Assembly (NCBI RefSeq): GCF_004323735.1
Contig: NZ_CP036455.1
Location: 2,227,101 to 2,291,100 of the forward strand
Direction of reading: 5' to 3'
Length of the DNA: 64,000 nt
DNA from: Streptomonospora litoralis
GTDB taxonomy: Bacteria; Actinomycetota; Actinomycetes; Streptosporangiales; Streptosporangiaceae
Position numbers and translations under genes: made by a program. Below the pieces are notes generated by a model. The model saw only the letters and a program-made list of their open reading frames with translations. It had not been told where the DNA came from and made no database searches. Numbering within the stretch: the first letter of the stretch is position 1; each line of letters starts with the position of its first letter. Positions 1-64,000 of the stretch are shown here, in pieces.

Positions 1-328
1 GGAACCCGCCGGTTCTCCGCCGCGCGGTTGCAGGATGCGCAGCGGCACTGCGGTGCGGGCCAGCCTTCGGAGCCGGAAGTGCCGGAGAGTCGGATTCGCA
101 CGTTGGCCAGTTAACAGCATCGGGGACGGGAGGATGCGGCGAGGCCCGGGCGCGTCCGGGCCTCGCGGCGCACGCACGTGCCGGCGCCCCGTGGTCGGGA
201 GCCCGGGAGGCCGCCCGATGCGTGCGCCGGTACGGGTGCGCTCGGCGGGCACACCCTATGCTCGAAGATCCGGATCCGGTGCCGTGCGACGGGGCCGGCA
301 GCGAGTCGGACGTGAGAAAGGGCGGCCC
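1..328. other. Intergenic left edge
   Basis: No convincing gene is visible. The only clear structure is a GC-rich hairpin at 140-165 with 10-bp arms and a 6-base loop. It has no T-run and could end a transcript that enters from outside the window. Readings through this stretch lack a ribosome binding site and look like GC-driven open frames. Confidence 0.5.
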
Positions 329-535
329 ATGGCCTGGAGTTGGCGGTATGAGACCGAGCACGGCAAGCCCGTGGACGACGGTTCCCTTCCGCGCGAGCTG
401 TTCTCCTCGCGCGGCGACGCCGAGAGCTGGCTGGGGGAGACCTGGCGGGATCTGGTCGACGGCGGCGCCGCCCGGGTCACCCTGCTGGAGGACGAGCACC
501 CCGTCTACACGATGAGCCTGGACGACCCCGCCTGA
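329..535 (+). CDS. Small conserved actinobacterial protein (68 aa)
   Basis: A 68-residue soluble acidic protein beginning MAWSWRYE and rich in Trp, Asp and Glu, with a LLEDEHPVY segment near its C-terminus. The ATG at 329 follows a purine-rich GAGAAAGG stretch at a workable distance. A much longer upstream extension of the frame has no ribosome site and unlikely composition, so it is discarded. I recall similar short proteins (WSWRYE start, LLED near the end) in Streptomyces, but no function is known to me. No membrane segment or signal peptide is seen. Confidence 0.7.
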   Translation: MAWSWRYETEHGKPVDDGSLPRELFSSRGDAESWLGETWRDLVDGGAARVTLLEDEHPVYTMSLDDPA

Positions 536-781
536 GGCGGGGCGCAGGCGGTGACCCGGTCTGCGCCGCAGCCCCGCCGGTCACCACCGCAGCCGCGGCA
601 GCGGTCGTGTGGTCGTCGACGGGACCTTGTGCGCGAAGCGTTCGACGACGGCCTGCGGCCGAGCGGCGGGGATCCGGCCCGGGCATGCGGCACCGCCGGA
701 AGGGCGGTGGCCGATGCCGGGCCGGGACGACTCGTCGAAACGGGACGAAGCAGGACGCGACGGGGCTGCGGTCCGGGTGTT

Positions 782-1780
782 CTACGGGCGCTGCGGCGGG
801 CTGACCGTCCGGGACGGGTCGCGCTCGACGCCGTCGCCGAGGATCTCGTCGATGCGGCGCATCAGCTCCGCGTCGAGCCCCTTGCCCGCTGCCGCGGCGT
901 TGTCGTGCACCTGCTCCGGGCGGGACGCTCCGATGATCGCCGCCGAGACGTTGTCGTTCTGCAGCACCCAGGCCACGGCGAGCTGGGCCATGGTCAGCCC
1001 GGCCTCCTCGGCCAGCGGGACCAGCTGCTGGACGCGGGCGAGCACGTCGTCGTCCAACCTCCCGCTGATGAACCGCCCGCCGATCTCGTCGGTGGCGCGC
1101 GATCCGGGCGGCGGCGCCGCGCCCGGCTTGTACTTCCCGGTCAGTACGCCTTGGGCGATAGGCGAGAACACGATCTGGCCCAGCCCGCCGCGCCGGCTGG
1201 CCGGAACGACCTCGGGCTCGATGACCCGGTGCAGCATGCTGTACTGCGGCTGGTTGGAGACGATGCGGTCCAGGCCCATCTCGTCGGCGAGCTTGAGCGC
1301 CCGCTCGATCTCCTCGGCCCGCCACTCCGATACGCCGATGTAGCAGACCTTCCCCTGGCGCACCAGGTCGTCGAAGGCCCGCAGAGTCTCCTCCAGCGGC
1401 GTCTCGTAGTCGAACCGGTGCGCCTGGTACAGGTCCAGGTAGTCGGTGCCGAGCCGACGCAGGGAGTCCTCGCAGCCGCGCACGATGTGCTTGCGGCTCA
1501 GCCCGCGATCGTTCTTCCCCTCGCCCATCGGCCAGTAGACCTTGGAGAGGATCTCCAGGCCGTCGCGGCGCTCGCCCTTCAGTGCCCGGCCCAGCACCTC
1601 CTCGGCGCGCCCCTGCGCGTAGACGTCGGCGGTGTCGAAGGTCGTGATGCCCTCGTCCAGCGCCGCGCGCACGCACGCGGTGGCGGCCTCCTCCTCGACC
1701 TGGGAGCCGTGGGTGATCCAGTTCCCGTAGGCGATCTCGCTGATGACGAGACCGCTGCTGCCTAGATGCCGGAATTCCAT
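782..1780 (-). CDS. Aldo/keto reductase, KCNAB-like subgroup
   Basis: A 332-aa (beta/alpha)8-barrel NADPH-dependent oxidoreductase. The family's catalytic tetrad is visible: Asp49 in the FDTADVYAQG motif, Tyr54, Lys80 in LSKVYWP and His121 in YQAHRFD. The segments GVSEW and SNQPQYSML match the potassium-channel beta-subunit-like branch of aldo/keto reductases. Full length and intact. No Shine-Dalgarno precedes the ATG. A TAGGCT hexamer sits 7 bases upstream, so the mRNA may be leaderless. The physiological substrate cannot be deduced, and carbonyl or aldehyde detoxification is only a family-level guess. It is transcribed alone, towards the window's left edge. Confidence 0.93.
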   Translation of the reverse strand: MEFRHLGSSGLVISEIAYGNWITHGSQVEEEAATACVRAALDEGITTFDTADVYAQGRAEEVLGRALKGERRDGLEILSKVYWPMGEGKNDRGLSRKHIVRGCEDSLRRLGTDYLDLYQAHRFDYETPLEETLRAFDDLVRQGKVCYIGVSEWRAEEIERALKLADEMGLDRIVSNQPQYSMLHRVIEPEVVPASRRGGLGQIVFSPIAQGVLTGKYKPGAAPPPGSRATDEIGGRFISGRLDDDVLARVQQLVPLAEEAGLTMAQLAVAWVLQNDNVSAAIIGASRPEQVHDNAAAAGKGLDAELMRRIDEILGDGVERDPSRTVSPPQRP

Positions 1781-1912
1781 GCCGAGCAGCCTACGCCCGG
1801 GGCCCGCGGGCCGGGCCCCGGGCCACTCGGCGCGGAGCCCGCGGGGCCGGATGCGGCCGCGGCACCACGGGAGAGGGGCGGACGGGGGAGTGCGGCGAGG
1901 CCGCGGAGGGGC

Positions 1913-2572
1913 TCAGCGCTCGGGCGCCGGGACGGCCTGTCCCGGCTTGACCCGCGGCTTGGGCAGGCGCAGCCGCCGGATCTGCAGCTGGCGCATGGCG
2001 GAGTACATGCCCACGCCGCGCACGGACTTGTCGCCGGGGAACAGCTCGCGCGCCTGGCGTTTGACGCGGTTGCCGATGTAGATGCCCTCGGCGATGATCG
2101 TGACCATCATGGCCGGCCACACGACGTAGGTCACCACCAGCTGGAACTGCGGCGAAGGCATGAACAGCAGCACGATGATCGCCAGCGAGAAGTAGAGGAA
2201 GAACTCGCTGACGCTGCGCCGTGAGTCGACCACGTCGCGGGCGTAGGCGCGCACGGGGCCGTAGTCCTGCGGCCGGTAGTGGCGATCCTCGCCCGGGGCG
2301 CTGCCCCCCTGGCGGGCGGGGCGCCGGGACCGGCTCGCCTGGCGGTCGCGGTAGGCCCGATAGGCCTCCTTGCGCGTCCGCGGCGCGTTCAGCGGGCGGC
2401 GGAGCGTCTGCTCGGATTCGCTGCGCTTAGGCGTTGGCGCACCCTTTTTCGGGGTATATCCCTTAGGTTGGGTGGCCTCAGCAGTGGCCGGGCCGGACGC
2501 GGCCGGATCTTCGGTTGCGGGAACGGTGCGACGTCGGAACACGTCTACCAGGGTAGCCGGTCCGAGCTTCAT
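1913..2572 (-). CDS. DUF3043 membrane protein
   Basis: A 219-aa protein with a long charged, Pro- and Lys/Arg-rich N-terminal half (residues 1-120) and two adjacent hydrophobic helices at about 124-140 and 144-163. A basic C-terminal tail follows. This architecture and the RKEAYRAYRDR segment match the actinobacterial DUF3043 family as I remember it; its function is unknown. I chose the ATG at 2572 because the 28 residues further upstream would overlap the divergent pspA promoter region and look non-coding. It is divergent from pspA with an 88-bp gap, so the two promoters lie back to back. Confidence 0.8.
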   Translation of the reverse strand: MKLGPATLVDVFRRRTVPATEDPAASGPATAEATQPKGYTPKKGAPTPKRSESEQTLRRPLNAPRTRKEAYRAYRDRQASRSRRPARQGGSAPGEDRHYRPQDYGPVRAYARDVVDSRRSVSEFFLYFSLAIIVLLFMPSPQFQLVVTYVVWPAMMVTIIAEGIYIGNRVKRQARELFPGDKSVRGVGMYSAMRQLQIRRLRLPKPRVKPGQAVPAPER

Positions 2573-2660
2573 AGCGACCCTGGGCCCGAGAGCGTAGGGT
2601 TGGATGCAGCGCCCGCCGGGAACAGCCGATACACGGACCGAGAAGGGGACGGCCACGCCG

Positions 2661-3506
2661 ATGAGCGTGTTTCAGCGACTTTCCATGATCTTCAAGTCCA
2701 AGGCCACTCGGGCCATGGACTCCGTCGAGGACCCGCGCGAGACCCTCGACTACTCCTACCAGAAGCAGCTTGAGCTGCTGCAGAAGGTCCGGCGCGGCGT
2801 GGCAGACGTCGCCACCTCCCGCAAGCGGGTCGAGCTGCAGGTCCAGCAGTTGGAGCAGCAGTCGGGCAAGCTGGAGACCCAGAGCCGCACTGCCCTGGGG
2901 CAGGGACGCGAGGACCTGGCGCGCGAGGCGCTGACCCGCCGCTCCGGGCTGCAGTCCCAGATCGACGGCCTGCGCCAGCAGCACGAGCAGCTCCAAGGCG
3001 AGGAGCAGAAGCTGACCCTGGCCGCCCAGCGGCTGCAGGCCAAGGTCGACTCCTTCCGCACCCGCAAGGAGACCATCAAGGCCACCTACACCGCCGCCCA
3101 GGCCCAGACCCAGATCAGCGAGGCCTTCTCCGGCATCTCCGAGGAGATGGGCGACGTCGGCATGGCGGTCCAGCGCGCCGAGGACAAGACCGCCGAGATG
3201 CAGGCGCGCTCCGGGGCGGTCGACGAGCTCCTTGCCTCCGGCGCCCTCGACGACGTCACCGGCACCTCCCAGGACGACATCCAGTCCGAGCTCGACCGCA
3301 TGTCCAGCACCAGCGGCGTGGAGCTGGAGCTGGAGCGGATGAAGCAGGAGATCGGCCAGGGCGGCTCGGAGTCCGCACGCCAGATCGAGGGCGGCGAGTC
3401 CGGTTCCCAGGGCACCTCGGGCAGCGGCGGCGCCGGCGCCAACGGCAGCGCCAACGGCGGCCAGCCCGGGCAGACCCAGTCCTACCGCCAAGGGGAGGGC
3501 GCATGA
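2661..3506 (+). CDS. pspA: Phage shock protein A (PspA/IM30 family)
   Basis: A 281-aa peripheral membrane protein of the PspA/Vipp1/IM30 (bacterial ESCRT-III-like) family. It assembles on damaged membrane to preserve proton-motive force. The N-terminus MSVFQRLSMIFKSKATRAMD is the amphipathic membrane-binding helix, residues 25-190 are almost entirely coiled coil rich in Gln, Glu and Lys, and the tail is low-complexity Gly/Ser/Gln. The ATG at 2661 starts at the conserved family N-terminus. It is the first gene of a co-oriented cluster and overlaps the next gene by four bases (ATGA), indicating translational coupling. Actinobacteria lack the proteobacterial PspF/B/C wiring, which fits the partner genes found here. 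Confidence 0.93.
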   Translation: MSVFQRLSMIFKSKATRAMDSVEDPRETLDYSYQKQLELLQKVRRGVADVATSRKRVELQVQQLEQQSGKLETQSRTALGQGREDLAREALTRRSGLQSQIDGLRQQHEQLQGEEQKLTLAAQRLQAKVDSFRTRKETIKATYTAAQAQTQISEAFSGISEEMGDVGMAVQRAEDKTAEMQARSGAVDELLASGALDDVTGTSQDDIQSELDRMSSTSGVELELERMKQEIGQGGSESARQIEGGESGSQGTSGSGGAGANGSANGGQPGQTQSYRQGEGA

Positions 3507-3787
3507 TCGTCCGCATCATGGGCGAGGGCCAGCTCGACCTCAGCGACGCCGACCTCGACCTGCTCAACCAGTTCGACCGCACCCTCGAAGAGGCCCTGGA
3601 GAGCGGCAGCGAGGACACGTTCCGCGAGGCGCTGCGCGACCTGCTGGAGCGCGTCCGCCAGGACGGCAACCCGCTTCCGCCGGACACGCTGGAGCCGTCG
3701 CAGTTCATCCTGCCGCACGCCGACGCCAGCATGGAGGAGGTCCGTGCGATGCTCGGCGACGAAGGGCTCATCCCCGACCTCGCCTGA
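3503..3787 (+). CDS. pspAA: PspA-associated protein PspAA
   Basis: A 94-aa soluble acidic protein starting MIVRIMGEGQ, with a predicted helical core (DADLDLLNQFDRTLEEALES) and a conserved-looking LPHADASMEEVRAML segment. It overlaps the pspA stop by four bases, and in actinobacteria a protein of this size and sequence style directly follows pspA (named PspAA in comparative studies of the Psp system). It probably binds PspA or modulates its assembly, but that is inferred from genome context. No enzyme motif is visible. Confidence 0.85.
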   Translation: MIVRIMGEGQLDLSDADLDLLNQFDRTLEEALESGSEDTFREALRDLLERVRQDGNPLPPDTLEPSQFILPHADASMEEVRAMLGDEGLIPDLA

Positions 3788-4065
3788 TCGGGGAGCGCCC
3801 TTCACGTCGATCTCCGACCCGGCTGTTTTCGAGGGCCGCCGCGTTTCGGCGCGACGGCCCTCGGTGCTTCCGCCGCCCGCCCGGCTCATCCCGGCGCGCC
3901 CGCCTGCCACTCCCGAACCCCCTTCTGGCCGTCTGCGCTGGTTAGACTGCAATCGACCGGCCTGACACGGTGCCGCCGCCTGATGCGGGCGCGCGGCCCG
4001 CACCGGCCGGCGGGGCCCGTGTGCAGCGGGCCGAACCGTCGAGAAGCGGACGAAGGAGTGCCGCC

Positions 4066-4986
4066 GTGGCTGGTTCGAAGTTCATCCCCGACCGCGGGCT
4101 GACCGCCCGCATGGTCCTCACCATGGCGCTGCTGGGCGTCCTCTACGTGGCGTTCGTCATCGCGCTGTACCTGGTGGGCATGCCGTTGTGGCTGCTGGTA
4201 CTGGTGGTGCTGGGCTTCGCCGCCTTCCAGTACTTCGCCTCCGACAAGATCGCCGTCTTCTCCATGGGCGCCCGGGAGGTCTCGCCCGCCGAGGCGCCCG
4301 AGCTGCACGGCGTCGTCGACCGGCTGTGCGCGATGGCCGACATGCCCAAGCCGCGAGTGGCAATCGCCGAGACCGACGTCCCCAACGCCTTCGCCACCGG
4401 CCACAACCGCAAGAACGCCGTGGTCTGCGCCACCACCGGGATCATGCGCCGCCTGGACACCGCCGAGCTGGAGTCCGTGCTGGCCCACGAGCTGTCCCAC
4501 GTCGCCCACCGCGACGTGATGGTCATGACCATCGCCGGGTTCCTCGGCATCGTGGCCGGCTTCCTGACGCAGATGGGACTGCGCTTCGCCTTCTTCACCG
4601 GCGGCGCGCGCAGCAACGACAGCGGCCCGGCGCCGGCCGTGGTCGCCCTGCTGGTCGTGCTGGTCAGTGCCCTCGTGTGGGCGCTGAGCTTCCTGCTGAC
4701 GCGGGGCCTCTCGCGCTACCGCGAACTCTCCGCGGACCGCGCGGCCGCCTACCTGACCGGCCGCCCCTCCACCCTGGGCAGCGCGCTGACCAAGATCAGC
4801 GGCGACATGGCGCGCATCCCCACCGACGACCTGCGCCGGGCGGAGCCGTTCAACGCGTTCTTCTTCACGCCCGCGGTCTCCAAGAAGGGGTTCAGCCTCA
4901 GCCATCTGCTGTCCACACACCCGCCGATGGAGCGGCGTCTGGACCAGCTCTCCGACATCTCGCGGCAACTGGGTAGCGGGACCTGA
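4066..4986 (+). CDS. htpX: HtpX-type membrane zinc metalloprotease (M48)
   Basis: A 306-aa integral membrane endopeptidase of family M48B. Two hydrophobic helices lie at residues 17-37 and 40-57, then a cytosolic domain with the zinc motif HELSH at 141-145 and the third ligand Glu220 in RELSADRAA, with further hydrophobic stretches at about 151-178 and 189-212. The family degrades misfolded membrane proteins during envelope stress. GTG at 4066 is chosen because a GGAG Shine-Dalgarno lies 7 bases upstream; the longer frame extending to 3970 is not supported. It sits between pspAA and pspAB, consistent with a membrane-stress operon. A TAGACT hexamer near 3943 could serve an internal promoter with a leader of about 120 bases. 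Confidence 0.93.
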   Translation: MAGSKFIPDRGLTARMVLTMALLGVLYVAFVIALYLVGMPLWLLVLVVLGFAAFQYFASDKIAVFSMGAREVSPAEAPELHGVVDRLCAMADMPKPRVAIAETDVPNAFATGHNRKNAVVCATTGIMRRLDTAELESVLAHELSHVAHRDVMVMTIAGFLGIVAGFLTQMGLRFAFFTGGARSNDSGPAPAVVALLVVLVSALVWALSFLLTRGLSRYRELSADRAAAYLTGRPSTLGSALTKISGDMARIPTDDLRRAEPFNAFFFTPAVSKKGFSLSHLLSTHPPMERRLDQLSDISRQLGSGT

Positions 4987-5075
4987 GGGGCGCGTCAGCA
5001 CCCCCGCGGCCGCACGCCGCCACCGAGGCGGCGATCGCGGCATTCGAGACGCCGAACACGAAGGGGGCCTTCGAG

Positions 5076-5717
5076 ATGAGTTTCCTGCGCACCCTGCTGG
5101 GCCGCTCCAAGCCGGCCCAGCCCGACCTGGACGCCCTGTTCGGCCTGCCCACGGCCGCCGTCACCTTGGAGGCCGCCGCCGGACTGCGGCCCACCGGAAG
5201 CGGCTCGGTGGCCTTCCGCCCGGCCGAGGGGCAGGCGTTCACCGAGCTGCAGCAGAGCGTCACCGAACTCCTCAACGCCGACGAGGGCCCCGAGGTGGAG
5301 GCCACGGCCGACGAGTACGGCTACACCTGGCTGGTGATGCAGGCGCCCGCGGCGGCTCAGCAGGCCGCCGACCAGGAGGCGGCGGCCGAACCCCAGCCCG
5401 GACCGCCCGCGGATTCGGGTGCCGCGGGCGTCAGCGAGCTGGTCACCGACATCCACGCCGTCAACTCCTCGCTGGAGGCCCACGGGTTCGGTCCGTCCCT
5501 GCTGTGCTCGCTGGTCGCCTTCGCCGACGGCCGCGGCCGCCGGGTCGCGCTCGTCTACCTCTACAAGCGCGGCACCTTCTACCCCTTCGCCCCGCTGGCC
5601 GGGCAGCGCCGCGACAACGCCCTGGAGCTGCAGATCGAGGCCGCGATCGGCGACGACCTCCCCATCGAGCGCGACAAGGCCCGCTGGTTCCCCGTCTACG
5701 GCGCGCCCGGCCTGTGA
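5076..5717 (+). CDS. pspAB: PspA-associated protein PspAB
   Basis: A 213-aa soluble protein with MSFLRTLLGRSK at the N-terminus, an alpha/beta N-terminal half (LPTAAVTLEAA, GYTWLVMQ), a low-complexity Ala/Gln/Glu/Pro linker at about 88-120 and a second alpha/beta half ending near RWFPVYGAPGL. The composition and its place after pspA, pspAA and htpX match the protein named PspAB in actinobacterial Psp clusters. Its biochemical role is unknown. A GGGGGC purine-rich stretch precedes the ATG. It is separated from htpX by about 90 bases and probably lies on the same transcript. Confidence 0.8.
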   Translation: MSFLRTLLGRSKPAQPDLDALFGLPTAAVTLEAAAGLRPTGSGSVAFRPAEGQAFTELQQSVTELLNADEGPEVEATADEYGYTWLVMQAPAAAQQAADQEAAAEPQPGPPADSGAAGVSELVTDIHAVNSSLEAHGFGPSLLCSLVAFADGRGRRVALVYLYKRGTFYPFAPLAGQRRDNALELQIEAAIGDDLPIERDKARWFPVYGAPGL

Positions 5718-5800
5718 TCGGTTGGCGGGCCGGGCGCTCCGCGTCCACAGCCGGGCGGCCCGACTGGTGGTCCCGATGAGGCGCACGGCACACTGGTCGG

Positions 5801-6934
5801 GTGCGCATCGTTATCGCTCCTGACAAGTTCGCCGGAACCCTCAGCGCCGTCGAGGCGGCCGAGGCGGTCGCCGAAGGCTGGCGCTCGGCCGACCCGGGCG
5901 TGCAGGCCCGGCTGCTGCCGCTGTCCGACGGCGGCCCCGGATTCGTCGAGGTCCTGCACACCGCCCTGGGCGGAACCCTGCACGAGGCCGAGGTCACCGG
6001 CCCGCTGGGCACGCCGGTGTCCGCCCGGTACCTGGTCTCGGGTGCCACCGCCTACATCGAGAGCGCCCAGGCGTGCGGTCTGCACCGGGTTCCCGAGGAC
6101 CGCCGCGACCCCGGCCGCACCACCAGCCGCGGTGTGGGCGAACTGATCGCCGACGCGGTCGGGGCCGGTGCGCGCAGCGTCGTCGTCGGCCTCGGCGGCA
6201 GCTCTACCAACGACGGCGGCGCCGGCATGCTCGCCGCACTGGGCGCCGAACCCGGCGCGGGGCTAAGTGGCGGCGGCGCGGTGCTGGCCGGCCTGGAGCG
6301 GCCCGTCGACCTCGCGGCGGCCCGCGAGGCCCTGCGCGGCGTGTCCCTGGTGGCCGCCACCGACGTCGACAACCCGCTGCTGGGGCTGCACGGCGCCAGC
6401 GCCGTCTTCGGGCCGCAGAAGGGGGCCGACGCCGACCAGGTGCAGCGGTTGGACGCCGCGCTCGCCGCTTTCGCCGAGGCCACCGATCCCGGAGGGCTGC
6501 GTGAGGCGTCCGGCGCCGGCGCCGCGGGCGGGCTGGGCTACGGCATGCTGCTGATCGGCGGAACGGTCGAGTCCGGCGTGGCTCGCGTCCTGGGCGCGGT
6601 GGGGCTGGCGGGTGACGTCGCCGCGGCCGACCTCGTGATCACCGGTGAAGGCTCCTTCGACACCCAGTCGCTGCGCGGCAAGCTCCCGCACGGCGTGGCC
6701 AAGGCCGCCGCAGACCAGGGCGTGCCGTGCGTGGTGCTCGCCGGCGCGGTGGCGGTGGGCCGCCAGGAGGCGGCGGCCGCCGGGATCGCCGAGACCTACT
6801 CGCTGGTGGAGTCGGCGGGGTCCACCGAGGCCGCGCTGAGCCGCTCGGCCGAGGAGTTGCGCAAGCTCGCTGCGGACGTCGCCCGCCGCTGGGCGGGGGC
6901 CCGCAGCGGCGCGGGCGAACGGCGCGACGATTAA
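5801..6934 (+). CDS. Glycerate kinase (GckA/GlxK family 1)
   Basis: A 377-aa ATP-dependent glycerate kinase of the two-domain GlxK-like family that phosphorylates D-glycerate (usually at the 2-hydroxyl). Recognisable motifs are IAPDKFAGTLSAVEAAEAV at the N-terminus, LSDGGPGFVEVL, the GLGGSSTNDGGAGML signature at about 130-144, and ITGEGSFDTQSLRGKLPHGVA near residue 285. Full length. The GTG at 5801 gives the expected N-terminus (MRIVIAPDKF). Its TAA stop at 6932-6934 forms the first bases of the terminal repeat of the composite element that follows, so the 3' end of this gene marks an element boundary. Confidence 0.93.
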   Translation: MRIVIAPDKFAGTLSAVEAAEAVAEGWRSADPGVQARLLPLSDGGPGFVEVLHTALGGTLHEAEVTGPLGTPVSARYLVSGATAYIESAQACGLHRVPEDRRDPGRTTSRGVGELIADAVGAGARSVVVGLGGSSTNDGGAGMLAALGAEPGAGLSGGGAVLAGLERPVDLAAAREALRGVSLVAATDVDNPLLGLHGASAVFGPQKGADADQVQRLDAALAAFAEATDPGGLREASGAGAAGGLGYGMLLIGGTVESGVARVLGAVGLAGDVAAADLVITGEGSFDTQSLRGKLPHGVAKAAADQGVPCVVLAGAVAVGRQEAAAAGIAETYSLVESAGSTEAALSRSAEELRKLAADVARRWAGARSGAGERRDD

Positions 6935-8106
6935 GCCGTGGCTAAGAACGCCGGTCTGCTGGGCGGGCTTGTCGGTCTGCCGGGTGGAGAGTGGTCTTCG
7001 CTGGAAAGCGGCGGCGAGGACGGCGGACGGTCGGGCGCGCGGTCGTCGGGTCGGGTGCTCGCCGGTGGCGGCGGCCGATGAGGGGCAGCGAGGACACCGC
7101 GGGGTGGCGCCCGCGCCCAACGGATCGGGTGCCCGCCGGTGGCGCTCCCGACGAATCGGCGGCTCGGGTCTGTTGTGCGGCCTTGTTGGTCTGCCGGGTG
7201 TCGGGCGAACTCGACGGGAAAGGCGGCGGCAGTGATTGTGTGGTCTTCGACGGGGCGGAGCTGACCCCGGCAGCGGCCGACCGGGCCAGCGGTCGCCGGG
7301 TCGGGTGCTCGCCGGTGGCGCGAGCGACGAAGGCGGCCCCGGACTGCTGTGCGGCCTTGTCGCAATGCCGGGCGACGGGTGGACGACTGAAATGCGGCGG
7401 CGACGGTGGCGGATGGCCGGGCCCGCGCCCAACGGGCCGGGTGCTCGCCGGTGGCGGCGGCCGACGAGGGCAGCGACGACACCGGCGGGGTCGGGCCTGC
7501 GGTGGTCGGCGGCGGTCACCCGCCTGCAGGTGGTCGAGCCCCGGGGCCGCCGCCCGGTCGTCGGCGCGGGCCCGGCGCGGGGCAGCCGGCGGCCGTCATG
7601 GCCGGAACGGGGCCACGAGTCGCACGTACGTGCGGTCCCATCCGCCTCGGCGCCGCCCCGAGGTGCCACCCTCCACCGTCATTCCGCGATACGAAACAAG
7701 GCGGGGTGTTTTGCCCGCTAATGCCCGAGTTCCCGGTGGGTCCGCGGCCGCGCTGCGGCGGGGATGGCGCACGAGGTGCGCCGGATGGCGCGAAAACAGC
7801 CCAGGGGTCAACTTTTCGTGCACCTCGTGGCCACGGCGCCCGCCGTGGCCGCCCGCAAAACGGGCATAGGCCCCCAAAAGTCCACCCCGTCGGGGGTGGA
7901 GCTCCCGGCGGACGCGCTCGGGCGCCACGAGCGACGCGGCGTCGCCTCCCGGTCCCCGTATCCAGGCACCACCGGGGGCGTGCGAGCGCCCGCGACCGTG
8001 CCCCGCCGCGCTGCCTCCACCCTGTGCGGGCCCGGTAGGGGACACGGCGACACCCAGCCGGCCAACCGGCGCCGGTATGTCCGGTATGCCGGTTCACCCG
8101 GCGATG

Positions 8107-8159
8107 ATCGTGAACTTATGGCCGCGGAATGCGCTTTCCTGTGACCATAAGTTCACGAT
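8107..8159. repeat. Conserved inverted repeat ATCGTGAACTTATGG in copy 1
   Basis: Perfect 15-bp arms (8107-8121 and 8145-8159) separated by 23 bases. The arms are far more AT-rich than their surroundings. The same structure, with one mismatch and the same spacer length, is kept in copy 2 at 46803-46855, although flanking sequence has diverged. It could fold as a hairpin RNA or bind a dimeric protein. Confidence 0.8.
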
Positions 8160-8174
8160 AGACGGGCCAAGCCG

Positions 8175-8236
8175 CGCCGAGTCTGTCTGTAGGGACGGAT
8201 TCGGCGCCGAATCCGTCCCTACAGACAGACTCGGCG
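8175..8236. repeat. 62-bp perfect palindrome
   Basis: Two 31-base arms meet at 8205/8206 with no spacer and pair perfectly; each arm contains GTCTGTCTGTAGGGACGG or its complement. It lies at the left edge of a segment (8181-8314) that is absent from copy 2, where GCCGCGCCGA is joined directly to CCGGCCTGCGGCGG. CCGA occurs at both edges (8177-8180 and 8311-8314), as a short target duplication would leave. Confidence 0.85.
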
Positions 8237-8705
8237 GGACCGGTGCCGCCCAACGCAGGGTTTTAACCAGACAGCGGCCGGACTCCCGTGAAAACCACGC
8301 GTTGGATGCACCGACCGGCCTGCGGCGGCCCAACGTCGCCCCCGCCGGCCGCCGCCACCGGCGAGCACCGGGCGCGTCGGCCGCCGGCCGGACCCGGCGC
8401 CGCCCTCGGTGCCCGCCGTTCCCCGTCAGGCGACCCGCATCCCGGCCGACCAGAAGGCCGCACAGCAGACCCGAGCCGCCCCTTCGCTACGCGCCGCCAC
8501 CGGCGAGCACCCGGACCGGCGATCGCGGGCCCGGCCATTCGCCGTGTCCGCTGCCGCCGTAGCCTTCCCGTCGAGTCCGCCCGACACCCGGCAGACCGAC
8601 AAGGCCCAACAAGGCCGCACAGCCAACCCGAGCCGGCCGACCCGGCCCGGCCGCGCATGGGAGCCGAAGGGACCCAGCTCTTCTCAAACAGGGCTTGGCC
8701 GGACG

Positions 8706-8905
8706 CGCCCCGTGCCTGGGCACCGTGGCGGCGTCCACAGCGGCTCTCGATGATGGCGGCGGCCGGTGCGAGCGCCTACTCTGGTAGGCGGCAGCATTGC
8801 GCGTCCCCGCCGCGGGCAGGAATGCACCAGCGGCCGTCGGCGTTGACCTACGCGGGTCGACCAGTGCCAGTGGCGGCCGCCACGCTTTAACGGAGGAGCT
8901 AGCAG
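8706..8905 (+). promoter_or_regulatory. Upstream region of erpA
   Basis: About 200 bases between the end of the repeat element and erpA. A small inverted repeat GCCTA-ctctgg-TAGGC occurs near 8770-8787, overlapping a possible TACTCT -10 hexamer. A strong Shine-Dalgarno GGAGGAGC lies about 8 bases before the erpA ATG. No other structure is evident. Confidence 0.4.
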
Positions 8906-9256
8906 ATGACGGTTCAGAGCGAGGCCCCCGCGCAGGGCATCATCCTGACGGAGCACGCGTCGGGCAAGGTCAAGGGCCTCCTGGAGCAGGAGGGCCGGGA
9001 CGACCTGCGGCTCCGTGTCGCGGTACAGCCGGGTGGCTGCTCCGGGCTCCGCTACCAGCTGTTCTTCGACGAGCGCGAGCTCGACGGCGATGTCGTGCGC
9101 GACTTCTCCGGCGTCGAGGTCGTCACCGACCGGATGAGCGCCCCCTACCTGATGGGCGCCACCATCGACTTCGTCGACACCATCGAGAAGCAGGGCTTCA
9201 CCATCGACAACCCGAACGCCACGGGTTCCTGCGCCTGCGGCGACTCCTTCAACTAA
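8906..9256 (+). CDS. erpA: Iron-sulfur cluster insertion protein ErpA/HesB (A-type carrier)
   Basis: A 116-aa A-type Fe-S carrier that receives an assembled [Fe-S] cluster and inserts it into target apoproteins. The three cluster-ligand cysteines are present: Cys45 in GGCSGLRY, and Cys109 and Cys111 in the C-terminal SCACGDSF motif. Full length, with a strong GGAGGAGC ribosome site. It is monocistronic here, with a 19-bp-stem hairpin downstream (9532-9576). The nearby respiratory genes, including the Rieske protein QcrA, are plausible clients, but that is inference from neighbourhood. Confidence 0.95.
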   Translation: MTVQSEAPAQGIILTEHASGKVKGLLEQEGRDDLRLRVAVQPGGCSGLRYQLFFDERELDGDVVRDFSGVEVVTDRMSAPYLMGATIDFVDTIEKQGFTIDNPNATGSCACGDSFN

Positions 9257-9909
9257 GGCGTGCTCGGTGGGTCGCCCGCAGCGAGCGGCGCACCCGCGGG
9301 CGCCTCGCATCGGCGAGCGTGAGGCGTGTCCTCGCGCCCGGCGTTGGGACCGGAGCCGGGACGGACGGGCTTCGCCTGTCTCGTTCCTCAGTGCCCGGAG
9401 AACGCCGCGAGTGCGAGAAACCCGACCTTGCGCAGCCGCATAGCAGGGATGATCCACCAAGCGCGCCCGAGGCGGGAGCCCGGTCGGCGCCCCTGATGAA
9501 GGGCGCCGTCGGCGAGCACCGCACGCAGCGGCGACGAGGGTCCGCGCGCCCACGGGCGGCGCGCGGACCCTCGTCGTGTGCGGCTCCGGAGGCGTATCGG
9601 AGCGGCGCAACCGCGGGGAGTCGTCCCCGGTAGACATGCGCCCGGTGTGCGGGGTGTGATCTTTTCCGCGTCCGCCGCCGGTTTTTGCGCTTCAGAAGGC
9701 GTATAACGGAACGGAAAGCGCGTTGCGGAACAATCGCCCGCGCCGATTCCGCGCCCGCAGCGTGCGCAGCGGCGCCGGTCACCGTTGCCCCTCGAAGGGC
9801 TTCTGACCAGCGGAGACGACCGGTGTATCGCGGGTGCCTCCAGGCGCCGAAAACGGCATCGGTAGGCTTGTTGTCCGTCCATTCTCCCCAACCTGAGGAG
9901 CCCTCTGCA
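9257..9909. other. Intergenic region erpA to PfkB kinase
   Basis: No gene is supported in these 650 bases. The region holds the erpA terminator hairpin and then about 330 bases leading to the kinase. A GAGGAG Shine-Dalgarno at 9895-9900 serves the downstream GTG. I see no riboswitch-like structure. Confidence 0.5.
9532..9576 (+). terminator. erpA terminator hairpin
   Basis: Perfect 19-bp arms CGACGAGGGTCCGCGCGCC and its complement, with a 7-base loop. There is no T-run, as is common for actinobacterial terminators. Confidence 0.75.
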
Positions 9910-10884
9910 GTGCGCATCGCGGTTACCGGATCGATTGCCTCCGACCATCTGATGACCTTCGAGGGACGGTTCTCCGAACAACTCATCGCCGATCAGCTTG
10001 AGCAGGTTTCGCTGTCGTTCCTGGTGGACGAGCTTGAGGTGCGGCGCGGCGGTTGCGCCCCCAACATCAGCTTCGCCATGGGGGTCCTGGGCCTGCGCCC
10101 GTACCTCGTCGGCGCGGCGGGGGCCGACTTCGACGAGTACCGCGCCTGGCTGGAGCGCCACGGGGTGGACACCTCCGGCGTGCACATCTCCGAGCTCCGC
10201 CACACGGCCCGCTTCGTCTGCACGACCGACAAGGACCACAACCAGATCGCGTCGTTCTACGCCGGAGCCATGGCCGAGGCGCGCAACATCGAGCTGAAGC
10301 CGCTCTCCGACGCCGTGGGCGGCTACGACCTGGTCCTCGTCAGCGCCAACGACCCCGGCGCCATGACCCGCCACAGCGCGGAGTGCCGCGACCGCGGCCT
10401 CCCCTTCGCCGCCGACCCCTCCCAGCAGCTGGCCTTCATGGACGGCCCGGATGTGCGGGAGCTGATCGAGGGCGCCACCTACCTGTTCACCAACGAGTAC
10501 GAGAAGGCGCTCTGCGAGCAGAAGACCGGCTGGAGCGACGAGGAGATCCTCGACCGCGTGCAGACGCGCGTGACGACGCTGGGCGCCAAGGGCGTGCGCA
10601 TCGACCGCCGCGGCGAGCCGCCGGTCAGCGTCGGCCCGGCCGCGGTCACCGAGAAGGTCGACCCCACGGGTGTGGGGGACGCGTTCCGCGCCGGCTTCCT
10701 CACGGGCCTGCACTGGGGCCTGTCGCTGGAGCTGGCGGCCCAGGTCGGCAACGCCGTCGCCGTGCACTGCCTGGAGGTCAACGGCCCTCAGGAGTACGAC
10801 CTGACGGCGGCCAGCCTGCTCGACAAGATCACCGAGTCCTACGGCGAGGAGAGTGCGCGCGAGATCAAGCCGCACCTGTCCTGA
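9910..10884 (+). CDS. PfkB-family carbohydrate/nucleoside kinase
   Basis: A 324-aa ribokinase-fold sugar kinase. The N-terminal GSIASDHLMTFEG, the RRGGCAPNISFAMGVLG substrate region and the C-terminal PfkB signature DPTGVGDAFRAGF with catalytic Asp (about residue 260) are all present. In many actinobacteria such proteins are annotated as adenosine kinase-like carbohydrate kinases, so adenosine or a sugar are the leading substrate candidates; the sequence does not decide. The GTG at 9910 with GAGGAG nine bases upstream is preferred over a 75-codon upstream extension. From memory, a homologue occupies the same place between hesB and ctaC in Streptomyces. Confidence 0.9.
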   Translation: MRIAVTGSIASDHLMTFEGRFSEQLIADQLEQVSLSFLVDELEVRRGGCAPNISFAMGVLGLRPYLVGAAGADFDEYRAWLERHGVDTSGVHISELRHTARFVCTTDKDHNQIASFYAGAMAEARNIELKPLSDAVGGYDLVLVSANDPGAMTRHSAECRDRGLPFAADPSQQLAFMDGPDVRELIEGATYLFTNEYEKALCEQKTGWSDEEILDRVQTRVTTLGAKGVRIDRRGEPPVSVGPAAVTEKVDPTGVGDAFRAGFLTGLHWGLSLELAAQVGNAVAVHCLEVNGPQEYDLTAASLLDKITESYGEESAREIKPHLS

Positions 10885-11012
10885 GCAGACCGGCTCTCCA
10901 GCCGTAACCGCCCGCCCGCGCCGTACCGCGGCGCGCGGTGAGCCGGGCCTTCCCGGGGCGGAGCCGCGGGCGTCTCGGCCCGCTCGCGGCCCCCACCGGG
11001 GAGGCCCTTCTT

Positions 11013-11048
11013 CGTTTCGGGCGGCTGCCGCGGCGGCCGCCCGAAACG
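11013..11048. terminator. Bidirectional terminator between convergent genes
   Basis: 13-bp perfect arms CGTTTCGGGCGGC and its complement around a 10-base loop, placed between the PfkB kinase and the convergent DUF2470 gene. It can serve both strands. Confidence 0.75.
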
Positions 11049-11088
11049 CCCGCGTCCGGCCGCCGCGGCGCCGGTGGTGTTCGGCGCC

Positions 11089-11922
11089 TCAGCGGTGCCG
11101 GTGCGCCTCGCCCATGGGGCAGCCGCGGCGGTGCCCCGACCCGGCCGGTCCGGAGTCGGCCGCGTCGTCGGCGAGGAAGTCGAACAGTGCGCGCTCCAGT
11201 TGGCAGGCGGTGTGCACGGGCGCGCTCCAGGGGACCCGCACCAGCGCGGCTTCGCCGCCGTCGGCGGCGTTGACCCACGTCGTCGCGCCGCGGGCGTCGA
11301 GCTCCCACAGCCACGCGGCTCCGCGCGGAGCGTCGGGCAGGCGGCCGACGGCGCGCGCCAATTCGTCGCGGTAGCGGTCGTTGACCAGGTCGATGATCCG
11401 CTCGCCGGGAACCGTGAGCGGGTCGGGGCGGGCCAGTGTGAACGCGGAGCCCTCGATCACCCCGGCCGCGTCGTAGGTGTGGTAAATCACCTTGCGCGGC
11501 GGTACGCGCAGCAGCACAGAGGCGTCGGGCTCCGGTTGGCGGGCGGCGGCCGCCAGCAGTTCCTCGTCGGGGTCGCGCTCCCACACGGCGAGGGCCGCCC
11601 TGCGCCGCTCGTGGTCGGGTACGGGCTCGGCCCTGCCCTGGCACCACAGCCGAGCGCGTACAGTAGAGGTGCGACCCACACGCCGAAGAGCGGACAGATC
11701 GATACCGACCTCCGGGCCGGGATCTGTGCGCCGCCCCTCTCGCAGTGCCTCGTGCAGCGGGTGGTGCGCCGCGACCCAGAGGAGTACGCGGCCGGCGTGA
11801 TCGACCGCCCCGGCCACGCTGAAACGCGTGTCGGGATTGTCTGCCAACGCCGCTGCGGTGGGGGTCGCCGTGGCGGCAAGGGAGCGGACCCGTTCGGTTC
11901 CGGACGGGCTGGGTTGTCGCAT
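11089..11922 (-). CDS. DUF2470 / HugZ-like iron-regulated protein
   Basis: A 277-aa protein with a C-terminal DUF2470-like region (ERIIDLVNDRYRDELARAVGRL at about 178-200) behind an N-terminal split-barrel-like part (LLWVAAHHPLHEAL). DUF2470 modules accompany HugZ-type haem-binding or pyridoxamine-oxidase-like folds, so a role in haem or iron handling is a reasonable family-based inference. No Cys-rich motif or signal peptide is seen. Its start lies 15 bases from a good match to the iron-box consensus (11937-11955), which supports control by an IdeR/DmdR-type repressor. The ATG has AGGAGG closely upstream. Confidence 0.72.
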   Translation of the reverse strand: MRQPSPSGTERVRSLAATATPTAAALADNPDTRFSVAGAVDHAGRVLLWVAAHHPLHEALREGRRTDPGPEVGIDLSALRRVGRTSTVRARLWCQGRAEPVPDHERRRAALAVWERDPDEELLAAAARQPEPDASVLLRVPPRKVIYHTYDAAGVIEGSAFTLARPDPLTVPGERIIDLVNDRYRDELARAVGRLPDAPRGAAWLWELDARGATTWVNAADGGEAALVRVPWSAPVHTACQLERALFDFLADDAADSGPAGSGHRRGCPMGEAHRHR

Positions 11923-11936
11923 GGCACCTCCTAGAC

Positions 11937-11955
11937 TTAGGCAAGCCTTACCTAG
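11937..11955 (-). promoter_or_regulatory. Iron box (IdeR/DmdR/DtxR-type operator)
   Basis: The sequence TTAGGCAAGCCTTACCTAG matches the 19-bp actinobacterial iron-box consensus TTAGGTTAGSCTAACCTAA at most positions, including both TTAGG/CCTA half-sites. It lies between the divergent DUF2470 gene and rpsD and is closer to the former. Confidence 0.75.
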
Positions 11956-11996
11956 GACTCCCGTTTTTGCAAGTGACTCATAGACGGAGGACGTGA

Positions 11997-12608
11997 ATGC
12001 GCTACACCGGACCTAAGGTGCGGTTGTCCCGGCGCGCGGGTACCCCGCTGACCCGTAAGGCGGTCAGCTACTTCGAGAAGCGGCCCTACCCCCCGGGTGA
12101 GCACGGCCGCCGCGTTCGGCGCTCGACCAGCGACTACGCGGTCCGCCAGGCGGAGAAGCAGAAGCTGCGCTGGTACTACGACCTGTCCGAGAAGCAGCTC
12201 GCCCGCACCTACGACACGGCCAAGAAGCGGCCCGGGCGTACGGGTGAGGAGCTGATCGCCGAGCTGGAGTCGCGGCTCGTCTCGGTGGTGCTCCGCTCCG
12301 GCCTGGCGCCGTCGATCTACGCGGCGCGCCAGTACATCAACCACGGCCACATCACCGTGGACGGCAAGAAGGTCGACATCCCGTCGTACCACGTCAAGCC
12401 GGGCCAGGTGATCGGCGTGCGGGAGAAGTCCCGCCAGATGGTGCCCTTCGTGGAGGCCGCCGAGGGCGTGCACGCCGACGACAAGACGGCGGGCTACCTC
12501 GCGGTGAGCCACAAGGACCTGCGTGTGGCGGTCGTCGACCGCCCCAAGCGCGAGCAGGTCCCGGTGCCCTTCGACGAGCAGCTCGTCGTCGAGTACTACG
12601 CGCGCTAG
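11997..12608 (+). CDS. rpsD: 30S ribosomal protein S4
   Basis: A 203-aa primary 16S rRNA-binding protein of the small subunit. Features include MRYTGPKVRLSRRAGTPLT at the N-terminus, the RPYPPGEHGRR loop, the S4 RNA-binding domain (LESRLVSVVLRSGLAPSIYAARQYINHGHI, about 90-125) and the C-terminal FDEQLVVEYYAR. It contains no cysteines, so it is the zinc-free type, like the S4 I recall from Streptomyces. GGAGG precedes the ATG by six bases. An iron box sits just upstream, but its orientation and distance suggest it mainly controls the divergent gene. Confidence 0.97.
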   Translation: MRYTGPKVRLSRRAGTPLTRKAVSYFEKRPYPPGEHGRRVRRSTSDYAVRQAEKQKLRWYYDLSEKQLARTYDTAKKRPGRTGEELIAELESRLVSVVLRSGLAPSIYAARQYINHGHITVDGKKVDIPSYHVKPGQVIGVREKSRQMVPFVEAAEGVHADDKTAGYLAVSHKDLRVAVVDRPKREQVPVPFDEQLVVEYYAR

Positions 12609-12632
12609 AGTCCAGCGCTACGCGTGCCGCAG

Positions 12633-12680
12633 ACGGGCCGCGCGCCCCCCGACCACCGGAGGTCGCGCGGCCCGTTTCGT
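12633..12680 (+). terminator. rpsD terminator
   Basis: 12-bp perfect arms ACGGGCCGCGCG / CGCGCGGCCCGT with a 19-base loop, followed by a short T-rich TTCGTGT. It lies 25 bases after the rpsD stop. Confidence 0.75.
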
Positions 12681-12837
12681 GTCGCCGCCAGACCGGATCA
12701 CCGCACGGCGGCTTTCGGCCGCCGGCCCGAGACCCCGCCGAGCGGCCCCGGCGGTGACCACCGGGGGGAGCACGCCGCCGGTGACCGGCCCGGCAGCCTC
12801 CGGCCCGCGGGCCGCGGCCCCAGTCCGCTCAAGCGGG

Positions 12838-13074
12838 TCAGTACATGCGCCGGATGTGGAAGGCGCTGCCCTGCTCCAGCGGAACCTCGGCCACGAACTC
12901 CTGCATCTTCATCCGGCACCACGACGGGATGTCGGCGCTGGCCGCCGGGTCGTCGGCCGTCACAGCGATCACCGACCCGATCGGGACCTCGCGGATGCGT
13001 CCGGCGAGCATGATGATGGGGATCGGGCACTTGCGGCCGATCGCCTCGACCGTCACCAACGGTTGGTCCGACAA
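12838..13074 (-). CDS. TusA-family sulfur carrier
   Basis: A 78-aa SirA/TusA/YedF-type protein with the diagnostic N-terminal CPIP motif (Cys16) that carries a persulfide. The C-terminal region retains the typical DDPAASADIPSWCR segment. In the family it passes sulfur to tRNA thiolation or molybdenum-cofactor and oxidation pathways. Here the client is unknown. thiI (tRNA 4-thiouridine) and a molybdopterin sulfite-oxidase-like protein occur elsewhere in the window but not in the same operon. Convergent with rpsD. Confidence 0.92.
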   Translation of the reverse strand: MSDQPLVTVEAIGRKCPIPIIMLAGRIREVPIGSVIAVTADDPAASADIPSWCRMKMQEFVAEVPLEQGSAFHIRRMY

Positions 13075-13469
13075 CGGCTCTCCTCTCCGCGAGCTGTGTA
13101 ACCATTCTGTACCCCGCCCCGGCCTTAAACGGCACCCGGTTAAGGGGCCGGTAAACGCAGCGGTACTCTCGCCTTAGCCCGCTTGCGACGGCCGGATCCG
13201 GATACCCCAGGCACCCGGTGGCCGCGGCGGCGGGCCGGGCAGACACTTTCGATCCGCCGGATCGCCTGCCGCCCCGACCCCCGCGACGGGACTTCGGGGG
13301 ACCGGGGCGCGTGGCCGGCCGGAGCCCCGACGGGCGCACGGTCGACACGCTCGTCCGGCATGCCCCTGAACAGGGGTCCGGCGGGATCACGCTAGTGTTT
13401 CCCCCGAAAAGCTTTGGAATACGACCGCCCGCGCAACGGCCGCGGGCATCACCGCTGGGAAGGCAATCC
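13075..13469. other. Divergent intergenic region tusA-like / ctaC
   Basis: Non-coding. It contains the ctaC promoter, probably near 13395-13430 where the sequence becomes AT-richer (CTAGTGTTTCCCC), and the tusA-like promoter near 13085-13120. A weak inverted repeat CCTTAA...TTAAGG lies at 13123-13145. No redox-regulator site I can name with confidence. Confidence 0.4.
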
Positions 13470-14507
13470 GTGAGTCCGACCCGCCATAGGAATCGGCGCC
13501 CCGCGCTGCGCCGATGGGCACCGCGTGGCGCCGCGCTCGCCGCGCTGGGCCTGGCCGCGACCGGCTGCGCGTCGAACGAGTTCACTCGTTTGGGCTTGCC
13601 GGAGCCGATCACCGAACAGGGCCACCGCGTCCTCACGCTCTGGCAGGGTTCATGGGTGGCGGCGTTCGCGGTCGGCATTCTCGTATGGGGCTTGATCGTC
13701 TGGTCGATCATCTTCCACCGCAAGCGCTCCGAGCAGCTCCCGCCGCAGGTGCGCTACAACATGCCCATCGAGGCGCTCTACACCGTCCTGCCGATCGTGA
13801 TCATCGCGGTGCTCTTCTACTTCACCGCGCGCGACCAGACGGCGCTGCTGTCCACCGAGGAAGAGGCCGACACCAACATCGAGGTCGTCGCCTTCCAGTG
13901 GAGCTGGCAGTTCAACTACCTCGACGAGGCCCGCGACAACGCCGAGACACCGGGCGGCGAGCCGCAGGCCGGTGACGAAGAGGGCGGCTCCGAGGCGCAG
14001 CCGCGGTTCTCCGTCGCCGGCACCCCGCAGGAGAAGCCCACCCTGGTGCTGCGCGAGGGCGACGTGGTGCACTTCGACCTGACCTCGCCCGACGTCATCC
14101 ACTCGTTCTGGATCCCGGCCTTCGCGTTCAAGATGGACGTCATCCCCGGCCAGGACAACGAGTTCCAGGTCAAGGTGCAGGAGGGCACCGCGGGCACCTA
14201 CGCGGGCCGCTGCGCCGAACTGTGCGGTGTCGACCACTCCCGGATGCTCTTCGACCTGAAGGTGATGGAGCCCGCCGCCTACGACGCCTGGGTGGCCGAG
14301 CAGGAGGCCGCGGCCCAGCAGCAGCAGCTGGAGACCGAGCAGGAGCTCGAATCCGGCCCCGAGGCCCCCGGAGGGCCCGACCTGCCCGGCCCCGAGGGAG
14401 AGGGCGCCGAGGACGAAGTGACCGACGCAGGGCCGCCCGTCGGCGAGCCGTCGCCGGCCGACGAGGCGGGCGTCCCCGCAGCGGCGAACGAGGAGGCTGG
14501 GCGCTGA
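13470..14507 (+). CDS. ctaC: Cytochrome c oxidase subunit II (aa3 type)
   Basis: A 345-aa lipoprotein subunit II carrying the CuA centre that takes electrons from the cytochrome bcc complex. Lipobox AATGC gives lipidated Cys33. Two transmembrane helices follow (about 57-78 and 97-118), then the cupredoxin domain with the CuA ligands in DVIHSFW and [17 protein letters not shown] at 13470 is chosen to give a proper lipoprotein signal; the 84-codon upstream extension is not credible. Unusual parts are an acidic insert ([20 protein letters not shown]) inside the cupredoxin domain and an acidic Gln/Glu/Pro-rich C-terminal tail of about 60 residues. The stop overlaps the ctaD start by one base (TGATG). 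Confidence 0.95.
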
Positions 14508-16180
14508 TGGCGACCGTGGTTCAGACCCCCGAGGCGGCCTCGCCCGCAAGCACCCGCAAGGGTTCGATCATCGTCAGCTGGATGTCGTCGACGGACCACA
14601 AGGTCATCGGGTACATGTACCTGATCACCTCGTTCGCGTTCTTCGTCTTCGGCGGCATCCTGGCCCTGGTCATGCGCGCCGAGCTGCTGTGGCCGGGCAT
14701 GCAGGTCGTCAGCCACGAGCAGTTCAACCAGCTGTTCACCATGCACGGCACGATCATGCTGCTGCTGTTCGCGACCCCGCTGTTCGTCGGGTTCACCAAC
14801 ATCATCATGCCGCTGCAGATCGGCGCGCCTGATGTGGCCTTCCCGCGCATGAACCTGTTCGGGTACTACCTCTTCCTGTTCGGCGGCCTCATCGTGGTCG
14901 GCGGGTTCCTCACCCCCGGCGGCGCCGCCAGCTTCGGCTGGTTCGCCTATACGCCGTTGTCCGACGCGGTGCGCTCGCCCGGCCTCGGCGGCGACCTGTG
15001 GATCATGGGCCTGCTGGTGAGCGGTCTGGGCACGATCCTCAGCGCCGTCAACTTCATCACCACCGGCCTGTGCATGCGCGCACCCGGTATGACGATGTTC
15101 CGCATGCCGATCTTCTGCTGGAACGGGATGCTGACCAGCGTGCTGGTGCTCATCGCCTTCCCGGTGCTGACCGCGGCCCTGATCGCGCTGGGTGCCGACC
15201 GGATCGTCGGCACGAACGTGTTCGACCCCCAGCACGGCGGCGCGATCCTGTGGCAGCACCTGTTCTGGTTCTTCGGCCACCCCGAGGTCTACATCATCGC
15301 GCTGCCGTTCTTCGGTATCGCGACCGAAGTGCTGCCGGTCTTCAGCCGCAAGCCGATCTTCGGCTACAAAAGCCTGGTGGCGGCCACCATCGCCATCACC
15401 GGCCTGTCGGTGACCGTGTGGGCCCACCACATGTTCCCCACCGGCGCGGTGCTGCTGCCGTTCTTCTCGTTCATGTCCTTCCTCATCGCGGTGCCGACCG
15501 GGATCAAGTTCTTCAACTGGATCGGCACGATGTGGCGCGGCCAGCTGGTCTTCGCCACCCCGATGCTGTTCACCGTCGGGTTCCTGGTCACCTTCCTGTT
15601 CGGCGGGCTGACCGGCGTCCTGCTGGCCTCTCCGCCGATCGACTTCCACGTCACCGACTCCTACTTCGTGGTGGCCCACTTCCACTACGTGGTCTTCGGC
15701 ACCGTGGTGTTCGCGATGTTCGCCGGCTTCTACTTCTGGTGGCCCAAGTTCACCGGAAAGATGCTCAACGAGGGCCTCGGCAAGCTGCACTTCTGGCTGC
15801 TGTTCCTCGGCTTCCACGGGACCTTCCTGGTCCAGCACTGGCTGGGCGCCGAGGGCTTCCCGCGCCGGTACGCCGACTACCTGCCCTCCGACGGGTTCAC
15901 CGCGTTGAACATGGTCTCCTCGGTGAGCTCGTTCGTGCTGGGCGCCTCCACCCTCATCTTCTTCTGGAACATGTGGGTGACCCACCGCAACGCCGCGAAG
16001 GTCGAGGTCGACGACCCGTGGGAGTACGGCTGCTCGCTGGAGTGGGCCACCTCCTGCCCGCCGCCGCGCCACAACTTCACCTCGCTGCCGCGCATCCGCT
16101 CGGAGCGCCCGGCGTTCGACCTGAAGCACCCGCACGCCGCCGCACCGGGTGCGGCACCCACACCCGCAACCGCGAAGTAG
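14507..16180 (+). CDS. ctaD: Cytochrome c oxidase subunit I (aa3 type)
   Basis: A 557-aa catalytic subunit with twelve transmembrane helices holding haem a and the haem a3-CuB oxygen-reduction site. Visible landmarks are [15 protein letters not shown] at the start, the FTMHGTIML haem a ligand region, the [10 protein letters not shown] CuB/Tyr cross-link helix, HHMFPTG and [11 protein letters not shown] with further haem/CuB histidines. The ATG at 14507 is coupled to the ctaC stop. A C-terminal extension with an Ala/Pro-rich end (from about residue 545) lies on the cytoplasmic side. With ctaF downstream it forms one transcription unit. Confidence 0.97.
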
Positions 16181-16195
16181 GGGAGCGAGTTCACC

Positions 16196-16621
16196 ATGAA
16201 GATGCAGGCTTACCTGTTTATGGGTATCTCAACCTTCTTCGGTCTGGTTGCGGCCATGTACGCCTACTGGTCCTGGGTGTCCGAGGGCTACGTCGAGTGG
16301 ACGGGCACGGTCGCCCTGGTCGTCGCGGTGTTCTTCGGCTGGATGATCGGCTTCTGGCTGTGGCAGTCGGCCCGGCGCAGCGAGCGCTACCACGGGCTGG
16401 CGCCCGAGGAGCGGCTGGACGGCGAGGTCGCCGAGAACTCCGGCGAGTACGGGTTCTTCAGCCCGCACAGCTGGTGGCCGCTGTTCGTGGCGATGGCGGT
16501 CGCCTTCATGGCGATCGGCGTGGCCATCGGCTGGTGGATGGTCTTCGTCGGAGCCCTGGCCGTCATCCTCACCGCGATCGGGTGGGTGTTCGAGTACTAC
16601 CGCGGCGAGTTCAGCCACTAG
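16196..16621 (+). CDS. ctaF: Cytochrome c oxidase subunit IV (actinobacterial type)
   Basis: A 141-aa polytopic membrane protein with four hydrophobic helices (about 3-24, 34-54, 92-111 and 113-131) and the hydrophilic loop RRSERYHGLAPEERLDGEV. It corresponds to the actinobacterial CtaF subunit needed for assembly and stability of the bcc-aa3 supercomplex. It follows ctaD by 15 bases with a GGGAGCGAG ribosome site and ends in a strong terminator. Confidence 0.95.
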   Translation: MKMQAYLFMGISTFFGLVAAMYAYWSWVSEGYVEWTGTVALVVAVFFGWMIGFWLWQSARRSERYHGLAPEERLDGEVAENSGEYGFFSPHSWWPLFVAMAVAFMAIGVAIGWWMVFVGALAVILTAIGWVFEYYRGEFSH

Positions 16622-16653
16622 CCGGAACAGCCTGCGCCCCGCAATAGCGCCCG

Positions 16654-16708
16654 CCCCCGGCGGGTGGAGGTTTCCACCGAAACCGCCACCCGCCGGGGGT
16701 ATTCTTTT
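16654..16708 (+). terminator. ctaCDF terminator
   Basis: 14-bp perfect arms CCCCCGGCGGGTGG / CCACCCGCCGGGGG with an 18-base loop, followed by TATTCTTTT. It is a classic intrinsic terminator after ctaF. Confidence 0.9.
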
Positions 16709-16871
16709 ACCCGGCGGTCGTCATCCCCCTGCCGACGCGGTGCCGGATTCCCCCGCGGCCGTCCGGAACATGCCACACGTGGAACTTCTCGGTGCTGTGC
16801 GGTATCTCCCCGGTCAGCCGGGTAGAGGCTTCGGCCGTCACAGGCCGCCATTCGAGAGTGGAGGTCGCAGG

Positions 16872-18203
16872 GTGCAGGGCAGAGCAATCCCATCCGTGGT
16901 CCGCGGTGCGGGAGTCGGTGTCGCCGGGCTGGTCCTCGTCCTGGCCTCCGCCTGCACCGGCCAGGACAGCGGGGGTTCGGGCCCGCAGAACGCCGGCGGC
17001 GAGAGCCCCGATCCCGTCGATGTGCGCATCTCGCCGCAGGACGGCGCGGCCGAGGTCGAGCCGAACCTGCCGGTGACTGTCGAGTCCGGCGAGGGCCCCA
17101 TCACCGACGTCTCCGTCGAGCAGAGCCGCGGCGCCTCGGGAGCGGGCGCAGCGACCGCCGAGCCGACCCCGTCGGCGAGCGCGCAGTCCGAGGTCGGCGC
17201 CGTGACCGGCACACTCAGCGAGGACGAGACCACCTGGGTCAGCGACTGGAACCTCATCCCCGGATCCGACGTCACCGTCACCGCCACCGTCGAAACCGGC
17301 GACGGCGAGTCGGCCGAGGTCGTATCCGAGTTCAGCACCCTGCCGCCCGTCGAGGGCAAGCGCCTGGAACTGCAGTCGAACTTCCCCGTCAGCGGGCAGA
17401 CCGTGGGCGTGGGCATGCCGGTGATCGTCAACTTCGACCTGCCCGTGCAGAACAAGACGCAGGTCGAGAACTCCATGGAGGTCACCTCCGAACAGCCCGC
17501 CGAAGGCGCCTGGAACTGGTTCGGCGACAAGACGGCGGTGTTCCGTCCCGAGGAGTACTGGCAGCCGAACCAGCACATCACCGTCGACCTGCGCCTCGCC
17601 GGTGTGGAGGCCTCCGAGGGCGTCTACGGCATCGAGAACCACCAGCTCAACTTCGACGTCGGCCGCGCCCAGATCAGCACCATCGACAGCGACACCAAGC
17701 GCATGACCGTCGAACGCGACGGAGCGCAGATCAAGGACTTCCCCACCAGCATCGGCAAGGCCGACATCAGGAAGTACACCACCACCAGCGGCACCCACCT
17801 CACCATGGAGAAGTACGAGGAGCTGGTCATGGACTCCTCCACCGTGGGTGTCCCGGTCGACAGCCCCGAGGGGTACAAGCTCGACGTCGAGTACGCCGTC
17901 CGCTTCTCCAACAGCGGCGAGTTCACCCACGCCGCACCGTGGAACGACCGGCTCGGCGAGTCCAACGAGAGCCACGGCTGCCCCAACCTGGCCACCGCCG
18001 ACGCCAAGTGGTTCTACGAGAACTCCTACATGGGCGACCCGCTGGTCGTCACCGGGACCGACCGGCAACTCGAAGTCGACAACGGCTGGGGCTACTGGCA
18101 GCGCTCCTGGGACGAGTGGCTGGCCAACAGCCCCACCGGCGAGCCCGACACCACCGACGGCGAGGGGACCCCGGGCAGCGTCCACGGCACCGAGGGCAGC
18201 TGA
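16872..18203 (+). CDS. L,D-transpeptidase lipoprotein (YkuD, Ig-like domains)
   Basis: A 443-aa exported peptidoglycan cross-linking enzyme that makes 3-3 bridges. Lipobox LASAC places the lipidated Cys at residue 28. Two Ig-like beta domains (about 45-255) precede the YkuD catalytic domain, with the nucleophile in SHGCPN at Cys370; most homologues have SHGCVN/R here, so Pro is a small deviation next to the catalytic Cys. The domain order matches mycobacterial LdtMt2-type enzymes. GTG at 16872 was chosen because it directly yields the lipoprotein signal. It stands alone between the two halves of the respiratory gene block. Confidence 0.92.
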   Translation: MQGRAIPSVVRGAGVGVAGLVLVLASACTGQDSGGSGPQNAGGESPDPVDVRISPQDGAAEVEPNLPVTVESGEGPITDVSVEQSRGASGAGAATAEPTPSASAQSEVGAVTGTLSEDETTWVSDWNLIPGSDVTVTATVETGDGESAEVVSEFSTLPPVEGKRLELQSNFPVSGQTVGVGMPVIVNFDLPVQNKTQVENSMEVTSEQPAEGAWNWFGDKTAVFRPEEYWQPNQHITVDLRLAGVEASEGVYGIENHQLNFDVGRAQISTIDSDTKRMTVERDGAQIKDFPTSIGKADIRKYTTTSGTHLTMEKYEELVMDSSTVGVPVDSPEGYKLDVEYAVRFSNSGEFTHAAPWNDRLGESNESHGCPNLATADAKWFYENSYMGDPLVVTGTDRQLEVDNGWGYWQRSWDEWLANSPTGEPDTTDGEGTPGSVHGTEGS

Positions 18204-18434
18204 GCGCGGGTTCCACACCCTTCTCCCCGGGCCCGGTGGGGCCCCGGCGGGGCCGCAGAGGCGCGCGTCGGGCCCCGCCGCTGCCCGCGGCGCCCCCCGC
18301 CCCGCCCGGGGTCCTGTGAACGGCGCAGAGGGCGGCTCAGCGGCGCGAGGAGAGCCGGATCGACGGTGGTCCGCTCCCGTAGCCGTATACGCCGAGCGCA
18401 ACGGGCGGAGGGCGGCGCGTAGCGGGACGGCGCA

Positions 18435-18486
18435 GCACAGCAGGAGGGCCCGGCACCCCGCGGGGTGCCGGGCCCTCCTGCTGTGC
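18435..18486. terminator. 52-bp palindromic bidirectional terminator
   Basis: A perfect 26-bp inverted repeat without spacer, centred at 18460/18461, with arms starting GCACAGCAGGAGGGCCCGGC. It lies between the convergent L,D-transpeptidase gene and qcrB, 19 bases from the qcrB stop. Confidence 0.85.
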
Positions 18487-18504
18487 GTGGGGGAGCGACC
18501 GGCG

Positions 18505-20181
18505 TCAGGCCAGGCCGGCCTCCTCCCGGGACTTGGCCTCGTCGGAGATGTACTCCTCCTGCTCGTGCAGTTCGTGGTGCAGGTGGTGGCCGGTGTGCGG
18601 CTCCACGCCCTCGAAGGAGACGTTGTCGCGCGTGTACCAGTCGGCCAGCCGCGCGCGCAGCCGACCCATGATCCCGCGCGAGGACGGCGCCTCGACGCCG
18701 TTCTCGTCGAGGGCCTGCACGTCGACGCGGGAGACCGGCTCCTTGCTCTCCAGCACGTGCACGGTCTCGTCCGTGGACTCCTTGTGCACCTCGATGAACT
18801 CGCCGCTGGGCAGCTGCTGGATGGTACCGCTCTCGTAGCCGTGCTCCAGCTGCTCCCGGTCCCGCCGCTGCAGACCCAGGCAGACCCGCTTCGTGACGAT
18901 GAAGCCGATGATCGGCCCGATGATCACCGTGATCCGGAAGAACCAGGTGGTGGCGTAGAGGCTGATGGAGAAGGTCTCCGACAGGATGTCGTTGGACCCC
19001 GCCAGCCACAGCAGGCCGTAGAAGGTGATGCCGGCGACGCCCATCCCGGTGCGCACCGGGGCGTTGCGCGGGCGGTCGGCCACGTTGTGGTGCCGCTTGT
19101 CGCCGCTGATCCACGCCTCCACGAACGGCCACAGCGCCATCGCGCCGAAGATGAGCCCGGGGATCACCAGGCCGGGCACCAGCACGGCGGTGGGGATCGA
19201 GTAGCCCGCCACGTCGATGTCGAACCAGTTCGGGAAGATCCGCAGCGACCCCTCCATGAAGCCCATGTACCAGTCGGGCTGCAGCCCGGAGGTGATGGAG
19301 GTGGGGGTGAACGGACCGAACAGGTGGATCGGGTTGATCTGCACGAACGCGCTGAGTCCGGCGGTGACGGCGAAGACGAAGAAGAAGAACCCGCCCGCCT
19401 TGACCGCGAACGCCGGCATCATCGGCGTGCCCACGACCTGCTTCTCCGAGCGCCCCTTGCCGGGGTACTGGGTGTGCTTCTGGTGCCACAGGATCAGGAT
19501 GTGCGCACCGATCAGCGCGAGCAGGATGCCCGGGATCAGCAGGATGTGCAGCATGTACAGCCGCGGGATGATCTCCTCGCCCGGGAACGCGCCGCCGAAG
19601 AGGAACATCGAGATGTAGGGGCCGATGATCGGCAGCGCCATCATCACGCCCTGCAGGATGCGCACGCCCATGCCCGAGGGCAGGTCGTCGGGCAGCGAGT
19701 ACCCGAACAGGCCTTCGAGCATGGCCAGGCCGAAGATCGCGATGCCGATCAGCCAGTTGATCTCACGCGGCTTGCGGAACGCGCCGGTGAAGAACACCCG
19801 CAGCATGTGCACCAGCATCGCGGCGACGAAGATCAGCGCGGCCCAGTGGTGGATCTGGCGGACCAGGAAGCCGCCGCGCACATCGAAATCGATGTGCAGC
19901 GTCGAGGCGTAGGCCTCGCTCATCGGCACACCCTGCAGCCGCTCGTAGGAGCCGTCGTAGACGATCTCGGCCATGCTCGGCTTGAACCACAGGGTCAGAA
20001 AGACGCCCGTGATGAGCAGGATGATGAACGAATACAGGGCGATCTCGCCCAGCATGAACGACCAGTGGTTCGGGAAGACCTTGCGCAGCTGCTTCTCACC
20101 GGTCTTGGCGAGGTGGAACCGGTCGTCGATGTAGTTGCCGGCGTTGCGCAGCGCCTTGGGCGCCTGTGTTGTGCGACTCAT
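18505..20181 (-). CDS. qcrB: Cytochrome bc complex cytochrome b subunit
   Basis: A 558-aa menaquinol:cytochrome c reductase core subunit with eight or more transmembrane helices. The haem b ligand histidines lie in IHHWAALIFVAAMLVHMLRVFF and in LHILLIPGILLALIGAHILILW. The quinol-site PEWY-like region appears as QPDWYMGF. The long cytoplasmic C-terminal tail (from about residue 430, rich in Glu and His) is typical of actinobacterial QcrB. The start is three bases after the qcrA stop, so the genes are coupled. Last gene of ctaE-qcrC-qcrA-qcrB. Confidence 0.97.
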   Translation of the reverse strand: MSRTTQAPKALRNAGNYIDDRFHLAKTGEKQLRKVFPNHWSFMLGEIALYSFIILLITGVFLTLWFKPSMAEIVYDGSYERLQGVPMSEAYASTLHIDFDVRGGFLVRQIHHWAALIFVAAMLVHMLRVFFTGAFRKPREINWLIGIAIFGLAMLEGLFGYSLPDDLPSGMGVRILQGVMMALPIIGPYISMFLFGGAFPGEEIIPRLYMLHILLIPGILLALIGAHILILWHQKHTQYPGKGRSEKQVVGTPMMPAFAVKAGGFFFFVFAVTAGLSAFVQINPIHLFGPFTPTSITSGLQPDWYMGFMEGSLRIFPNWFDIDVAGYSIPTAVLVPGLVIPGLIFGAMALWPFVEAWISGDKRHHNVADRPRNAPVRTGMGVAGITFYGLLWLAGSNDILSETFSISLYATTWFFRITVIIGPIIGFIVTKRVCLGLQRRDREQLEHGYESGTIQQLPSGEFIEVHKESTDETVHVLESKEPVSRVDVQALDENGVEAPSSRGIMGRLRARLADWYTRDNVSFEGVEPHTGHHLHHELHEQEEYISDEAKSREEAGLA

Positions 20182-20184
20182 CGG

Positions 20185-21312
20185 CTAGTTCCCCCTCTGC
20201 GCGTCCCAGAAGGTCGGCCCGACCGGCTCGGAGAAGTCGCCGTCCGCCACCAGGTACCCTTCTTCGTCCACTGTAATGGGCAGCTGGGGCAGCGGCCGGT
20301 TGGCCGGCCCGAAAGTGATCTTGGCGCCGTTGGCGGCGTCGAAGGTCGACTGGTGGCACGGGCACAGGATGCGGTGCGTGCCGCTCTCGTACAGCGCGGC
20401 GGGGCATCCCACGTGGGTGCAGATCTTGCTGTAGGCGACGATCCCGTTATGCAGCCAGTTGCGCTGCTCCCGGGTCAGCTCCTCGCTGTAGTCTTCCTCC
20501 GGTATCCGGATCAGCAGGATGACCGTCTGGGCCTGGTCGTTGAGGCTCAGCCCGTGCGGGTGCGCCGCGGTGGGCTCCACGTAGGGCAGCGCGCTGATCA
20601 TGCTGCCGTCGCGCAGGTCGTCCTGGTGGATCCACTTGTTGTCGCCGGTGCGCTCGGCGCCCTCGACGACCATGTGCATGCCCGGCTCCCACAGCGTGTG
20701 GCGCAGGCTCTCGCGGGGGAGCGGGCCGGTGTCGCGCAGCAGCACGATCGGCGCCACCCCCAGCGGGGCCATGGCCAGCAGGAGCGTGCGGCGCATCAGC
20801 GGCCGCTTGGTGAAGCCGCTCTCGTCGGCGCTGCGCATCAGGAAGTCGCTGAACGAGCTCTTCTGCTCCGGCGGCGACGGCAGTTCGTCGTAGGGGCTGG
20901 CCACCTCGTAGTGCGGCATGACGCGCCGCGCCCACACCGTCATACCCGCTCCGATGCCGAACAGCGCCAGCGTGAGCGTGCCGCCCATCAGCATGTTCGC
21001 CCACTGGCCCACCAGCGGATTCGCGATCGCAGGCTCGCCCTCGGCGTTGGGCGGGAACAGGAAGTAGGAGACCAGGAAGCCCACCCCGCCCACGAAGGCG
21101 ATCGTGAACCACATCGCGGCGGTGCGCTCGCCCTTGCGCTGGATCTCCTCCGGGCGGCCGTGGGTCTCGGCGGCGGAGTAGGGGCCCTCGTGGTCCTCGT
21201 GCTCCGGGGCCGCGCCGGTGACGACGCGGTCCTCCCCCCGGGGGGTCCCGATGACCCGCTCGGGTCCCCCCGCGCCCGGTTCGGTGTCGTGGTTGCGGTT
21301 TTCGTCAGTCAT
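20185..21312 (-). CDS. qcrA: Rieske iron-sulfur subunit of cytochrome bc complex
   Basis: A 375-aa subunit with three transmembrane helices, as in actinobacterial QcrA, and a C-terminal Rieske domain. The [2Fe-2S] ligands are in CTHVGCPA and CPCHQST. The N-terminal 75 residues are acidic and cytoplasmic. ATG at 21312 is preferred because the upstream 11 residues overlap qcrC; the chosen start overlaps the qcrC stop by 8 bases, giving tight coupling. Confidence 0.95.
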   Translation of the reverse strand: MTDENRNHDTEPGAGGPERVIGTPRGEDRVVTGAAPEHEDHEGPYSAAETHGRPEEIQRKGERTAAMWFTIAFVGGVGFLVSYFLFPPNAEGEPAIANPLVGQWANMLMGGTLTLALFGIGAGMTVWARRVMPHYEVASPYDELPSPPEQKSSFSDFLMRSADESGFTKRPLMRRTLLLAMAPLGVAPIVLLRDTGPLPRESLRHTLWEPGMHMVVEGAERTGDNKWIHQDDLRDGSMISALPYVEPTAAHPHGLSLNDQAQTVILLIRIPEEDYSEELTREQRNWLHNGIVAYSKICTHVGCPAALYESGTHRILCPCHQSTFDAANGAKITFGPANRPLPQLPITVDEEGYLVADGDFSEPVGPTFWDAQRGN

Positions 21313-22237
21313 GGGCTCGCTGCTTCGCGGTGATCCAGATCGCACAGGCCACGATCAGGCTGAGGCCGACCGTCCAGGCGATGAAGCCCTCGGCGACCTG
21401 GCCGATCCTGTTCAGGTCGAAGATGCCGCCGGCGTTCGGCTCGGCCTGGAGGTCCTTGACGTAGGCGATCAGCTCCTGCTTTTCGTCCGGGGTGACGGTC
21501 GTGTCGTTGAACACGGGCATCGCACCGGGGCCGGTGATCATGGCCTCGTAGATCTGGCGCGGGCTGGCGTCGCCGATCTCGGGCGCCCAGCGGCCGCCTG
21601 TCAGCGCACCGCCCTCGCCCGACCAGCTGTGGCAGTGCGCGCAGTTGGCGAGGTAGAGCTGCATACCCGCATCGGTGCTTTGAGCGCCCTCAAGGTACTG
21701 CTCGTACTTGGACTCCCACTCCTCCAGGGCCTGCTCGTAGGCGGCCTCGTCGGCGAAGTTGTTGCGCACGGGGGCGCTGCCGGGGATGTCGGCGGAAGGC
21801 ACCTCGGGTGCGCCCGCTTCGCCGATCTGCGCCTCGTAGTAGGCCACGAGGTCGTCGATCGCCTCCTGGTCGTACACCGGAGGCTTGCGGGGCATCTGCG
21901 CGTCGGGGTTCGTCGACGGCATGCGGCCAGTGCTGACCTGGAAGTCGACGGCGGCGCCGCCCTCGCCGGTGATGTCGGGGCCGGTGTAGCCCTCGCCCCC
22001 CGTGCCGTCCGGGCCGTGGCAGCTCGCGCAGCTCTTGGTCCAGATCTCGCGGCCCTGGGCCACGTCCTCGGCGGTCGGCTGCTCGCCTGCGGCGGCCTCA
22101 GCCGCCAGAGTCTGGGCCTCGGCCCGCTCCGCGCTGGGCGCGATGACGGCGTAGCCCACGCCGAAGAGCGTGAGCGCGAGCATGACGACGGCATACCCCG
22201 CTAGGGGATGCCGTCGCCGCGCGGTAATCCATTTCAC
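21305..22237 (-). CDS. qcrC: Dihaem cytochrome c subunit of cytochrome bcc complex
   Basis: A 310-aa membrane-anchored dihaem c-type cytochrome that replaces a soluble cytochrome c and passes electrons to CtaC. An N-terminal hydrophobic helix (about 12-31), haem motifs CASCH and CAHCH in two cytochrome c domains, and a C-terminal anchor (about 283-303) are present. The linker between haem domains contains an acidic, Tyr-rich insert (EEWESKYEQYLEGAQS), making the protein longer than the roughly 270 aa I expect for the family. The GTG at 22237 gives the natural N-terminus VKWITARRRHPLAG; the upstream extension lies in ctaE. Confidence 0.94.
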   Translation of the reverse strand: MKWITARRRHPLAGYAVVMLALTLFGVGYAVIAPSAERAEAQTLAAEAAAGEQPTAEDVAQGREIWTKSCASCHGPDGTGGEGYTGPDITGEGGAAVDFQVSTGRMPSTNPDAQMPRKPPVYDQEAIDDLVAYYEAQIGEAGAPEVPSADIPGSAPVRNNFADEAAYEQALEEWESKYEQYLEGAQSTDAGMQLYLANCAHCHSWSGEGGALTGGRWAPEIGDASPRQIYEAMITGPGAMPVFNDTTVTPDEKQELIAYVKDLQAEPNAGGIFDLNRIGQVAEGFIAWTVGLSLIVACAIWITAKQRAHD

Positions 22238-22254
22238 GGTTTCCCCGTTTCGGG

Positions 22255-22881
22255 TCACTGAAGGAAGTAGATGGTTGCGAACAAAGCGATCCAGACCACG
22301 TCGACGAAGTGCCAGTAGTAGGACACGACGATGGCGCTGGTCGCCTGCTGGTGAGTGAAGCGCTTCGCGGCGTACGTGCGTCCCAGCATGATCAGGAACG
22401 CGATCAGCCCACCGATGACGTGGAGACCGTGGAAACCCGTGGTGAGGTAGAACATCGAGCCGTAGGCGCTGGACTGCAGGGTCAGGCCCTCGACGTGGAT
22501 GAGCTCGTAGTACTCGTAGGCCTGGCCGAGTACGAAGACCAGGCCCATGAGGAACGTGATGTAGAACCACATACGGAGCTTCCGGACGTCACCGCGCTCG
22601 GCGGCCCAGACGCCGGCCTGAGCGGTGAAGCTGGAGGCCACCAGGATGATGGTGATCACCAAGGCGTACGGCACGTTCAGGTGAGCGGCGGGCCACTCGC
22701 CCAGGTCGGGGTTGCCTTTCGTCACCGATCGGATGGTGTAGTACATCGCGAACAGCGCAGCGAAGAACATGAGCTCGTTGGCAAGCCAAACGATGGTGCC
22801 AACGCTCACCAGGTCAGGTCGCTTTGCCGCACCGTGCAACGGTGTCGGTCCTGTCGGTTGATTCGCGGTTGCTGTCGCCAC
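22255..22881 (-). CDS. ctaE: Cytochrome c oxidase subunit III
   Basis: A 208-aa integral membrane subunit with five helices (actinobacterial type lacks the first two of the mitochondrial protein). Landmarks are [42 protein letters not shown] and [18 protein letters not shown] at 22881 is selected because a TAATAAT -10 element ends six bases upstream and there is no ribosome site, pointing to a leaderless transcript. First gene of the ctaE-qcrCAB operon, so complex III and IV subunits are co-expressed. Confidence 0.96.
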
Positions 22882-22894
22882 GGGAGCATTATTA
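22882..22894 (-). promoter_or_regulatory. Leaderless promoter of ctaE-qcrCAB
   Basis: On the minus strand TAATAAT (22888-22894) is followed by GCTCCC and then the GTG start. The spacing places transcription initiation at or next to the start codon, and no Shine-Dalgarno is present. Confidence 0.6.
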
Positions 22895-23280
22895 CGGCAT
22901 CCCGCGAAGGTTGGTGCACGACCCCCCGAAAGGCGCCCGATCTGCCGCGACAACGGTATCGGTCCGCGACGGCCGGGTGGGGCGACCCGGCCGGAAGAAC
23001 CCCGGCTGCAGCGAGGATAGCGCGCCCGGCGCTCGGAGTCACGGCCTCCGTGCGAGTCGGCGGGCGTGTCGGCGGTTCGCGGGGCGAGTGGGGGCCGGCG
23101 GGGCGCGGCTTTTCACCGCGGGAGCGCGGCGGCCCGCCTCCGGAATGGCCAGGGGGGCGGCGGCGGTGGCATGCTGAGGTGGCGAAGGTCTCAACTCCAC
23201 GGCCGCGGGCGCCGGCCCGCAGCCCCCGGCGCGCACCCCAGGCGCACCGGGGCGGCCGTGACGTACAGGGATGGTGACGG
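22895..23280. other. Divergent intergenic region ctaE / receiver-like gene
   Basis: About 385 bases without a supported gene. Apart from the ctaE promoter at its left edge I see only GC-rich sequence; no recognisable operator or riboswitch. Confidence 0.4.
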
Positions 23281-23727
23281 TTGACCATGGCGACCAACGG
23301 CCCCGGCTCCGCGGAGTCCGCACCGCGGATGCGCGTGCTCCTCTACAGCGACAAGCCCGGCACCCGCGACCAGGTGCGCGCGGCGGTGGGGCGCAGGCCG
23401 GCCGCCGACGTGCCCAAGGTCGAGTTCGTCGAGTGCGCGACCGCACCGGGCGTGCTGGCGCGCATGGAGGACGGCGGAATCGACGTCGCGATCTTCGACG
23501 GCGAGACGGCCCCGGCGGGCGGCATGGGCGTGTGCCGGCAGGTGAAGGACGAGATCTACCGCTGCCCGCCGGTGCTGCTGATCATCGGACGCCGCGACGA
23601 CGGCTGGCTCGCCGCCTGGTCGCGCGCCGACAAGGTCGTCAGCCACCCGATCGACCCGGTCGCCCTCGCCGAGGCGCTGGCCGAGCTGATGCGCGAGCAG
23701 GCGGCCGAGACGGCGGCCCTCGGGTAG
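23281..23727 (+). CDS. Receiver-like (CheY-fold) protein
   Basis: A 148-aa protein resembling a response-regulator receiver domain without an output domain: [78 protein letters not shown]. The phosphoacceptor position (IFDGE) keeps an Asp and the C-terminal Lys equivalent (DKVV) is present, but the acidic pocket after beta-1 reads YSDK instead of DD, so phosphorylation is uncertain. The first codon may be TTG at 23281 or ATG at 23287. It lies divergent from ctaE and upstream of trpD, an order I recall from Streptomyces. Function unknown. Confidence 0.8.
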
Positions 23728-24130
23728 TCTCCGACGCGAGGATCGGCGCCGCCGGCCGGCGGCGCCGACACCCGCTCCCGGCGAACAGCCGGGCGGACGG
23801 AGCCAGCCGAGCGAGAGACGTATCCGATGGTGCACAGCGCAGACGCGGCCCGCCGCGGCGCCCGCACCCCGCGCATCCGCGGCGGCGCCGCGCACCGGAG
23901 AACGAGGCCCCTCCCCGCGGCCGCGGCGCGGTTCTCGCCGGGCAGCGGCGGCCACGGGGCGAGCGTCCCGCGGGGCACGGAACTTCGCTTCTCTCCCGGC
24001 AGGGGGAACCACGGGGCAAGCACTTCGCGATGGCGCGGCTGAACATCTCTTTTCCCGTCATCGGCCGTATCCGCCCGCCCGTCCGCCTTGTCGTCCCACC
24101 ACGGGGACGAGTCCCCCGAGGAGCATCCAC
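23728..24130. other. Intergenic region upstream of trpD
   Basis: About 400 bases, non-coding. It contains two imperfect copies of a 30-base motif (TTCTCGCCGGGCAGCGGCGG near 23931 and TTCTCTCCCGGCAGGGGGAA near 23992, each followed by CCACGGGGCRAGC). No Trp-rich leader peptide or attenuator hairpin is seen before trpD. Confidence 0.4.
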
Positions 24131-25198
24131 GTGAGCACCACCGAACGCACCTGGTCCGAGCTGATCACCGCGCTGCTTGAGGGCCGGCCGCTCTCCGCCG
24201 ACGACACCGCCTGGGCCATGGACGAGATCATGTCCGGCTCCGCCACCGACGTGCAGATCGCGGGTTTCGCGGTGGCGCTGCGCGCCAAGGGCGCCGAGGT
24301 CGCCGAGGTCACCGGGCTGGCGGAGGGCATGTTCGCCCACGCCGTGCAGATCTCGGTCCCCGGCCGGACGGTCGACATCGTCGGTACCGGCGGCGACCGC
24401 GCCCACACCGTGAACATCTCGACCATGGCGGCCATCGTGGCCGCGGCGGCGGGGGCGAAGGTCGTCAAGCACGGCAACCGCGCCGCGTCGTCCTCCTGCG
24501 GCACGGCCGACGTGCTGGAGCGGCTGGGCGTGGTCATCGACCTCGCGCCCGAGCAGACGGCGCGGGTCGCCGAAGAGGCCGGCATCACCTTCTGCTTCGC
24601 TCCGCTTTTCCACCCCTCGCTGCGCCACGCGTCCAAGACGCGCAAGGAGCTGGGCGTGCCCACCGTCTTCAACTTCCTGGGCCCGCTGACCAACCCGGCG
24701 CGCCCGACCTCCGGCGCCGTCGGCGTCTTCGACGAGGGCATGTGCGAGACGATCGCCGGCGTCTTCGCGCGGCGCGGCGCCTCGGCGATGGTCTTCCGCG
24801 GCGACGACGGGCTGGACGAGCTGACCACGACGACCACCTCGCGGGTCTGGTCGGTGCACGAGGGCCGGGTGGTCCACGAGCGCGTCGACCCCGCTGAACT
24901 CGGGATCGAGCGCGCCGATCCGGGCGCGCTGCGCGGCGGCGACGTCGAGTACAACGCCCGCGTCGTGCGCGAGCTGGTCTCCGGCGGTCCCGGCGCGAGC
25001 GCGGCCGTGCGCGGCGCCGTGCTGCTCAACGCGGCGGCGGCGGTGGCCACCACACTGCCCGGGTTCGGTACGGCGGGGGCCGCCGAGGTCCTGGGCACGG
25101 CCCTGGAGACCGCCCGCGACGCCCTGGACAGCGGCGCCGCCGCCCGGGTGCTGGACAACTGGGTGGAGATCAGCCAGTCCTACGCCAAACAGGGCTGA
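24131..25198 (+). CDS. trpD: Anthranilate phosphoribosyltransferase
   Basis: A 355-aa enzyme transferring the phosphoribosyl group of PRPP to anthranilate, the second committed step of tryptophan synthesis. The family motifs are clear: [27 protein letters not shown] for PRPP binding (about 80-106), [18 protein letters not shown], and [17 protein letters not shown] at 24131 is preceded by GAGGAG. The gene is separate from other trp genes, as I recall for Streptomyces next to the qcr cluster. Confidence 0.96.
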
Positions 25199-25324
25199 GC
25201 CGCCGCCGGCCTTGCGGAGGACGCGGCACAAGGGTGGTGACATCGCTCGCTAACGGGGTAAGCCGTCTGCGACATCGGTACAGCCGCTTCGACCCCTTTT
25301 GTCCCCCACCCCCAGGAGGCAGTA

Positions 25325-25534
25325 GTGCGCAGTAGAGTCGTCATCCCGACCGTCGTGGTCATCTGGCTGCTCATCGGCCTGCTCGCGGCCATCCAGCGCG
25401 GCTACTTCAGCGCCGACGAGGCCAACTGCGCGACCATCGGCAGCACTCTGACGACGATCGCCGCCGGCCCGCTGAACTACGTGGGCGTCAACCCGACCAT
25501 CGAGTGCCCCGACCTCCCGCAGCCCTCCGAGTAG
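25325..25534 (+). CDS. Small single-pass membrane protein (69 aa)
   Basis: A 69-aa protein with one N-terminal hydrophobic helix (VVIPTVVVIWLLIGLLAAIQ, residues 4-23) and an extracytoplasmic tail with two Cys (residues 35 and 61) that could form a disulfide. An AGGAGG ribosome site precedes the GTG by about seven bases. Similar short proteins occur widely in Streptosporangiales and Streptomyces as far as I recall, with no assigned function. Its 3' end overlaps the convergent gene by 47 bases. Confidence 0.78.
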   Translation: MRSRVVIPTVVVIWLLIGLLAAIQRGYFSADEANCATIGSTLTTIAAGPLNYVGVNPTIECPDLPQPSE

Positions 25535-25916
25535 CCGCATCCCGCCGCCCGCGGTCCCCGACGCCGAGGGCCGCGGGCGGCGGTGTGCGTGCTGCCGGTG
25601 CGTCGGCATGGCCGTCGTCGCCTTCTTCGCCGTACTTCTCGGAAGCGGCCGCGTCGAGGACGCGGGCGAGCATGCTGACGGTGTCGGTGCGCAGGGTCTG
25701 AGGGCGCCGATCGGCGCCGTCTGCGGCTCGTGGGCGGGCGGTGTAGGGGGCCGTTGGGCACAGCGGTTGGTAACTGAGCACCCACCACGCGCCGTATTCC
25801 TCGTGCAGGGGGAGTAGCTCCTCGGGGAGGTCGGGGCGGTCCGCGTGGGGGAGGGGCGGGGGTGGCGGTGTCTCCGGGGTGCTGTGGGTGGTAATGGGCG
25901 CGGGTGGCTTGGGCAT
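25488..25916 (-). CDS. Pro-rich hypothetical protein beside XRE/DUF397 pair
   Basis: A 142-aa soluble protein beginning MPKPPAPITTHS with a Pro-rich N-terminus (residues 1-35), a better ordered middle (LPEELLPLHEEYGAWWVLSYQPLC) and an Ala/Arg/Gly-rich tail. A GAAGGGA stretch lies about 11 bases upstream of the ATG at 25916. It is divergent from the XRE regulator, a position where small accessory proteins often sit beside XRE-DUF397 pairs. Function unknown. The low-complexity tail overlapping the 69-aa membrane-protein gene lowers confidence in the exact 3' end. Confidence 0.5.
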   Translation of the reverse strand: MPKPPAPITTHSTPETPPPPPLPHADRPDLPEELLPLHEEYGAWWVLSYQPLCPTAPYTARPRAADGADRRPQTLRTDTVSMLARVLDAAASEKYGEEGDDGHADAPAARTPPPAALGVGDRGRRDAATRRAAGGRGTRWSG

Positions 25917-26163
25917 CGGTACAGGGTTCCCTTCGGTGCTGACGCCGGCTACGAGGTCTACATTCCCTGCGCTGATGCATGTAGGGAAGGTGCAGACAAT
26001 TCCGGATGCTCTGGTTAGCGTGTAGTGAGCATCCGAGCTGGCAGTCCCAGGTTGCATCCCAGGTTGCATCCGTCAGAACCCAAGCTCCATAGAATTCACC
26101 TTCTCGCACTATGCATGTCAAGCATGTAGACATCTGTAAGGGCTCAACGGTATATCTGTAGGC
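25917..26163. promoter_or_regulatory. AT-richer divergent control region of the XRE island
   Basis: Clearly lower GC than the rest of the window. It contains a 12-bp tandem repeat CCAGGTTGCATC (26047-26070), an inverted repeat GGATGCT/AGCATCC (26004-26034), and repeated ATCTGTARG motifs (26132-26140 and 26154-26162) flanking a TATATC -10 element. TAGACA (26127-26132) with an 18-base spacer fits a -35. The XRE start lies seven bases after the -10, so its mRNA is probably leaderless and the motifs are candidate auto-operators. Confidence 0.55.
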
Positions 26164-26982
26164 ATGGGGAACCGAGTGAAGGAATCCGGGGCGCGCTGGG
26201 GGGCCGAGTGCCGACGACTGCGTGATCTAGCTGGGAAAACGCAGCAAGAGCTAGCCGATGCGCTACACGTGTCCGCAGTCACCGTCAGCTCTTGGGAGAC
26301 GGGGCGCAGAATGCCCAATCAGGACATTGTGGAACAACTGGATGCTGTCTTATCTACAGGCGGAGCGCTGACGCGGCTCCGTAACGAACTGGTCAACCGC
26401 AGAGATGTTCCCGAATGGTTCCGCGACGAGATCCTGATGGAGCGCCGAGCCCATGAGATCAGGCACTACCAACCGCTCGTCGTTCCCGGGCTCTTGCAGA
26501 CAGAGGACTACGCCAGAGCGCTGATAGCCGCCCGTCTGGGCCGATCCAACTCCGAGCGCGTGCGGAACCTGGTCAAGACACGCACCGAGAGACTCGGGCG
26601 GCTCGCTCAAACAGAACCGCTTCTATGGTTCGTGATCCGCCAAGCGGTGTTCGAGCAGCCTGTGGGCATCCCCGCGGTGATGCAGCACCAACTCGACGAG
26701 ATCGCGCGTCAGGCCGAAGAAGAGCGCATCCGTGTTCAGGTGCTACCTAGCGAACGCGGAGCGGTCGGACTGTGTGACGCCTTCCGCGTGATGACGCTTA
26801 ACGAGACGCAAACCGTCGCATTCGTGGAGCACACCGTTGGCAGTACCCTGTTCGACGCACCCGAGCGCGTGAACGAACTGTCGCGACTGTTCGGTTTCAT
26901 CTCGGCCGAGGCGGTCTCCCCAGCCGAGTCGATCATCCTCATTCGCCGCATCAACAAGGAGAGGTATGGACACGTGGACTAA
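26164..26982 (+). CDS. XRE-family regulator with DUF5753 domain
   Basis: A 272-aa transcription regulator. The N-terminal HTH_XRE domain spans residues 11-65 (LRDLAGKTQQELADALHVSAVTVSSWETGRRMP) and the C-terminal DUF5753 effector domain spans roughly 80-265 (HYQPLVVPGLLQTEDYARALI, WFVIRQAVFEQPVG, VQVLPSERGAVG). Such proteins pair with DUF397 partners and control development or antibiotic production in Streptomyces (BldB/WhiJ-type systems). The gene has lower GC and different codon use from its neighbours, consistent with accessory DNA. It overlaps the DUF397 gene by 17 bases. Confidence 0.93.
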   Translation: MGNRVKESGARWGAECRRLRDLAGKTQQELADALHVSAVTVSSWETGRRMPNQDIVEQLDAVLSTGGALTRLRNELVNRRDVPEWFRDEILMERRAHEIRHYQPLVVPGLLQTEDYARALIAARLGRSNSERVRNLVKTRTERLGRLAQTEPLLWFVIRQAVFEQPVGIPAVMQHQLDEIARQAEEERIRVQVLPSERGAVGLCDAFRVMTLNETQTVAFVEHTVGSTLFDAPERVNELSRLFGFISAEAVSPAESIILIRRINKERYGHVD

Positions 26983-27145
26983 GTCGAGCTACAGCAACAA
27001 CAGCGGGGGCGAGTGTGTCGAGGTCCGCGTGGCCGCAGCTCGCGCGTGGATCGACGTGCGCGACTCCCGGACCCCCGACCTCGGCCACCTCAGCTTCGGG
27101 ACCGCCGAGTGGCGGGCATTCCTGGCCGAAGCCGACCGGCTGTAG
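26966..27145 (+). CDS. DUF397 protein (59 aa)
   Basis: A 59-aa protein beginning MDTWTKSSYSNNSGGECVEV, the diagnostic DUF397 pattern (W-KSSYS----ECVEV, then DSRTPDLGHLSF and EWRAFLA). It starts inside the end of the XRE gene behind GGAGAGG, so the two are translationally coupled. In characterised cases the small protein acts together with, and antagonises, the XRE partner; here this is family inference. Confidence 0.93.
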   Translation: MDTWTKSSYSNNSGGECVEVRVAAARAWIDVRDSRTPDLGHLSFGTAEWRAFLAEADRL

Positions 27146-27176
27146 CGCGGCACCCCCTTCGGGGACAGCGGACTAC

Positions 27177-27682
27177 TAGTACTTCGTTACGTTCCTGAAT
27201 TCCGTGTGCCGACCCGGTCGACTCGGGCGTGCGGTCTTCGGCCCGCCCGCGCACGGCTCGGCACGCCGACGGCGCCTCGGGCCTGCTGTGCGGCCTTGGC
27301 GCCAGGCGGGTGGCGGGCCGCCTGAGCTGAAAAGCGGCGGCAACGGCGGCGGCCCCTCCCGCCCGCGCCGGCGCTGTTCCGCTCCCGTGGCCGGGCGGGG
27401 CTCGGGACATCCGAACGCCCGATCAGCACCGAGTCTTACTTCAGGGACACTTTCGGCGTCGAGACTGTCCCTGGAGCCGTTCTCGGCGCGCCGTCGGGCG
27501 CCCAACCGGCGGGCACCCGGCCCGGTGGGCGCGGGCCCGCCCCGCTGCCGCCGTCGCCGCCGCTTTTCCTCCAGACCACCCTCCGCCCGGCAGGCCACAA
27601 GGCCGCCCAGCGGGCCCGGGCCGCCTTGTCCGGGGTGCCTTCCCCGCCTACCGCCACCAGCGACGCACGTAACGAAGTACTA
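27177..27682. mobile_element. Non-autonomous element with 16-bp terminal inverted repeats
   Basis: A 506-bp interval bounded by TAGTACTTCGTTACGT (27177-27192) and its exact reverse complement (27667-27682); the arms extend imperfectly a few bases outward. No ORF inside resembles a protein. The interior contains one forward and one inverted copy of the GC-rich module found in the composite elements (forward near 27270-27350, inverted near 27490-27620), with a CAGGGACA...TGTCCCTG palindrome between them (27440-27475). The right end abuts the TAG stop of the Lrp-like gene, and the left end lies 31 bases after the DUF397 stop. It fits a MITE-like or integron-like mobile repeat. Confidence 0.7.
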
Positions 27683-27961
27683 CTACTCCATCCCCAGCGA
27701 GAACGCCGCCTCCAGGTCGTGGTTGGAGTAGGCGTGGAAGGCGATGTGGGTGTCGGAGCCCAGCACGCCCGGGACCTTGTTGACGTGGCCGGGGATGACC
27801 TCGGCCAGGTCCTCGTGGCCGCGCACGCGCACCATGGCGATCAGGTCGACGCCGCCGGTGACCGAGTAGACCTCGCTGACACCGCTGATCTCGGCGATCG
27901 CCTCGGCGACCTCGGGGATGCGGGCGACATCGGCCTTGATCATGACGATCGCGGTGATCAC
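27683..27961 (-). CDS. Stand-alone Lrp/AsnC effector-binding (RAM) domain protein
   Basis: A 92-aa protein consisting only of the RAM domain of the Lrp/AsnC family: VITAIVMIKADVARIPEVAEAIAEISGVSEVYSVTGGVDLIAMVRVRGHEDL. The DNA-binding HTH half is absent, as in stand-alone amino-acid-sensing RAM proteins. It probably oligomerises and binds an amino acid or partners a full-length regulator. The GTG at 27961 follows GGAGGAG. It lies 41 bases downstream of the rhomboid gene on the same strand. The last codons (GLGMEstop) directly touch the terminal repeat of the adjacent element. Confidence 0.9.
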   Translation of the reverse strand: MITAIVMIKADVARIPEVAEAIAEISGVSEVYSVTGGVDLIAMVRVRGHEDLAEVIPGHVNKVPGVLGSDTHIAFHAYSNHDLEAAFSLGME

Positions 27962-28002
27962 AGGGGCTCCTCCTGGTCGGTCGGCCTGGCGGTCCGGCGG
28001 GC

Positions 28003-28770
28003 TCAGTACACGTCCGAGCGGCGCATGCCGGAGCGCCAGCGTATGCGGTGCATCAGCAGCGCGCCGAGGACCCCGGCGATGAAGCCGTAGACGTGGGCCG
28101 CGTAGGCGACGCCGCTCTCCGAGCCGGGATAGGTCGACATGCTGATGTAGAGAAAATACTGGAGGACGAAGTAGGTGCCCACGAGCGCCCAGCCGGGCAG
28201 GCGCACCGGGACCACGATGAACACCAGGGTGACGACCCGGCTGCGGTGCTGCACGAGCAGGTAGGCGCCGAGCACGGCGGAGATGGCGCCCGACGCGCCC
28301 ACCAGCGGGATCTCCGCCGACGCCTGGCTGAGGGCGAACGCGTAGGTGGCCACCAGCCCGCCGCCCAAGTAGAGGCCGAGGTAGCGCAGCCGGCCCAGGC
28401 GGTCCTCCACGACCGGCCCGAAGACGAACAGGTAGACCATGTTGCCGATGAGGTGGGCCGGACCGCCGTGCATGAACATGGATGTGAAGGCCGACACCCA
28501 GGCGACCTTGGTATGGCCGGGGTCGGGGCAGACGTCGGACCCCTCGACCTGGGCACCGCCCAGCAACTCCACCGGGACGGCCGCCCAGCGCAGGAAGTAG
28601 TGCTCGACGGCGCACTCGCGGGGCAGAGCCTGGCCCCCGTACCAGAAGGCCAGCAGCGACAGCGGCGAGACGAGGTAGGCGACGACGTTCGCGGCGATGA
28701 GCGCGTAGGTCACCGTGGGCACGCGCCGTACCGGGTAGTCGTCACTCAGCGGGATACCCGCCATCTGCAC
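28003..28770 (-). CDS. Rhomboid-family intramembrane serine protease
   Basis: A 255-aa polytopic membrane protease. Six core helices are visible, with HGGPAHLIGNMVYLFVFG (helix 2 and the conserved Asn), the catalytic Ser in VGASGAISAVLGAY and the catalytic His in YAAHVYGFIAGVLGALL. A periplasmic loop with two Cys (residues about 53 and 81) lies between helices 1 and 2. Substrates are unknown. It is followed on the same strand by the Lrp-like gene. Confidence 0.92.
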   Translation of the reverse strand: MQMAGIPLSDDYPVRRVPTVTYALIAANVVAYLVSPLSLLAFWYGGQALPRECAVEHYFLRWAAVPVELLGGAQVEGSDVCPDPGHTKVAWVSAFTSMFMHGGPAHLIGNMVYLFVFGPVVEDRLGRLRYLGLYLGGGLVATYAFALSQASAEIPLVGASGAISAVLGAYLLVQHRSRVVTLVFIVVPVRLPGWALVGTYFVLQYFLYISMSTYPGSESGVAYAAHVYGFIAGVLGALLMHRIRWRSGMRRSDVY

Positions 28771-28837
28771 TCCTTGGGCGAGGACTCCGGGCCACTGCGG
28801 GCGCGGGGCGGCCGGAATCGCCCCGCCGGCGCGGGCG

Positions 28838-30586
28838 TCAGCGGTGCGAAAGCGCCGACAGGCCGCCGCCGCGGTCCCAGTCTGTCAGGTGGCGATACTT
28901 CTCCGCCCCGTTGACGGGGCATGTCCAGCCTTCGGTGGATTCGGCCAGCCGCACGCCGGGGCCCTCAAGCCAGCGCAGCACGCATTCCATCTCCCAGGCG
29001 CTGGCGCACGGCGCGGGGCCCGGACCGGGGAAGACCGACTCCGCGGTGCCCGTCAGGGCCGAGACGAACTCCGCGGCGTCGGCGCCCGGCTCCATCAGGC
29101 CGCTGTTGACCAGCCGCCCGTGGCGGACGACGTGTACCTCCCATCCGGGGCGCAGGGCGCCGGAGTCGCCGCTGGCGGGTGCCGCCGCGACCAGTTCGGG
29201 GATGGCCGACAGCGCGGCGAGGCGCTGGCTGCGCGCCGCGGCGGTGAGGAAGGCGGCCAGCCGGTCGCGGTGGTCGGCGGCCTCCTCGTAGCGCAGTTGC
29301 GCCGACAGTTCCGAGATCTGGGCGGTGATGCGCTCGACGACAGCCGAAGGGTCGGCGGTCATGGCCGACTGCGCGGCATCGGCGTGCACGGCGTAGTCCG
29401 CCGCGGATTCGGCGCCCGAGCACGGCGCGCCGCAGCGGCCCAGCTCGAACAGCACGCAGGCGGCCGTCGGGTTCTTCGGCGTGATGCGCCGGGTGCACTG
29501 GCGTAGCGGAAACGCCTGGTGCAGCGCCTCGCGGGCGCGCTCGGCCGCACGCGCGGAGCCGAAGGGGCCCAGGTAGGGCGCGCCGTCGTCGCGCACGGCG
29601 CGCACGATCGACAGCCGCGGGAAGTCCTCGCGGGTGAGCTTCAGCCAGGGGGAGCGCTCCGGGTTGCGTGAGCGCCGGTTGTAGGGCGGCTTGCGCTCGG
29701 CGATCAGCCGCAGTTCGCGGACCTCGGCCTCCAGCCCGGTCTCGCAGACGATGGGGGTGACCCCTTCGACCAGCGCCGCCATCTCGCGGATGCGCCCGCG
29801 CTTCTCCGAGCCCGTGAAGTAGGTGCGCACGCGGCGGCGCAGGTTGGTGCTCTTGCCCACGTACAGGGCGTCGCCCTTGGCGTCGGTGAAGACGTAGACG
29901 CCGGGGGCCGCGGGGACGTTCTCGGCGATGCGGCGCTTGCCGCGCTGGGCCGCGGTGGGCGCCGAGCGGAACCGGCGCAGTTCCTCGGCGGTGTCGACAC
30001 CGAAGGAGCCCAGGCGCTCCAGCAGTCCGTGCAGCACGCCCACGGTGGCGCGGGCGTCGTCGAGGGCGCGGTGGGTGGGCTGGTCGGGCACACCGAAGTA
30101 GCCGGCGAGCGTGCCGAGCTTGTGGTTGGGCACCTCCTCGCGGGTGACGAGCCGGCGGGCCAGCCGGACCGTGTCGACGACCTGGGGGGAGGGCCAGTCG
30201 TGGCCGTGCTCGGCGCAGGCGGCCCGCAGGAAACCGACGTCGAAGGGGGCGTTGTGCGCCACCAGGATGGCGCCGCGCTCCAAACCGGCGAACTCCAGGA
30301 ACCCGGGCAGCACCGCGTCGACGGCCGGCGCCGGGGCGACCATGGCCTGGGTGATGCCGGTGAGCAGGGTGATGAACGGCGGGATGGGCAGGCCGGGGTT
30401 GACCAGTGTGGAGAACTCGCCCACAACCTCGCCGCCGCGTACCTTGACCGCGCCGATCTCGGTGATGCCCGCGGCGTCGGCGCGTGTTCCGGTGGTTTCC
30501 AGGTCGACGACGACGAACGTGCTCTCCGACAGAGGAGTGCCCAGGTCGTCGAGGGTGCCTTGAACGGGGGTGTGCTGCTCGGCCAC
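28838..30586 (-). CDS. DEDDh exonuclease fused to UvrC-like GIY-YIG domain
   Basis: A 582-aa fusion. Residues 20-185 form a DnaQ/epsilon-type 3'-5' exonuclease (VVDLETTGTRAD, HNAPFDVGFL, HRALDDARATV). Residues about 215-300 form a GIY-YIG nuclease-like domain (APGVYVFTDAKGDALYVGKSTNLRRRV), and the remainder resembles the UvrC middle region including a UvrB-binding-like helix (ERITAQISELSAQLRYEEAADHRDRL) but no HhH or endonuclease V-like C-terminus. The architecture is known in actinobacteria and is often annotated as a DEDD exonuclease; a role in DNA repair is likely. GTG start at 30586 with no clear ribosome site. Confidence 0.92.
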   Translation of the reverse strand: MAEQHTPVQGTLDDLGTPLSESTFVVVDLETTGTRADAAGITEIGAVKVRGGEVVGEFSTLVNPGLPIPPFITLLTGITQAMVAPAPAVDAVLPGFLEFAGLERGAILVAHNAPFDVGFLRAACAEHGHDWPSPQVVDTVRLARRLVTREEVPNHKLGTLAGYFGVPDQPTHRALDDARATVGVLHGLLERLGSFGVDTAEELRRFRSAPTAAQRGKRRIAENVPAAPGVYVFTDAKGDALYVGKSTNLRRRVRTYFTGSEKRGRIREMAALVEGVTPIVCETGLEAEVRELRLIAERKPPYNRRSRNPERSPWLKLTREDFPRLSIVRAVRDDGAPYLGPFGSARAAERAREALHQAFPLRQCTRRITPKNPTAACVLFELGRCGAPCSGAESAADYAVHADAAQSAMTADPSAVVERITAQISELSAQLRYEEAADHRDRLAAFLTAAARSQRLAALSAIPELVAAAPASGDSGALRPGWEVHVVRHGRLVNSGLMEPGADAAEFVSALTGTAESVFPGPGPAPCASAWEMECVLRWLEGPGVRLAESTEGWTCPVNGAEKYRHLTDWDRGGGLSALSHR

Positions 30587-31000
30587 CCGGCCAGGGTAAT
30601 CGCCGGATATGACCGAACCGCGGCGGGGAGGGTCGCTGCGGCGGCTGTCGGTGCAGGTGGGGCCGCCTCCGGGGGCGGGTGTGCGGGTGTCGCGCGCCGC
30701 GTCCGGGTGCGCGGTTCGGACGGTTTCCGGGGTGTGCTCCGTGGAAAGATTGCCCAGACCCCGCGCGAGGTCGCCGACCGCGCTGGTCGCGGCCGTTCGG
30801 CGCGGCGCGCCCCGGATCCGGCGGCGCGCATTTCAGCAGGAGCGAAAGGAGACGGCTGTGCGAGATCCGGCTCGGCCCCGGTGCCGGCGCCGCACCACCC
30901 GCATCGGTCCCGTCGGCCGCGGCGCGTCGCAGCGCGTCGGCGGCCGTACGGTGGGCGCGTCCTCGGCCGGTACCGGTCCCGTCGGCGCAGCGGAGTGGAC
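30587..31000. other. Intergenic region upstream of NYN protein gene
   Basis: About 410 bases between divergent genes, with no supported ORF. It carries the promoters of both neighbours; a weak GGAG lies about ten bases before the ATG at 31001. I see nothing else. Confidence 0.4.
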
Positions 31001-32440
31001 ATGAGTTCGGAGGCGGCCGGGCAGCGCGGTCCCGGCGACGCCGCAGCGGCGGCCGGGGAGACCGGCGGCCCCGACAGTCCGGACAGCTTGGACAACCCGG
31101 ACAGCCCGGACCGTCCCGACGACGGCCAAAGCGACGGCGACGGCACCCAGCGCCCGCTGCCGGATGCGGTGCGCACCCGCATCATCGAGTACGGCTCCGA
31201 AGTCCTGGGCGGAATGCGGGCGGCAAATCTGCCGCCGGTGCTGCGCCGCGTCGCCAAGTTCGAGCCGCGCCGCCGCGCGCGCCTGGCCGGGCCCCAGATC
31301 GCGGCGCAGCTGGAATCGGACGCGGATTTCCGCGCCCGGGTGGGCGAACGGGTCGAGCAGGTCTGGCCGGAGTTGGCCGAGGAGCTGCGCCGGGGCGTGG
31401 TCCCGCCCGCGGCCGACCCGGTCGCGGTGGCCGCGGCCGCCTACCTGCTGCGTCCGGACGGGTGGCGGCGGATCGTGGACCGCGTCCGCGAGGAGCTGGA
31501 TCGCCAGGAGAGCGCGAAGGAGGCCGGTGACGCGGCCGAGACCATCGCCGAGCTGCGCCGCCAGTTGGAGGAGGCCAGAAACAGCCGCCGCGAGGAGCTG
31601 TCGCGGCTGCGCAGCGAACTGAAGGACCACCGCAGCACCATCGCCGACCTGCGCCGCAGGCTGCACACCGAGCGCGAGCGCGCCAAGGAGGCGGTCAGCG
31701 AGGCCGAGCAGGCGGTTGCGGAGGCGGCGGACCGCGATGCCACCACGACCGGTCAGGTCAACGCGGTGGAGGCGGAGAACCGCCGGTTGCGCAACCGTCT
31801 CGCGGCGGCCGAGACCCAGGTGGAGAACGCCCGCCGCGCCGCCCGCGCGGGCCGCAGCGCCGACGAGGCGCGGCTGCGTGTCCTGCTCGACGTGCTGCTG
31901 GAAGCCGCTCACGGGCTGCGTCGCGAGCTCGCGCTGCCCACGTCCATCGAGAGCCCGGCCGACCTGGTCGCCGAACAGCGCCCGGCCGAGGAAGCCGCTG
32001 CGGTGCCCGGCCGCGGGCTGCCCGACGACGACCCCGGCCTGGTCGACGAACTGCTCGGCTTGCCCCGGATGCACCTGCTCGTGGACGGCTACAACGTCAC
32101 CAAGACCGGCTACGGCACCCTTCCGCTGGCCGACCAGCGCAGCCGCCTGCTGTCGTCCCTCGAAGGGCTCGCCAGCCGCACCAAGGCGGAGATCACCTGC
32201 GTCTTCGACGGCGCCGACGTCGGTACGCCGCCGGTGCTCTCCGCGACGCGCCGCGTGCGGCTGCTGTTCAGCGCGCCGGAGGAGACCGCCGACGAGCTGA
32301 TCATCCGCCTGGTGCGCGCCGAGCCGCGGGGGCGGCCGCTGGCCGTGGTCACCTCCGACCAGGAGATCGTCGCCGCGGTGCGCCGCGAGGGCGCGCGCAC
32401 CGTCTCCTCGGCGCTGCTGCTGCGCCGGCTGGGCGGGTGA
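31001..32440 (+). CDS. NYN-domain (YacP-like) RNA-binding/nuclease protein
   Basis: A 479-aa protein. Residues 1-50 are acidic and low complexity (SPDSLDNPDSPDRPDD). A helical domain follows (about 55-165). A long coiled coil rich in Arg and Glu spans about 170-290 (AAETIAELRRQLEEARNSRREELSRLR). The C-terminal NYN/YacP-type PIN-like domain is at about 345-475 (MHLLVDGYNVTKTGYG, VFDGADVG, TSDQEIVAAVRREGARTVSS) with its acidic residues intact. NYN domains act on RNA, and a ribosome- or tRNA-linked endonuclease role is the family inference. The ATG at 31001 was chosen over a much longer antisense-like extension. Confidence 0.88.
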   Translation: MSSEAAGQRGPGDAAAAAGETGGPDSPDSLDNPDSPDRPDDGQSDGDGTQRPLPDAVRTRIIEYGSEVLGGMRAANLPPVLRRVAKFEPRRRARLAGPQIAAQLESDADFRARVGERVEQVWPELAEELRRGVVPPAADPVAVAAAAYLLRPDGWRRIVDRVREELDRQESAKEAGDAAETIAELRRQLEEARNSRREELSRLRSELKDHRSTIADLRRRLHTERERAKEAVSEAEQAVAEAADRDATTTGQVNAVEAENRRLRNRLAAAETQVENARRAARAGRSADEARLRVLLDVLLEAAHGLRRELALPTSIESPADLVAEQRPAEEAAAVPGRGLPDDDPGLVDELLGLPRMHLLVDGYNVTKTGYGTLPLADQRSRLLSSLEGLASRTKAEITCVFDGADVGTPPVLSATRRVRLLFSAPEETADELIIRLVRAEPRGRPLAVVTSDQEIVAAVRREGARTVSSALLLRRLGG

Positions 32441-32851
32441 GCCCGTATCCGCGGCGCTTGGCTCGTGCCGGGCCGCGGCCCGGCACGAGCCCGCAACGAG
32501 CCCGGCGCGAGGCCCGCGCGTTGCGAAATCGCCGTGTGCGCCGGGTGACGGGCCTGCCGCTGTGGTTGAGGTGGCCCGTGCGGTCCGCTAAGTTCTACGC
32601 GGAGCTTGATCGGTTTCCCGCGTCGCAGGCGGGTGTCGCGGTGGCGGACACGACGGCGTGTCCGCCCGGACCGGCGTGCCGCGGGGAGTTCCTTCCCCGG
32701 AGCGGGCAGCGGTGATCCGCCGCCGCGCTTGTCCGAAAGGCTTGAACGCCGTGCCCGCGGTCCCGCTCACGCGGCGCTGCGCGGCCTCTCCGGTAACCGC
32801 ACTGCCCCCTCGTCCCGCATGTGGACTGACCCGTAAGGAGCGTGGACCGCC
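32441..32851. other. Intergenic region before first NlpC/P60 gene
   Basis: About 410 bases. A perfect 32-bp palindrome at 32460-32491 terminates the NYN gene. The rest is a long 5' region of the hydrolase gene. I searched it by eye for the c-di-AMP (ydaO) riboswitch that precedes similar genes in Streptomyces and could not find its conserved blocks. TAAGGAGCG provides the ribosome site. Confidence 0.45.
32460..32491. terminator. Terminator of NYN gene
   Basis: A perfect palindrome with 16-base arms GGCTCGTGCCGGGCCG, located 20 bases after the stop codon. No T-run. Confidence 0.75.
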
Positions 32852-33847
32852 ATGACGAGCACAGGTGGTCGGCGCACGGCCCGCCGGCTCGCGACCGGTT
32901 TCGGGGTCGTCGCCGCCGGAGGCCTCATCGTGCCTTCCGGGGTCGCCTATGCCGAGCCGACCCAGGAGGAGGTCGAGTCCAAGCTCGGCGAGCTCCAGGA
33001 GCAGGCCGACGGCATCGTCCAGGACTACAACAAGGCCAAAGAGGACTACGACGCCGCCAAGGAGAAGGCCGACGACCTGAAGGAGCGGGTCGGCGACGAG
33101 CAGGAGCGCTACGAGAAGCTGCGCGACGACGTCGCGGAGTTCGCCAGCGCCGCCTATCAGGGCAGCGACCTCTCCGCGCCGTCGACGGTCATCAACACCG
33201 GCTCGCCCGAGGACCTGCTGGCCCAGTCGGCCGACATCGGCTACCTCTCGGAGCACCAGAAGGAGAAGCTGGACGACTTCAGCGACTCCTCCGAGCGCCT
33301 GTTCCGGCTGAAGGACGAGGCGGATTCCGCCCTTGCGGAGGCCAAGGACAAGAAGGACGAGATCGAGCAGAAGAAGGACGAGGTCGAGGAGAAGATCGAC
33401 GAGCAGGAGGACCTGCTCGCCGAGTTCCCCGAGGCCGAGCCCGCGTCCGGAGGCGACGACTCCGCCGGTGCGTCCTACACCGGCCCGGCCTCCGGTAACG
33501 CCCGCGCCGCCCTCGACTTCGCCTTCGCCCAGGTGGGAAAGCCCTACGTCTACGGCGCCACGGGCCCCAGCAGCTACGACTGCTCCGGCCTGGTGATGCG
33601 CGCGTGGGGCGCCGCCGGGGTGAGCCTGCCGCGCACCACCTACGGCCAGGCCGAGGTCGGCCACCGCGTCAGCCGGGATCAGCTGCAGCCGGGCGACATC
33701 GTCTTCTTCTACGGCGGCCTGGGCCACGACGGCCTCTACGTCGGAAACGGGCAGATGGTGCACGCGCCGCGCACCGGCAGGAACGTCGAGGTCGTGTCGC
33801 TGTCGGGCTACTGGGACAGCCAGTTCCAGTTCGGCGTCCGTCCGTAA
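32852..33847 (+). CDS. Secreted NlpC/P60 (C40) peptidoglycan hydrolase
   Basis: A 331-aa exported endopeptidase cutting within peptide stems of peptidoglycan. A twin-Arg-containing signal peptide (about 1-36, cleavage near VAYAEP) is followed by a long coiled coil (about 38-205) and a C-terminal NlpC/P60 domain. The domain shows catalytic Cys in YDCSGL, His in GHDGLYVG (most relatives have HVG) and the third polar residue in VHAPRTG. The RipA/p60-like architecture matches septum-associated hydrolases. A close paralogue lies 500 bases downstream. AAGGAGCG precedes the ATG. Confidence 0.94.
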   Translation: MTSTGGRRTARRLATGFGVVAAGGLIVPSGVAYAEPTQEEVESKLGELQEQADGIVQDYNKAKEDYDAAKEKADDLKERVGDEQERYEKLRDDVAEFASAAYQGSDLSAPSTVINTGSPEDLLAQSADIGYLSEHQKEKLDDFSDSSERLFRLKDEADSALAEAKDKKDEIEQKKDEVEEKIDEQEDLLAEFPEAEPASGGDDSAGASYTGPASGNARAALDFAFAQVGKPYVYGATGPSSYDCSGLVMRAWGAAGVSLPRTTYGQAEVGHRVSRDQLQPGDIVFFYGGLGHDGLYVGNGQMVHAPRTGRNVEVVSLSGYWDSQFQFGVRP

Positions 33848-34343
33848 GCAAAGCGGTTCGCCCGGGGCGGCCGCGGTGTGCCGTTGCCGGGACGTGTGTG
33901 CCGATCGTCATATCCCGGGCGGGGAGCGGCCACGGGCGCCGGGCCGCGGTCTGCGCCGCTTCGCGGCGGCCGGGGCGACTTGGTGCTCGTTTGGGATGCG
34001 GATGGTTCCTCCTTTGCAATGCGGACATGCCGTAAATCGCCAGAAAAAGTAACGAAACGGTTGAGTATGGTGTCGGGGATGCACTAGTGTTCCTCGCCGA
34101 GTGCGGTCGTCGCTCTTGCCGCCAGAAGGGCGGCAGCGGCCGCCTCCCGCCGACCTCCGCACCGGCCGCCCCACCGCTCGGCCGGCGGAGACCGGACCCC
34201 GCGGTCGCGTCCCCCGCGCGCCGCACGCAGACTCCCCGGGTGTTTTCGGCTGCCATCAGCCTCCGCGGTCCGACCTGTGCCGCGTCGCCGCCCGGCCTGC
34301 GCCCCTCCGGTAGGCGGTCCTGGCAGAAAGGTGTGCCACCATC
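33848..34343. other. Intergenic region between NlpC/P60 paralogues
   Basis: About 500 bases, non-coding. A distinctly AT-richer block at 33995-34090 (GCCAGAAAAAGTAACGAAACGG, then TTGAGTATGGTG) probably holds the promoter of the second hydrolase, leaving a leader of about 250 bases. No known riboswitch was recognised. Confidence 0.45.
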
Positions 34344-35360
34344 GTGGATGAACGCCATGAACGTGGCTCGTTCCGCCGGCATCTCGCGACCGTCGGGTTC
34401 GTCGCCGCAGGAGCCCTGATCCTGTCCACCAGCGCCGCGGTCGCCGAACCGACCGCCGACGAGGTGCGCAACAAGATCGAGAAGCTCGAAGAGGAGCACG
34501 CGGAGCTCGCCGAGAAGTACAACCAGGCGAAGCAGGACCACGACGCCGCGAAAGAGAAGCTTGAGGACCTGAAGAAGGACAAGCAGGAGACTCAAGACAA
34601 GATCGACGGCATGCAGGGCGACATCCGCGCGCTGGCCAACGCGGCCTACACCAACGCCGACTACGGTTCGCCCGCCTATCTGCTCAGCTCCAGCGGCCCT
34701 GAAGCCGCTCTGGAGCAGGCCGCCGACCTCGGCTACCTTTCGGAGAACCAGCGCCAGACCCTCGTCGACTACAACGAGGAGAAGGAGAAGCTGGACGACC
34801 TCACGGCCGAGGCCGCCGACACCGAGGACACGGCCAAGGACAAGCTCGACGAGGCCGAAGAGGCCAAGGACGAGGCCGCGACGAAGATCGAGGAGCAGGA
34901 GGACATCCTCTCCGACCTCACCGCCGAGGAGGCCGCCGCGGCCACCTCCGGTGTCGGCGGCGGAAGCAGCGGCGGCGGGGGCGCCTCCTACACCGGCAGC
35001 GCCTCGGGCAGCGCCGGAGCCGCGCTCGACTTCATCTACGCCCAGATCGGCGACTCCTACAGCCTCGGCGCCAACGGCCCCGACGTCTGGGACTGCTCCA
35101 GCCTGGTCCAGGCCGCCTGGTCCCAGGGCGGAGTGAGCCTGCCGCGCACCACCTACAGCCAGGTCAACGCCGGAACCTCCGTCTCCTGGGGCGCGATGCA
35201 GCCCGGCGACCTGATCTTCTTCTACGACGGCCCCAGCCACGTGGGCATGTACGTCGGCAACGGCAAGATGGTGCACGCCTCCAACCCGTCCAAGCCGGTG
35301 GCGGAGGTCTCCCTGAGCGGCTACTACCAGAGCAACTTCCACTCGGCGGTACGCCCCTGA
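34344..35360 (+). CDS. Secreted NlpC/P60 (C40) peptidoglycan hydrolase, paralogue
   Basis: A 338-aa paralogue of the upstream hydrolase with the same order: signal peptide (1-30, cleavage near AVAEP), coiled coil (about 33-195), Gly/Ser linker (VGGGSSGGGGAS) and NlpC/P60 domain with catalytic Cys in WDCSSL, His in SHVGMYVG and the third residue in VHASNPS. The first gene has DCSGL and HDG at these positions, so the two have diverged around the active site. The GTG at 34344 is used because the nearby ATG is out of frame. A separate transcript is likely given the 500-bp gap. Confidence 0.94.
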   Translation: MDERHERGSFRRHLATVGFVAAGALILSTSAAVAEPTADEVRNKIEKLEEEHAELAEKYNQAKQDHDAAKEKLEDLKKDKQETQDKIDGMQGDIRALANAAYTNADYGSPAYLLSSSGPEAALEQAADLGYLSENQRQTLVDYNEEKEKLDDLTAEAADTEDTAKDKLDEAEEAKDEAATKIEEQEDILSDLTAEEAAAATSGVGGGSSGGGGASYTGSASGSAGAALDFIYAQIGDSYSLGANGPDVWDCSSLVQAAWSQGGVSLPRTTYSQVNAGTSVSWGAMQPGDLIFFYDGPSHVGMYVGNGKMVHASNPSKPVAEVSLSGYYQSNFHSAVRP

Positions 35361-35411
35361 CCCGCAGCGGGCGCTCCGCGGTGGGTGGGGCGCCGCCTGC
35401 TCGCCGCCGCG

Positions 35412-35741
35412 TCATCCCTCGCAGGTCGTACAGCGCCGCACGGCGTAGCGCTGCGGATTGCCCTCCGTGGCGTACACGGCATGCCCCTGGGCGATGCGTG
35501 TCCACAAGTGCGGGTCGGCACCGGTGATCCATCCCCACTCTGGCGGGTGGATCGCCGAGTCCGACAAGTGGCCGCACCCGGGCCGGTGGGCGTACCGGGT
35601 CGGCGAGATCAGGATGGACGACGAGGGAAAGGTCGCCCCCGAGCCCTCGGCGGACTCCCCGGGGGGAGGTTGCGGGGAACGAGAGCACGCGCACCCGGCA
35701 CCGATGAGTAGGTCGCAGTAGTCGCAACGCAGCATGTCCAT
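35412..35741 (-). CDS. Hypothetical Cys-rich protein (109 aa)
   Basis: A 109-aa soluble protein with CDYC plus CAC near the N-terminus, an isolated PGCGH, and a C-terminal CTTC, together enough for one or two zinc-binding sites. Middle segments (RYAHRPGCGHLSDSAIHPPEWGWITG) are not low complexity, which supports a real gene. Function not recognised. It is divergent from the glycosyltransferase. ATG at 35741 or 35735 are both possible; AGGAG lies upstream at a somewhat long distance. Confidence 0.58.
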   Translation of the reverse strand: MDMLRCDYCDLLIGAGCACSRSPQPPPGESAEGSGATFPSSSILISPTRYAHRPGCGHLSDSAIHPPEWGWITGADPHLWTRIAQGHAVYATEGNPQRYAVRRCTTCEG

Positions 35742-35863
35742 TCCCGAATCGTCGCAGGAGGCGGTGACATCCGGGGTAGGCGGCCGCGTAGCCCCGTGGT
35801 CGGCAGCACCGCGCCGCCGGCAGCGCAGACCGCGCTCCGGGGAGAAGCACTAGACTCCGCCTC

Positions 35864-37015
35864 GTGCCGCGTACGCTCATCATCACCAACGACTTTCCGC
35901 CGCGCCCCGGTGGGATCCAGGCATTCGTGCACGAGTTGGCCATGCGTCGGCCCGCCGATTCCGTGGTCGTGTACTGCTCGACGCCGGGATCGCGGGGCTC
36001 GGCCGGGTGGCAGCGGGCCGCCGACTTCGATCTCGGGCTGCCGTTCCCGGTGGTGCGCGAGCGCACCTCGGTGCTGCTGCCCACCCCGGCGGTGGGGCGC
36101 CGCGCCGAGCGGATCGCCGGGCTGGAGGGGTGCGACTCGGTGCTGTTCGGGGCCGCCGCGCCGCTGGGGCTGCTCGCGGGCCGTCTGCGCCGCGCCGGGG
36201 TGCGCCGCATCGTGGGGCTGACCCACGGCCACGAGACGGGCTGGTCGGTGCTGCCGGGCGCGCGCCGGGCGCTCCACCGCATCGGGGAGGAGACCGACGC
36301 GCTGACCTATCTGGGCGACTACACGCGCACGCGCCTGGCGCGGGCGCTGTCGCCCGCCGCGGCCGCGCGCATGCGCCGACTGGCGCCGGGCGTCGACACC
36401 GACCGGTTCCGGCCCGGAGCGGGCGGCGAGGCCGTGCGCGAGCGCCACGGTCTGACCGGGCGCCCGGTGGTGGTGTGCGTTTCGCGGCTGGTGGCGCGCA
36501 AGGGCCAGGACACGCTGCTGCGCGCCTGGCCGCGCATCCTGGCCGACGTGCCCGGCGCGGCGCTGCTGCTGGTGGGCGGCGGCCCCTACCGGCGACGGCT
36601 GGAGGCGATGGCGCGCGAGCAGGGCGTCTCGGACTCCGTGCACTTCGCCGGCGACGTCGCCGCCGCGGACCTGCCCGCCTACTACGACGCCGGCGACGTT
36701 TTCGCCATGCCCTGCCGCACCCGCAACGGCGGGCTCGACGTCGAGGGCTTGGGCATCGTCTACCTGGAGGCGTCGGCGAGCGGCCTGCCCGTGGTCGCCG
36801 GGCGCTCCGGCGGTGCGCCCGACGCGGTGCGCGAAGGGGAGACGGGCCTGGTGGTCGACGGCGCCCGGCCCGGTCCCACGGCGCGGGCGCTCATCCGGCT
36901 GCTGCGCGATCCCGAGGATGCGGCGGCGATGGGTGAGCGCGGCCGCGCCTGGGTGCAGCGGGAGTGGACCTGGGACCGGGTGTCGGCGCGGCTGGCGGAG
37001 TTGCTGACGCCCTGA
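35864..37015 (+). CDS. GT4 glycosyltransferase, PimB-like mannosyltransferase
   Basis: A 383-aa GT-B retaining glycosyltransferase. The N-terminal acceptor domain begins TLIITNDFPPRPGGIQAFVHELA, the sequence typical of GDP-mannose-dependent phosphatidyl-inositol monomannoside mannosyltransferases (PimB'). The donor-binding half shows CVSRLVARKGQDTLLRAWP, LLLVGGGPYRRRLEAMA and the EX7E motif in GLDVEGLGIVYLEASASGLPVV. It likely adds the second mannose in phosphatidylinositol mannoside synthesis, though another acceptor cannot be excluded. From memory it is adjacent to the acyl-CoA synthetase gene in Streptomyces too. Confidence 0.87.
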   Translation: MPRTLIITNDFPPRPGGIQAFVHELAMRRPADSVVVYCSTPGSRGSAGWQRAADFDLGLPFPVVRERTSVLLPTPAVGRRAERIAGLEGCDSVLFGAAAPLGLLAGRLRRAGVRRIVGLTHGHETGWSVLPGARRALHRIGEETDALTYLGDYTRTRLARALSPAAAARMRRLAPGVDTDRFRPGAGGEAVRERHGLTGRPVVVCVSRLVARKGQDTLLRAWPRILADVPGAALLLVGGGPYRRRLEAMAREQGVSDSVHFAGDVAAADLPAYYDAGDVFAMPCRTRNGGLDVEGLGIVYLEASASGLPVVAGRSGGAPDAVREGETGLVVDGARPGPTARALIRLLRDPEDAAAMGERGRAWVQREWTWDRVSARLAELLTP

Positions 37016-37186
37016 GCGGCGGGAGTGCCGCGAGCGCGGGTGCGGGACTGAGGCGCTGCGCGACACCGCGGGAGTCCTCAGCCGAGCGGGTGGAGCCCCC
37101 GCGCGGCGCCGCCGGCGGCGGGACGCGCAAAGGCGGACGCGGGACCTCCCGGCCCGCGCCCGCCCGCTCGGTCCCGCCTGGCGGCC

Positions 37187-38998
<1,812 letters not shown>

Positions 38999-39221
38999 CT
39001 GTTTCCACGAGGGGACAGCACGACCGTAACAACTTTCCTTACCCGCGGGTAGAACACGTTATCGCCTGGTATCCGATAGTGATCCGCGAGTTCAGGGAGT
39101 CCCGGGGCTTCGCCGGGGATATCCCGGAAATCCCGCCGCGTGTCGCCACCGCGGGGCCGCGGGCGGCTAACGTGACGGGCAGAGCCGAGGAACGCAGGGG
39201 AAGTGGGGGCAGGACACCGCC

Positions 39222-39689
39222 ATGACCGAATCCGACCGCGACACCGGTCGCGACAGCGGCCCCGAGGCCGGTCGCGACACCGACCGCCGGGAGAACGGAA
39301 CCCAGGACATGATCGACGACGCGCTGCGCATGGTGGACACGCTGCAGCGCCGACTGCTCGTCGCCGGCGTGCGCCGCGGCGTCTCCGCCGCGTCGGCGCC
39401 TCCGCCCAAGGGTGACGTGTGGGAGGAGGCGATCAAGTACGAGCAGCCCCAGCCGGAGCCTTCGCCGCTGGAGGAGTTGCTGGGCATCGCGCGCAAGAAG
39501 GCGCCCGAGGTCGCGGGCCACATCGGTCGGGCCGGCATCGCCGCGGTCGGCGCCTTCGGCGAGACCCTCGGCGTCGTCGAGCGCGCACTGGAGCGCCGCA
39601 CCCCCGACCCCGGGTCCTCCGCCCCGTCCGACGCGGGCACCGGCCCGAACCGGGTCGAGGCACCGCGTGAGATCTCCAAAGGCGAGTGA
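39222..39689 (+). CDS. Conserved actinobacterial hypothetical (DUF5304-like)
   Basis: A 155-aa soluble protein: hydrophilic N-terminus, a helix MIDDALRMVDTLQRRLLVAGVRRGV (about 30-55), then DVWEEAIKYEQP and an amphipathic helix LEELLGIARKKAPEVAGHIGRAGIAAVGAFGETLGVVERALE. Sequence style and position before the ROK glucokinase match a small gene I recall next to glkA in Streptomyces, tentatively the DUF5304 group. Function unknown. The gene ends 114 bases before glk and may be co-transcribed. Confidence 0.75.
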   Translation: MTESDRDTGRDSGPEAGRDTDRRENGTQDMIDDALRMVDTLQRRLLVAGVRRGVSAASAPPPKGDVWEEAIKYEQPQPEPSPLEELLGIARKKAPEVAGHIGRAGIAAVGAFGETLGVVERALERRTPDPGSSAPSDAGTGPNRVEAPREISKGE

Positions 39690-39706
39690 TCTAGAATCCG
39701 GCGGGA

Positions 39707-39722
39707 ACTGGTTTAGTCCAAT
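39707..39722 (+). promoter_or_regulatory. Possible DasR-type (dre-like) site upstream of glk
   Basis: ACTGGTTTAGTCCAAT matches 13 of 16 positions of the dre consensus ACTGGTCTAGACCACT recognised by the GntR-family regulator DasR. It lies about 80 bases before the glucokinase start. Three mismatches make this tentative. Confidence 0.35.
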
Positions 39723-39803
39723 CGCCGCGCCCGGGACAGCCCGTCGGCCCGTCCGGGCGCGGGCGGTGCGGCGCGCCGCCGGATAGGAGAGAGGGAACCG
39801 CCC

Positions 39804-40754
39804 ATGCGGACGACGATCGGCGTGGACATCGGCGGCACCAAGGTGGCCGCGGGCATCGTCGACTCCGACGGGCGGATCGGCGACGTCGTCAAGCACCCCA
39901 CGCCCTACGGCGACGGCGAGGCGCTCGCCGACGTCGTCGGCCGGGCGGTCGCCGAACTGCGCGAGCGGCACACCGGCGCCCCCATCAGCGCGATCGGCGT
40001 GGGCACAGCCGGCTTCGTCGACGCCGACCGCGCAACCATCGTGCTCGGCGCGAACCTCGGCCTGGCCGAGGAGCCGTTCAAAGAGCGGCTGCGCCGCCGG
40101 GTGGACCTGCCGGTCGTCGTGGAGAACGACGCCAACGCCGCGGCGTGGGCGGAGGTCCGGTTCGGCGCCGGCCGCGGCAGCGAGCACGTCGTCTGCGTCA
40201 CCCTGGGTACCGGGGTGGGCGGCGCCGTCGTGATGAACGGCGAACTGCAGCGCGGCCGCTACGGCGTCGCCGCCGAGGTCGGCCACTACCGCGTCGTGCC
40301 CTTCGGACGCCGCTGCGGCTGCGGCAACCACGGCTGCTGGGAGCAGTACGCCAGCGGCCGCGCCCTCGTCGGCGAGGCGCACGACCTCGCCCGCGCCGAA
40401 CCCAAGCGTGCCGAGCGCATGGCCGAACTGGCCGGGGGCGACCCCGAGGACATCCAGGGCCGCGAGATCACCCGCGCCGCCGTGGAGGGCGACGAGGGCG
40501 CCCTGGCCTGCTTCCGCGCAGTGGGGGAGTGGGTGGGCCTCGGGCTCGCCGACCTCGCCGCGATCCTCGACCCGGAGCTGTTCCTGATCGGCGGCGGTGT
40601 CTCCGACGCCGGCGACATCCTGCTCGACCCGGTCCGCGAGTCCTTCGCACGCCACGTCACCGGTCGCTCCACCCGCCGCCTCGCCGACATCCGCATCGCC
40701 GAACTGGGCTCCGCGGCCGGCATCGTCGGCGCCGCCGACCTGGCGCTGCGCTGA
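39804..40754 (+). CDS. glk: ROK-family glucokinase
   Basis: A 316-aa ROK sugar kinase phosphorylating glucose with ATP. Motifs are GVDIGGTKVAAGI (phosphate binding), VENDANAAAWAEVRFGAG with the catalytic Asp, TLGTGVGGAVV, and the ROK zinc signature CGCGNHGCWEQYASG. No N-terminal HTH, so it is an enzyme and not a ROK repressor. In Streptomyces the homologue GlkA also mediates glucose repression; transfer of that role here is inference. AGGAGAGAGG precedes the ATG. Confidence 0.95.
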   Translation: MRTTIGVDIGGTKVAAGIVDSDGRIGDVVKHPTPYGDGEALADVVGRAVAELRERHTGAPISAIGVGTAGFVDADRATIVLGANLGLAEEPFKERLRRRVDLPVVVENDANAAAWAEVRFGAGRGSEHVVCVTLGTGVGGAVVMNGELQRGRYGVAAEVGHYRVVPFGRRCGCGNHGCWEQYASGRALVGEAHDLARAEPKRAERMAELAGGDPEDIQGREITRAAVEGDEGALACFRAVGEWVGLGLADLAAILDPELFLIGGGVSDAGDILLDPVRESFARHVTGRSTRRLADIRIAELGSAAGIVGAADLALR

Positions 40755-40829
40755 GCGGACCCCCTCGGGCGGCTCGCCGAGTGGCGGCCCGCACCCATGG
40801 CGTGCCCAGACGCGGGTAGTCCTGGGGAC

Positions 40830-41570
40830 GTGTCGAATACTCGGATCCGCGTGCTGAGCTACAACGTGCATGCCCTGCGCGACGACGCCCAGGCGGTGGC
40901 TCGGGTCGTCCGCGCGTGCGACCCGGACGTCGTCTGCCTGCAGGAGGCCCCGCGGCTGCTGCGCTGGCAGTCGCGGCGGCGCAGCCTGGACCGGATGATG
41001 GGGATGATCCCGGCGATCAGCCGCCGCACCGGCGGGCTGGCCGTCCTCTGCCGCCCGGGCATCGAGGTGCACCGCATCGGCCACCGCGTGCTGCGGCGCT
41101 ACCCCGGCCTGCGGGTGCGCACCCTGTCCATGGCCGCGCTGCAGGTGGATGGGCGCCCGCTGCTGGTCGGCTGCACCCATCTGGACCTGCATCCGGGCGC
41201 GCGCCTGCACCATGCCGGGGAGGCGGTGGACTACCTCGCCGCCTTCGCCGTGGAGAACCCGGGCCCCAGCGTGCTGGCCGCCGACGTCAACGCCGAGCCC
41301 GGAAGCTCGGCCTGGCGGCTGATCACGGCCGGGCTGCGCGACGCCGCGGGCGAGCACCCGTGGGGAGAGGCGGCGACCTTCCCCGCGCGCAACCCTGCCC
41401 GCCGCATCGACGGGGTCTTCACCTCGGGCGCGGTCGAGGTGCACCGCGCCGGCGTGCCGGTGGAGCCGGCCGACGCCGCCGACATGGCCGACGCCAGCGA
41501 CCACCGGCCCGTGCTCGCCGACATCTCCCTGGAGGCCGAACCCGTGACGGAGGCGGCGGAGGGCGGCTGA
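40830..41570 (+). CDS. Endonuclease/exonuclease/phosphatase (EEP) family hydrolase
   Basis: A 246-aa EEP-fold metal-dependent phosphoesterase. Motifs in order: RVLSYNVHALRDD, DPDVVCLQEAP (metal Glu), TRTHLD-equivalent GCTHLDLHPGARLH, LAADVNAEPGSSAW, RIDGVF and the catalytic SDHRPVLADI. No signal peptide. The GTG at 40830 gives the usual short N-terminus. Substrate unknown; the family includes nucleases, sphingomyelinases and inositol phosphatases. It follows glk by 75 bases on the same strand. Confidence 0.88.
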   Translation: MSNTRIRVLSYNVHALRDDAQAVARVVRACDPDVVCLQEAPRLLRWQSRRRSLDRMMGMIPAISRRTGGLAVLCRPGIEVHRIGHRVLRRYPGLRVRTLSMAALQVDGRPLLVGCTHLDLHPGARLHHAGEAVDYLAAFAVENPGPSVLAADVNAEPGSSAWRLITAGLRDAAGEHPWGEAATFPARNPARRIDGVFTSGAVEVHRAGVPVEPADAADMADASDHRPVLADISLEAEPVTEAAEGG

Positions 41571-41589
41571 GGCGACGGAGCGGCGCGCA

Positions 41590-41742
41590 GTCGTCGCCGG
41601 GGGAGCCGGCCGCGGCGCTGCGGTCGTCGCCGGACTCCCACTCGACCGCGCCGTCGGGGGCGACCTGCACGAGCTTGTACTCGAAGGCCGTCCCCTCGGG
41701 TATGTCGACGCTCCCGCTCCAGGTGGGATAACTCGGCAGCGC
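41590..41742 (-). pseudogene. Orphan CBM20 starch-binding domain fragment
   Basis: In one minus-strand frame about 50 residues read LPSYPTWSGSVDIPEGTAFE, then YKLVQVAPDGAVEWESGDD, a good match to the C-terminal part of a family 20 carbohydrate-binding module as found at the end of alpha-amylases (LSAADYPTWTGTVSLPAGTAFEYK type). The tail that should close the domain is missing, no catalytic domain is present, and the fragment starts directly at the plsC stop. It looks like a decayed remnant of a secreted amylase gene. Confidence 0.6.
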
Positions 41743-41743
41743 C

Positions 41744-42628
41744 CTACGCGGCTGTGCCGGGGTTCGCGCCGCGCTCGGAGTCGGGATCGGAGGCCGGCAC
41801 ACCGTCGGGATCGGTGTCGGCCTCGGCGCGCGCCTTGTTCTTCGCCTTGCGGGCGTTCTTGCGGCGCGCCTTGCGCGCGGCCCGCTCGGTGCGCTTGCGC
41901 TCCTTCGCGCCCGCGTGCTGCTCCTCCTTCTCCTCCTTGGCCGCGGCCTCCAGTTCCGTCTTGACCGACTGCGCGTAGCGGTCGACGTACTCCTGGCCCG
42001 AGAGGTCCATGAGGGCGTACATGATCTCGTCGGTGACGGCGCGCAGCACCCGCGGGTCCTTCTCCATCCCGTAGTAGCGGGAGAAGTCCAGCGGCTTGCC
42101 GAAGACGACCTTGGGCCGGATGCCGAGCTTGGGCACAGAGCGGCCGGGCGGCATGATCTTGTCGACGTTGATCATCGCCATCGGGATCACCGGCGCCCTC
42201 GACTCCAGCGCCACCCGCGCGACCCCGGTGCGCCCGCGGTAGAGCTTGCCGTCCGGCGAGCGCGTGCCCTCGGGGTACATCCCGAGCAGCCGGCCCTGCT
42301 TGAGCACCTTCAGCCCGGTGCGCAGCGCCGCCTCGCTGGCCTTACCGCCCGAGCGGTCGATGGGGATCTGCCCGACACCGGTGAAGAACAGGCGGCTGGC
42401 CAGGCCCTTGATGCCGGTGCCCGTGAAGTACTCGGCCTTCGCCAGGAAGGTGATCTTGCGGGGCAGCGGCAGCGGCCCGAAGAAGTGGTCGGAGAAGGAC
42501 AGATGGTTGCCCACCATGACCGCCGGTCCCTGCCGGGGCACGTTCTCGACACCCTCGGCGCGCGGCTGCCACAGCACCGCGAGCACGGGGCCCAGAATCG
42601 CCTTGACCACCCAATAGAACACCGGCAC
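41744..42628 (-). CDS. plsC: 1-acyl-sn-glycerol-3-phosphate acyltransferase (PlsC family)
   Basis: A 294-aa membrane-associated acyltransferase of phospholipid synthesis. The HX4D catalytic motif reads NHLSFSD, and the substrate motif is YPEGTRSPDGKLYRGRTGVARVAL. One N-terminal hydrophobic segment (1-20) anchors it. The C-terminal 70 residues are highly charged (KERKRTERAARKARRKNARKAKNKA), then acidic. Related glycolipid acyltransferases cannot be excluded. Divergent from the esterase gene. Confidence 0.92.
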   Translation of the reverse strand: MPVFYWVVKAILGPVLAVLWQPRAEGVENVPRQGPAVMVGNHLSFSDHFFGPLPLPRKITFLAKAEYFTGTGIKGLASRLFFTGVGQIPIDRSGGKASEAALRTGLKVLKQGRLLGMYPEGTRSPDGKLYRGRTGVARVALESRAPVIPMAMINVDKIMPPGRSVPKLGIRPKVVFGKPLDFSRYYGMEKDPRVLRAVTDEIMYALMDLSGQEYVDRYAQSVKTELEAAAKEEKEEQHAGAKERKRTERAARKARRKNARKAKNKARAEADTDPDGVPASDPDSERGANPGTAA

Positions 42629-42905
42629 TCACCCTCGACCACGCGGGGCGCGCCTCTCGCCGAACGCGCGCTGTCCTTCCCGCTTCCACGAACAATCGTG
42701 GTCATCTTCCCATTGTCGGCGCCGGACTACCAATGCCGGCGGAAGTTACCCCCTGGTAGTGGAGTCGCGCCGACGGGCCGGGGCATCCGCCGGCCGCAGT
42801 CGACGGGGTACCGGGGGCGCGCTCCGCGTGCCGGTTTCGTAAAGTCGACTTGGACAGGCGCGGCCGCCCCGCCGCGCCCACTGCTCGGAATCGAGGAGGG
42901 CCCGA

Positions 42906-43673
42906 ATGCCGTCGATGCCGGGCGCCGAGCCCTACCACCGCCACGGTGACGGGGTCGGCGTACTGCTGTGCCACGGGTTCACCGGCACCCCGCGCTCCAT
43001 GCGGCCCTGGGCCGAGCACCTGGCCGCCGCGGGACTGACCGTCGACCTGCCGCTGCTGCCGGGACACGGCACCACCTGGCAGGAGATGGCCGCCACCACG
43101 AGCACGCAGTGGCTGGCCACCGCGGAGTCGGCGCTGCTGCGGCTGCACGAGGTCTGCGACACCGTCTTCGTGATGGGTCTGTCGATGGGCGGATGCCTGG
43201 CGCTGCGGCTGGCCGAGCTGCACCCGGACAAGGTCCGCGGAGCGGTCGTCGTCAACCCGTCGCTGGCGGTGGAGAACCTGCTGCTGCCGGTCGCCCGCCT
43301 GCTCGCCCCGTTCGTGCCGACCACCGCCGCCGTGGGCGAGGACATCAACAAACCCGGCGCCGGAGAAGGCTCCTACGAACGGGTGCCCACAGCCGCGGCG
43401 GCGACGCTTCCGAAACTGTGGCGCGACACGAAACGGGACATGGCCTCCATCACCGCGCCGGTCCTGGCCTACAGAAGTCCGCAGGATCATGTCGTGGGGC
43501 CCCGGAGTCTGCGTATCCTCACGAGTAGGGCGGTCAACGCGCGGCTGCGCGTCCACTCGCTGGACCACAGCTACCACGTGGCCACCCTCGACTACGACGC
43601 CTCAACCATCTTCGACGGGAGCCTCGCGTTCGTCCGCGAGCACAGCAGGAGCGGGGAAGGGACGAAGCGATGA
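42906..43673 (+). CDS. Alpha/beta hydrolase, carboxylesterase
   Basis: A 255-aa serine hydrolase close to bacterial monoacylglycerol lipases/carboxylesterases. The oxyanion segment is LLCHGFTGTPRSM, the nucleophile elbow GLSMGG, the acid in YRSPQDHVVGP and the His in DHSYHVATLDYD. No signal peptide. The stop overlaps the next start by four bases (ATGA), so translation is coupled with the membrane protein gene. Its lipid-related neighbours (PlsC, FadD) suggest an acyl-ester substrate, which is inference. Confidence 0.92.
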   Translation: MPSMPGAEPYHRHGDGVGVLLCHGFTGTPRSMRPWAEHLAAAGLTVDLPLLPGHGTTWQEMAATTSTQWLATAESALLRLHEVCDTVFVMGLSMGGCLALRLAELHPDKVRGAVVVNPSLAVENLLLPVARLLAPFVPTTAAVGEDINKPGAGEGSYERVPTAAAATLPKLWRDTKRDMASITAPVLAYRSPQDHVVGPRSLRILTSRAVNARLRVHSLDHSYHVATLDYDASTIFDGSLAFVREHSRSGEGTKR

Positions 43674-44497
43674 CGAATCGCCGGGGCAACGGCCTTCTCG
43701 CCGACACCTACGTCCCCCTCATCCTGCTCCCGAGAGCGCCGGCCGACCAGATGCTCGACGCGCTGCGCGAGTCCGGGATCGCCGCCTACGCCGTGCAACT
43801 GGACGAGGGGGTGCTGGAGGAGTCGGGCGCCGTCGCCGAACCCCCCACCGACCACCTCTACGTCGACTCCCGCGAGCGTGCCGCCGCCGAGGCGATCCTC
43901 CGCGACCAGCTGCCCGACCTGGAGCGCTTCAGCTCCGACTCCGGGGCCGCCGAGTCCGCGGAGCCCTCCGAGATCCCCCGGCACCAGCCCTCGGCCGAGC
44001 CCGAGGCGCCCGTCGGCTCCGCCGACGACGACGTGTGGGCCGACCTGGTGGCGCGTTTCTACGACACCCCCGGGCCCGCCGAGGCGGCCTGGCCCGACGC
44101 CGAGAACCTCGCCGATAACGAGCGCACGGCCGACGCAGAGGAGGGCGCGACCGACACCGCGGAGGGCGGCGAGGACCCCCGCGCGGCCGACGACACAGCG
44201 GGCTCCCCGCGCGGCCGGGTGGTCCGCCCGGCCGAGCCCGGAGACGACCACGACCACTACGTTCCGCCTCCGCCCCCGCCGCTGCCGCGCGGCGACCTCA
44301 CCAGCCGGCTGTCCTGGGCCGGGCTGTTCGGCGGTCCGCTCGTGCTGCTGGGCTCGATGCTGCTGGGCATGTCCCTGCCCGGCTGGGTCGCGTTCCTGGC
44401 CGTGGCCGCCTTCATCGCCGGGTTCGTCGTCCTGGTCGTACGCATGGGCGACCGCCCGCCCGGCGACAACGGCCCGGACGACGGCGCCGTGGTCTGA
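43670..44497 (+). CDS. Hypothetical membrane protein with acidic cytoplasmic domain
   Basis: A 275-aa protein. Residues 1-90 form an alpha/beta region (VPLILLPRAPADQMLDALRESGIAAYAVQLDEG). About 90-205 is acidic low complexity, followed by a poly-Pro stretch (YVPPPPPPLPRGD). Two C-terminal transmembrane helices lie at about 218-236 and 239-258. It starts inside the esterase stop codon. I recall a comparable gene after the carboxylesterase in Streptomyces but know no function. Confidence 0.82.
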   Translation: MTNRRGNGLLADTYVPLILLPRAPADQMLDALRESGIAAYAVQLDEGVLEESGAVAEPPTDHLYVDSRERAAAEAILRDQLPDLERFSSDSGAAESAEPSEIPRHQPSAEPEAPVGSADDDVWADLVARFYDTPGPAEAAWPDAENLADNERTADAEEGATDTAEGGEDPRAADDTAGSPRGRVVRPAEPGDDHDHYVPPPPPPLPRGDLTSRLSWAGLFGGPLVLLGSMLLGMSLPGWVAFLAVAAFIAGFVVLVVRMGDRPPGDNGPDDGAVV

Positions 44498-44681
44498 GCC
44501 GGAACGGCCCGGCGGCCGGCGCACCACCTCCGCCACCCCGCCCGCCGCTTCGGCGCGGAGCCGCGCACCGCAGGCGCCCGCGGCCCGCAACGGCGTCAGC
44601 ACACCCCCACCCCTCCGCCGCACTCACCGCAGCCGCGTGCGGGCGGCGTCCACATCCCCGCAGCCGCCAGGACACCCCCAT

Positions 44682-45974
44682 ATGATCTCCGAAGCCCCCG
44701 ACGCGACCGGCGCCGCCCCAGCCCCCGCCGAGCGTCCCGCCCCCTCCGGAGCGGCAGCCGACACCGCGGACGACGCCCGAATGGGCTTCTCCGCGCCGCT
44801 GTGGCGCGCCATCGCCGTCTTCCGCGCCGCGTCGGTGGGCTACGCCGTCTTCCTGATGGCCCAGCACCTCGACCTGCTGGCGCGGCCGTGGGCGGCCTGG
44901 TCGGTCCTGGCCGCCATGGCCGCCTGGACCGCCGCCTCGACCGCGCTCTACGCCCGGCCGCACCGCCGCACCCGGGCCCTGCTCGCGGCCGATCTGGCCG
45001 TGGCCTTCGGCTGCCTGGCCGCCACCGTGCTGGTGGTCGAGCCGGGATACCTGCGCATGGCGCCGCCGCTGACCACCACCTGGTTCGGCGGCGCCGTTCT
45101 GGCGGCCGCCGTGGTTGCCGGGCGGCGCCTGGCGCTGGGTGCGGCGCTGGCCCACGGAGTCGTCGACATCGCGGTGCGGACCGCGCTGGGGCTGACGATC
45201 TCCGCCGCCGTGCCGCGGGGCGTGGTCCTGCTGCTGCTGGCCGGCTACTGCGTGGGCTACCTGGCCAACTACGCCGCGGCGGCCGAGCGGCGCTTCGCCG
45301 AGGCCGTCGAACTGGAGGCGCGCACCCGCGAGCGCGAGCGGCTGGGCCGCTCCATCCACGACTCCGTGCTGCAGGTCCTGGCGATGGTGCAGCGGCGCGG
45401 CGCCGAGGCGGGCGGTGAGGCGGCCGAACTCGGGCGGCTGGCCGGCGAGCAGGAGGTGAAGCTGCGGGCGCTGATCGGCGTCCGCCACGGGGCGGGCGCC
45501 GCCCCGGCGGCAGCACCCGCGGCGGCGCCCGGACCCACCGGTGCCCGCGGCCGGGCGGCCGAGTCCACCGCATGGGAGGCCGCCTCGCTCACCGCCGATC
45601 TGACGGACCTGCTCGAAAGGCACTCCGGCGCGCGGGTGACCGTCTCCGCCCCGGCGACCGCGGTCGCACTGGCCCCGCACGCCGCCCACGAGATCGACGC
45701 CGCGGTGCGCGAGGCGCTGGGCAACGTCGAGCGGCACTGCCCGCCGCAGACGGGTGCCTGGCTGCTGGTCGAGGACGAGGGCGAGCGTGTAACGGTGACG
45801 GTGCGCGACGACGGTCCCGGAATCGCGCCCCGGCGCCTGGACGAGGCCGCCGCCGAAGGACGGATGGGCGTGGCCCAGTCGATCCGCGGCCGCATCGCCG
45901 ACCTCGGCGGCACCGTCGAGATCACCACGGCGGGTGGCCAGGGCACCGAGATCGAGATGCGCGTGCCCAGGTAG
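44682..45974 (+). CDS. MacS-type sensor histidine kinase
   Basis: A 430-aa two-component kinase of the HisKA_3/NarX-like group. An N-terminal membrane module of about five helices (residues 40-205, resembling DUF5931 of MacS family sensors) precedes the dimerisation box with the phospho-His in RERLGRSIHDSVLQVLAMVQ and the HATPase domain with IDAAVREALGNVERHC (N box), VRDDGPGI (G1) and GRMGVAQSIRGRI (G2). The ATG at 44682 has a weak ribosome site. Its natural NarL-type partner is not adjacent. The nearest candidate is at 55279-55998, separated by a repeat/IS block and five other genes. Confidence 0.9.
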   Translation: MISEAPDATGAAPAPAERPAPSGAAADTADDARMGFSAPLWRAIAVFRAASVGYAVFLMAQHLDLLARPWAAWSVLAAMAAWTAASTALYARPHRRTRALLAADLAVAFGCLAATVLVVEPGYLRMAPPLTTTWFGGAVLAAAVVAGRRLALGAALAHGVVDIAVRTALGLTISAAVPRGVVLLLLAGYCVGYLANYAAAAERRFAEAVELEARTRERERLGRSIHDSVLQVLAMVQRRGAEAGGEAAELGRLAGEQEVKLRALIGVRHGAGAAPAAAPAAAPGPTGARGRAAESTAWEAASLTADLTDLLERHSGARVTVSAPATAVALAPHAAHEIDAAVREALGNVERHCPPQTGAWLLVEDEGERVTVTVRDDGPGIAPRRLDEAAAEGRMGVAQSIRGRIADLGGTVEITTAGGQGTEIEMRVPR

Positions 45975-46504
45975 CGGCGCTTCACGAGCCCGCCCGGCTC
46001 GGCGGCGGCCGCGGGGGAGAGCCCGGTCTGCTGGGCGGCCTTGATGGTCTGCCGGGTGACGGGTGGACTTGACTGAAAAGCGGCGGCGAGGGCGGCGCGG
46101 GGCTGGGCCCGCGGTTGCCGGGTCGGGTGCTCGCAGGTGGCGGTGGCCAGCGGGGGCGGCGACGACGCCGGCGGTTCCGGGCCTGGGGTGGTCGGGCGGT
46201 GGTCACCGCCCCGGGCCGCGGGTGGTCGAGACCCGGGGGGCGCCGCCGCCCGATTGTCGGCGAGGGCCCGACGCGGCGGTCGACGGCGGTCATGCAGCCG
46301 GGTCGGAGTCACGAGATCCACGTAAGTGCGGTGGCATGGGCCTCGGTGTCGCCCCGAGGTGCCGTCCTCGCACCTTAATTTCGCGATGCGAAAAAGCGCG
46401 GGGTGTTTTGTCCGTCAATGCCTGAGTTCCCGGTGGGCCCGCACTCGCGCTGCGGCGGCGGTGGCCCACGAAGCGCGCCGAATGGCGCGAAAACAGCCCC
46501 GGAG

Positions 46505-48067
46505 TCAACTTTTCGTGCGTCTCGTGGCTGCTGCGCCTGCCGAGGCCGCCCGCAAAACGGGCATAGACCCCCAAAAGCCCACCCCATCGGGGGGTGCGAC
46601 TCCCCGCGGCCGCGCCCGGGCGCAACGAGCGACGTGTCGTCGCCCCCGGCCCCCGATCCGGCGCACCCCCGAGCCGCGCGAGCACCCGCGACCGCGCCAC
46701 ACCGCGCGGCCGTCCAGCCTGCGCGGGCCCGGCCACAACACGGCGACACCACGTCGGCCAACCGGCGCCGGTATGTCCGGTATGCCGGTCCATCCGGCGA
46801 TGATCGTGAACTTATGGCCGCGGGATGTGCTTTCCTGCGACCATAAGTTCGCGATAGACGGGCCAAGCCGCGCCGACCGGCCTGCGGCGGCCGAACGCCG
46901 CCCCCGCCGCAACCGCCACCGGCGAGCACCCGAACCGACAACCACAGGCCCGGCCCCGCTGCCGCCGTCGATGCTCCTATTTGTCAAGCGGCTTGGGTAT
47001 AGGTGTCGGCGCTGGTGACCGGTTCGCGTGAGGGCTTTGTAGACCTGGCGGGCGACATAGCGCTTGAGGCAGCGGATGATGTCCTTCTTGGTCAGCCCCT
47101 GCTTCAGGCGCCGCTGGACATAGGCGCGGGTGTCGCCATCATGGCGCATCCGGGCGATGACGATCTGATGCAGCACCTTGTTCGCGGCCCGGTCGCCCCC
47201 GCGGTTGAGGCGGTGGCGGTCGCGCCGCCCGGAGGAGGCGGGCACCGGCGCGGTGCCGCACAGGTGGGCGAAGGCGGCCTCGCCGGTGATCCGGTCGGGG
47301 TTGTCGCCGGTGGTCAGCATCAGCTGCGCGGCGGACTGGGGGCCCACGCACACCAGGGCGCGCAGGCCGGGCGCGGCGGTGGCGGTGAGGTGGTCGATGT
47401 GGCGGGCGATTTCGGTGATGCGGCGGGTGAGGTCCTGGTAGTGGCGGGCCAGGGCGGCCAGGCTGTAGCGGGCGGCCGCATCCGGATCGGCCAACTCCGC
47501 CGGGTCGGCCGCGTGGGGCTCCAGGTCGGCGCAGGCTCGGATCAGCCGGGTGGTGCTCAGCCCGCGCAGCAAGGCGCGCAGGTCCTGGCCGGTGGTGGTG
47601 ATCAGCGCGTGGATCTGGTTGATGGTCTGGGTGCGCTGGCCGACCGGCATGGTGCGCAGGTGGTGCAGGGGGCGCAGGGCTCCGGCGGTGCCGGTGCGGT
47701 CCTTGGGTGCGGCCCGGGCGTGGTCGGCCAGGGCGGCGCGGGCGGCGGCGTAGGCGTCCAGGGGGTCGGATTTGCCGTGGCGGCGGCGGGCGGAGCGGTC
47801 GGGCCGGTTGACTTCGAGGGCGGTGTGGCCGGCGGCGGTGAGCCGGCGGGTGAGTTCGGCGCCGTAGGAGCCCGTGCCTTCCATGGCGACGGCGATGGGG
47901 TGGCCGTGGGTGGCGGTCCAGGCGGCGAGGTCGTCGTAGCCGGTGGCGGTGGTGGGGAATTCGCGGTCGGCCAGGGGGCGGCCGAGGTGGTCGATGATCG
48001 CGCAGTGGTGGGTGTCGGTGTGGGTGTCCACGCCGGCGATGACATCGCCGGGTCGGGGGTCCATCAT
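46505..48067 (-). CDS. IS110-family transposase, reading through into repeat DNA
   Basis: A DEDD-type transposase/recombinase. The RuvC-like domain starts DVIAGVDTHTDTHHCAIID (Asp14) with EGTGSYGAELTRRL and KSDPLDAYAAARAALADHAR. The Transposase_20 domain contains VGPQSAAQLMLTTGDNPDRI, HLCGTAPVPASSGRR with the nucleophilic Ser, and CLKRYVARQVYKAL. The IS-encoded part ends around residue 361 (LYPSRLTNR). No stop occurs at the IS end, so the frame continues for about 160 residues through the flanking repeat to 46505, an evident insertion artefact. The ATG at 48067 is the natural start. Confidence 0.88.
   Translation of the reverse strand: MMDPRPGDVIAGVDTHTDTHHCAIIDHLGRPLADREFPTTATGYDDLAAWTATHGHPIAVAMEGTGSYGAELTRRLTAAGHTALEVNRPDRSARRRHGKSDPLDAYAAARAALADHARAAPKDRTGTAGALRPLHHLRTMPVGQRTQTINQIHALITTTGQDLRALLRGLSTTRLIRACADLEPHAADPAELADPDAAARYSLAALARHYQDLTRRITEIARHIDHLTATAAPGLRALVCVGPQSAAQLMLTTGDNPDRITGEAAFAHLCGTAPVPASSGRRDRHRLNRGGDRAANKVLHQIVIARMRHDGDTRAYVQRRLKQGLTKKDIIRCLKRYVARQVYKALTRTGHQRRHLYPSRLTNRSIDGGSGAGPVVVGSGARRWRLRRGRRSAAAGRSARLGPSIANLWSQESTSRGHKFTIIAGWTGIPDIPAPVGRRGVAVLWPGPRRLDGRAVWRGRGCSRGSGVRRIGGRGRRHVARCARARPRGVAPPDGVGFWGSMPVLRAASAGAAATRRTKS
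46803..46855. repeat. Conserved inverted repeat ATCGTGAACTTATGG in copy 2
   Basis: Arms at 46803-46817 and 46841-46855 with one mismatch (CCATAAGTTCGCGAT) and the same 23-base spacer as in copy 1, showing that the structure is maintained. Confidence 0.75.
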
Positions 48068-48240
48068 GGGGGTGGCCTTTCCCGTGTGGTGCGGAGAGGG
48101 GCGATGCGGGCCGGGCAGGTCCTGGACAGGACAGTGATGGGCAAGCGTGCGCTTGCAGGCTCCTATGAGGTCACAGGTTCCTGTCCGGCTCGTTGGTCTC
48201 TGGGGCGCAGCGACAGATCGACGGAAGGACACGGGCTTGT
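46970..48240 (-). mobile_element. IS110-family insertion sequence
   Basis: The element encodes one DEDD/Ser transposase and inserts into the composite repeat. The left boundary is marked by the change from repeat sequence (GCTGCCGCCGTC) to GATGCTCCTATTTGTCAAG at about 46970. The octamer GCTCCTAT recurs at 48160-48167. Host repeat sequence resumes by 48240 at the latest, so the right end lies between 48160 and 48240. No terminal inverted repeats are obvious, as usual for this family. The non-coding stretch upstream of the transposase start (48068-48240) is where IS110-group elements encode their guide (bridge) RNA. Confidence 0.75.
48068..48240 (-). ncRNA. Candidate IS110 guide (bridge) RNA region
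   Basis: The non-coding end upstream of the transposase contains a perfect hairpin GCAAGCG-tg-CGCTTGC (48142-48157) and further short inverted segments (GTCCTGGACAGGAC at 48119-48132). In IS110-group elements such as IS621 this position encodes a structured RNA with target- and donor-recognition loops. Assignment here is by position and structure only; the loops cannot be defined by eye. Confidence 0.45.
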
Positions 48241-48315
48241 GGGCCCGGTCGGCCGCCGCTGGGGTCAGCTCCGTCCCAGAGACCACTCAATCAATCACTG
48301 CCGCCGCTTTTCCGT

Positions 48316-48564
48316 AAGACCACCCGCCGCCCGGCTGATCAGCAAGGCCGCACTGCAGACCCGAGCCGCCCCTCCGTCGCCCGCCGCTACCGGCGGGCAC
48401 CCGGCCCGATGACCGCGGGCCCGGCCGTCCGCCGCCCTCGCTGCGGCTTTTCAGTGAAGACCACCCGCCGCCCGGCTGATCAGCAAGGCCGCACTGCAGA
48501 CCCGAGCCGCCCCTCCGTCGCCCGCCGCTACCGGCGGGCACCCGGCCCGATGACCGCGGGCCCC
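48316..48564. repeat. Tandem duplication of the GC-rich module (141-bp period)
   Basis: 48316-48423 and 48457-48564 are identical over 108 bases, beginning AAGACCACCCGCCGCCCGGC, with a 33-base divergent segment between them. Perfect identity in otherwise degenerate repeats means the duplication is recent. Confidence 0.85.
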
Positions 48565-48713
48565 GGCCCGCCACCGTCCCCGATGCCCGCTGCTCCCCAT
48601 CCTTCAGCCCGCCGGCACGGGGCAAGGCCAGGGCAAGTCGGCGTAGCGGATCCGAGCCGCACGGCCCGGACGCCCATGGGAGCCGGACCGATCCAGCACT
48701 TCTTGAACACGGC

Positions 48714-49316
48714 TTAGGTCGGCGGCGGGCCGTCGCCCGGTTCCTCCTGGTAGGAGTAGCGCTGCTCCTTCCACGGGTCGGCGCGGTTGTGGTAGCCGCG
48801 CTCCTCCCAGAAGCCGCGGCGGTCCGCGGTGAGGTACTCCACCGCGCGCACCCACTTCACGCTCTTCCAGCCGTACAGGTGCGGCACCACCAGGCGCACC
48901 GGATGGCCGTACTCGGGGGCGAGGCGCTCACCGTCGCGGTGGGTGGCCAGCAGCACGTCCGGGGCCAGGAAGTCGTCCAGGCGCATGTTGGCGCTGTAGC
49001 CGTACTCCGCCCAGACCATGACGTGGGTGGCGCCCGGCGCGGGCGGCACCAGCTCCACCAGCGTCTCGGTGGAGACGCCGCTCCAGTGCACGCCGGGCAG
49101 CGTGAAACGTGTCACGCAGTGGAAGTCGGAGACGGAGTCGATGCGCGGGAGCGCGTCGAACTCGGGCCAGGTCCACCGGAACTCGCCCAGCGACTCGGTG
49201 AAGCCGTAGACCCGCAGATCCCATCTGTGCGCACGGAACCGCGGAACGGGGCCGTAGTGCAGGGCGGGCCGGTCGCGCGGCACGTGCTGTCCCGGCGGAA
49301 GCGGCTGATCCGACAA
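48714..49316 (-). CDS. Sulfite oxidase-like molybdopterin-binding protein (YedY/SuoX fold)
   Basis: A 200-aa oxidoreductase molybdopterin-binding domain protein. The moco-ligand Cys lies in SDFHCVTRF, followed by WSGVSTETLVELV, the APDVLLATHRDGE region and HPVRLVVPHLYGWKSVKWVRAVE, typical of cytoplasmic YedY/MsrP-like catalytic subunits. No Tat signal or haem domain is seen, so substrate and partner are unknown. TTG at 49316 is chosen because GGAGAGCGA directly precedes it. The last codons and the TAA stop lie in the terminal repeat of the composite element. Confidence 0.87.
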   Translation of the reverse strand: MSDQPLPPGQHVPRDRPALHYGPVPRFRAHRWDLRVYGFTESLGEFRWTWPEFDALPRIDSVSDFHCVTRFTLPGVHWSGVSTETLVELVPPAPGATHVMVWAEYGYSANMRLDDFLAPDVLLATHRDGERLAPEYGHPVRLVVPHLYGWKSVKWVRAVEYLTADRRGFWEERGYHNRADPWKEQRYSYQEEPGDGPPPT

Positions 49317-49414
49317 TCGCTCTCCTTCGTGCGCCTCACACCGACATCCTGCCAGTGACCCGCTGTCGGCACGCGCCGCGCCCCTCGCCCGTACGCCCGG
49401 CCCGGACGATGCGC

Positions 49415-49420
49415 TATAGT
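49415..49420 (+). promoter_or_regulatory. -10 element of the DAHP synthase leader transcript
   Basis: TATAGT ends seven bases before the leader-peptide ATG at 49428, so transcription should begin at or next to that ATG and the leader would be translated from a leaderless RNA. No convincing -35 is seen. Confidence 0.6.
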
Positions 49421-49427
49421 CGGTGCC

Positions 49428-49502
49428 ATGCAGCAGAGCTTTTGGCGCTTTTATGGCTACCGGCCCACGGCTAGGACGGTCGCCCGCCAAGCGCTGCGCT
49501 GA
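49428..49502 (+). CDS. Aromatic-codon leader peptide of DAHP synthase
   Basis: A 24-codon ORF MQQSFWRFYGYRPTARTVAR (then QALR) with Phe, Trp, Phe, Tyr and Tyr clustered within codons 5-11. These are the three end products of the pathway whose first enzyme is encoded downstream. It ends 16 bases before a strong intrinsic terminator (49518-49554). Ribosome stalling at scarce aromatic aminoacyl-tRNA would change downstream RNA folding and allow read-through into the DAHP synthase gene. The gene is too short for normal gene finders. Confidence 0.8.
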   Translation: MQQSFWRFYGYRPTARTVARQALR

Positions 49503-49517
49503 CACGGACGACTTGAG

Positions 49518-49554
49518 GAGCCCCGGGCCGGGAAAGGCCCGGGGCTCTTCTGCT
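49518..49554 (+). terminator. Attenuator terminator before DAHP synthase
   Basis: A perfect 12-bp stem GAGCCCCGGGCC / GGCCCGGGGCTC with loop GGGAAA, followed by TTCTGCT. It stands between the leader peptide and the structural gene, so termination here would silence the enzyme when aromatic amino acids are plentiful. Confidence 0.8.
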
Positions 49555-49656
49555 GCCCGGCCCGAACCGCCGCCCGGCTCCCCTCGGCCCGTCCGGCCGA
49601 CAACCTCCAGCCGAGTCCGCCGAACGGACCCGCGAACAGCCGAAGGGACAACGCAC

Positions 49657-50697
49657 ATGGTCATCGTCATGGGGCCGGGAGCCACCCGCGAACATATCGA
49701 CAACCTCGTCGACCTCGTCGCCGCAGCGGGGGGCGAGGCTTACGTGACCCGCGGTGTGAGCCGCACGATCATCGGTTTGGTCGGCGACGTGCGCCAGTTC
49801 GAGACCCTGGACCTGCGCGCGATGCCGGGCGTCAGCGACGTCCTGCGCATCAGCGTCCCCTACAAGCTCGTCAGCAGTGAGAACCAGCCCACCCGCTCCG
49901 AGGTCAGCGTCGCCGGCGTGCCGATCGGCGGCGACCACATGACCGTCGTCGCCGGGCCCTGCGCCGTCGAGACCCCCGAGCAGACGCTGGCCGCCGCGCA
50001 GATGGCCAAGGCGGCCGGGGCGGCGCTGCTGCGCGGCGGCGCCTACAAGCCGCGCACCTCCCCCTACGCCTTCCAGGGGCTCGGCGAGACCGGCCTGAAG
50101 ATCCTCTCCGACGTGCGCACCGAGACCGGCCTGCCGATCGTCACCGAGGTGGTCGACGCCGCCGACGTCGACCTGGTGGCCGGCTACGCCGACATGCTGC
50201 AGATCGGCACCCGCAACATGCAGAACTTCGCGCTGCTGCAGGCGGCGGGGGAGGCCGGGCGCCCGGTGCTGCTCAAGCGCGGCATGAACGCCACCATCGA
50301 GGAGTGGCTGATGGCCGCCGAGTACATCGCCCAGCGCGGCAACCTCGACATCGTGCTCTGCGAGCGCGGCATCCGCACCTTCGAGAAGGCCACCCGCAAC
50401 ACCCTGGACATCAGCGCCGTCCCGGTGGCCCAGAGCCTGTCGCACCTGCCGGTGATCGTCGACCCCTCGCACTCGGGCGGCAAGCGCGAGCTGGTGCTGC
50501 CGTTGTCGCGGGCGGCGATCGCGGCCGGGGCCGACGGCGTCATCGTCGATGTGCACCCCACCCCCGAGACCGCGCTGTGCGACGGCCCGCAGGCGCTGGT
50601 CGGCGGCGACATCGCCGAGCTGGCCCGCGTCGCCGAGACCCTGCCGCCGCTGCTGGGCCGCACCCTCACCGCCGCGCCGCAGCCGGCCGGGGTCTGA
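49657..50697 (+). CDS. aroF: 3-deoxy-7-phosphoheptulonate (DAHP) synthase, type I-beta
   Basis: A 346-aa enzyme condensing phosphoenolpyruvate and erythrose 4-phosphate, the first step of the shikimate pathway. Residues 1-68 form the ferredoxin-like regulatory domain of the Thermotoga-type enzyme (MVIVMGPGATREHIDNLVDLVAAAGGEA), followed by the barrel with VAGPCAVET, GGAYKPRTSPYAFQGLG, the GTRNMQNF and KRGMNATIEEW segments, CERGIRTFEKATRNTLD and DPSHSGGKREL. In the family the N-terminal domain mediates Tyr/Phe feedback inhibition. ATG at 49657 with GAAGGGA upstream. Together with the leader peptide it suggests both attenuation and allosteric control. Confidence 0.95.
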   Translation: MVIVMGPGATREHIDNLVDLVAAAGGEAYVTRGVSRTIIGLVGDVRQFETLDLRAMPGVSDVLRISVPYKLVSSENQPTRSEVSVAGVPIGGDHMTVVAGPCAVETPEQTLAAAQMAKAAGAALLRGGAYKPRTSPYAFQGLGETGLKILSDVRTETGLPIVTEVVDAADVDLVAGYADMLQIGTRNMQNFALLQAAGEAGRPVLLKRGMNATIEEWLMAAEYIAQRGNLDIVLCERGIRTFEKATRNTLDISAVPVAQSLSHLPVIVDPSHSGGKRELVLPLSRAAIAAGADGVIVDVHPTPETALCDGPQALVGGDIAELARVAETLPPLLGRTLTAAPQPAGV

Positions 50698-50752
50698 TCC
50701 GAGCAGGCGCCTCCACGCCACCGGATGTCCCGGGCCGCCGAGCGGGGCGGCG

Positions 50753-50798
50753 CCGTGCGAAGCCCGCCGCTGTTCGCTCGGCGGCGCGCTTCGCACGG
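50753..50798. terminator. Bidirectional terminator aroF/thiI
   Basis: Arms of 18 bases beginning CCGTGCGAAGC with one mismatch, around a 10-base loop, between the convergent DAHP synthase and thiI genes. Confidence 0.65.
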
Positions 50799-50872
50799 GG
50801 CTTCGAGCCGTGTCCCGTTGCCGCGACCCGGGGGCTCCTCGGTCCGGAGCGGGTGTTGCGGCCCGCGCCCGC

Positions 50873-52147
50873 TCAGACCTTCGCGGGAGCGGCGTCGCCC
50901 AGGAAGCTGGGCCGGTGCAGTTGCTTGGCGGTGAGCAGATGCTCGGCCAGCTCCTCGGCGTCGAGCCGCTTCTCGATCACCCGCAGGTCGGGGATCTGGG
51001 CGGCGGTCTCGACCTGGCGCGGCGTGAGCAGCGTGCAGCAGTCCTCGTCGGGCAGTTCGGAGATCGACAGCGTGCCGATCCGCCGCGCCTGGTCCATGAT
51101 CTCGCTCTTGTCCATGCCGATCAGCGGACGCAGGATCGGCGCGTCCACCGCGTCGTCCAGCGCGGTCAGATTGGTCATGGTCTGGCTGGAGACCTGGCCC
51201 AGCGCGTCGCCGGTGATCAGCGCCTCGGCGCCGAGGTCGTCGGCCAGCGCCTCGGCGGTCTTGAGCATCAGCCGGCGCTGGGCGATGATCTGCAGCCGCT
51301 CCGCCCCCGAGGTCTTCAGCTGCTGCTGCGCCTTGCCGAAGGGGACGACGAACAGCCGCGAGCCCACCTGGAACCGGTCGAGCTGGCGCACCAGGCTGTA
51401 GGCCTTGTAGATCGACTCCGGGCCGGTGAAGGGCATGCCGGAGAAGTGCAGGAAGTCGACCTTGAGGCCGCGGCGCATCATCCGGTGCGCGGCCACGGGG
51501 GAGTCGATGCCGCCCGACATCAGCACCAGCGCGCGCCCGCTCATGCCCACCGGCAGGCCGCCCGGGCCGGGGATGCCGTCGGTGAAGACGAACACCTCGT
51601 CCTTGTCGACCTCGATGGAGACCGTGTTCTGCGGGTGCTTGAGATCGACCGGCAGACTGTGCGCCTGTTGGACGGCGGAGCCCACGTGCCGGGCGATCTG
51701 CGAGGAGGTCAGCGGGAACCGCTTGTCGCGGCGGCGGGGCCGCACGGCGAAGGAGCCCGTGCGGTCGGCCAGCGCCTGCACGGCGACCGCGGTGACGGTG
51801 TCGACGTCCTTGGGCACGCGGCGCACCAGGTGCACCCACACCACGCCCATGACGTTCTTCATGCGCTCGGCGAGCTCGGCGACCTCGATGTCGGAGGCCT
51901 CGGGCATGCGCACGAAGACGACCCCCGAGCCGCGCCGGGACAGCTTGATCGGGCTCAGACCGCGCGCCGCCGCGCGGATGTTGTTGTGCAGGCGGCGCTC
52001 GAACAGGCTGCGGTTACTGCCCTTGAGCACGATCTCGCCGAGCTTCATCAGCACGCACAGCTCGTGGGGTCCGGACGCGGACCGCTCCTGGACGGCGGTC
52101 TCGACCTCGCGTCCCCCGACGGCCTCGGGTTCGGACATGACGGCCAT
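50873..52147 (-). CDS. thiI: tRNA 4-thiouridine synthase ThiI
   Basis: A 424-aa enzyme of tRNA U8 thiolation (and in some bacteria thiamine thiazole sulfur transfer). An N-terminal ferredoxin-like domain (HELCVLMKLGEIVLKGSNRSLFE), a THUMP domain (about 85-185) and a PP-loop ATPase domain with LVLMSGGIDSPVAAHRMMRRG are clear. A C-terminal rhodanese domain is absent, as in the short ThiI form; DEDCCTLLTP carries cysteines near the end of the catalytic domain. The ATG at 52147 has GGGAG nine bases upstream, so the 42-residue extension is rejected. The gene is not part of the thiOSG operon at 58-60 kb. Confidence 0.93.
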   Translation of the reverse strand: MAVMSEPEAVGGREVETAVQERSASGPHELCVLMKLGEIVLKGSNRSLFERRLHNNIRAAARGLSPIKLSRRGSGVVFVRMPEASDIEVAELAERMKNVMGVVWVHLVRRVPKDVDTVTAVAVQALADRTGSFAVRPRRRDKRFPLTSSQIARHVGSAVQQAHSLPVDLKHPQNTVSIEVDKDEVFVFTDGIPGPGGLPVGMSGRALVLMSGGIDSPVAAHRMMRRGLKVDFLHFSGMPFTGPESIYKAYSLVRQLDRFQVGSRLFVVPFGKAQQQLKTSGAERLQIIAQRRLMLKTAEALADDLGAEALITGDALGQVSSQTMTNLTALDDAVDAPILRPLIGMDKSEIMDQARRIGTLSISELPDEDCCTLLTPRQVETAAQIPDLRVIEKRLDAEELAEHLLTAKQLHRPSFLGDAAPAKV

Positions 52148-52196
52148 GGCGGCGGCTCCCTGAAGTCTTGCCGGTTGAAGGGGGAAGGAGAAGGGA

Positions 52197-52218
52197 GCGG
52201 GGCCGTGCGCGGCCCCGC
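52197..52218 (-). terminator. pfkA terminator
   Basis: An 8-bp stem GCGGGGCC / GGCCCCGC with a 6-base loop in the gap after pfkA. On the minus strand it is followed by the pyrimidine-rich CTCCCTTCTCCTTCCCCC. Confidence 0.6.
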
Positions 52219-52344
52219 ACCCTCCAGTATCGAACATCCCAACGACCGGTCGGGACGACCGCATTCCCGGCAAAGCCGCCGTCCGCGCCCCGGCCGCCGG
52301 GGCGCGACGGCGGAGCCGGATGTCCGGATCCGCCGCGGCGCGGA

Positions 52345-53370
52345 TCAGCCGAAGAAGACCTCGGCCTCCTCGAAGCGCTCGCTCGGGACGGTCTTGAGCT
52401 TGTCCGTGGCCGCCGAGAGGTCCACCCGGACGATCTCGGTGCCCTGCAGACCGACCATCCTGCCGTACTCCTGGTCGTGTACCGCCTCGATGGCGTTGAC
52501 GCCCAGCCGGGTGGCCAGCACGCGGTCGAACGCCGAGGGGGTGCCGCCGCGCTGCACGTGGCCCAGGACCACCGAGCGGGCCTCCTTGCCGGTGCGCGAC
52601 TCGATCTCCTCGGAGAGGCGCTGGCCGATGCCGCCGAGGCGGACGTGGCCGAAGGAGTCCTTCTCGCCGGTGGACAGCTCCATCTGGCCGTCCTTGGGGT
52701 GGGCGCCCTCGGCGACGACGAGGATGGGGGCGTAGTTGGTCTGGAACCGGCTCTCCACGTGCGCCACGACCTCGTGGATGTCGAAGGGGCGCTCGGGGAT
52801 GAGGATCACGTTGGCGCCGGCGGCCATGCCCGAGTGCAGCGCGATCCAGCCGGCGTGGCGGCCCATGACCTCCACGACCAGCGCGCGGTGGTGGGACTCG
52901 GCGGTGGTGTGCAGCCGGTCGATCGCCTCGGTGGCGATGTTCACGGCGGTGTCGAAGCCGAAGGTGTAGTCCGTGGCGTTGAGGTCGTTGTCGATGGTCT
53001 TGGGCACACCCACGACCTTGACGCCCTGGTCGTGCAGCTGGGTGGCCACACCCAGGGTGTCCTCGCCGCCGATGGCGACCAGGGCGTCGATGTTCAGTTC
53101 GGCCATGTTCTGCTTGACCTTCTCGACACCGCCCTCGATCTTCATGAGGTTGGTGCGCGAGGATCCGAGGATCGTGCCGCCGCGCGGCAGGATCCCGCTG
53201 ACGGCCGCCCGGTCCAGCGGCATGGTGTCGCCTTCCAGCGGTCCGCGCCAGCCGTCACGGAACCCGACGAACTCGTAGCCGTAGTCCTTGATGCCCTTGC
53301 GGACCACTGCGCGGATGACCGCGTTCAGCCCCGGGCAGTCGCCGCCACCGGTCAGCACTCCGACTCGCAT
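52345..53370 (-). CDS. pfkA: 6-phosphofructokinase with pyrophosphate-type active-site residues
   Basis: A 341-aa phosphofructokinase of the actinobacterial group III family. Substrate motifs are GGGDCPGLNAVIR, PKTIDNDLNATDYTFGFDTA, EVMGRHAGWIALHS and VLGHVQRGGTPSAFDR. Position 104 is Asp (GGEDT) and position 124 is Lys (PKTIDND). In this family Gly104 marks ATP-dependent enzymes, whereas the Asp104 plus Lys124 pair marks pyrophosphate-dependent ones such as that of Amycolatopsis, as I recall. It may therefore work reversibly in glycolysis and gluconeogenesis. Divergent from glpK. Confidence 0.93.
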   Translation of the reverse strand: MRVGVLTGGGDCPGLNAVIRAVVRKGIKDYGYEFVGFRDGWRGPLEGDTMPLDRAAVSGILPRGGTILGSSRTNLMKIEGGVEKVKQNMAELNIDALVAIGGEDTLGVATQLHDQGVKVVGVPKTIDNDLNATDYTFGFDTAVNIATEAIDRLHTTAESHHRALVVEVMGRHAGWIALHSGMAAGANVILIPERPFDIHEVVAHVESRFQTNYAPILVVAEGAHPKDGQMELSTGEKDSFGHVRLGGIGQRLSEEIESRTGKEARSVVLGHVQRGGTPSAFDRVLATRLGVNAIEAVHDQEYGRMVGLQGTEIVRVDLSAATDKLKTVPSERFEEAEVFFG

Positions 53371-53607
53371 GCGTGCACTCCTCGAATTCCCGTGAACGTT
53401 CTGACCGCCTCGGCGGGCGCGGGCGGCGCCCCCGGGCGGTGCGGACCAGCTGCGGACCGGCGGTCGTGCGCTCGCGCGCCGACGGCCACTGGGTGACCGT
53501 TGTCACCGAAGGCGCCCGCCATGCGTTGGAAGCCGCTCGCCGGGGGGTAAGTCCACCGGGTGGCGGCCTGGAATGGGGGTCGACGCCTTCAGTTCCACAC
53601 CGTCCGC

Positions 53608-53621
53608 ATGGTCTAGACCAT
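53608..53621 (+). promoter_or_regulatory. DasR-type operator (dre) before glpK
   Basis: ATGGTCTAGACCAT is a perfect 14-bp palindrome containing the complete TGGTCTAGACCA core of the DasR-responsive element of streptomycetes (ACTGGTCTAGACCACT). It overlaps a possible -10 (CATAGT, 53619-53624) and lies about 30 bases before the glpK start. DasR is a GntR-family regulator that senses glucosamine phosphates. Confidence 0.6.
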
Positions 53622-53649
53622 AGTCGCCCAACGTGCTGGAGGCCAACCC

Positions 53650-55128
53650 ATGTCCGTCCTCGCGCTCGACGCCGGCACAACCGGCGTGACCGCCCTCGTC
53701 GTCGATGAGAACGGCGGTGTCCTCTCCCGCGGTTACCAGGAGTTCGCCCAGCATTACCCCGAGACCGGCTGGGTCGAGCACGTTCCCGAGGAGATCTGGC
53801 AGGCGACCCTGGCGGCCTGCCAGTCCGCCCTGGACGGCACCGACGACCAGCCCACCTGCGTAGGCATCACCAACCAGCGCGAGACCGCGGTGCTGTGGAA
53901 CCGCAAGCGCGGCAGCGCCCCGCGCAGAGCCGTCGTCTGGCAGGACCGGCGTACCGCCGGGATCTGTGCGGAGCTGCGCGACGCCGGGCACGAGGACCGC
54001 GTCACCGAGATCACCGGGTTGCGACTGGACCCCTACTTCACCGGCACCAAGCTCACCTGGATTCGGCGCAACGACCAGCGCGCCTGGAGCGGCGTGGAGT
54101 CGGGCGACACCGTCATCGGCACCGTCGACTCCTACGTCGTCAGCCGCATGACCGGCGGAGCCCGCCACGTCACCGACGCGTCCAACGCCTCGCGGACCCT
54201 CCTCTACGACATCCACCGGGGCGAATGGTCGCAGGAGATGTGCGAGCTGCTCGGGGTGCCGCTCTCCGCCCTGCCCGAGGTCGTGCCCTCCTACGGCACC
54301 GTCGGCGAGACCGACCCCGAGGAGTTCCTCGGCCTGCGGCTGCCGATCGCGGGTATCGCCGGAGACCAGCAGGCGGCCATGTTCGGGCAGAACTGCTACA
54401 CCCCCGGCACCTCCAAATGCACCTACGGCACCGGCTCCTTCGTGCTGATCAACACCGGCGAAGAGGCGATCGCACCCCAGCACGGGCTGCTCAGCACGGT
54501 GCTGTGGCAGCACCCCGACGGCCGCCTGGAATACGCCCTGGAGGGTTCGATCTTCGTCACCGGCGCGGCGGTGCAGTGGCTGCGCGACGGCCTCGGGCTC
54601 ATCGACAGCGCACCCCAGTCCGAAGGGCTGGCCGCATCCGTGCGCGACTCCGGCGGCGTGGTGTTCGTGCCGGCGCTGACCGGCCTGGGCGCCCCCGACT
54701 GGGACCCCCACGCCCGCGGCGCCGTCTTCGGCATCACCCGCGGCACCCAGCGGGCCCACATCGCCCGCGCCACGCTGGAGGCGATCGCCTTCGAGGTCCG
54801 CGACGTCGCCGAAGCCATGGCCGCGGCCTCGGGCAACGAGCTGCCCGAGCTGCGCGTGGACGGCGGCGCCTCCGCCAACGACCTGCTCTGCCAAATCCAG
54901 GCGGACCAGCTCCAGGTCAGCGTGGCCCGGCCGCAGGTGCAGGAGACCACCGCGCTGGGCGCCGCCTTCCTGGCGGGCCTGGCCACCGGCGTGTGGTCCT
55001 CCACCGACGAGCTGGCGCGCACGTGGAACCTGGACCGCCGCTTCGAGCCCGGCACGCGCGACGACTCCGCCCACCGGCGCTGGCGCGCGGCCGTGGAGCG
55101 CTCCAAGGGCTGGGCCCAGCTGGACTGA
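53650..55128 (+). CDS. glpK: Glycerol kinase
   Basis: A 492-aa FGGY-family kinase making glycerol 3-phosphate. Recognisable blocks are LALDAGTTGVTALVVDENG, GWVEHVPEEIWQ, GITNQRETAVLWNR, WQDRRTAGIC, GIAGDQQAAMFGQ, YGTGSFVLINTGEE and the C-terminal LRVDGGASANDLLCQIQADQL. The segment DPYFTGTKLTWI matches the glycerol kinase group. CTGGAGG precedes the ATG. No glpF or glpD is adjacent. A DasR-like palindrome overlaps its promoter. Confidence 0.94.
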   Translation: MSVLALDAGTTGVTALVVDENGGVLSRGYQEFAQHYPETGWVEHVPEEIWQATLAACQSALDGTDDQPTCVGITNQRETAVLWNRKRGSAPRRAVVWQDRRTAGICAELRDAGHEDRVTEITGLRLDPYFTGTKLTWIRRNDQRAWSGVESGDTVIGTVDSYVVSRMTGGARHVTDASNASRTLLYDIHRGEWSQEMCELLGVPLSALPEVVPSYGTVGETDPEEFLGLRLPIAGIAGDQQAAMFGQNCYTPGTSKCTYGTGSFVLINTGEEAIAPQHGLLSTVLWQHPDGRLEYALEGSIFVTGAAVQWLRDGLGLIDSAPQSEGLAASVRDSGGVVFVPALTGLGAPDWDPHARGAVFGITRGTQRAHIARATLEAIAFEVRDVAEAMAAASGNELPELRVDGGASANDLLCQIQADQLQVSVARPQVQETTALGAAFLAGLATGVWSSTDELARTWNLDRRFEPGTRDDSAHRRWRAAVERSKGWAQLD

Positions 55129-55181
55129 ACCTCCCCCGCACCTCCGACCGCCCCCGGCCCCCGCAACCCTCCTCCCATCAC

Positions 55182-55227
55182 CTGCGGGCCCTGCGGCAGC
55201 GCCCCGGCGCTGCCGCAGGGCCCGCAG
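55182..55227. terminator. Bidirectional terminator glpK / response regulator
   Basis: A perfect 22-bp stem with arms CTGCGGGCCCTGCGGCAGCG (plus CC) and a two-base loop, between the convergent genes. Confidence 0.8.
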
Positions 55228-55278
55228 CGGAGCCGCAGCCGTCGGTGCTCGCGGCCGGAAACCGGCGGCGGCTGCGCT

Positions 55279-55998
55279 TCAGGCGCCGCCGTCGAGACCG
55301 CGGTCGATGGCGTAGCGCGCGAGTTCGACCCGGTTGTGCAGGTGCAGCTTGCTCAGCGTGTTCTGCACGTGGTTCTGCACGGTGCGGTGGGAGACCGACA
55401 GGCGCTCGGCGATCTGCTTGTAGCCGAGCCCTTTGGCCACCAGCCGCAGCACCTCCGTCTCGCGCGGCGTCAGCTCCGGCGCGGCCGGATCGCCGGCGGG
55501 TTCGGGCGCGGCGGCCATGCGGCGGTACTCGCCCAGCACCAGCCCGGCCAGCCCGGGGGTGTAGACCGCCTCGCCCGCGTGGACCCGGCGCACCGCCTCC
55601 AGCAGCTCCGCGCGCCCGGCCGACTTCACCAGGTAGCCCGTCGCGCCCGCCTTGACCGCCTCCAGCACGTCGGACTGCTCGCCGCTGGCCGAGAGCACCA
55701 GCACCCGCGGCGGCTCGGCCCCCTCCAGCAGGCGGCGGGTCACCTCCACACCGCCGATGTCGGGCAGCTGCAGGTCGACGACCGCGACCGTGGGCCGCGC
55801 AGCCGGGGCGACGCGCACCGCTTTGGCGCCCTCGCCCGCGGTGGCGACCACCTCCAGCCCGGCCTCGGTCAGATCGCGCTCCACCGCGTCGCGCCACAGC
55901 GGGTGGTCGTCGACGACGAGGACCCGGATCGGCCGCTCGTCGGGCGCTTCGCGGGCGGCGGAGCCACCGGGGGAGCGGGGTTCGCGCTGCTCTGCCAT
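55279..55998 (-). CDS. NarL/FixJ-family response regulator (MacR-like)
   Basis: A 239-aa DNA-binding response regulator. The receiver domain (about 24-140) has the acidic pair in VVDDHPLW, phosphoacceptor Asp75 in VAVVDLQLPD and Lys in GYLVKSAGR. The C-terminal LuxR HTH is at about 173-235 (LTPRETEVLRLVAKGLGYKQIAERLSVSHRTVQNHVQNTLSKL). No kinase gene is adjacent. The MacS-like kinase at 44682-45974 is the likely partner, displaced by the intervening insertions. Confidence 0.92.
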   Translation of the reverse strand: MAEQREPRSPGGSAAREAPDERPIRVLVVDDHPLWRDAVERDLTEAGLEVVATAGEGAKAVRVAPAARPTVAVVDLQLPDIGGVEVTRRLLEGAEPPRVLVLSASGEQSDVLEAVKAGATGYLVKSAGRAELLEAVRRVHAGEAVYTPGLAGLVLGEYRRMAAAPEPAGDPAAPELTPRETEVLRLVAKGLGYKQIAERLSVSHRTVQNHVQNTLSKLHLHNRVELARYAIDRGLDGGA

Positions 55999-56065
55999 GG
56001 CGCGACTCTAGCGAACCGGGGGCGGCGCGCCGGAGCCCGCCACCCGCCGATGCGCTCGGCGCCGG

Positions 56066-58030
56066 TCAGTCGTCGCCGCCGTCGCCCTGATCGCCCTGGT
56101 TTCCGTTGCCGCCTTGACCGCCCTGGCCTCCTTGGCCGCCGCCCTGGCCCGGCCCGCCGTTGCCGCCCTGCGGCGCGAACGGGCTGACCACGAGTTCGAT
56201 CTCGGTGCCTTCGGGCGCCGAACCCTGCGGGTTGTACTGCGACACGCGGTCCCCGCCGAGGATCCGGGTGACCTTCACCGTGAAGCCCAGGTCCTCCAGG
56301 CGCTTCTTGGCGTCCTTGACCTTCCACCCGGCCACGTCGGGGATCTCGATGTCCTCGGGGCCGGAGGAGACCGTGAGGGTGACGCTGTCGCCGGAGCTGA
56401 CCGTGCCGCCGGCGCCGGGCTCCTGGGAGATGACCTCGCCCTCGGGCACGTCCTCGCTGGGCTGCTCGGTGATGGAGACCCGCAGCCCCTTCTCCTGCAG
56501 CATGTTGCGCGCCTGGTCCTGTTGCCGGCCCACCACGTCGGGGATGTCGAATCCCGCGCTGACGGTGAGGGTGACCGGCGCCTCCCGGTCGGCGTCGGAG
56601 CCCGGCTCGGGATCGGTGCCGATGACCGTCCCCGCCGGCTGGTCCTCGGAGTCGGCCTCCTCCTCCTGGATCCGGGTGAAGCCGTCGTCCTCCAGCGCCG
56701 CCCGGGCGTCCTGGGCGTTCTGGCCCACCAGGTCGGGCATCTCGACCGTCTGCGGCCCCTTGGACAGGTACACCGTCACCGTGTCCTGCGGGAGGATGCG
56801 CTCGCCCACGGCGGGCTCGACCTCGGCGATCCTGCCGGGATCCTCCTCGGAGTAGACGCGCTTGTCGCCCACCTCCATGCGCACGGGCACGCTGCCCAGC
56901 ACGGCGGCGGCGTCCTGTTCCGGCATGCCGACGATGTCGGGTACCGGCTCGTAGCGTCCGACCAGGAACCACCAGCCGCCGGCCAGCATCACCACCGCGA
57001 GCACGCCGGCGACCAGCATCATCGGGTAGCTGCGGTAGTCCAGGGCGAGCCGGCGGCGCCCGCGGCGGCCGCGCCCGCCCGGTTCGGCCGGAGCCGCCTC
57101 GGCCAGACCGCCGGTCTCGACCACGAGGGTGTCGTTGCCGCCGGAGCCGGGAGGGGACGCGTCGGCGCTGTACTCCCCGCTCGCGTCCGACTTGGTGTTC
57201 AGCACCAGCGCGAGGTACTGCCCGGCGTCGCCGGGCCGGTAGCGGGGGTCGCGCTCGGTGGCGCGGGTGACCAGCGTGTCGATCTGCGGAGGCAGGCCCG
57301 CGACCACCCGGGAGGGCCGCGGGACGTCCTCGTTGACGTGCTGGTAGGCGATGGAGATGGGGGTGTCGCCGGTGTGCGGCTGCGTCCCGGTCAGCAGCTC
57401 GTAGAGCATGATCCCGGCCGCGTAGACGTCGGTGCGCGCATCGGCGGCGCCGCGCTCGATCTGCTCTGGTGCCAGATAGGCGGCGGTACCCATGACCGCG
57501 CCGGTCTTGGTGGTGCCCTGCTGGGCGGACTCCACCGCCCGGGCCAGACCGAAGTCGGCGACCTTGACGCGGCCGTCCTCGGTGAGCAGCACGTTCTCCG
57601 GCTTGACATCGCGATGGACCAGCCCGGCCTGGTGCGCGGCGCCCAGCGCCGCAAGCACCGGGGAGATGATGTCGAGCGCGTCGGCGGGTGCCAGGCGCCC
57701 CCGCTCGTTCAGCATCTCGCGCAGTGTCTGCCCGGGCACGTACTCCATGGCCAGGTACACGTGCCCCTGGTCGGTGCCCTGGTCGTAGACCTGCACCACG
57801 TTGGGGTGGGAGAGCTTGGCGACCGAGTGCGCCTCGTTGATGAAGCGGCGCACGAAAGCGGGGTCCTGGGCCAGCGAGGCGTGCATCACCTTGCAGGCCA
57901 GGCGGCGGTCCAGCCGCAGGTCGCGGGCGACGTAGACCGTGGCCATACCGCCGCTGGCCACCCGCGCCTCGACGTGGTAGCGGTGATCGAGTGTCGTGCC
58001 CACCAGAGGGTCGGCAGTCGTCATGTCCAC
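56066..58030 (-). CDS. pknB: Ser/Thr protein kinase with four PASTA domains (PknB-like)
   Basis: A 654-aa membrane receptor kinase. The cytosolic kinase domain has the Gly loop at 26-33, Lys47, the HRDVKPEN catalytic loop (Asp141), DFG at 159-161 and APEQ. After a juxtamembrane region a single transmembrane helix (YPMMLVAGVLAVVMLAGGWWF, about 370-390) leads to four extracellular PASTA repeats (starts VPDIVG, MPDLVG, IPDVVG, IPDVAG) that bind muropeptides or lipid II, and a Gly/Gln/Asn/Asp-rich tail. GTG at 58030 follows a TACACT -10 by seven bases, suggesting a leaderless transcript; ATG at 58024 is an alternative. Confidence 0.94.
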   Translation of the reverse strand: MDMTTADPLVGTTLDHRYHVEARVASGGMATVYVARDLRLDRRLACKVMHASLAQDPAFVRRFINEAHSVAKLSHPNVVQVYDQGTDQGHVYLAMEYVPGQTLREMLNERGRLAPADALDIISPVLAALGAAHQAGLVHRDVKPENVLLTEDGRVKVADFGLARAVESAQQGTTKTGAVMGTAAYLAPEQIERGAADARTDVYAAGIMLYELLTGTQPHTGDTPISIAYQHVNEDVPRPSRVVAGLPPQIDTLVTRATERDPRYRPGDAGQYLALVLNTKSDASGEYSADASPPGSGGNDTLVVETGGLAEAAPAEPGGRGRRGRRRLALDYRSYPMMLVAGVLAVVMLAGGWWFLVGRYEPVPDIVGMPEQDAAAVLGSVPVRMEVGDKRVYSEEDPGRIAEVEPAVGERILPQDTVTVYLSKGPQTVEMPDLVGQNAQDARAALEDDGFTRIQEEEADSEDQPAGTVIGTDPEPGSDADREAPVTLTVSAGFDIPDVVGRQQDQARNMLQEKGLRVSITEQPSEDVPEGEVISQEPGAGGTVSSGDSVTLTVSSGPEDIEIPDVAGWKVKDAKKRLEDLGFTVKVTRILGGDRVSQYNPQGSAPEGTEIELVVSPFAPQGGNGGPGQGGGQGGQGGQGGNGNQGDQGDGGDD

Positions 58031-58216
58031 ACAGGGGAGTGTAAGGCGTCCGCGAAGGGAGGTCGTCGCGAACCGTGCCACGAGGCCGGTACCGCGCGCT
58101 TCGGATTCCCCGGGTCGCGGTGCCGCGGGGTTCGTGGTGACGTTTCCTGCGCCGCGCCCGGTCCCGCGTGTGTCGGCGGGCGCGGCGGCGCGGTGCGCCG
58201 GGCGCACCGGCGGCGG

Positions 58217-60479
<2,263 letters not shown>

Positions 60480-60487
60480 GTTGCTAC

Positions 60488-60590
60488 TGCCACTTCCTTC
60501 GCCGGTATGACCCGGATCAGGTTCATGCGGTCGGAGGCTGACAGCCTCCCTCTCAGCCGGGTCCCGACCCGGCTCCCGCGGGTGTATCTC
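60488..60590 (-). promoter_or_regulatory. TPP riboswitch (THI element) controlling thiO-thiS-thiG
   Basis: On the minus strand the invariant blocks are present in order: CGGGAGCC, then ACCCGGCTGAGAGGGAGGC, then CCGCATGAACCTGATCCGG, GTCATACCGGCGAAGGAAG. They match the thi-box aptamer (CUGAGA, ACCUGAUC, GGAU/GGGUAAU-type and GCGAAGGAAG). The aptamer ends only about ten bases before the thiO GTG, so control is probably at translation initiation by occlusion of the start region. Confidence 0.95.
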
Positions 60591-60742
60591 GTCCGGCGCC
60601 CATTCTATGACCTCGCCCGCCGGAGTGCCCGGGCCGGGCGGCGGGGATTTCGGGCGGGCGGGCCCGACCGCGTCGCTTCGCCTACAGCGATACGCGTGCG
60701 CGGGGGCGTTTGACGCGGGGTCGGCTGTGGCACATTGGACCC

Positions 60743-61102
60743 GTGAACGAGAACGACCGCGACACCGACACCCTTGTCGGTGAATGGATGACGCTGAAGG
60801 ACGCCGCCAAGGCGCTGAACGTCAGCCCGAACCGGATCAAGCAGTTCATCGCCGACCACAAGCTGCTCGGGGTGCGGCGCAGCGGCGAGCTGTGCATCCC
60901 GGCCGCTTTCATCTCCGGCGGCGACGTCGTCAAGGGCCTGCCCGGCACCCTCACCGTGCTGTCCGATTCCGGGTTCAGCACCGATGAGGCCCTGCAGTGG
61001 ATGTTCACCCCAGACGACACGCTGCCGGGGGCGCCCATCGACGCGCTGGTGGAGAACCGCGGCACCGAGGTCCGCCGCCGCGCTCAGGCGATGGCGTTGT
61101 AG
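60743..61102 (+). CDS. Rv2175c-family DNA-binding protein
   Basis: A 119-aa protein with an N-terminal winged-HTH/MerR-like DNA-binding part (EWMTLKDAAKALNVSPNRIKQFIADHKLLGVRRSGELCIPAAFI) and a C-terminal domain (GLPGTLTVLSDSGFSTDEALQWMFTPDDTLPGAPIDAL) typical of Rv2175c relatives. The mycobacterial protein is phosphorylated by a Ser/Thr kinase (PknL), which lowers DNA binding. The acidic N-terminus here contains Thr residues (DRDTDTLVGEW) at the corresponding place. GTG at 60743 is preferred over an 11-codon extension; TTGGAC..., no strong ribosome site is evident. A PASTA kinase gene is 2.7 kb away. Confidence 0.88.
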   Translation: MNENDRDTDTLVGEWMTLKDAAKALNVSPNRIKQFIADHKLLGVRRSGELCIPAAFISGGDVVKGLPGTLTVLSDSGFSTDEALQWMFTPDDTLPGAPIDALVENRGTEVRRRAQAMAL

Positions 61103-61318
61103 AGCGGGCGCGGCGCCTGTGTCGGGGCACCGGGCGCCCGCGTGTCCGCTATGCCGGGTGTCGCGGGCGCCTTCGTGCGCGCATCGCGAAAGAACGGCCT
61201 CGGATTCGGGAATCCGCGCACGGCGGCTGAGGAGCCGAGGCGCCGCCGGGCTGCACCGAGCCGACCGGCGGGCCGACCGACCCGATCAGACACCTGCCCC
61301 GTCGTCTAGGCTGGCCGC

Positions 61319-61969
61319 GTGAACGCGAGTCTGCGAGAGCGCCTGGACGGGGCGCGCCTGTACCTGTGCACCGACGCCCGCACCGAACGGGGCGATCTGG
61401 CCGAGTTCCTCGACTCCGCGCTGGCGGGCGGCGTCGACATCGTCCAGTTGCGCGACAAGTCCCTGGAGGCCCGCCGGGAGCTCGCGGTCCTGGAGACCGT
61501 GCGGGCCGCGTGCGCGCGCCACGGCGCGCTGATGTCGGTCAACGACCGCGCCGACATCGCGCTGGCCGCGGGCGCGGACGTGCTGCACCTGGGGCAGGGG
61601 GATCTGCCGGTGCCCCACGCGCGCGCCGTCGTCGGCGACGGCCCGCTGATCGGCCGGTCGAACAGCGACGCGGAGATGGCGGCGGCCTCCGCCGAGGAGG
61701 AGGCCGTGGACTACTTCTGCGTCGGGCCGACGTGGAGCACGCCCACCAAGCCGGGCCGTGCGGCGGCCGGGCTGGAGCTGCTGGAGCGCACCGCCGCCCT
61801 GAAGCCGGCGCGCCCCTGGTTCGCGATCGGCGGCATCGACCTGGACAACCTCGACCGGGTGATGGCGGCCGGCGCCGAGCGCGTGGTGGTCGTGCGCGCC
61901 ATCACCGAGGCCGCGGACCCGCGCGCCGCCGCGGCGGAGTTCCGCCGCAGGCTCGCCGCCGCCGACTGA
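61319..61969 (+). CDS. thiE: Thiamine phosphate synthase
   Basis: A 216-aa TIM-barrel enzyme joining the pyrimidine and thiazole moieties into thiamine phosphate. Motifs are [84 protein letters not shown] and [29 protein letters not shown]. Full length. It lies apart from thiOSG and has no riboswitch of its own that I can see. GTG start at 61319. Confidence 0.94.
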
Positions 61970-61972
61970 GCC

Positions 61973-62743
61973 CGCGCCGCGCCGCGCGACATCTCCTCGC
62001 TGCACAGCGTCGTGGTCGGCGGATCGGCCTGCCCGCCCGCGCTGATGGAGCGCTTCGAGGCGCGCTACGGGGTGCCGGTGCTGCACGCCTGGGGCATGAC
62101 CGAGACGTCGCCGCTGGGCAGCTTCGCGCGCCCGCCCGCCGAATCCGCCGGGGAGGAGCGCTGGGCCTACCGGCTCAGCCAGGGCCGCCTGCCTGCCACG
62201 GTGCAGGGCAGGCTCATCGGCCCCGACGGCGCGCCGGTGCCCTGCGACGGCACCTCCGTCGGCGAGCTGGAGGTGCGCGGCCCCTGGGTCACCGGCTCCT
62301 ACTACAACGACGAGGACCCGGAGAAGTTCCACGACGGCTGGCTGCGCACCGGCGACGTGGGCACGCTCGCCCCCGACGGCTTCCTGCGGCTCACCGACCG
62401 CGCCAAAGACGTGATCAAGTCCGGCGGCGAGCGGATCTCCTCGGTCGAGCTGGAGAACGCCGTCATGGCCCACCCGGCGGTCGCCGAGGCCGCCGTCGTG
62501 GCGGTACCCGACCCGAAGTGGGACGAGCGCCCCCTGGCCGCGGTCGTTTTGAAGGAGGGCGCGACCGCCGGCGCCGCGGAGCTGCGGGCCTTCCTCGCCG
62601 ACCGCGTCGCGCGCTGGCAGCTGCCCGACTTCTGGAGCTTCGTCGAGGAGGTCCCCAAGACCAGCGTCGGCAAGTTCGACAAGAAGTCGCTGCGCGGCAG
62701 CCACGCCTCGGGCGATCTCAAGGTCGTCGACACCCGTTCCTGA
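61973..62743 (+). pseudogene. N-terminally truncated acyl-CoA synthetase
   Basis: The C-terminal half of a fatty-acyl-CoA synthetase-type AMP-forming ligase: [85 protein letters not shown] and the catalytic Lys in PKTSVGKFDKKSLR. About 300 N-terminal residues, including the ATP-binding TSGTTG-type loop, are missing. Similarity begins within a few bases of the thiE stop, with no promoter or ribosome site. It could be translated from GTG at 62012 but would lack half the enzyme, so it is most likely a deletion remnant. Confidence 0.85.
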
Positions 62744-62764
62744 GCGTCACGGGCCGCGCCCGGC

Positions 62765-63634
62765 TCACCGGCGCACATGGTGCAGCGCGCTGGGCCGGGT
62801 GCGCAGGAAACCCTCGATGGACTGGGCCGGGCGCCCGGTCAGCTCCGGCACGGCAGGCGAGACCGCGTCCAGCTCGCCGGCGGCGATGGCGGCGCAGGCC
62901 GCGGGGTCGGCCCCCGTCCGCGCGCTCGGCGCCCAGGCGGCCGACTCCTGCCAGGTCTCGGCGACGTAGACGATCCTGCGCGCGGTCAGCGCCGAGAGGC
63001 GGCGCGCGGTCTCGCCCAGGGTGACCGCCTCGGGGCCGGTCAGGTCGTAGGTGCGGCCTTCGTGCGCATCGCCGCCGGTGAGCACGGCCACCGCCGCGTC
63101 GGCCACGTCGTCGCGCGAGACCCACGCCAGCCGCCCCCGCCCGGCCGGGCCGCGGAGGAGCCCTTCGGCGTCGACCCACGAAGGCAGCAGATCCAGGTAC
63201 AGGCCGGGCCGCAGGACGGTGTGGGCCACTCCCGCGGCGCGGATGTGCGCCTCGCTGTAGAAGTGGTCGCGCGCGGCGGTGTAGACCGCCGCCGGCCCGG
63301 CCGAGAGGAACGACACGTAGACGATGCGGGTCACACCCGCCGCCAGGGCCGCGTCGATGGCGCCGAGGTGCAGTTCGACACGCAGATCGGACTCCGGCGC
63401 CGGTACCAGCAGCAGGGTGTCGACGCCCTTGACCGCGCGCTCGAAGGCGGCGGTGTCCTCGTAGGCGGCCATCGCGGCGCCGGCGCGGGGCAGTTCGGGG
63501 GCGCGGTTGAGGTCGCGGACGATGAGCCGCTGGGCCTCCCCGCGCCGCGCCAGCCGCTCGGCGATCCGCCGCCCGAGGGCCCCCGTGGCGCCCGTGATGC
63601 CGAAGAGGTGCAGTGTCTCCCGATCGTCGCCCAT
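62765..63634 (-). CDS. NmrA-like NAD(P)-binding reductase
   Basis: A 289-aa atypical short-chain dehydrogenase. The Rossmann motif is FGITGATGALGRRIAERLARRG, followed by RDLNRAPEL, VDTLLLVPAP, IVYVSFLSAGPA and an NmrA-type C-terminal half (YDLTGPEAVTLGETARRLSALT). No catalytic Tyr-X3-Lys of classical enzymes is seen. It resembles quinone-oxidoreductase/NmrA redox sensors of the QorB type. ATG at 63634 is preferred; 63643 is possible. Confidence 0.87.
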   Translation of the reverse strand: MGDDRETLHLFGITGATGALGRRIAERLARRGEAQRLIVRDLNRAPELPRAGAAMAAYEDTAAFERAVKGVDTLLLVPAPESDLRVELHLGAIDAALAAGVTRIVYVSFLSAGPAAVYTAARDHFYSEAHIRAAGVAHTVLRPGLYLDLLPSWVDAEGLLRGPAGRGRLAWVSRDDVADAAVAVLTGGDAHEGRTYDLTGPEAVTLGETARRLSALTARRIVYVAETWQESAAWAPSARTGADPAACAAIAAGELDAVSPAVPELTGRPAQSIEGFLRTRPSALHHVRR

Positions 63635-63725
63635 GGTCCGCATTGTCCGGCAACATCCCGGCCGCGTCATCGACCGCGGGACAACACCCCCGGCAACCGC
63701 CGTCCCGCGGCGGTTTCCGCGGTCC

Positions 63726-64000
63726 TCAGCGCGTCGCGGGCGGTCCGCCCGGGCCGGAGGGTCTTCCCGCCCTGTCTGCGCCGGGCGCGGTCGACACCCC
63801 GGCCGCCGGCTCCGTGCTCGCCGGGGAGCGGTAGACCAGCCGCCGCATCAGCGCCTCGGCCGGCCCGCGGCGGCCGGCGCGCTCCAGGCCGTAGGCTCCG
63901 ACCAGCGTGACCAGCCACACGCCCACGGCGAACAGTGCCATCGTCGCGCTGCCCAGTTGCGCGCCCAGCCCCAGCCCCCAGGCGGCCAGCAGCGGAGCGC
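63726..64000 (-). CDS. DUF418-type membrane protein, C-terminal part (cut by window edge)
   Basis: The final 91 residues of a polytopic membrane protein continue past the right edge. The visible part reads APLLAAWGLGLGAQLGSATM, then ALFAVGVWLVTLVGAYGLER, AGRRGPAEALMRRLVYR, with two hydrophobic helices and the RRGPAEALMRRLVY signature that ends DUF418 proteins (family YeiB-like, often GPLEWLLRRLTY). A Pro/Ala/Gly-rich tail of about 30 residues follows. Function of the family is unknown; the N-terminal helices lie outside the window. Confidence 0.75.
   Translation of the reverse strand, partial: APLLAAWGLGLGAQLGSATMALFAVGVWLVTLVGAYGLERAGRRGPAEALMRRLVYRSPASTEPAAGVSTAPGADRAGRPSGPGGPPATR

Follow-up and report, generated by a model that had tools for sequence, protein, structure and literature searches.

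Introduction

In the trp-type attenuators of E. coli, such as trpL and pheL, a leader peptide is translated ahead of mutually exclusive antiterminator and terminator structures, and the position of the ribosome decides between them. Multivalent leaders are also known, as in the E. coli thr and ilvGMEDA operons, and the statement in an earlier reading of this DNA from its letters alone (here, the sequence-only reading) that classical attenuation senses one amino acid was therefore too strong. In C. glutamicum, aroF encodes a type I-alpha rather than a type I-beta enzyme, and its attenuator with the aroR leader was reportedly described by Neshat et al. in 2014 in J Biotechnol.

According to the available portions of PMC4046766 and of the review PMC11802643, aroF of C. 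glutamicum has an attenuator with a Phe-Tyr-Phe leader, aroR, and the review adds that this leader answers Phe limitation and not Tyr; trpL and pheL are named there as trp-type attenuators (PMC11802643). An RNA-seq study of S. lividans (PMC8079986) reports, in its accessible sections, the leaders leuL1, leuL2, trpL1, trpL2, alaL, ilvL, metL and thrL, most of them described as leaderless; neither DAHP synthase nor chorismate mutase has a leader among these eight. In the part of the text at hand, Seliverstov et al. 2005 (PMC1262725) report attenuation of trp, leu, ilv and further genes, and for Phe and Tyr operons they state that no attenuator was observed. The terms aroF, DAHP and chorismate were absent from the text of Naville and Gautheret 2010 (PMC2965389) in a term search.

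Here we describe a leader in a 64-kb stretch of DNA, called the window throughout, that on sequence comparison and RNA folding very probably controls the entry enzyme of the shikimate pathway by ribosome-mediated transcription attenuation. It resembles the C. glutamicum aroR leader, as described in the sources available to us, in that it would be a ribosome-mediated attenuator with aromatic codons before an actinobacterial DAHP synthase gene; unlike the window leader, aroR has Phe-Tyr-Phe, a comparison made with its published description alone. With the E. coli trp-type attenuators it shares the leader peptide, the mutually exclusive antiterminator and terminator and the ribosome position as the switch, and it differs from them in a putatively leaderless start without a Shine-Dalgarno sequence, in apparently reading three amino acids, and in the place of its predicted antiterminator strand, which follows the sensing codons directly within the leader ORF. 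As in the E. coli thr and ilvGMEDA leaders, one leader would read several amino acids of a pathway, these being branched-chain or Thr and Ile there and aromatic here. Short peptides, the leaderless type and downstream hairpins are features in common with the S. lividans leaders as they appear in the available text. The mechanism is known in kind, and the leader RNA family itself is apparently undescribed, no description of it having been found in the open-licence literature or in Rfam. The sequence-only reading, by which this exact leader was not known to have been described, holds to that extent and is qualified by the C. glutamicum aroF attenuator (aroR) and the leaderless S. lividans leaders that the accessible portions of those papers report.

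Results and Discussion

The DAHP synthase gene and its leader

The gene at 49657..50697 (plus strand) encodes a type I-beta DAHP synthase of 346 residues, with a PF00793 catalytic domain, a ferredoxin-like PF18152 domain at its N-terminus (residues 1-66) and a TIGR01361 score above the cut-off; the type and the presence of an N-terminal domain had both been recognized in the sequence-only reading. The closest solved chains are 1rzm, 3pg9 and 1vr6 (phospho-2-dehydro-3-deoxyheptonate aldolase), which we take to be the Thermotoga maritima enzyme that is feedback-inhibited by Tyr. A search of the window's genome (G000, 5.8 Mb) with the window DAHP synthase returned a single match, the gene itself, and a type II DAHP synthase is present elsewhere in that genome. 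The type II gene (L209/L210, G000:C1:4287310-4288440) lies near one for a chorismate-binding enzyme (L215, 4289677), perhaps in a secondary-metabolite cluster. On the minus strand of the window, a long ORF at 46505-48286 that by eye resembles an IS110-type transposase adjoins a duplicated stretch (48287-48625).

Upstream of the DAHP synthase gene, a -10 box TATAGT (49415-49420) is followed by the 7-nt spacer CGGTGCC and an ATG at 49428, which opens the plus-strand leader ORF MQQSFWRFYGYRPTARTVARQALR (49428..49502) of 24 codons and a TGA. The -10 box stands directly 5' of the start codon and leaves no room for a Shine-Dalgarno sequence, the arrangement of a leaderless mRNA, and transcription would be expected to start at the start codon itself. 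The putative promoter (49410..49420, plus strand) also includes TGCGC, at positions -18 to -14, where the commonest base is kept in 0.53-0.73 of the 118 leaders defined below; no -35 is recognizable in the window and none stands out across the 118. The aromatic codons of the leader are 5 (TTT), 6 (TGG), 8 (TTT), 9 (TAT) and 11 (TAC), so that a short and presumably translated ORF with codons for the products of the pathway lies between promoter and gene.

A hairpin with a perfect 12-bp core (49518-49529 / 49536-49547) and a GGGAAA loop follows. Through A-U, G-U and G-C pairs its stem reaches 15 bp (49515-49529 / 49536-49550), with an onset 12 nt 3' of the leader stop, and folding, a stem search and covariation identify 49515..49550 (plus strand) as a predicted intrinsic terminator between the leader ORF and the gene. 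The fold of 49428-49560 has a z-score of -4.55 against 200 dinucleotide shuffles. The U tail of the window terminator is weak, the sequence 3' of the stem being U-poor (UGCUGCCCGG after CUCUUC), and neither a strict terminator scan nor a sigma-70 scan gave a report at the window leader. These observations bear out the sequence-only reading in its TATAGT seven bases before the ATG of a 24-codon ORF, its Phe, Trp, Phe, Tyr and Tyr in codons 5-11 and its 12-bp stem with GGGAAA loop; the sixteen bases that it placed between stop and stem are in fact 15.

Conservation and linkage to the enzyme gene

We compared 208 regions upstream of relatives of the enzyme, drawn from 80 named contigs, the 48 best-scoring loci of genome searches and 80 further stretches; three of the 208 (L063, L130 and L131) have at most 120 nt of upstream DNA. 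A leader was counted where an ORF starting with ATG, GTG or TTG had at least three aromatic residues in seven codons and a TANNNT 4-9 nt before its start. Such leaderless-type, aromatic-rich ORFs were found in 140 of the 208 regions: 67 of the 80 named contigs, all 47 further loci of the family (best-scoring only) and 26 of 81 regions from other families of the class. The enzyme had matches in 118 family genomes, and the best 30 of these 118 loci were inspected for the ORF; the search of the class matched 126 genomes, 86 of them outside the family, and upstream DNA came from 81 of the 86 (80 plus L127), the other five all being members of family f19. Named contigs and numbered genomes share some species, and identical sequences were merged while near-identical ones were kept separate.

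The peptides of relatives include MQRNFWRFYGYRPDTPVACKALR in Nocardiopsis, MRNVVYFFWFDQPGRLVCQTLR in Actinomadura, MRTAFWFWYGDGPVSRTVRLQMLR in Planobispora and MQTVTYFFGYPPGAPGPAAA in Nocardioides. Start codons were ATG in 95 leaders and GTG in 45. The frequency of TANNNT is no independent evidence, because it was a selection criterion; the spacing from -10 to start was 6-8 nt in 139 of the 140, within a search that allowed 4-9. The 140 leaders reduced to 131 distinct ones, of which 118 had a qualifying stem (at least 9 bp, beginning 8-46 nt from the first base of the stop codon) and were used for folding and codon statistics; nine of the 13 lacking such a stem were from outside the family. 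A terminator core like GCCCCGGG recurs among the 118, and the outer pairs of the terminator covary: in 50 distinct rows of the Nocardiopsaceae type, 7 of 14 pairs show changes in both partners.

We built a covariance model, R1, on 52 Nocardiopsaceae-type leaders. Of 61 family genomes, 55 have a match to it, never more than one, and 54 of the 60 genera sampled carry a match. All 55 matches lie directly upstream of a DAHP synthase match, at a gap of 19-113 nt. Among the six family genomes in which R1 found nothing, G057 has no enzyme relative, G020, G036 and G040 have only distant ones, and G021 and G059 have a close relative yet no R1 match. The recurrence of an F/W/Y ORF with a terminator across relatives, which the sequence-only reading had proposed to look for in Nocardiopsaceae and Streptomyces, is borne out except that the Streptomyces-like genomes hold no type I-beta enzyme at E <= 1e-80. 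The pattern that it named as contrary to attenuation, a kept terminator beside peptide codons that are not conserved, did not occur among the relatives compared.

No such leader was found in 68 of the 208 regions, including those of Actinophytocola (L072, L083), Streptosporangium canum (L077) and the sampled members of f19. Two candidates were rejected as leaders: 'GWYGAFGF' in L086, L134 and L151, which looks like the tail of the upstream gene, and 'FRCWRNY' in L173 and L205, which is absent from sister genomes. Family f19, which we guess to be Pseudonocardiaceae-like, has its DAHP synthase without a leader (L147, L153, L159, L163, L168, L173, L180, L181 and L205), and these nine regions have a TGACCAA-YGTCTT stretch 5' of the gene that is possibly an operator.

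A predicted antiterminator strand within the leader ORF

To follow the RNA left free by a ribosome, we folded it from the ribosome front edge (placed by choice 16 nt from the first P-site base) to just before the terminator 3' arm. In the window fold, the terminator 5' arm and the first loop bases are paired to codons 11-16: on the plus strand, P1 (CCGGCCC, 49460-49466) and P1b (GGCT, 49469-49472), together the antiterminator strand 49460..49472 seen in folding, duplexes and alignment, take as partners GGGCCGG and AGCC at 49525-49531 and 49519-49522 in the folding. This pairing encloses helix P2, formed by codons 17-20 (49478..49486) and the post-stop spacer (49505..49513) and likewise found by folding, duplexes and alignment, and a small hairpin at the leader stop, P3 (AGCG-CUG-CGCU, 49490..49500), found by folding and alignment; all are on the plus strand. 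Similar long-range pairing was present in most of the 26 leader folds inspected.

Duplex energies across the 118 leaders point the same way. A leader paired with its own 5' arm at -20.9 vs -18.3 with the arms of others (z -11.5; 93 of 118), and P2 was matched to its own spacer (z -10.0; 99 of 118), z-scores that treat related sequences as independent and ignore phylogeny; for the 3' arm the 118 leaders showed no own-arm preference (z -1.2). As clade means for P1, own-clade arms were preferred only by the Nocardiopsaceae and Streptosporangiaceae types. Nocardiopsaceae-type arms served Thermomonosporaceae-type leaders as well as or better than their own (-20.7 vs -20.0) and leaders of other types at -21.1 vs -16.9, and foreign P2 spacers paired equally well or better in the Nocardiopsaceae and Thermomonosporaceae types. 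A comparison of the two big clades by eye shows joint changes in leader and 5' arm (GGACCC/GGGTCC vs CGGCCC/GGGCC).

Covariation of the antiterminator in alignment A1 was weak, at 1 of 23 pairs in 20 rows; its covarying-pair count and number of pair types were no higher than in shuffles, and its score was above them; roughly half of the rows retain P1b. Alignment A3 (23 of the 25 leaders of its type, the near-copies L050 and L125 being omitted) showed no covariation excess over shuffles, and in A4 3 of 12 antiterminator pairs covary. Based on folding and duplex energies, with weak within-clade covariation and mixed clade specificity, the antiterminator is predicted to use the terminator 5' arm and to be mutually exclusive with the terminator. 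The sequence-only reading had not named an antiterminator; one is present computationally, and it is well placed relative to the aromatic codons.

Position and identity of the probable sensing codons

We simulated ribosomes stalled along the 118 leaders and computed the probability of the 5' arm being held by upstream RNA. This was 0.68-0.69 with the A site at codons 4-7, 0.63 at codon 8 and 0.48 at codon 9, fell to about 0.18-0.19 at codon 12, stood at 0.27-0.29 at codons 14-18 and was 0.06 at the stop. The ribosome-free value was 0.59, and an untranslated leader is therefore not predicted to terminate well. The difference between codons 6 and 12 was 0.490 in real leaders vs 0.025 in dinucleotide shuffles (10 for each leader), and 114 of the 118 exceeded their own shuffles. 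This contrast owes more to codon 12 (0.191 real vs 0.532 shuffled) than to codon 6, where real leaders exceeded dinucleotide shuffles moderately (0.681 vs 0.561; 102 of 118; 0.557 for the shuffles of the contrast) and synonymous recodings barely (0.681 vs 0.634; 79 of 118); dinucleotide shuffles are the control for the contrast, and the recoding control covers codon 6. In the window leader the values were 0.60-0.61 at codons 3-9, 0.49 at codon 10 and 0.24 at codon 11, rising to 0.33 at codon 14 and 0.40 at codon 15 and reaching 0.00 at the stop. The profile is not monotone in either the 118 leaders or the window. In this folding simulation, a stall at the sensing codons frees the antiterminator and a ribosome at the stop does not.

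We defined the permissive part of a leader as extending down to 0.6 of the maximum, a cut-off of our own, with which it ended at a median of codon 9 of 23. It held 441 of the 547 aromatic codons of the 118 leaders. F, W and Y were all present in 106 of the 118 peptides, Trp being absent in 12, and 73 of the 118 had all three kinds within the permissive part. Based on the stall profile of the window, F5, W6, F8 and Y9 (the plus-strand stretch F5 TTT, W6 TGG, R7, F8 TTT, Y9 TAT at 49440..49454) are therefore the likely sensors, and Tyr11, which lies at the antiterminator helix, probably does not sense. The claim of the sequence-only reading that the leader reads all three aromatic amino acids accordingly fits the simulation at four codons, which stand at freeing positions, and fails at Y11, which is outside them.

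Codon choice follows the same division. TTT makes up 155 of the 229 Phe codons of the 118 leaders vs 0 of 336 in the enzyme genes of 62 named loci, and TAT 115 of the 191 Tyr codons vs 3 of 292; four window genes contain TTT at 0 of 39 and TAT at 0 of 23. In all 50 Nocardiopsaceae-type leaders F8 is TTT and the non-sensing Y11 is TAC; 49 of them have TAT for Y9. These choices at the sensing codons may reflect slow decoding under starvation, or alternatively the avoidance of RNA structure.

The proposed switch

Taken with the conservation of the leader and its terminator, the antiterminator and the stall simulation support the attenuator proposed in the sequence-only reading, which we consider would work as follows. 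Transcription would begin with the A of the leader ATG or a neighboring base, giving a leaderless RNA onto which a ribosome would load. With Phe-, Trp- and Tyr-tRNA charged, the ribosome would reach the stop codon and cover the end of the leader and the spacer, breaking P2 and P3 and keeping codons 11-16 off the terminator 5' arm. The GCCCCGGGCC hairpin could then form, and transcription would end before the DAHP synthase gene. Were any one aromatic tRNA short, the ribosome would stall in the cell at F5, W6, F8 or Y9, with its front edge upstream of codon 11 or just reaching it. Codons 11-16 would then pair with the terminator 5' arm and the start of the loop (P1 and P1b, around P2 and P3), the terminator hairpin would be blocked, and the DAHP synthase gene would be transcribed.

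Leaders at chorismate mutase and trpE-trpG

A search of 394 genomes of the class with R1 gave matches in 77, of which 40 belong to the family, 34 are Streptomyces-like and three are others. The three others (G128, G240 and G389, outside the family) have the match just before a DAHP synthase. The 34 Streptomyces-like genomes (one genus, f18/g85, 6-11 Mb) matched at E 2.8e-7 to 0.098, and with E as high as 0.098 the weakest of these matches are not significant alone. The type I-beta enzyme had no match at the E threshold given above in any genome of their family, and the related element stands before chorismate mutase instead of DAHP synthase: by tblastn the mutase is downstream in all 34 loci (L246-L265, L297-L310), and the one mutase checked carries PF01817. 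Each of the 34 loci has a leader such as MLTHPTFLFTYGNRPTGCHGRAA with [TC]ANNNT 6-7 nt before its start. The stall profile of the 32 with a stem, two stemless leaders being left out, resembled that of the DAHP synthase leaders, at 0.84-0.88 at codons 4-10, 0.12 at codon 18 and 0.31 at codon 19, computed for real leaders alone, without a shuffle control. Trp occurs in the aromatic cluster of three of the 34 (L251, L265 and L297).

The window's genome also has a chorismate mutase (L266:1471-1761) with a leader, MNRRYRCFRPPAARRTAADS (L266:1282-1344; near G000:C1 2400225), which has TAGAAT 7 nt before its ATG and is followed by a hairpin and TTTTT. We examined the best 30 of the loci from 41 matching family genomes, with two aromatic residues as the search criterion. 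In 12 of the 30 the frame that holds the mutase opens within 300 nt upstream, and 10 of these 12 have a Phe/Tyr leader, the other two being without upstream DNA; L270 has a leader as well. Trp is present in none of these 11 family leader peptides. In 17 of the 30 the mutase is inside a longer frame, and the search for a leader there found none. These 17 are L273, L278-L281, L283, L285-L291 and L293-L296, and several adjoin a weak DAHP-synthase-like match. R1 had no second match in the window's genome and one match per family genome, so the homology of the family chorismate mutase leaders with the DAHP synthase leader is not established. The trpE-trpG fusion gene of the window's genome (from L214:691) has a Trp-Trp leader, MRIAPARTQWWRRF (L214:513-557), with TATGCT 6 nt before its ATG and a GGCCGCC hairpin with a TTTTCG tail.

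Codon content thus follows pathway position, with F, W and Y at the entry, F and Y at the Phe/Tyr branch and W at a Trp-branch gene. We regard it as an evenly balanced question whether a single ancestral attenuator RNA across the class Actinomycetes became attached to non-homologous enzymes, DAHP synthase in Streptosporangiales and others and chorismate mutase in the Streptomyces-like genomes. Its sensing codons would have been retuned to pathway position (Phe, Trp and Tyr at the entry, mostly Phe and Tyr at the Phe/Tyr branch, with a separate Trp-only leader at the Trp-branch gene) and selected as the near-unused TTT and TAT.

Other explanations

A tenable though less probable account keeps the same attenuator but has the cell respond to just one or two of the amino acids, the other aromatic codons being retained by the needs of RNA structure. 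The precedent of C. glutamicum, where in the available text of the review a Phe-Tyr-Phe leader responds to Phe and not to Tyr (PMC11802643), favors it, as do the absence of Trp from the leaders of some relatives and codons 8-12 of the Nocardiopsaceae type, which are almost fixed to the third base and point to an RNA constraint. Set against these, F, W and Y are exchanged for one another from clade to clade, with the aromatic block still in the permissive part, the sensing codons are the otherwise avoided TTT and TAT, and Trp, found in 106 of the 118 DAHP synthase leaders, occurs in 0 of the 11 chorismate mutase leaders of the same family. In the switch proposed above, each of the three amino acids would act alone.

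We think it improbable that the leader ORF feeds ribosomes to the gene by reinitiation or translational coupling, with the hairpin as a pause or mRNA-stability element. Leader genes have been proposed to raise translation (PMC4833913, in the portion available), and the weak U tail of the window would suit a hairpin that is not a terminator; at least five T within 8 nt after the stem were found in only 38 of the 118 leaders. Those 38 U-rich tails nevertheless count against such a role, as does the pairing of the leader with the 5' arm of the terminator and not the 3' arm. Moreover, between the leader and the gene lie a strong hairpin and 106 nt, and the gene has its own Shine-Dalgarno-like motif, GAAGGGA (49642..49648, plus strand).

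Even less probable is a riboswitch-like element controlled by a ligand or protein (a T-box, an aptamer or the site of an RNA-binding protein) in which the ORF is incidental. The conserved RNA structure and third bases would suit one, but none of the Rfam families, among them T-box and known leaders, reached its gathering score in nine loci, and window positions 48600-51200 gave only three sub-threshold chance matches at E <= 10. In addition, the in-frame aromatic codons survive amino-acid swaps and whole-codon gaps inside the ORF, and their position fits the switch point.

That a chance ORF precedes the ordinary terminator of an unrelated small RNA can practically be dismissed, common as short ORFs are in GC-rich DNA, since none of 60 dinucleotide shuffles of the window held a comparable ORF, 140 of the 208 regions carry a leader and all 55 R1 matches of the family stand at the DAHP synthase gene. 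The whole window contains two leaderless-type short ORFs (TANNNT 5-8 nt before ATG or GTG, 8-45 codons), and the leader ORF is the only one with at least three, indeed at least five, aromatic residues in seven codons; the shuffles had 0 ORFs at the level of five and a mean of 0.07 at that of three. This confirms that the leader ORF is beyond chance.

Read as a ribosome-mediated attenuator, the leader has several implications. The use of TTT and TAT in the sensors vs TTC and TAC in the enzymes offers a testable case for codon choice in a starvation sensor, and the leader family suggests a rule that links codon content to pathway position. The leader would also provide a handle on shikimate-pathway flux in actinomycetes that make antibiotics derived from aromatic precursors.
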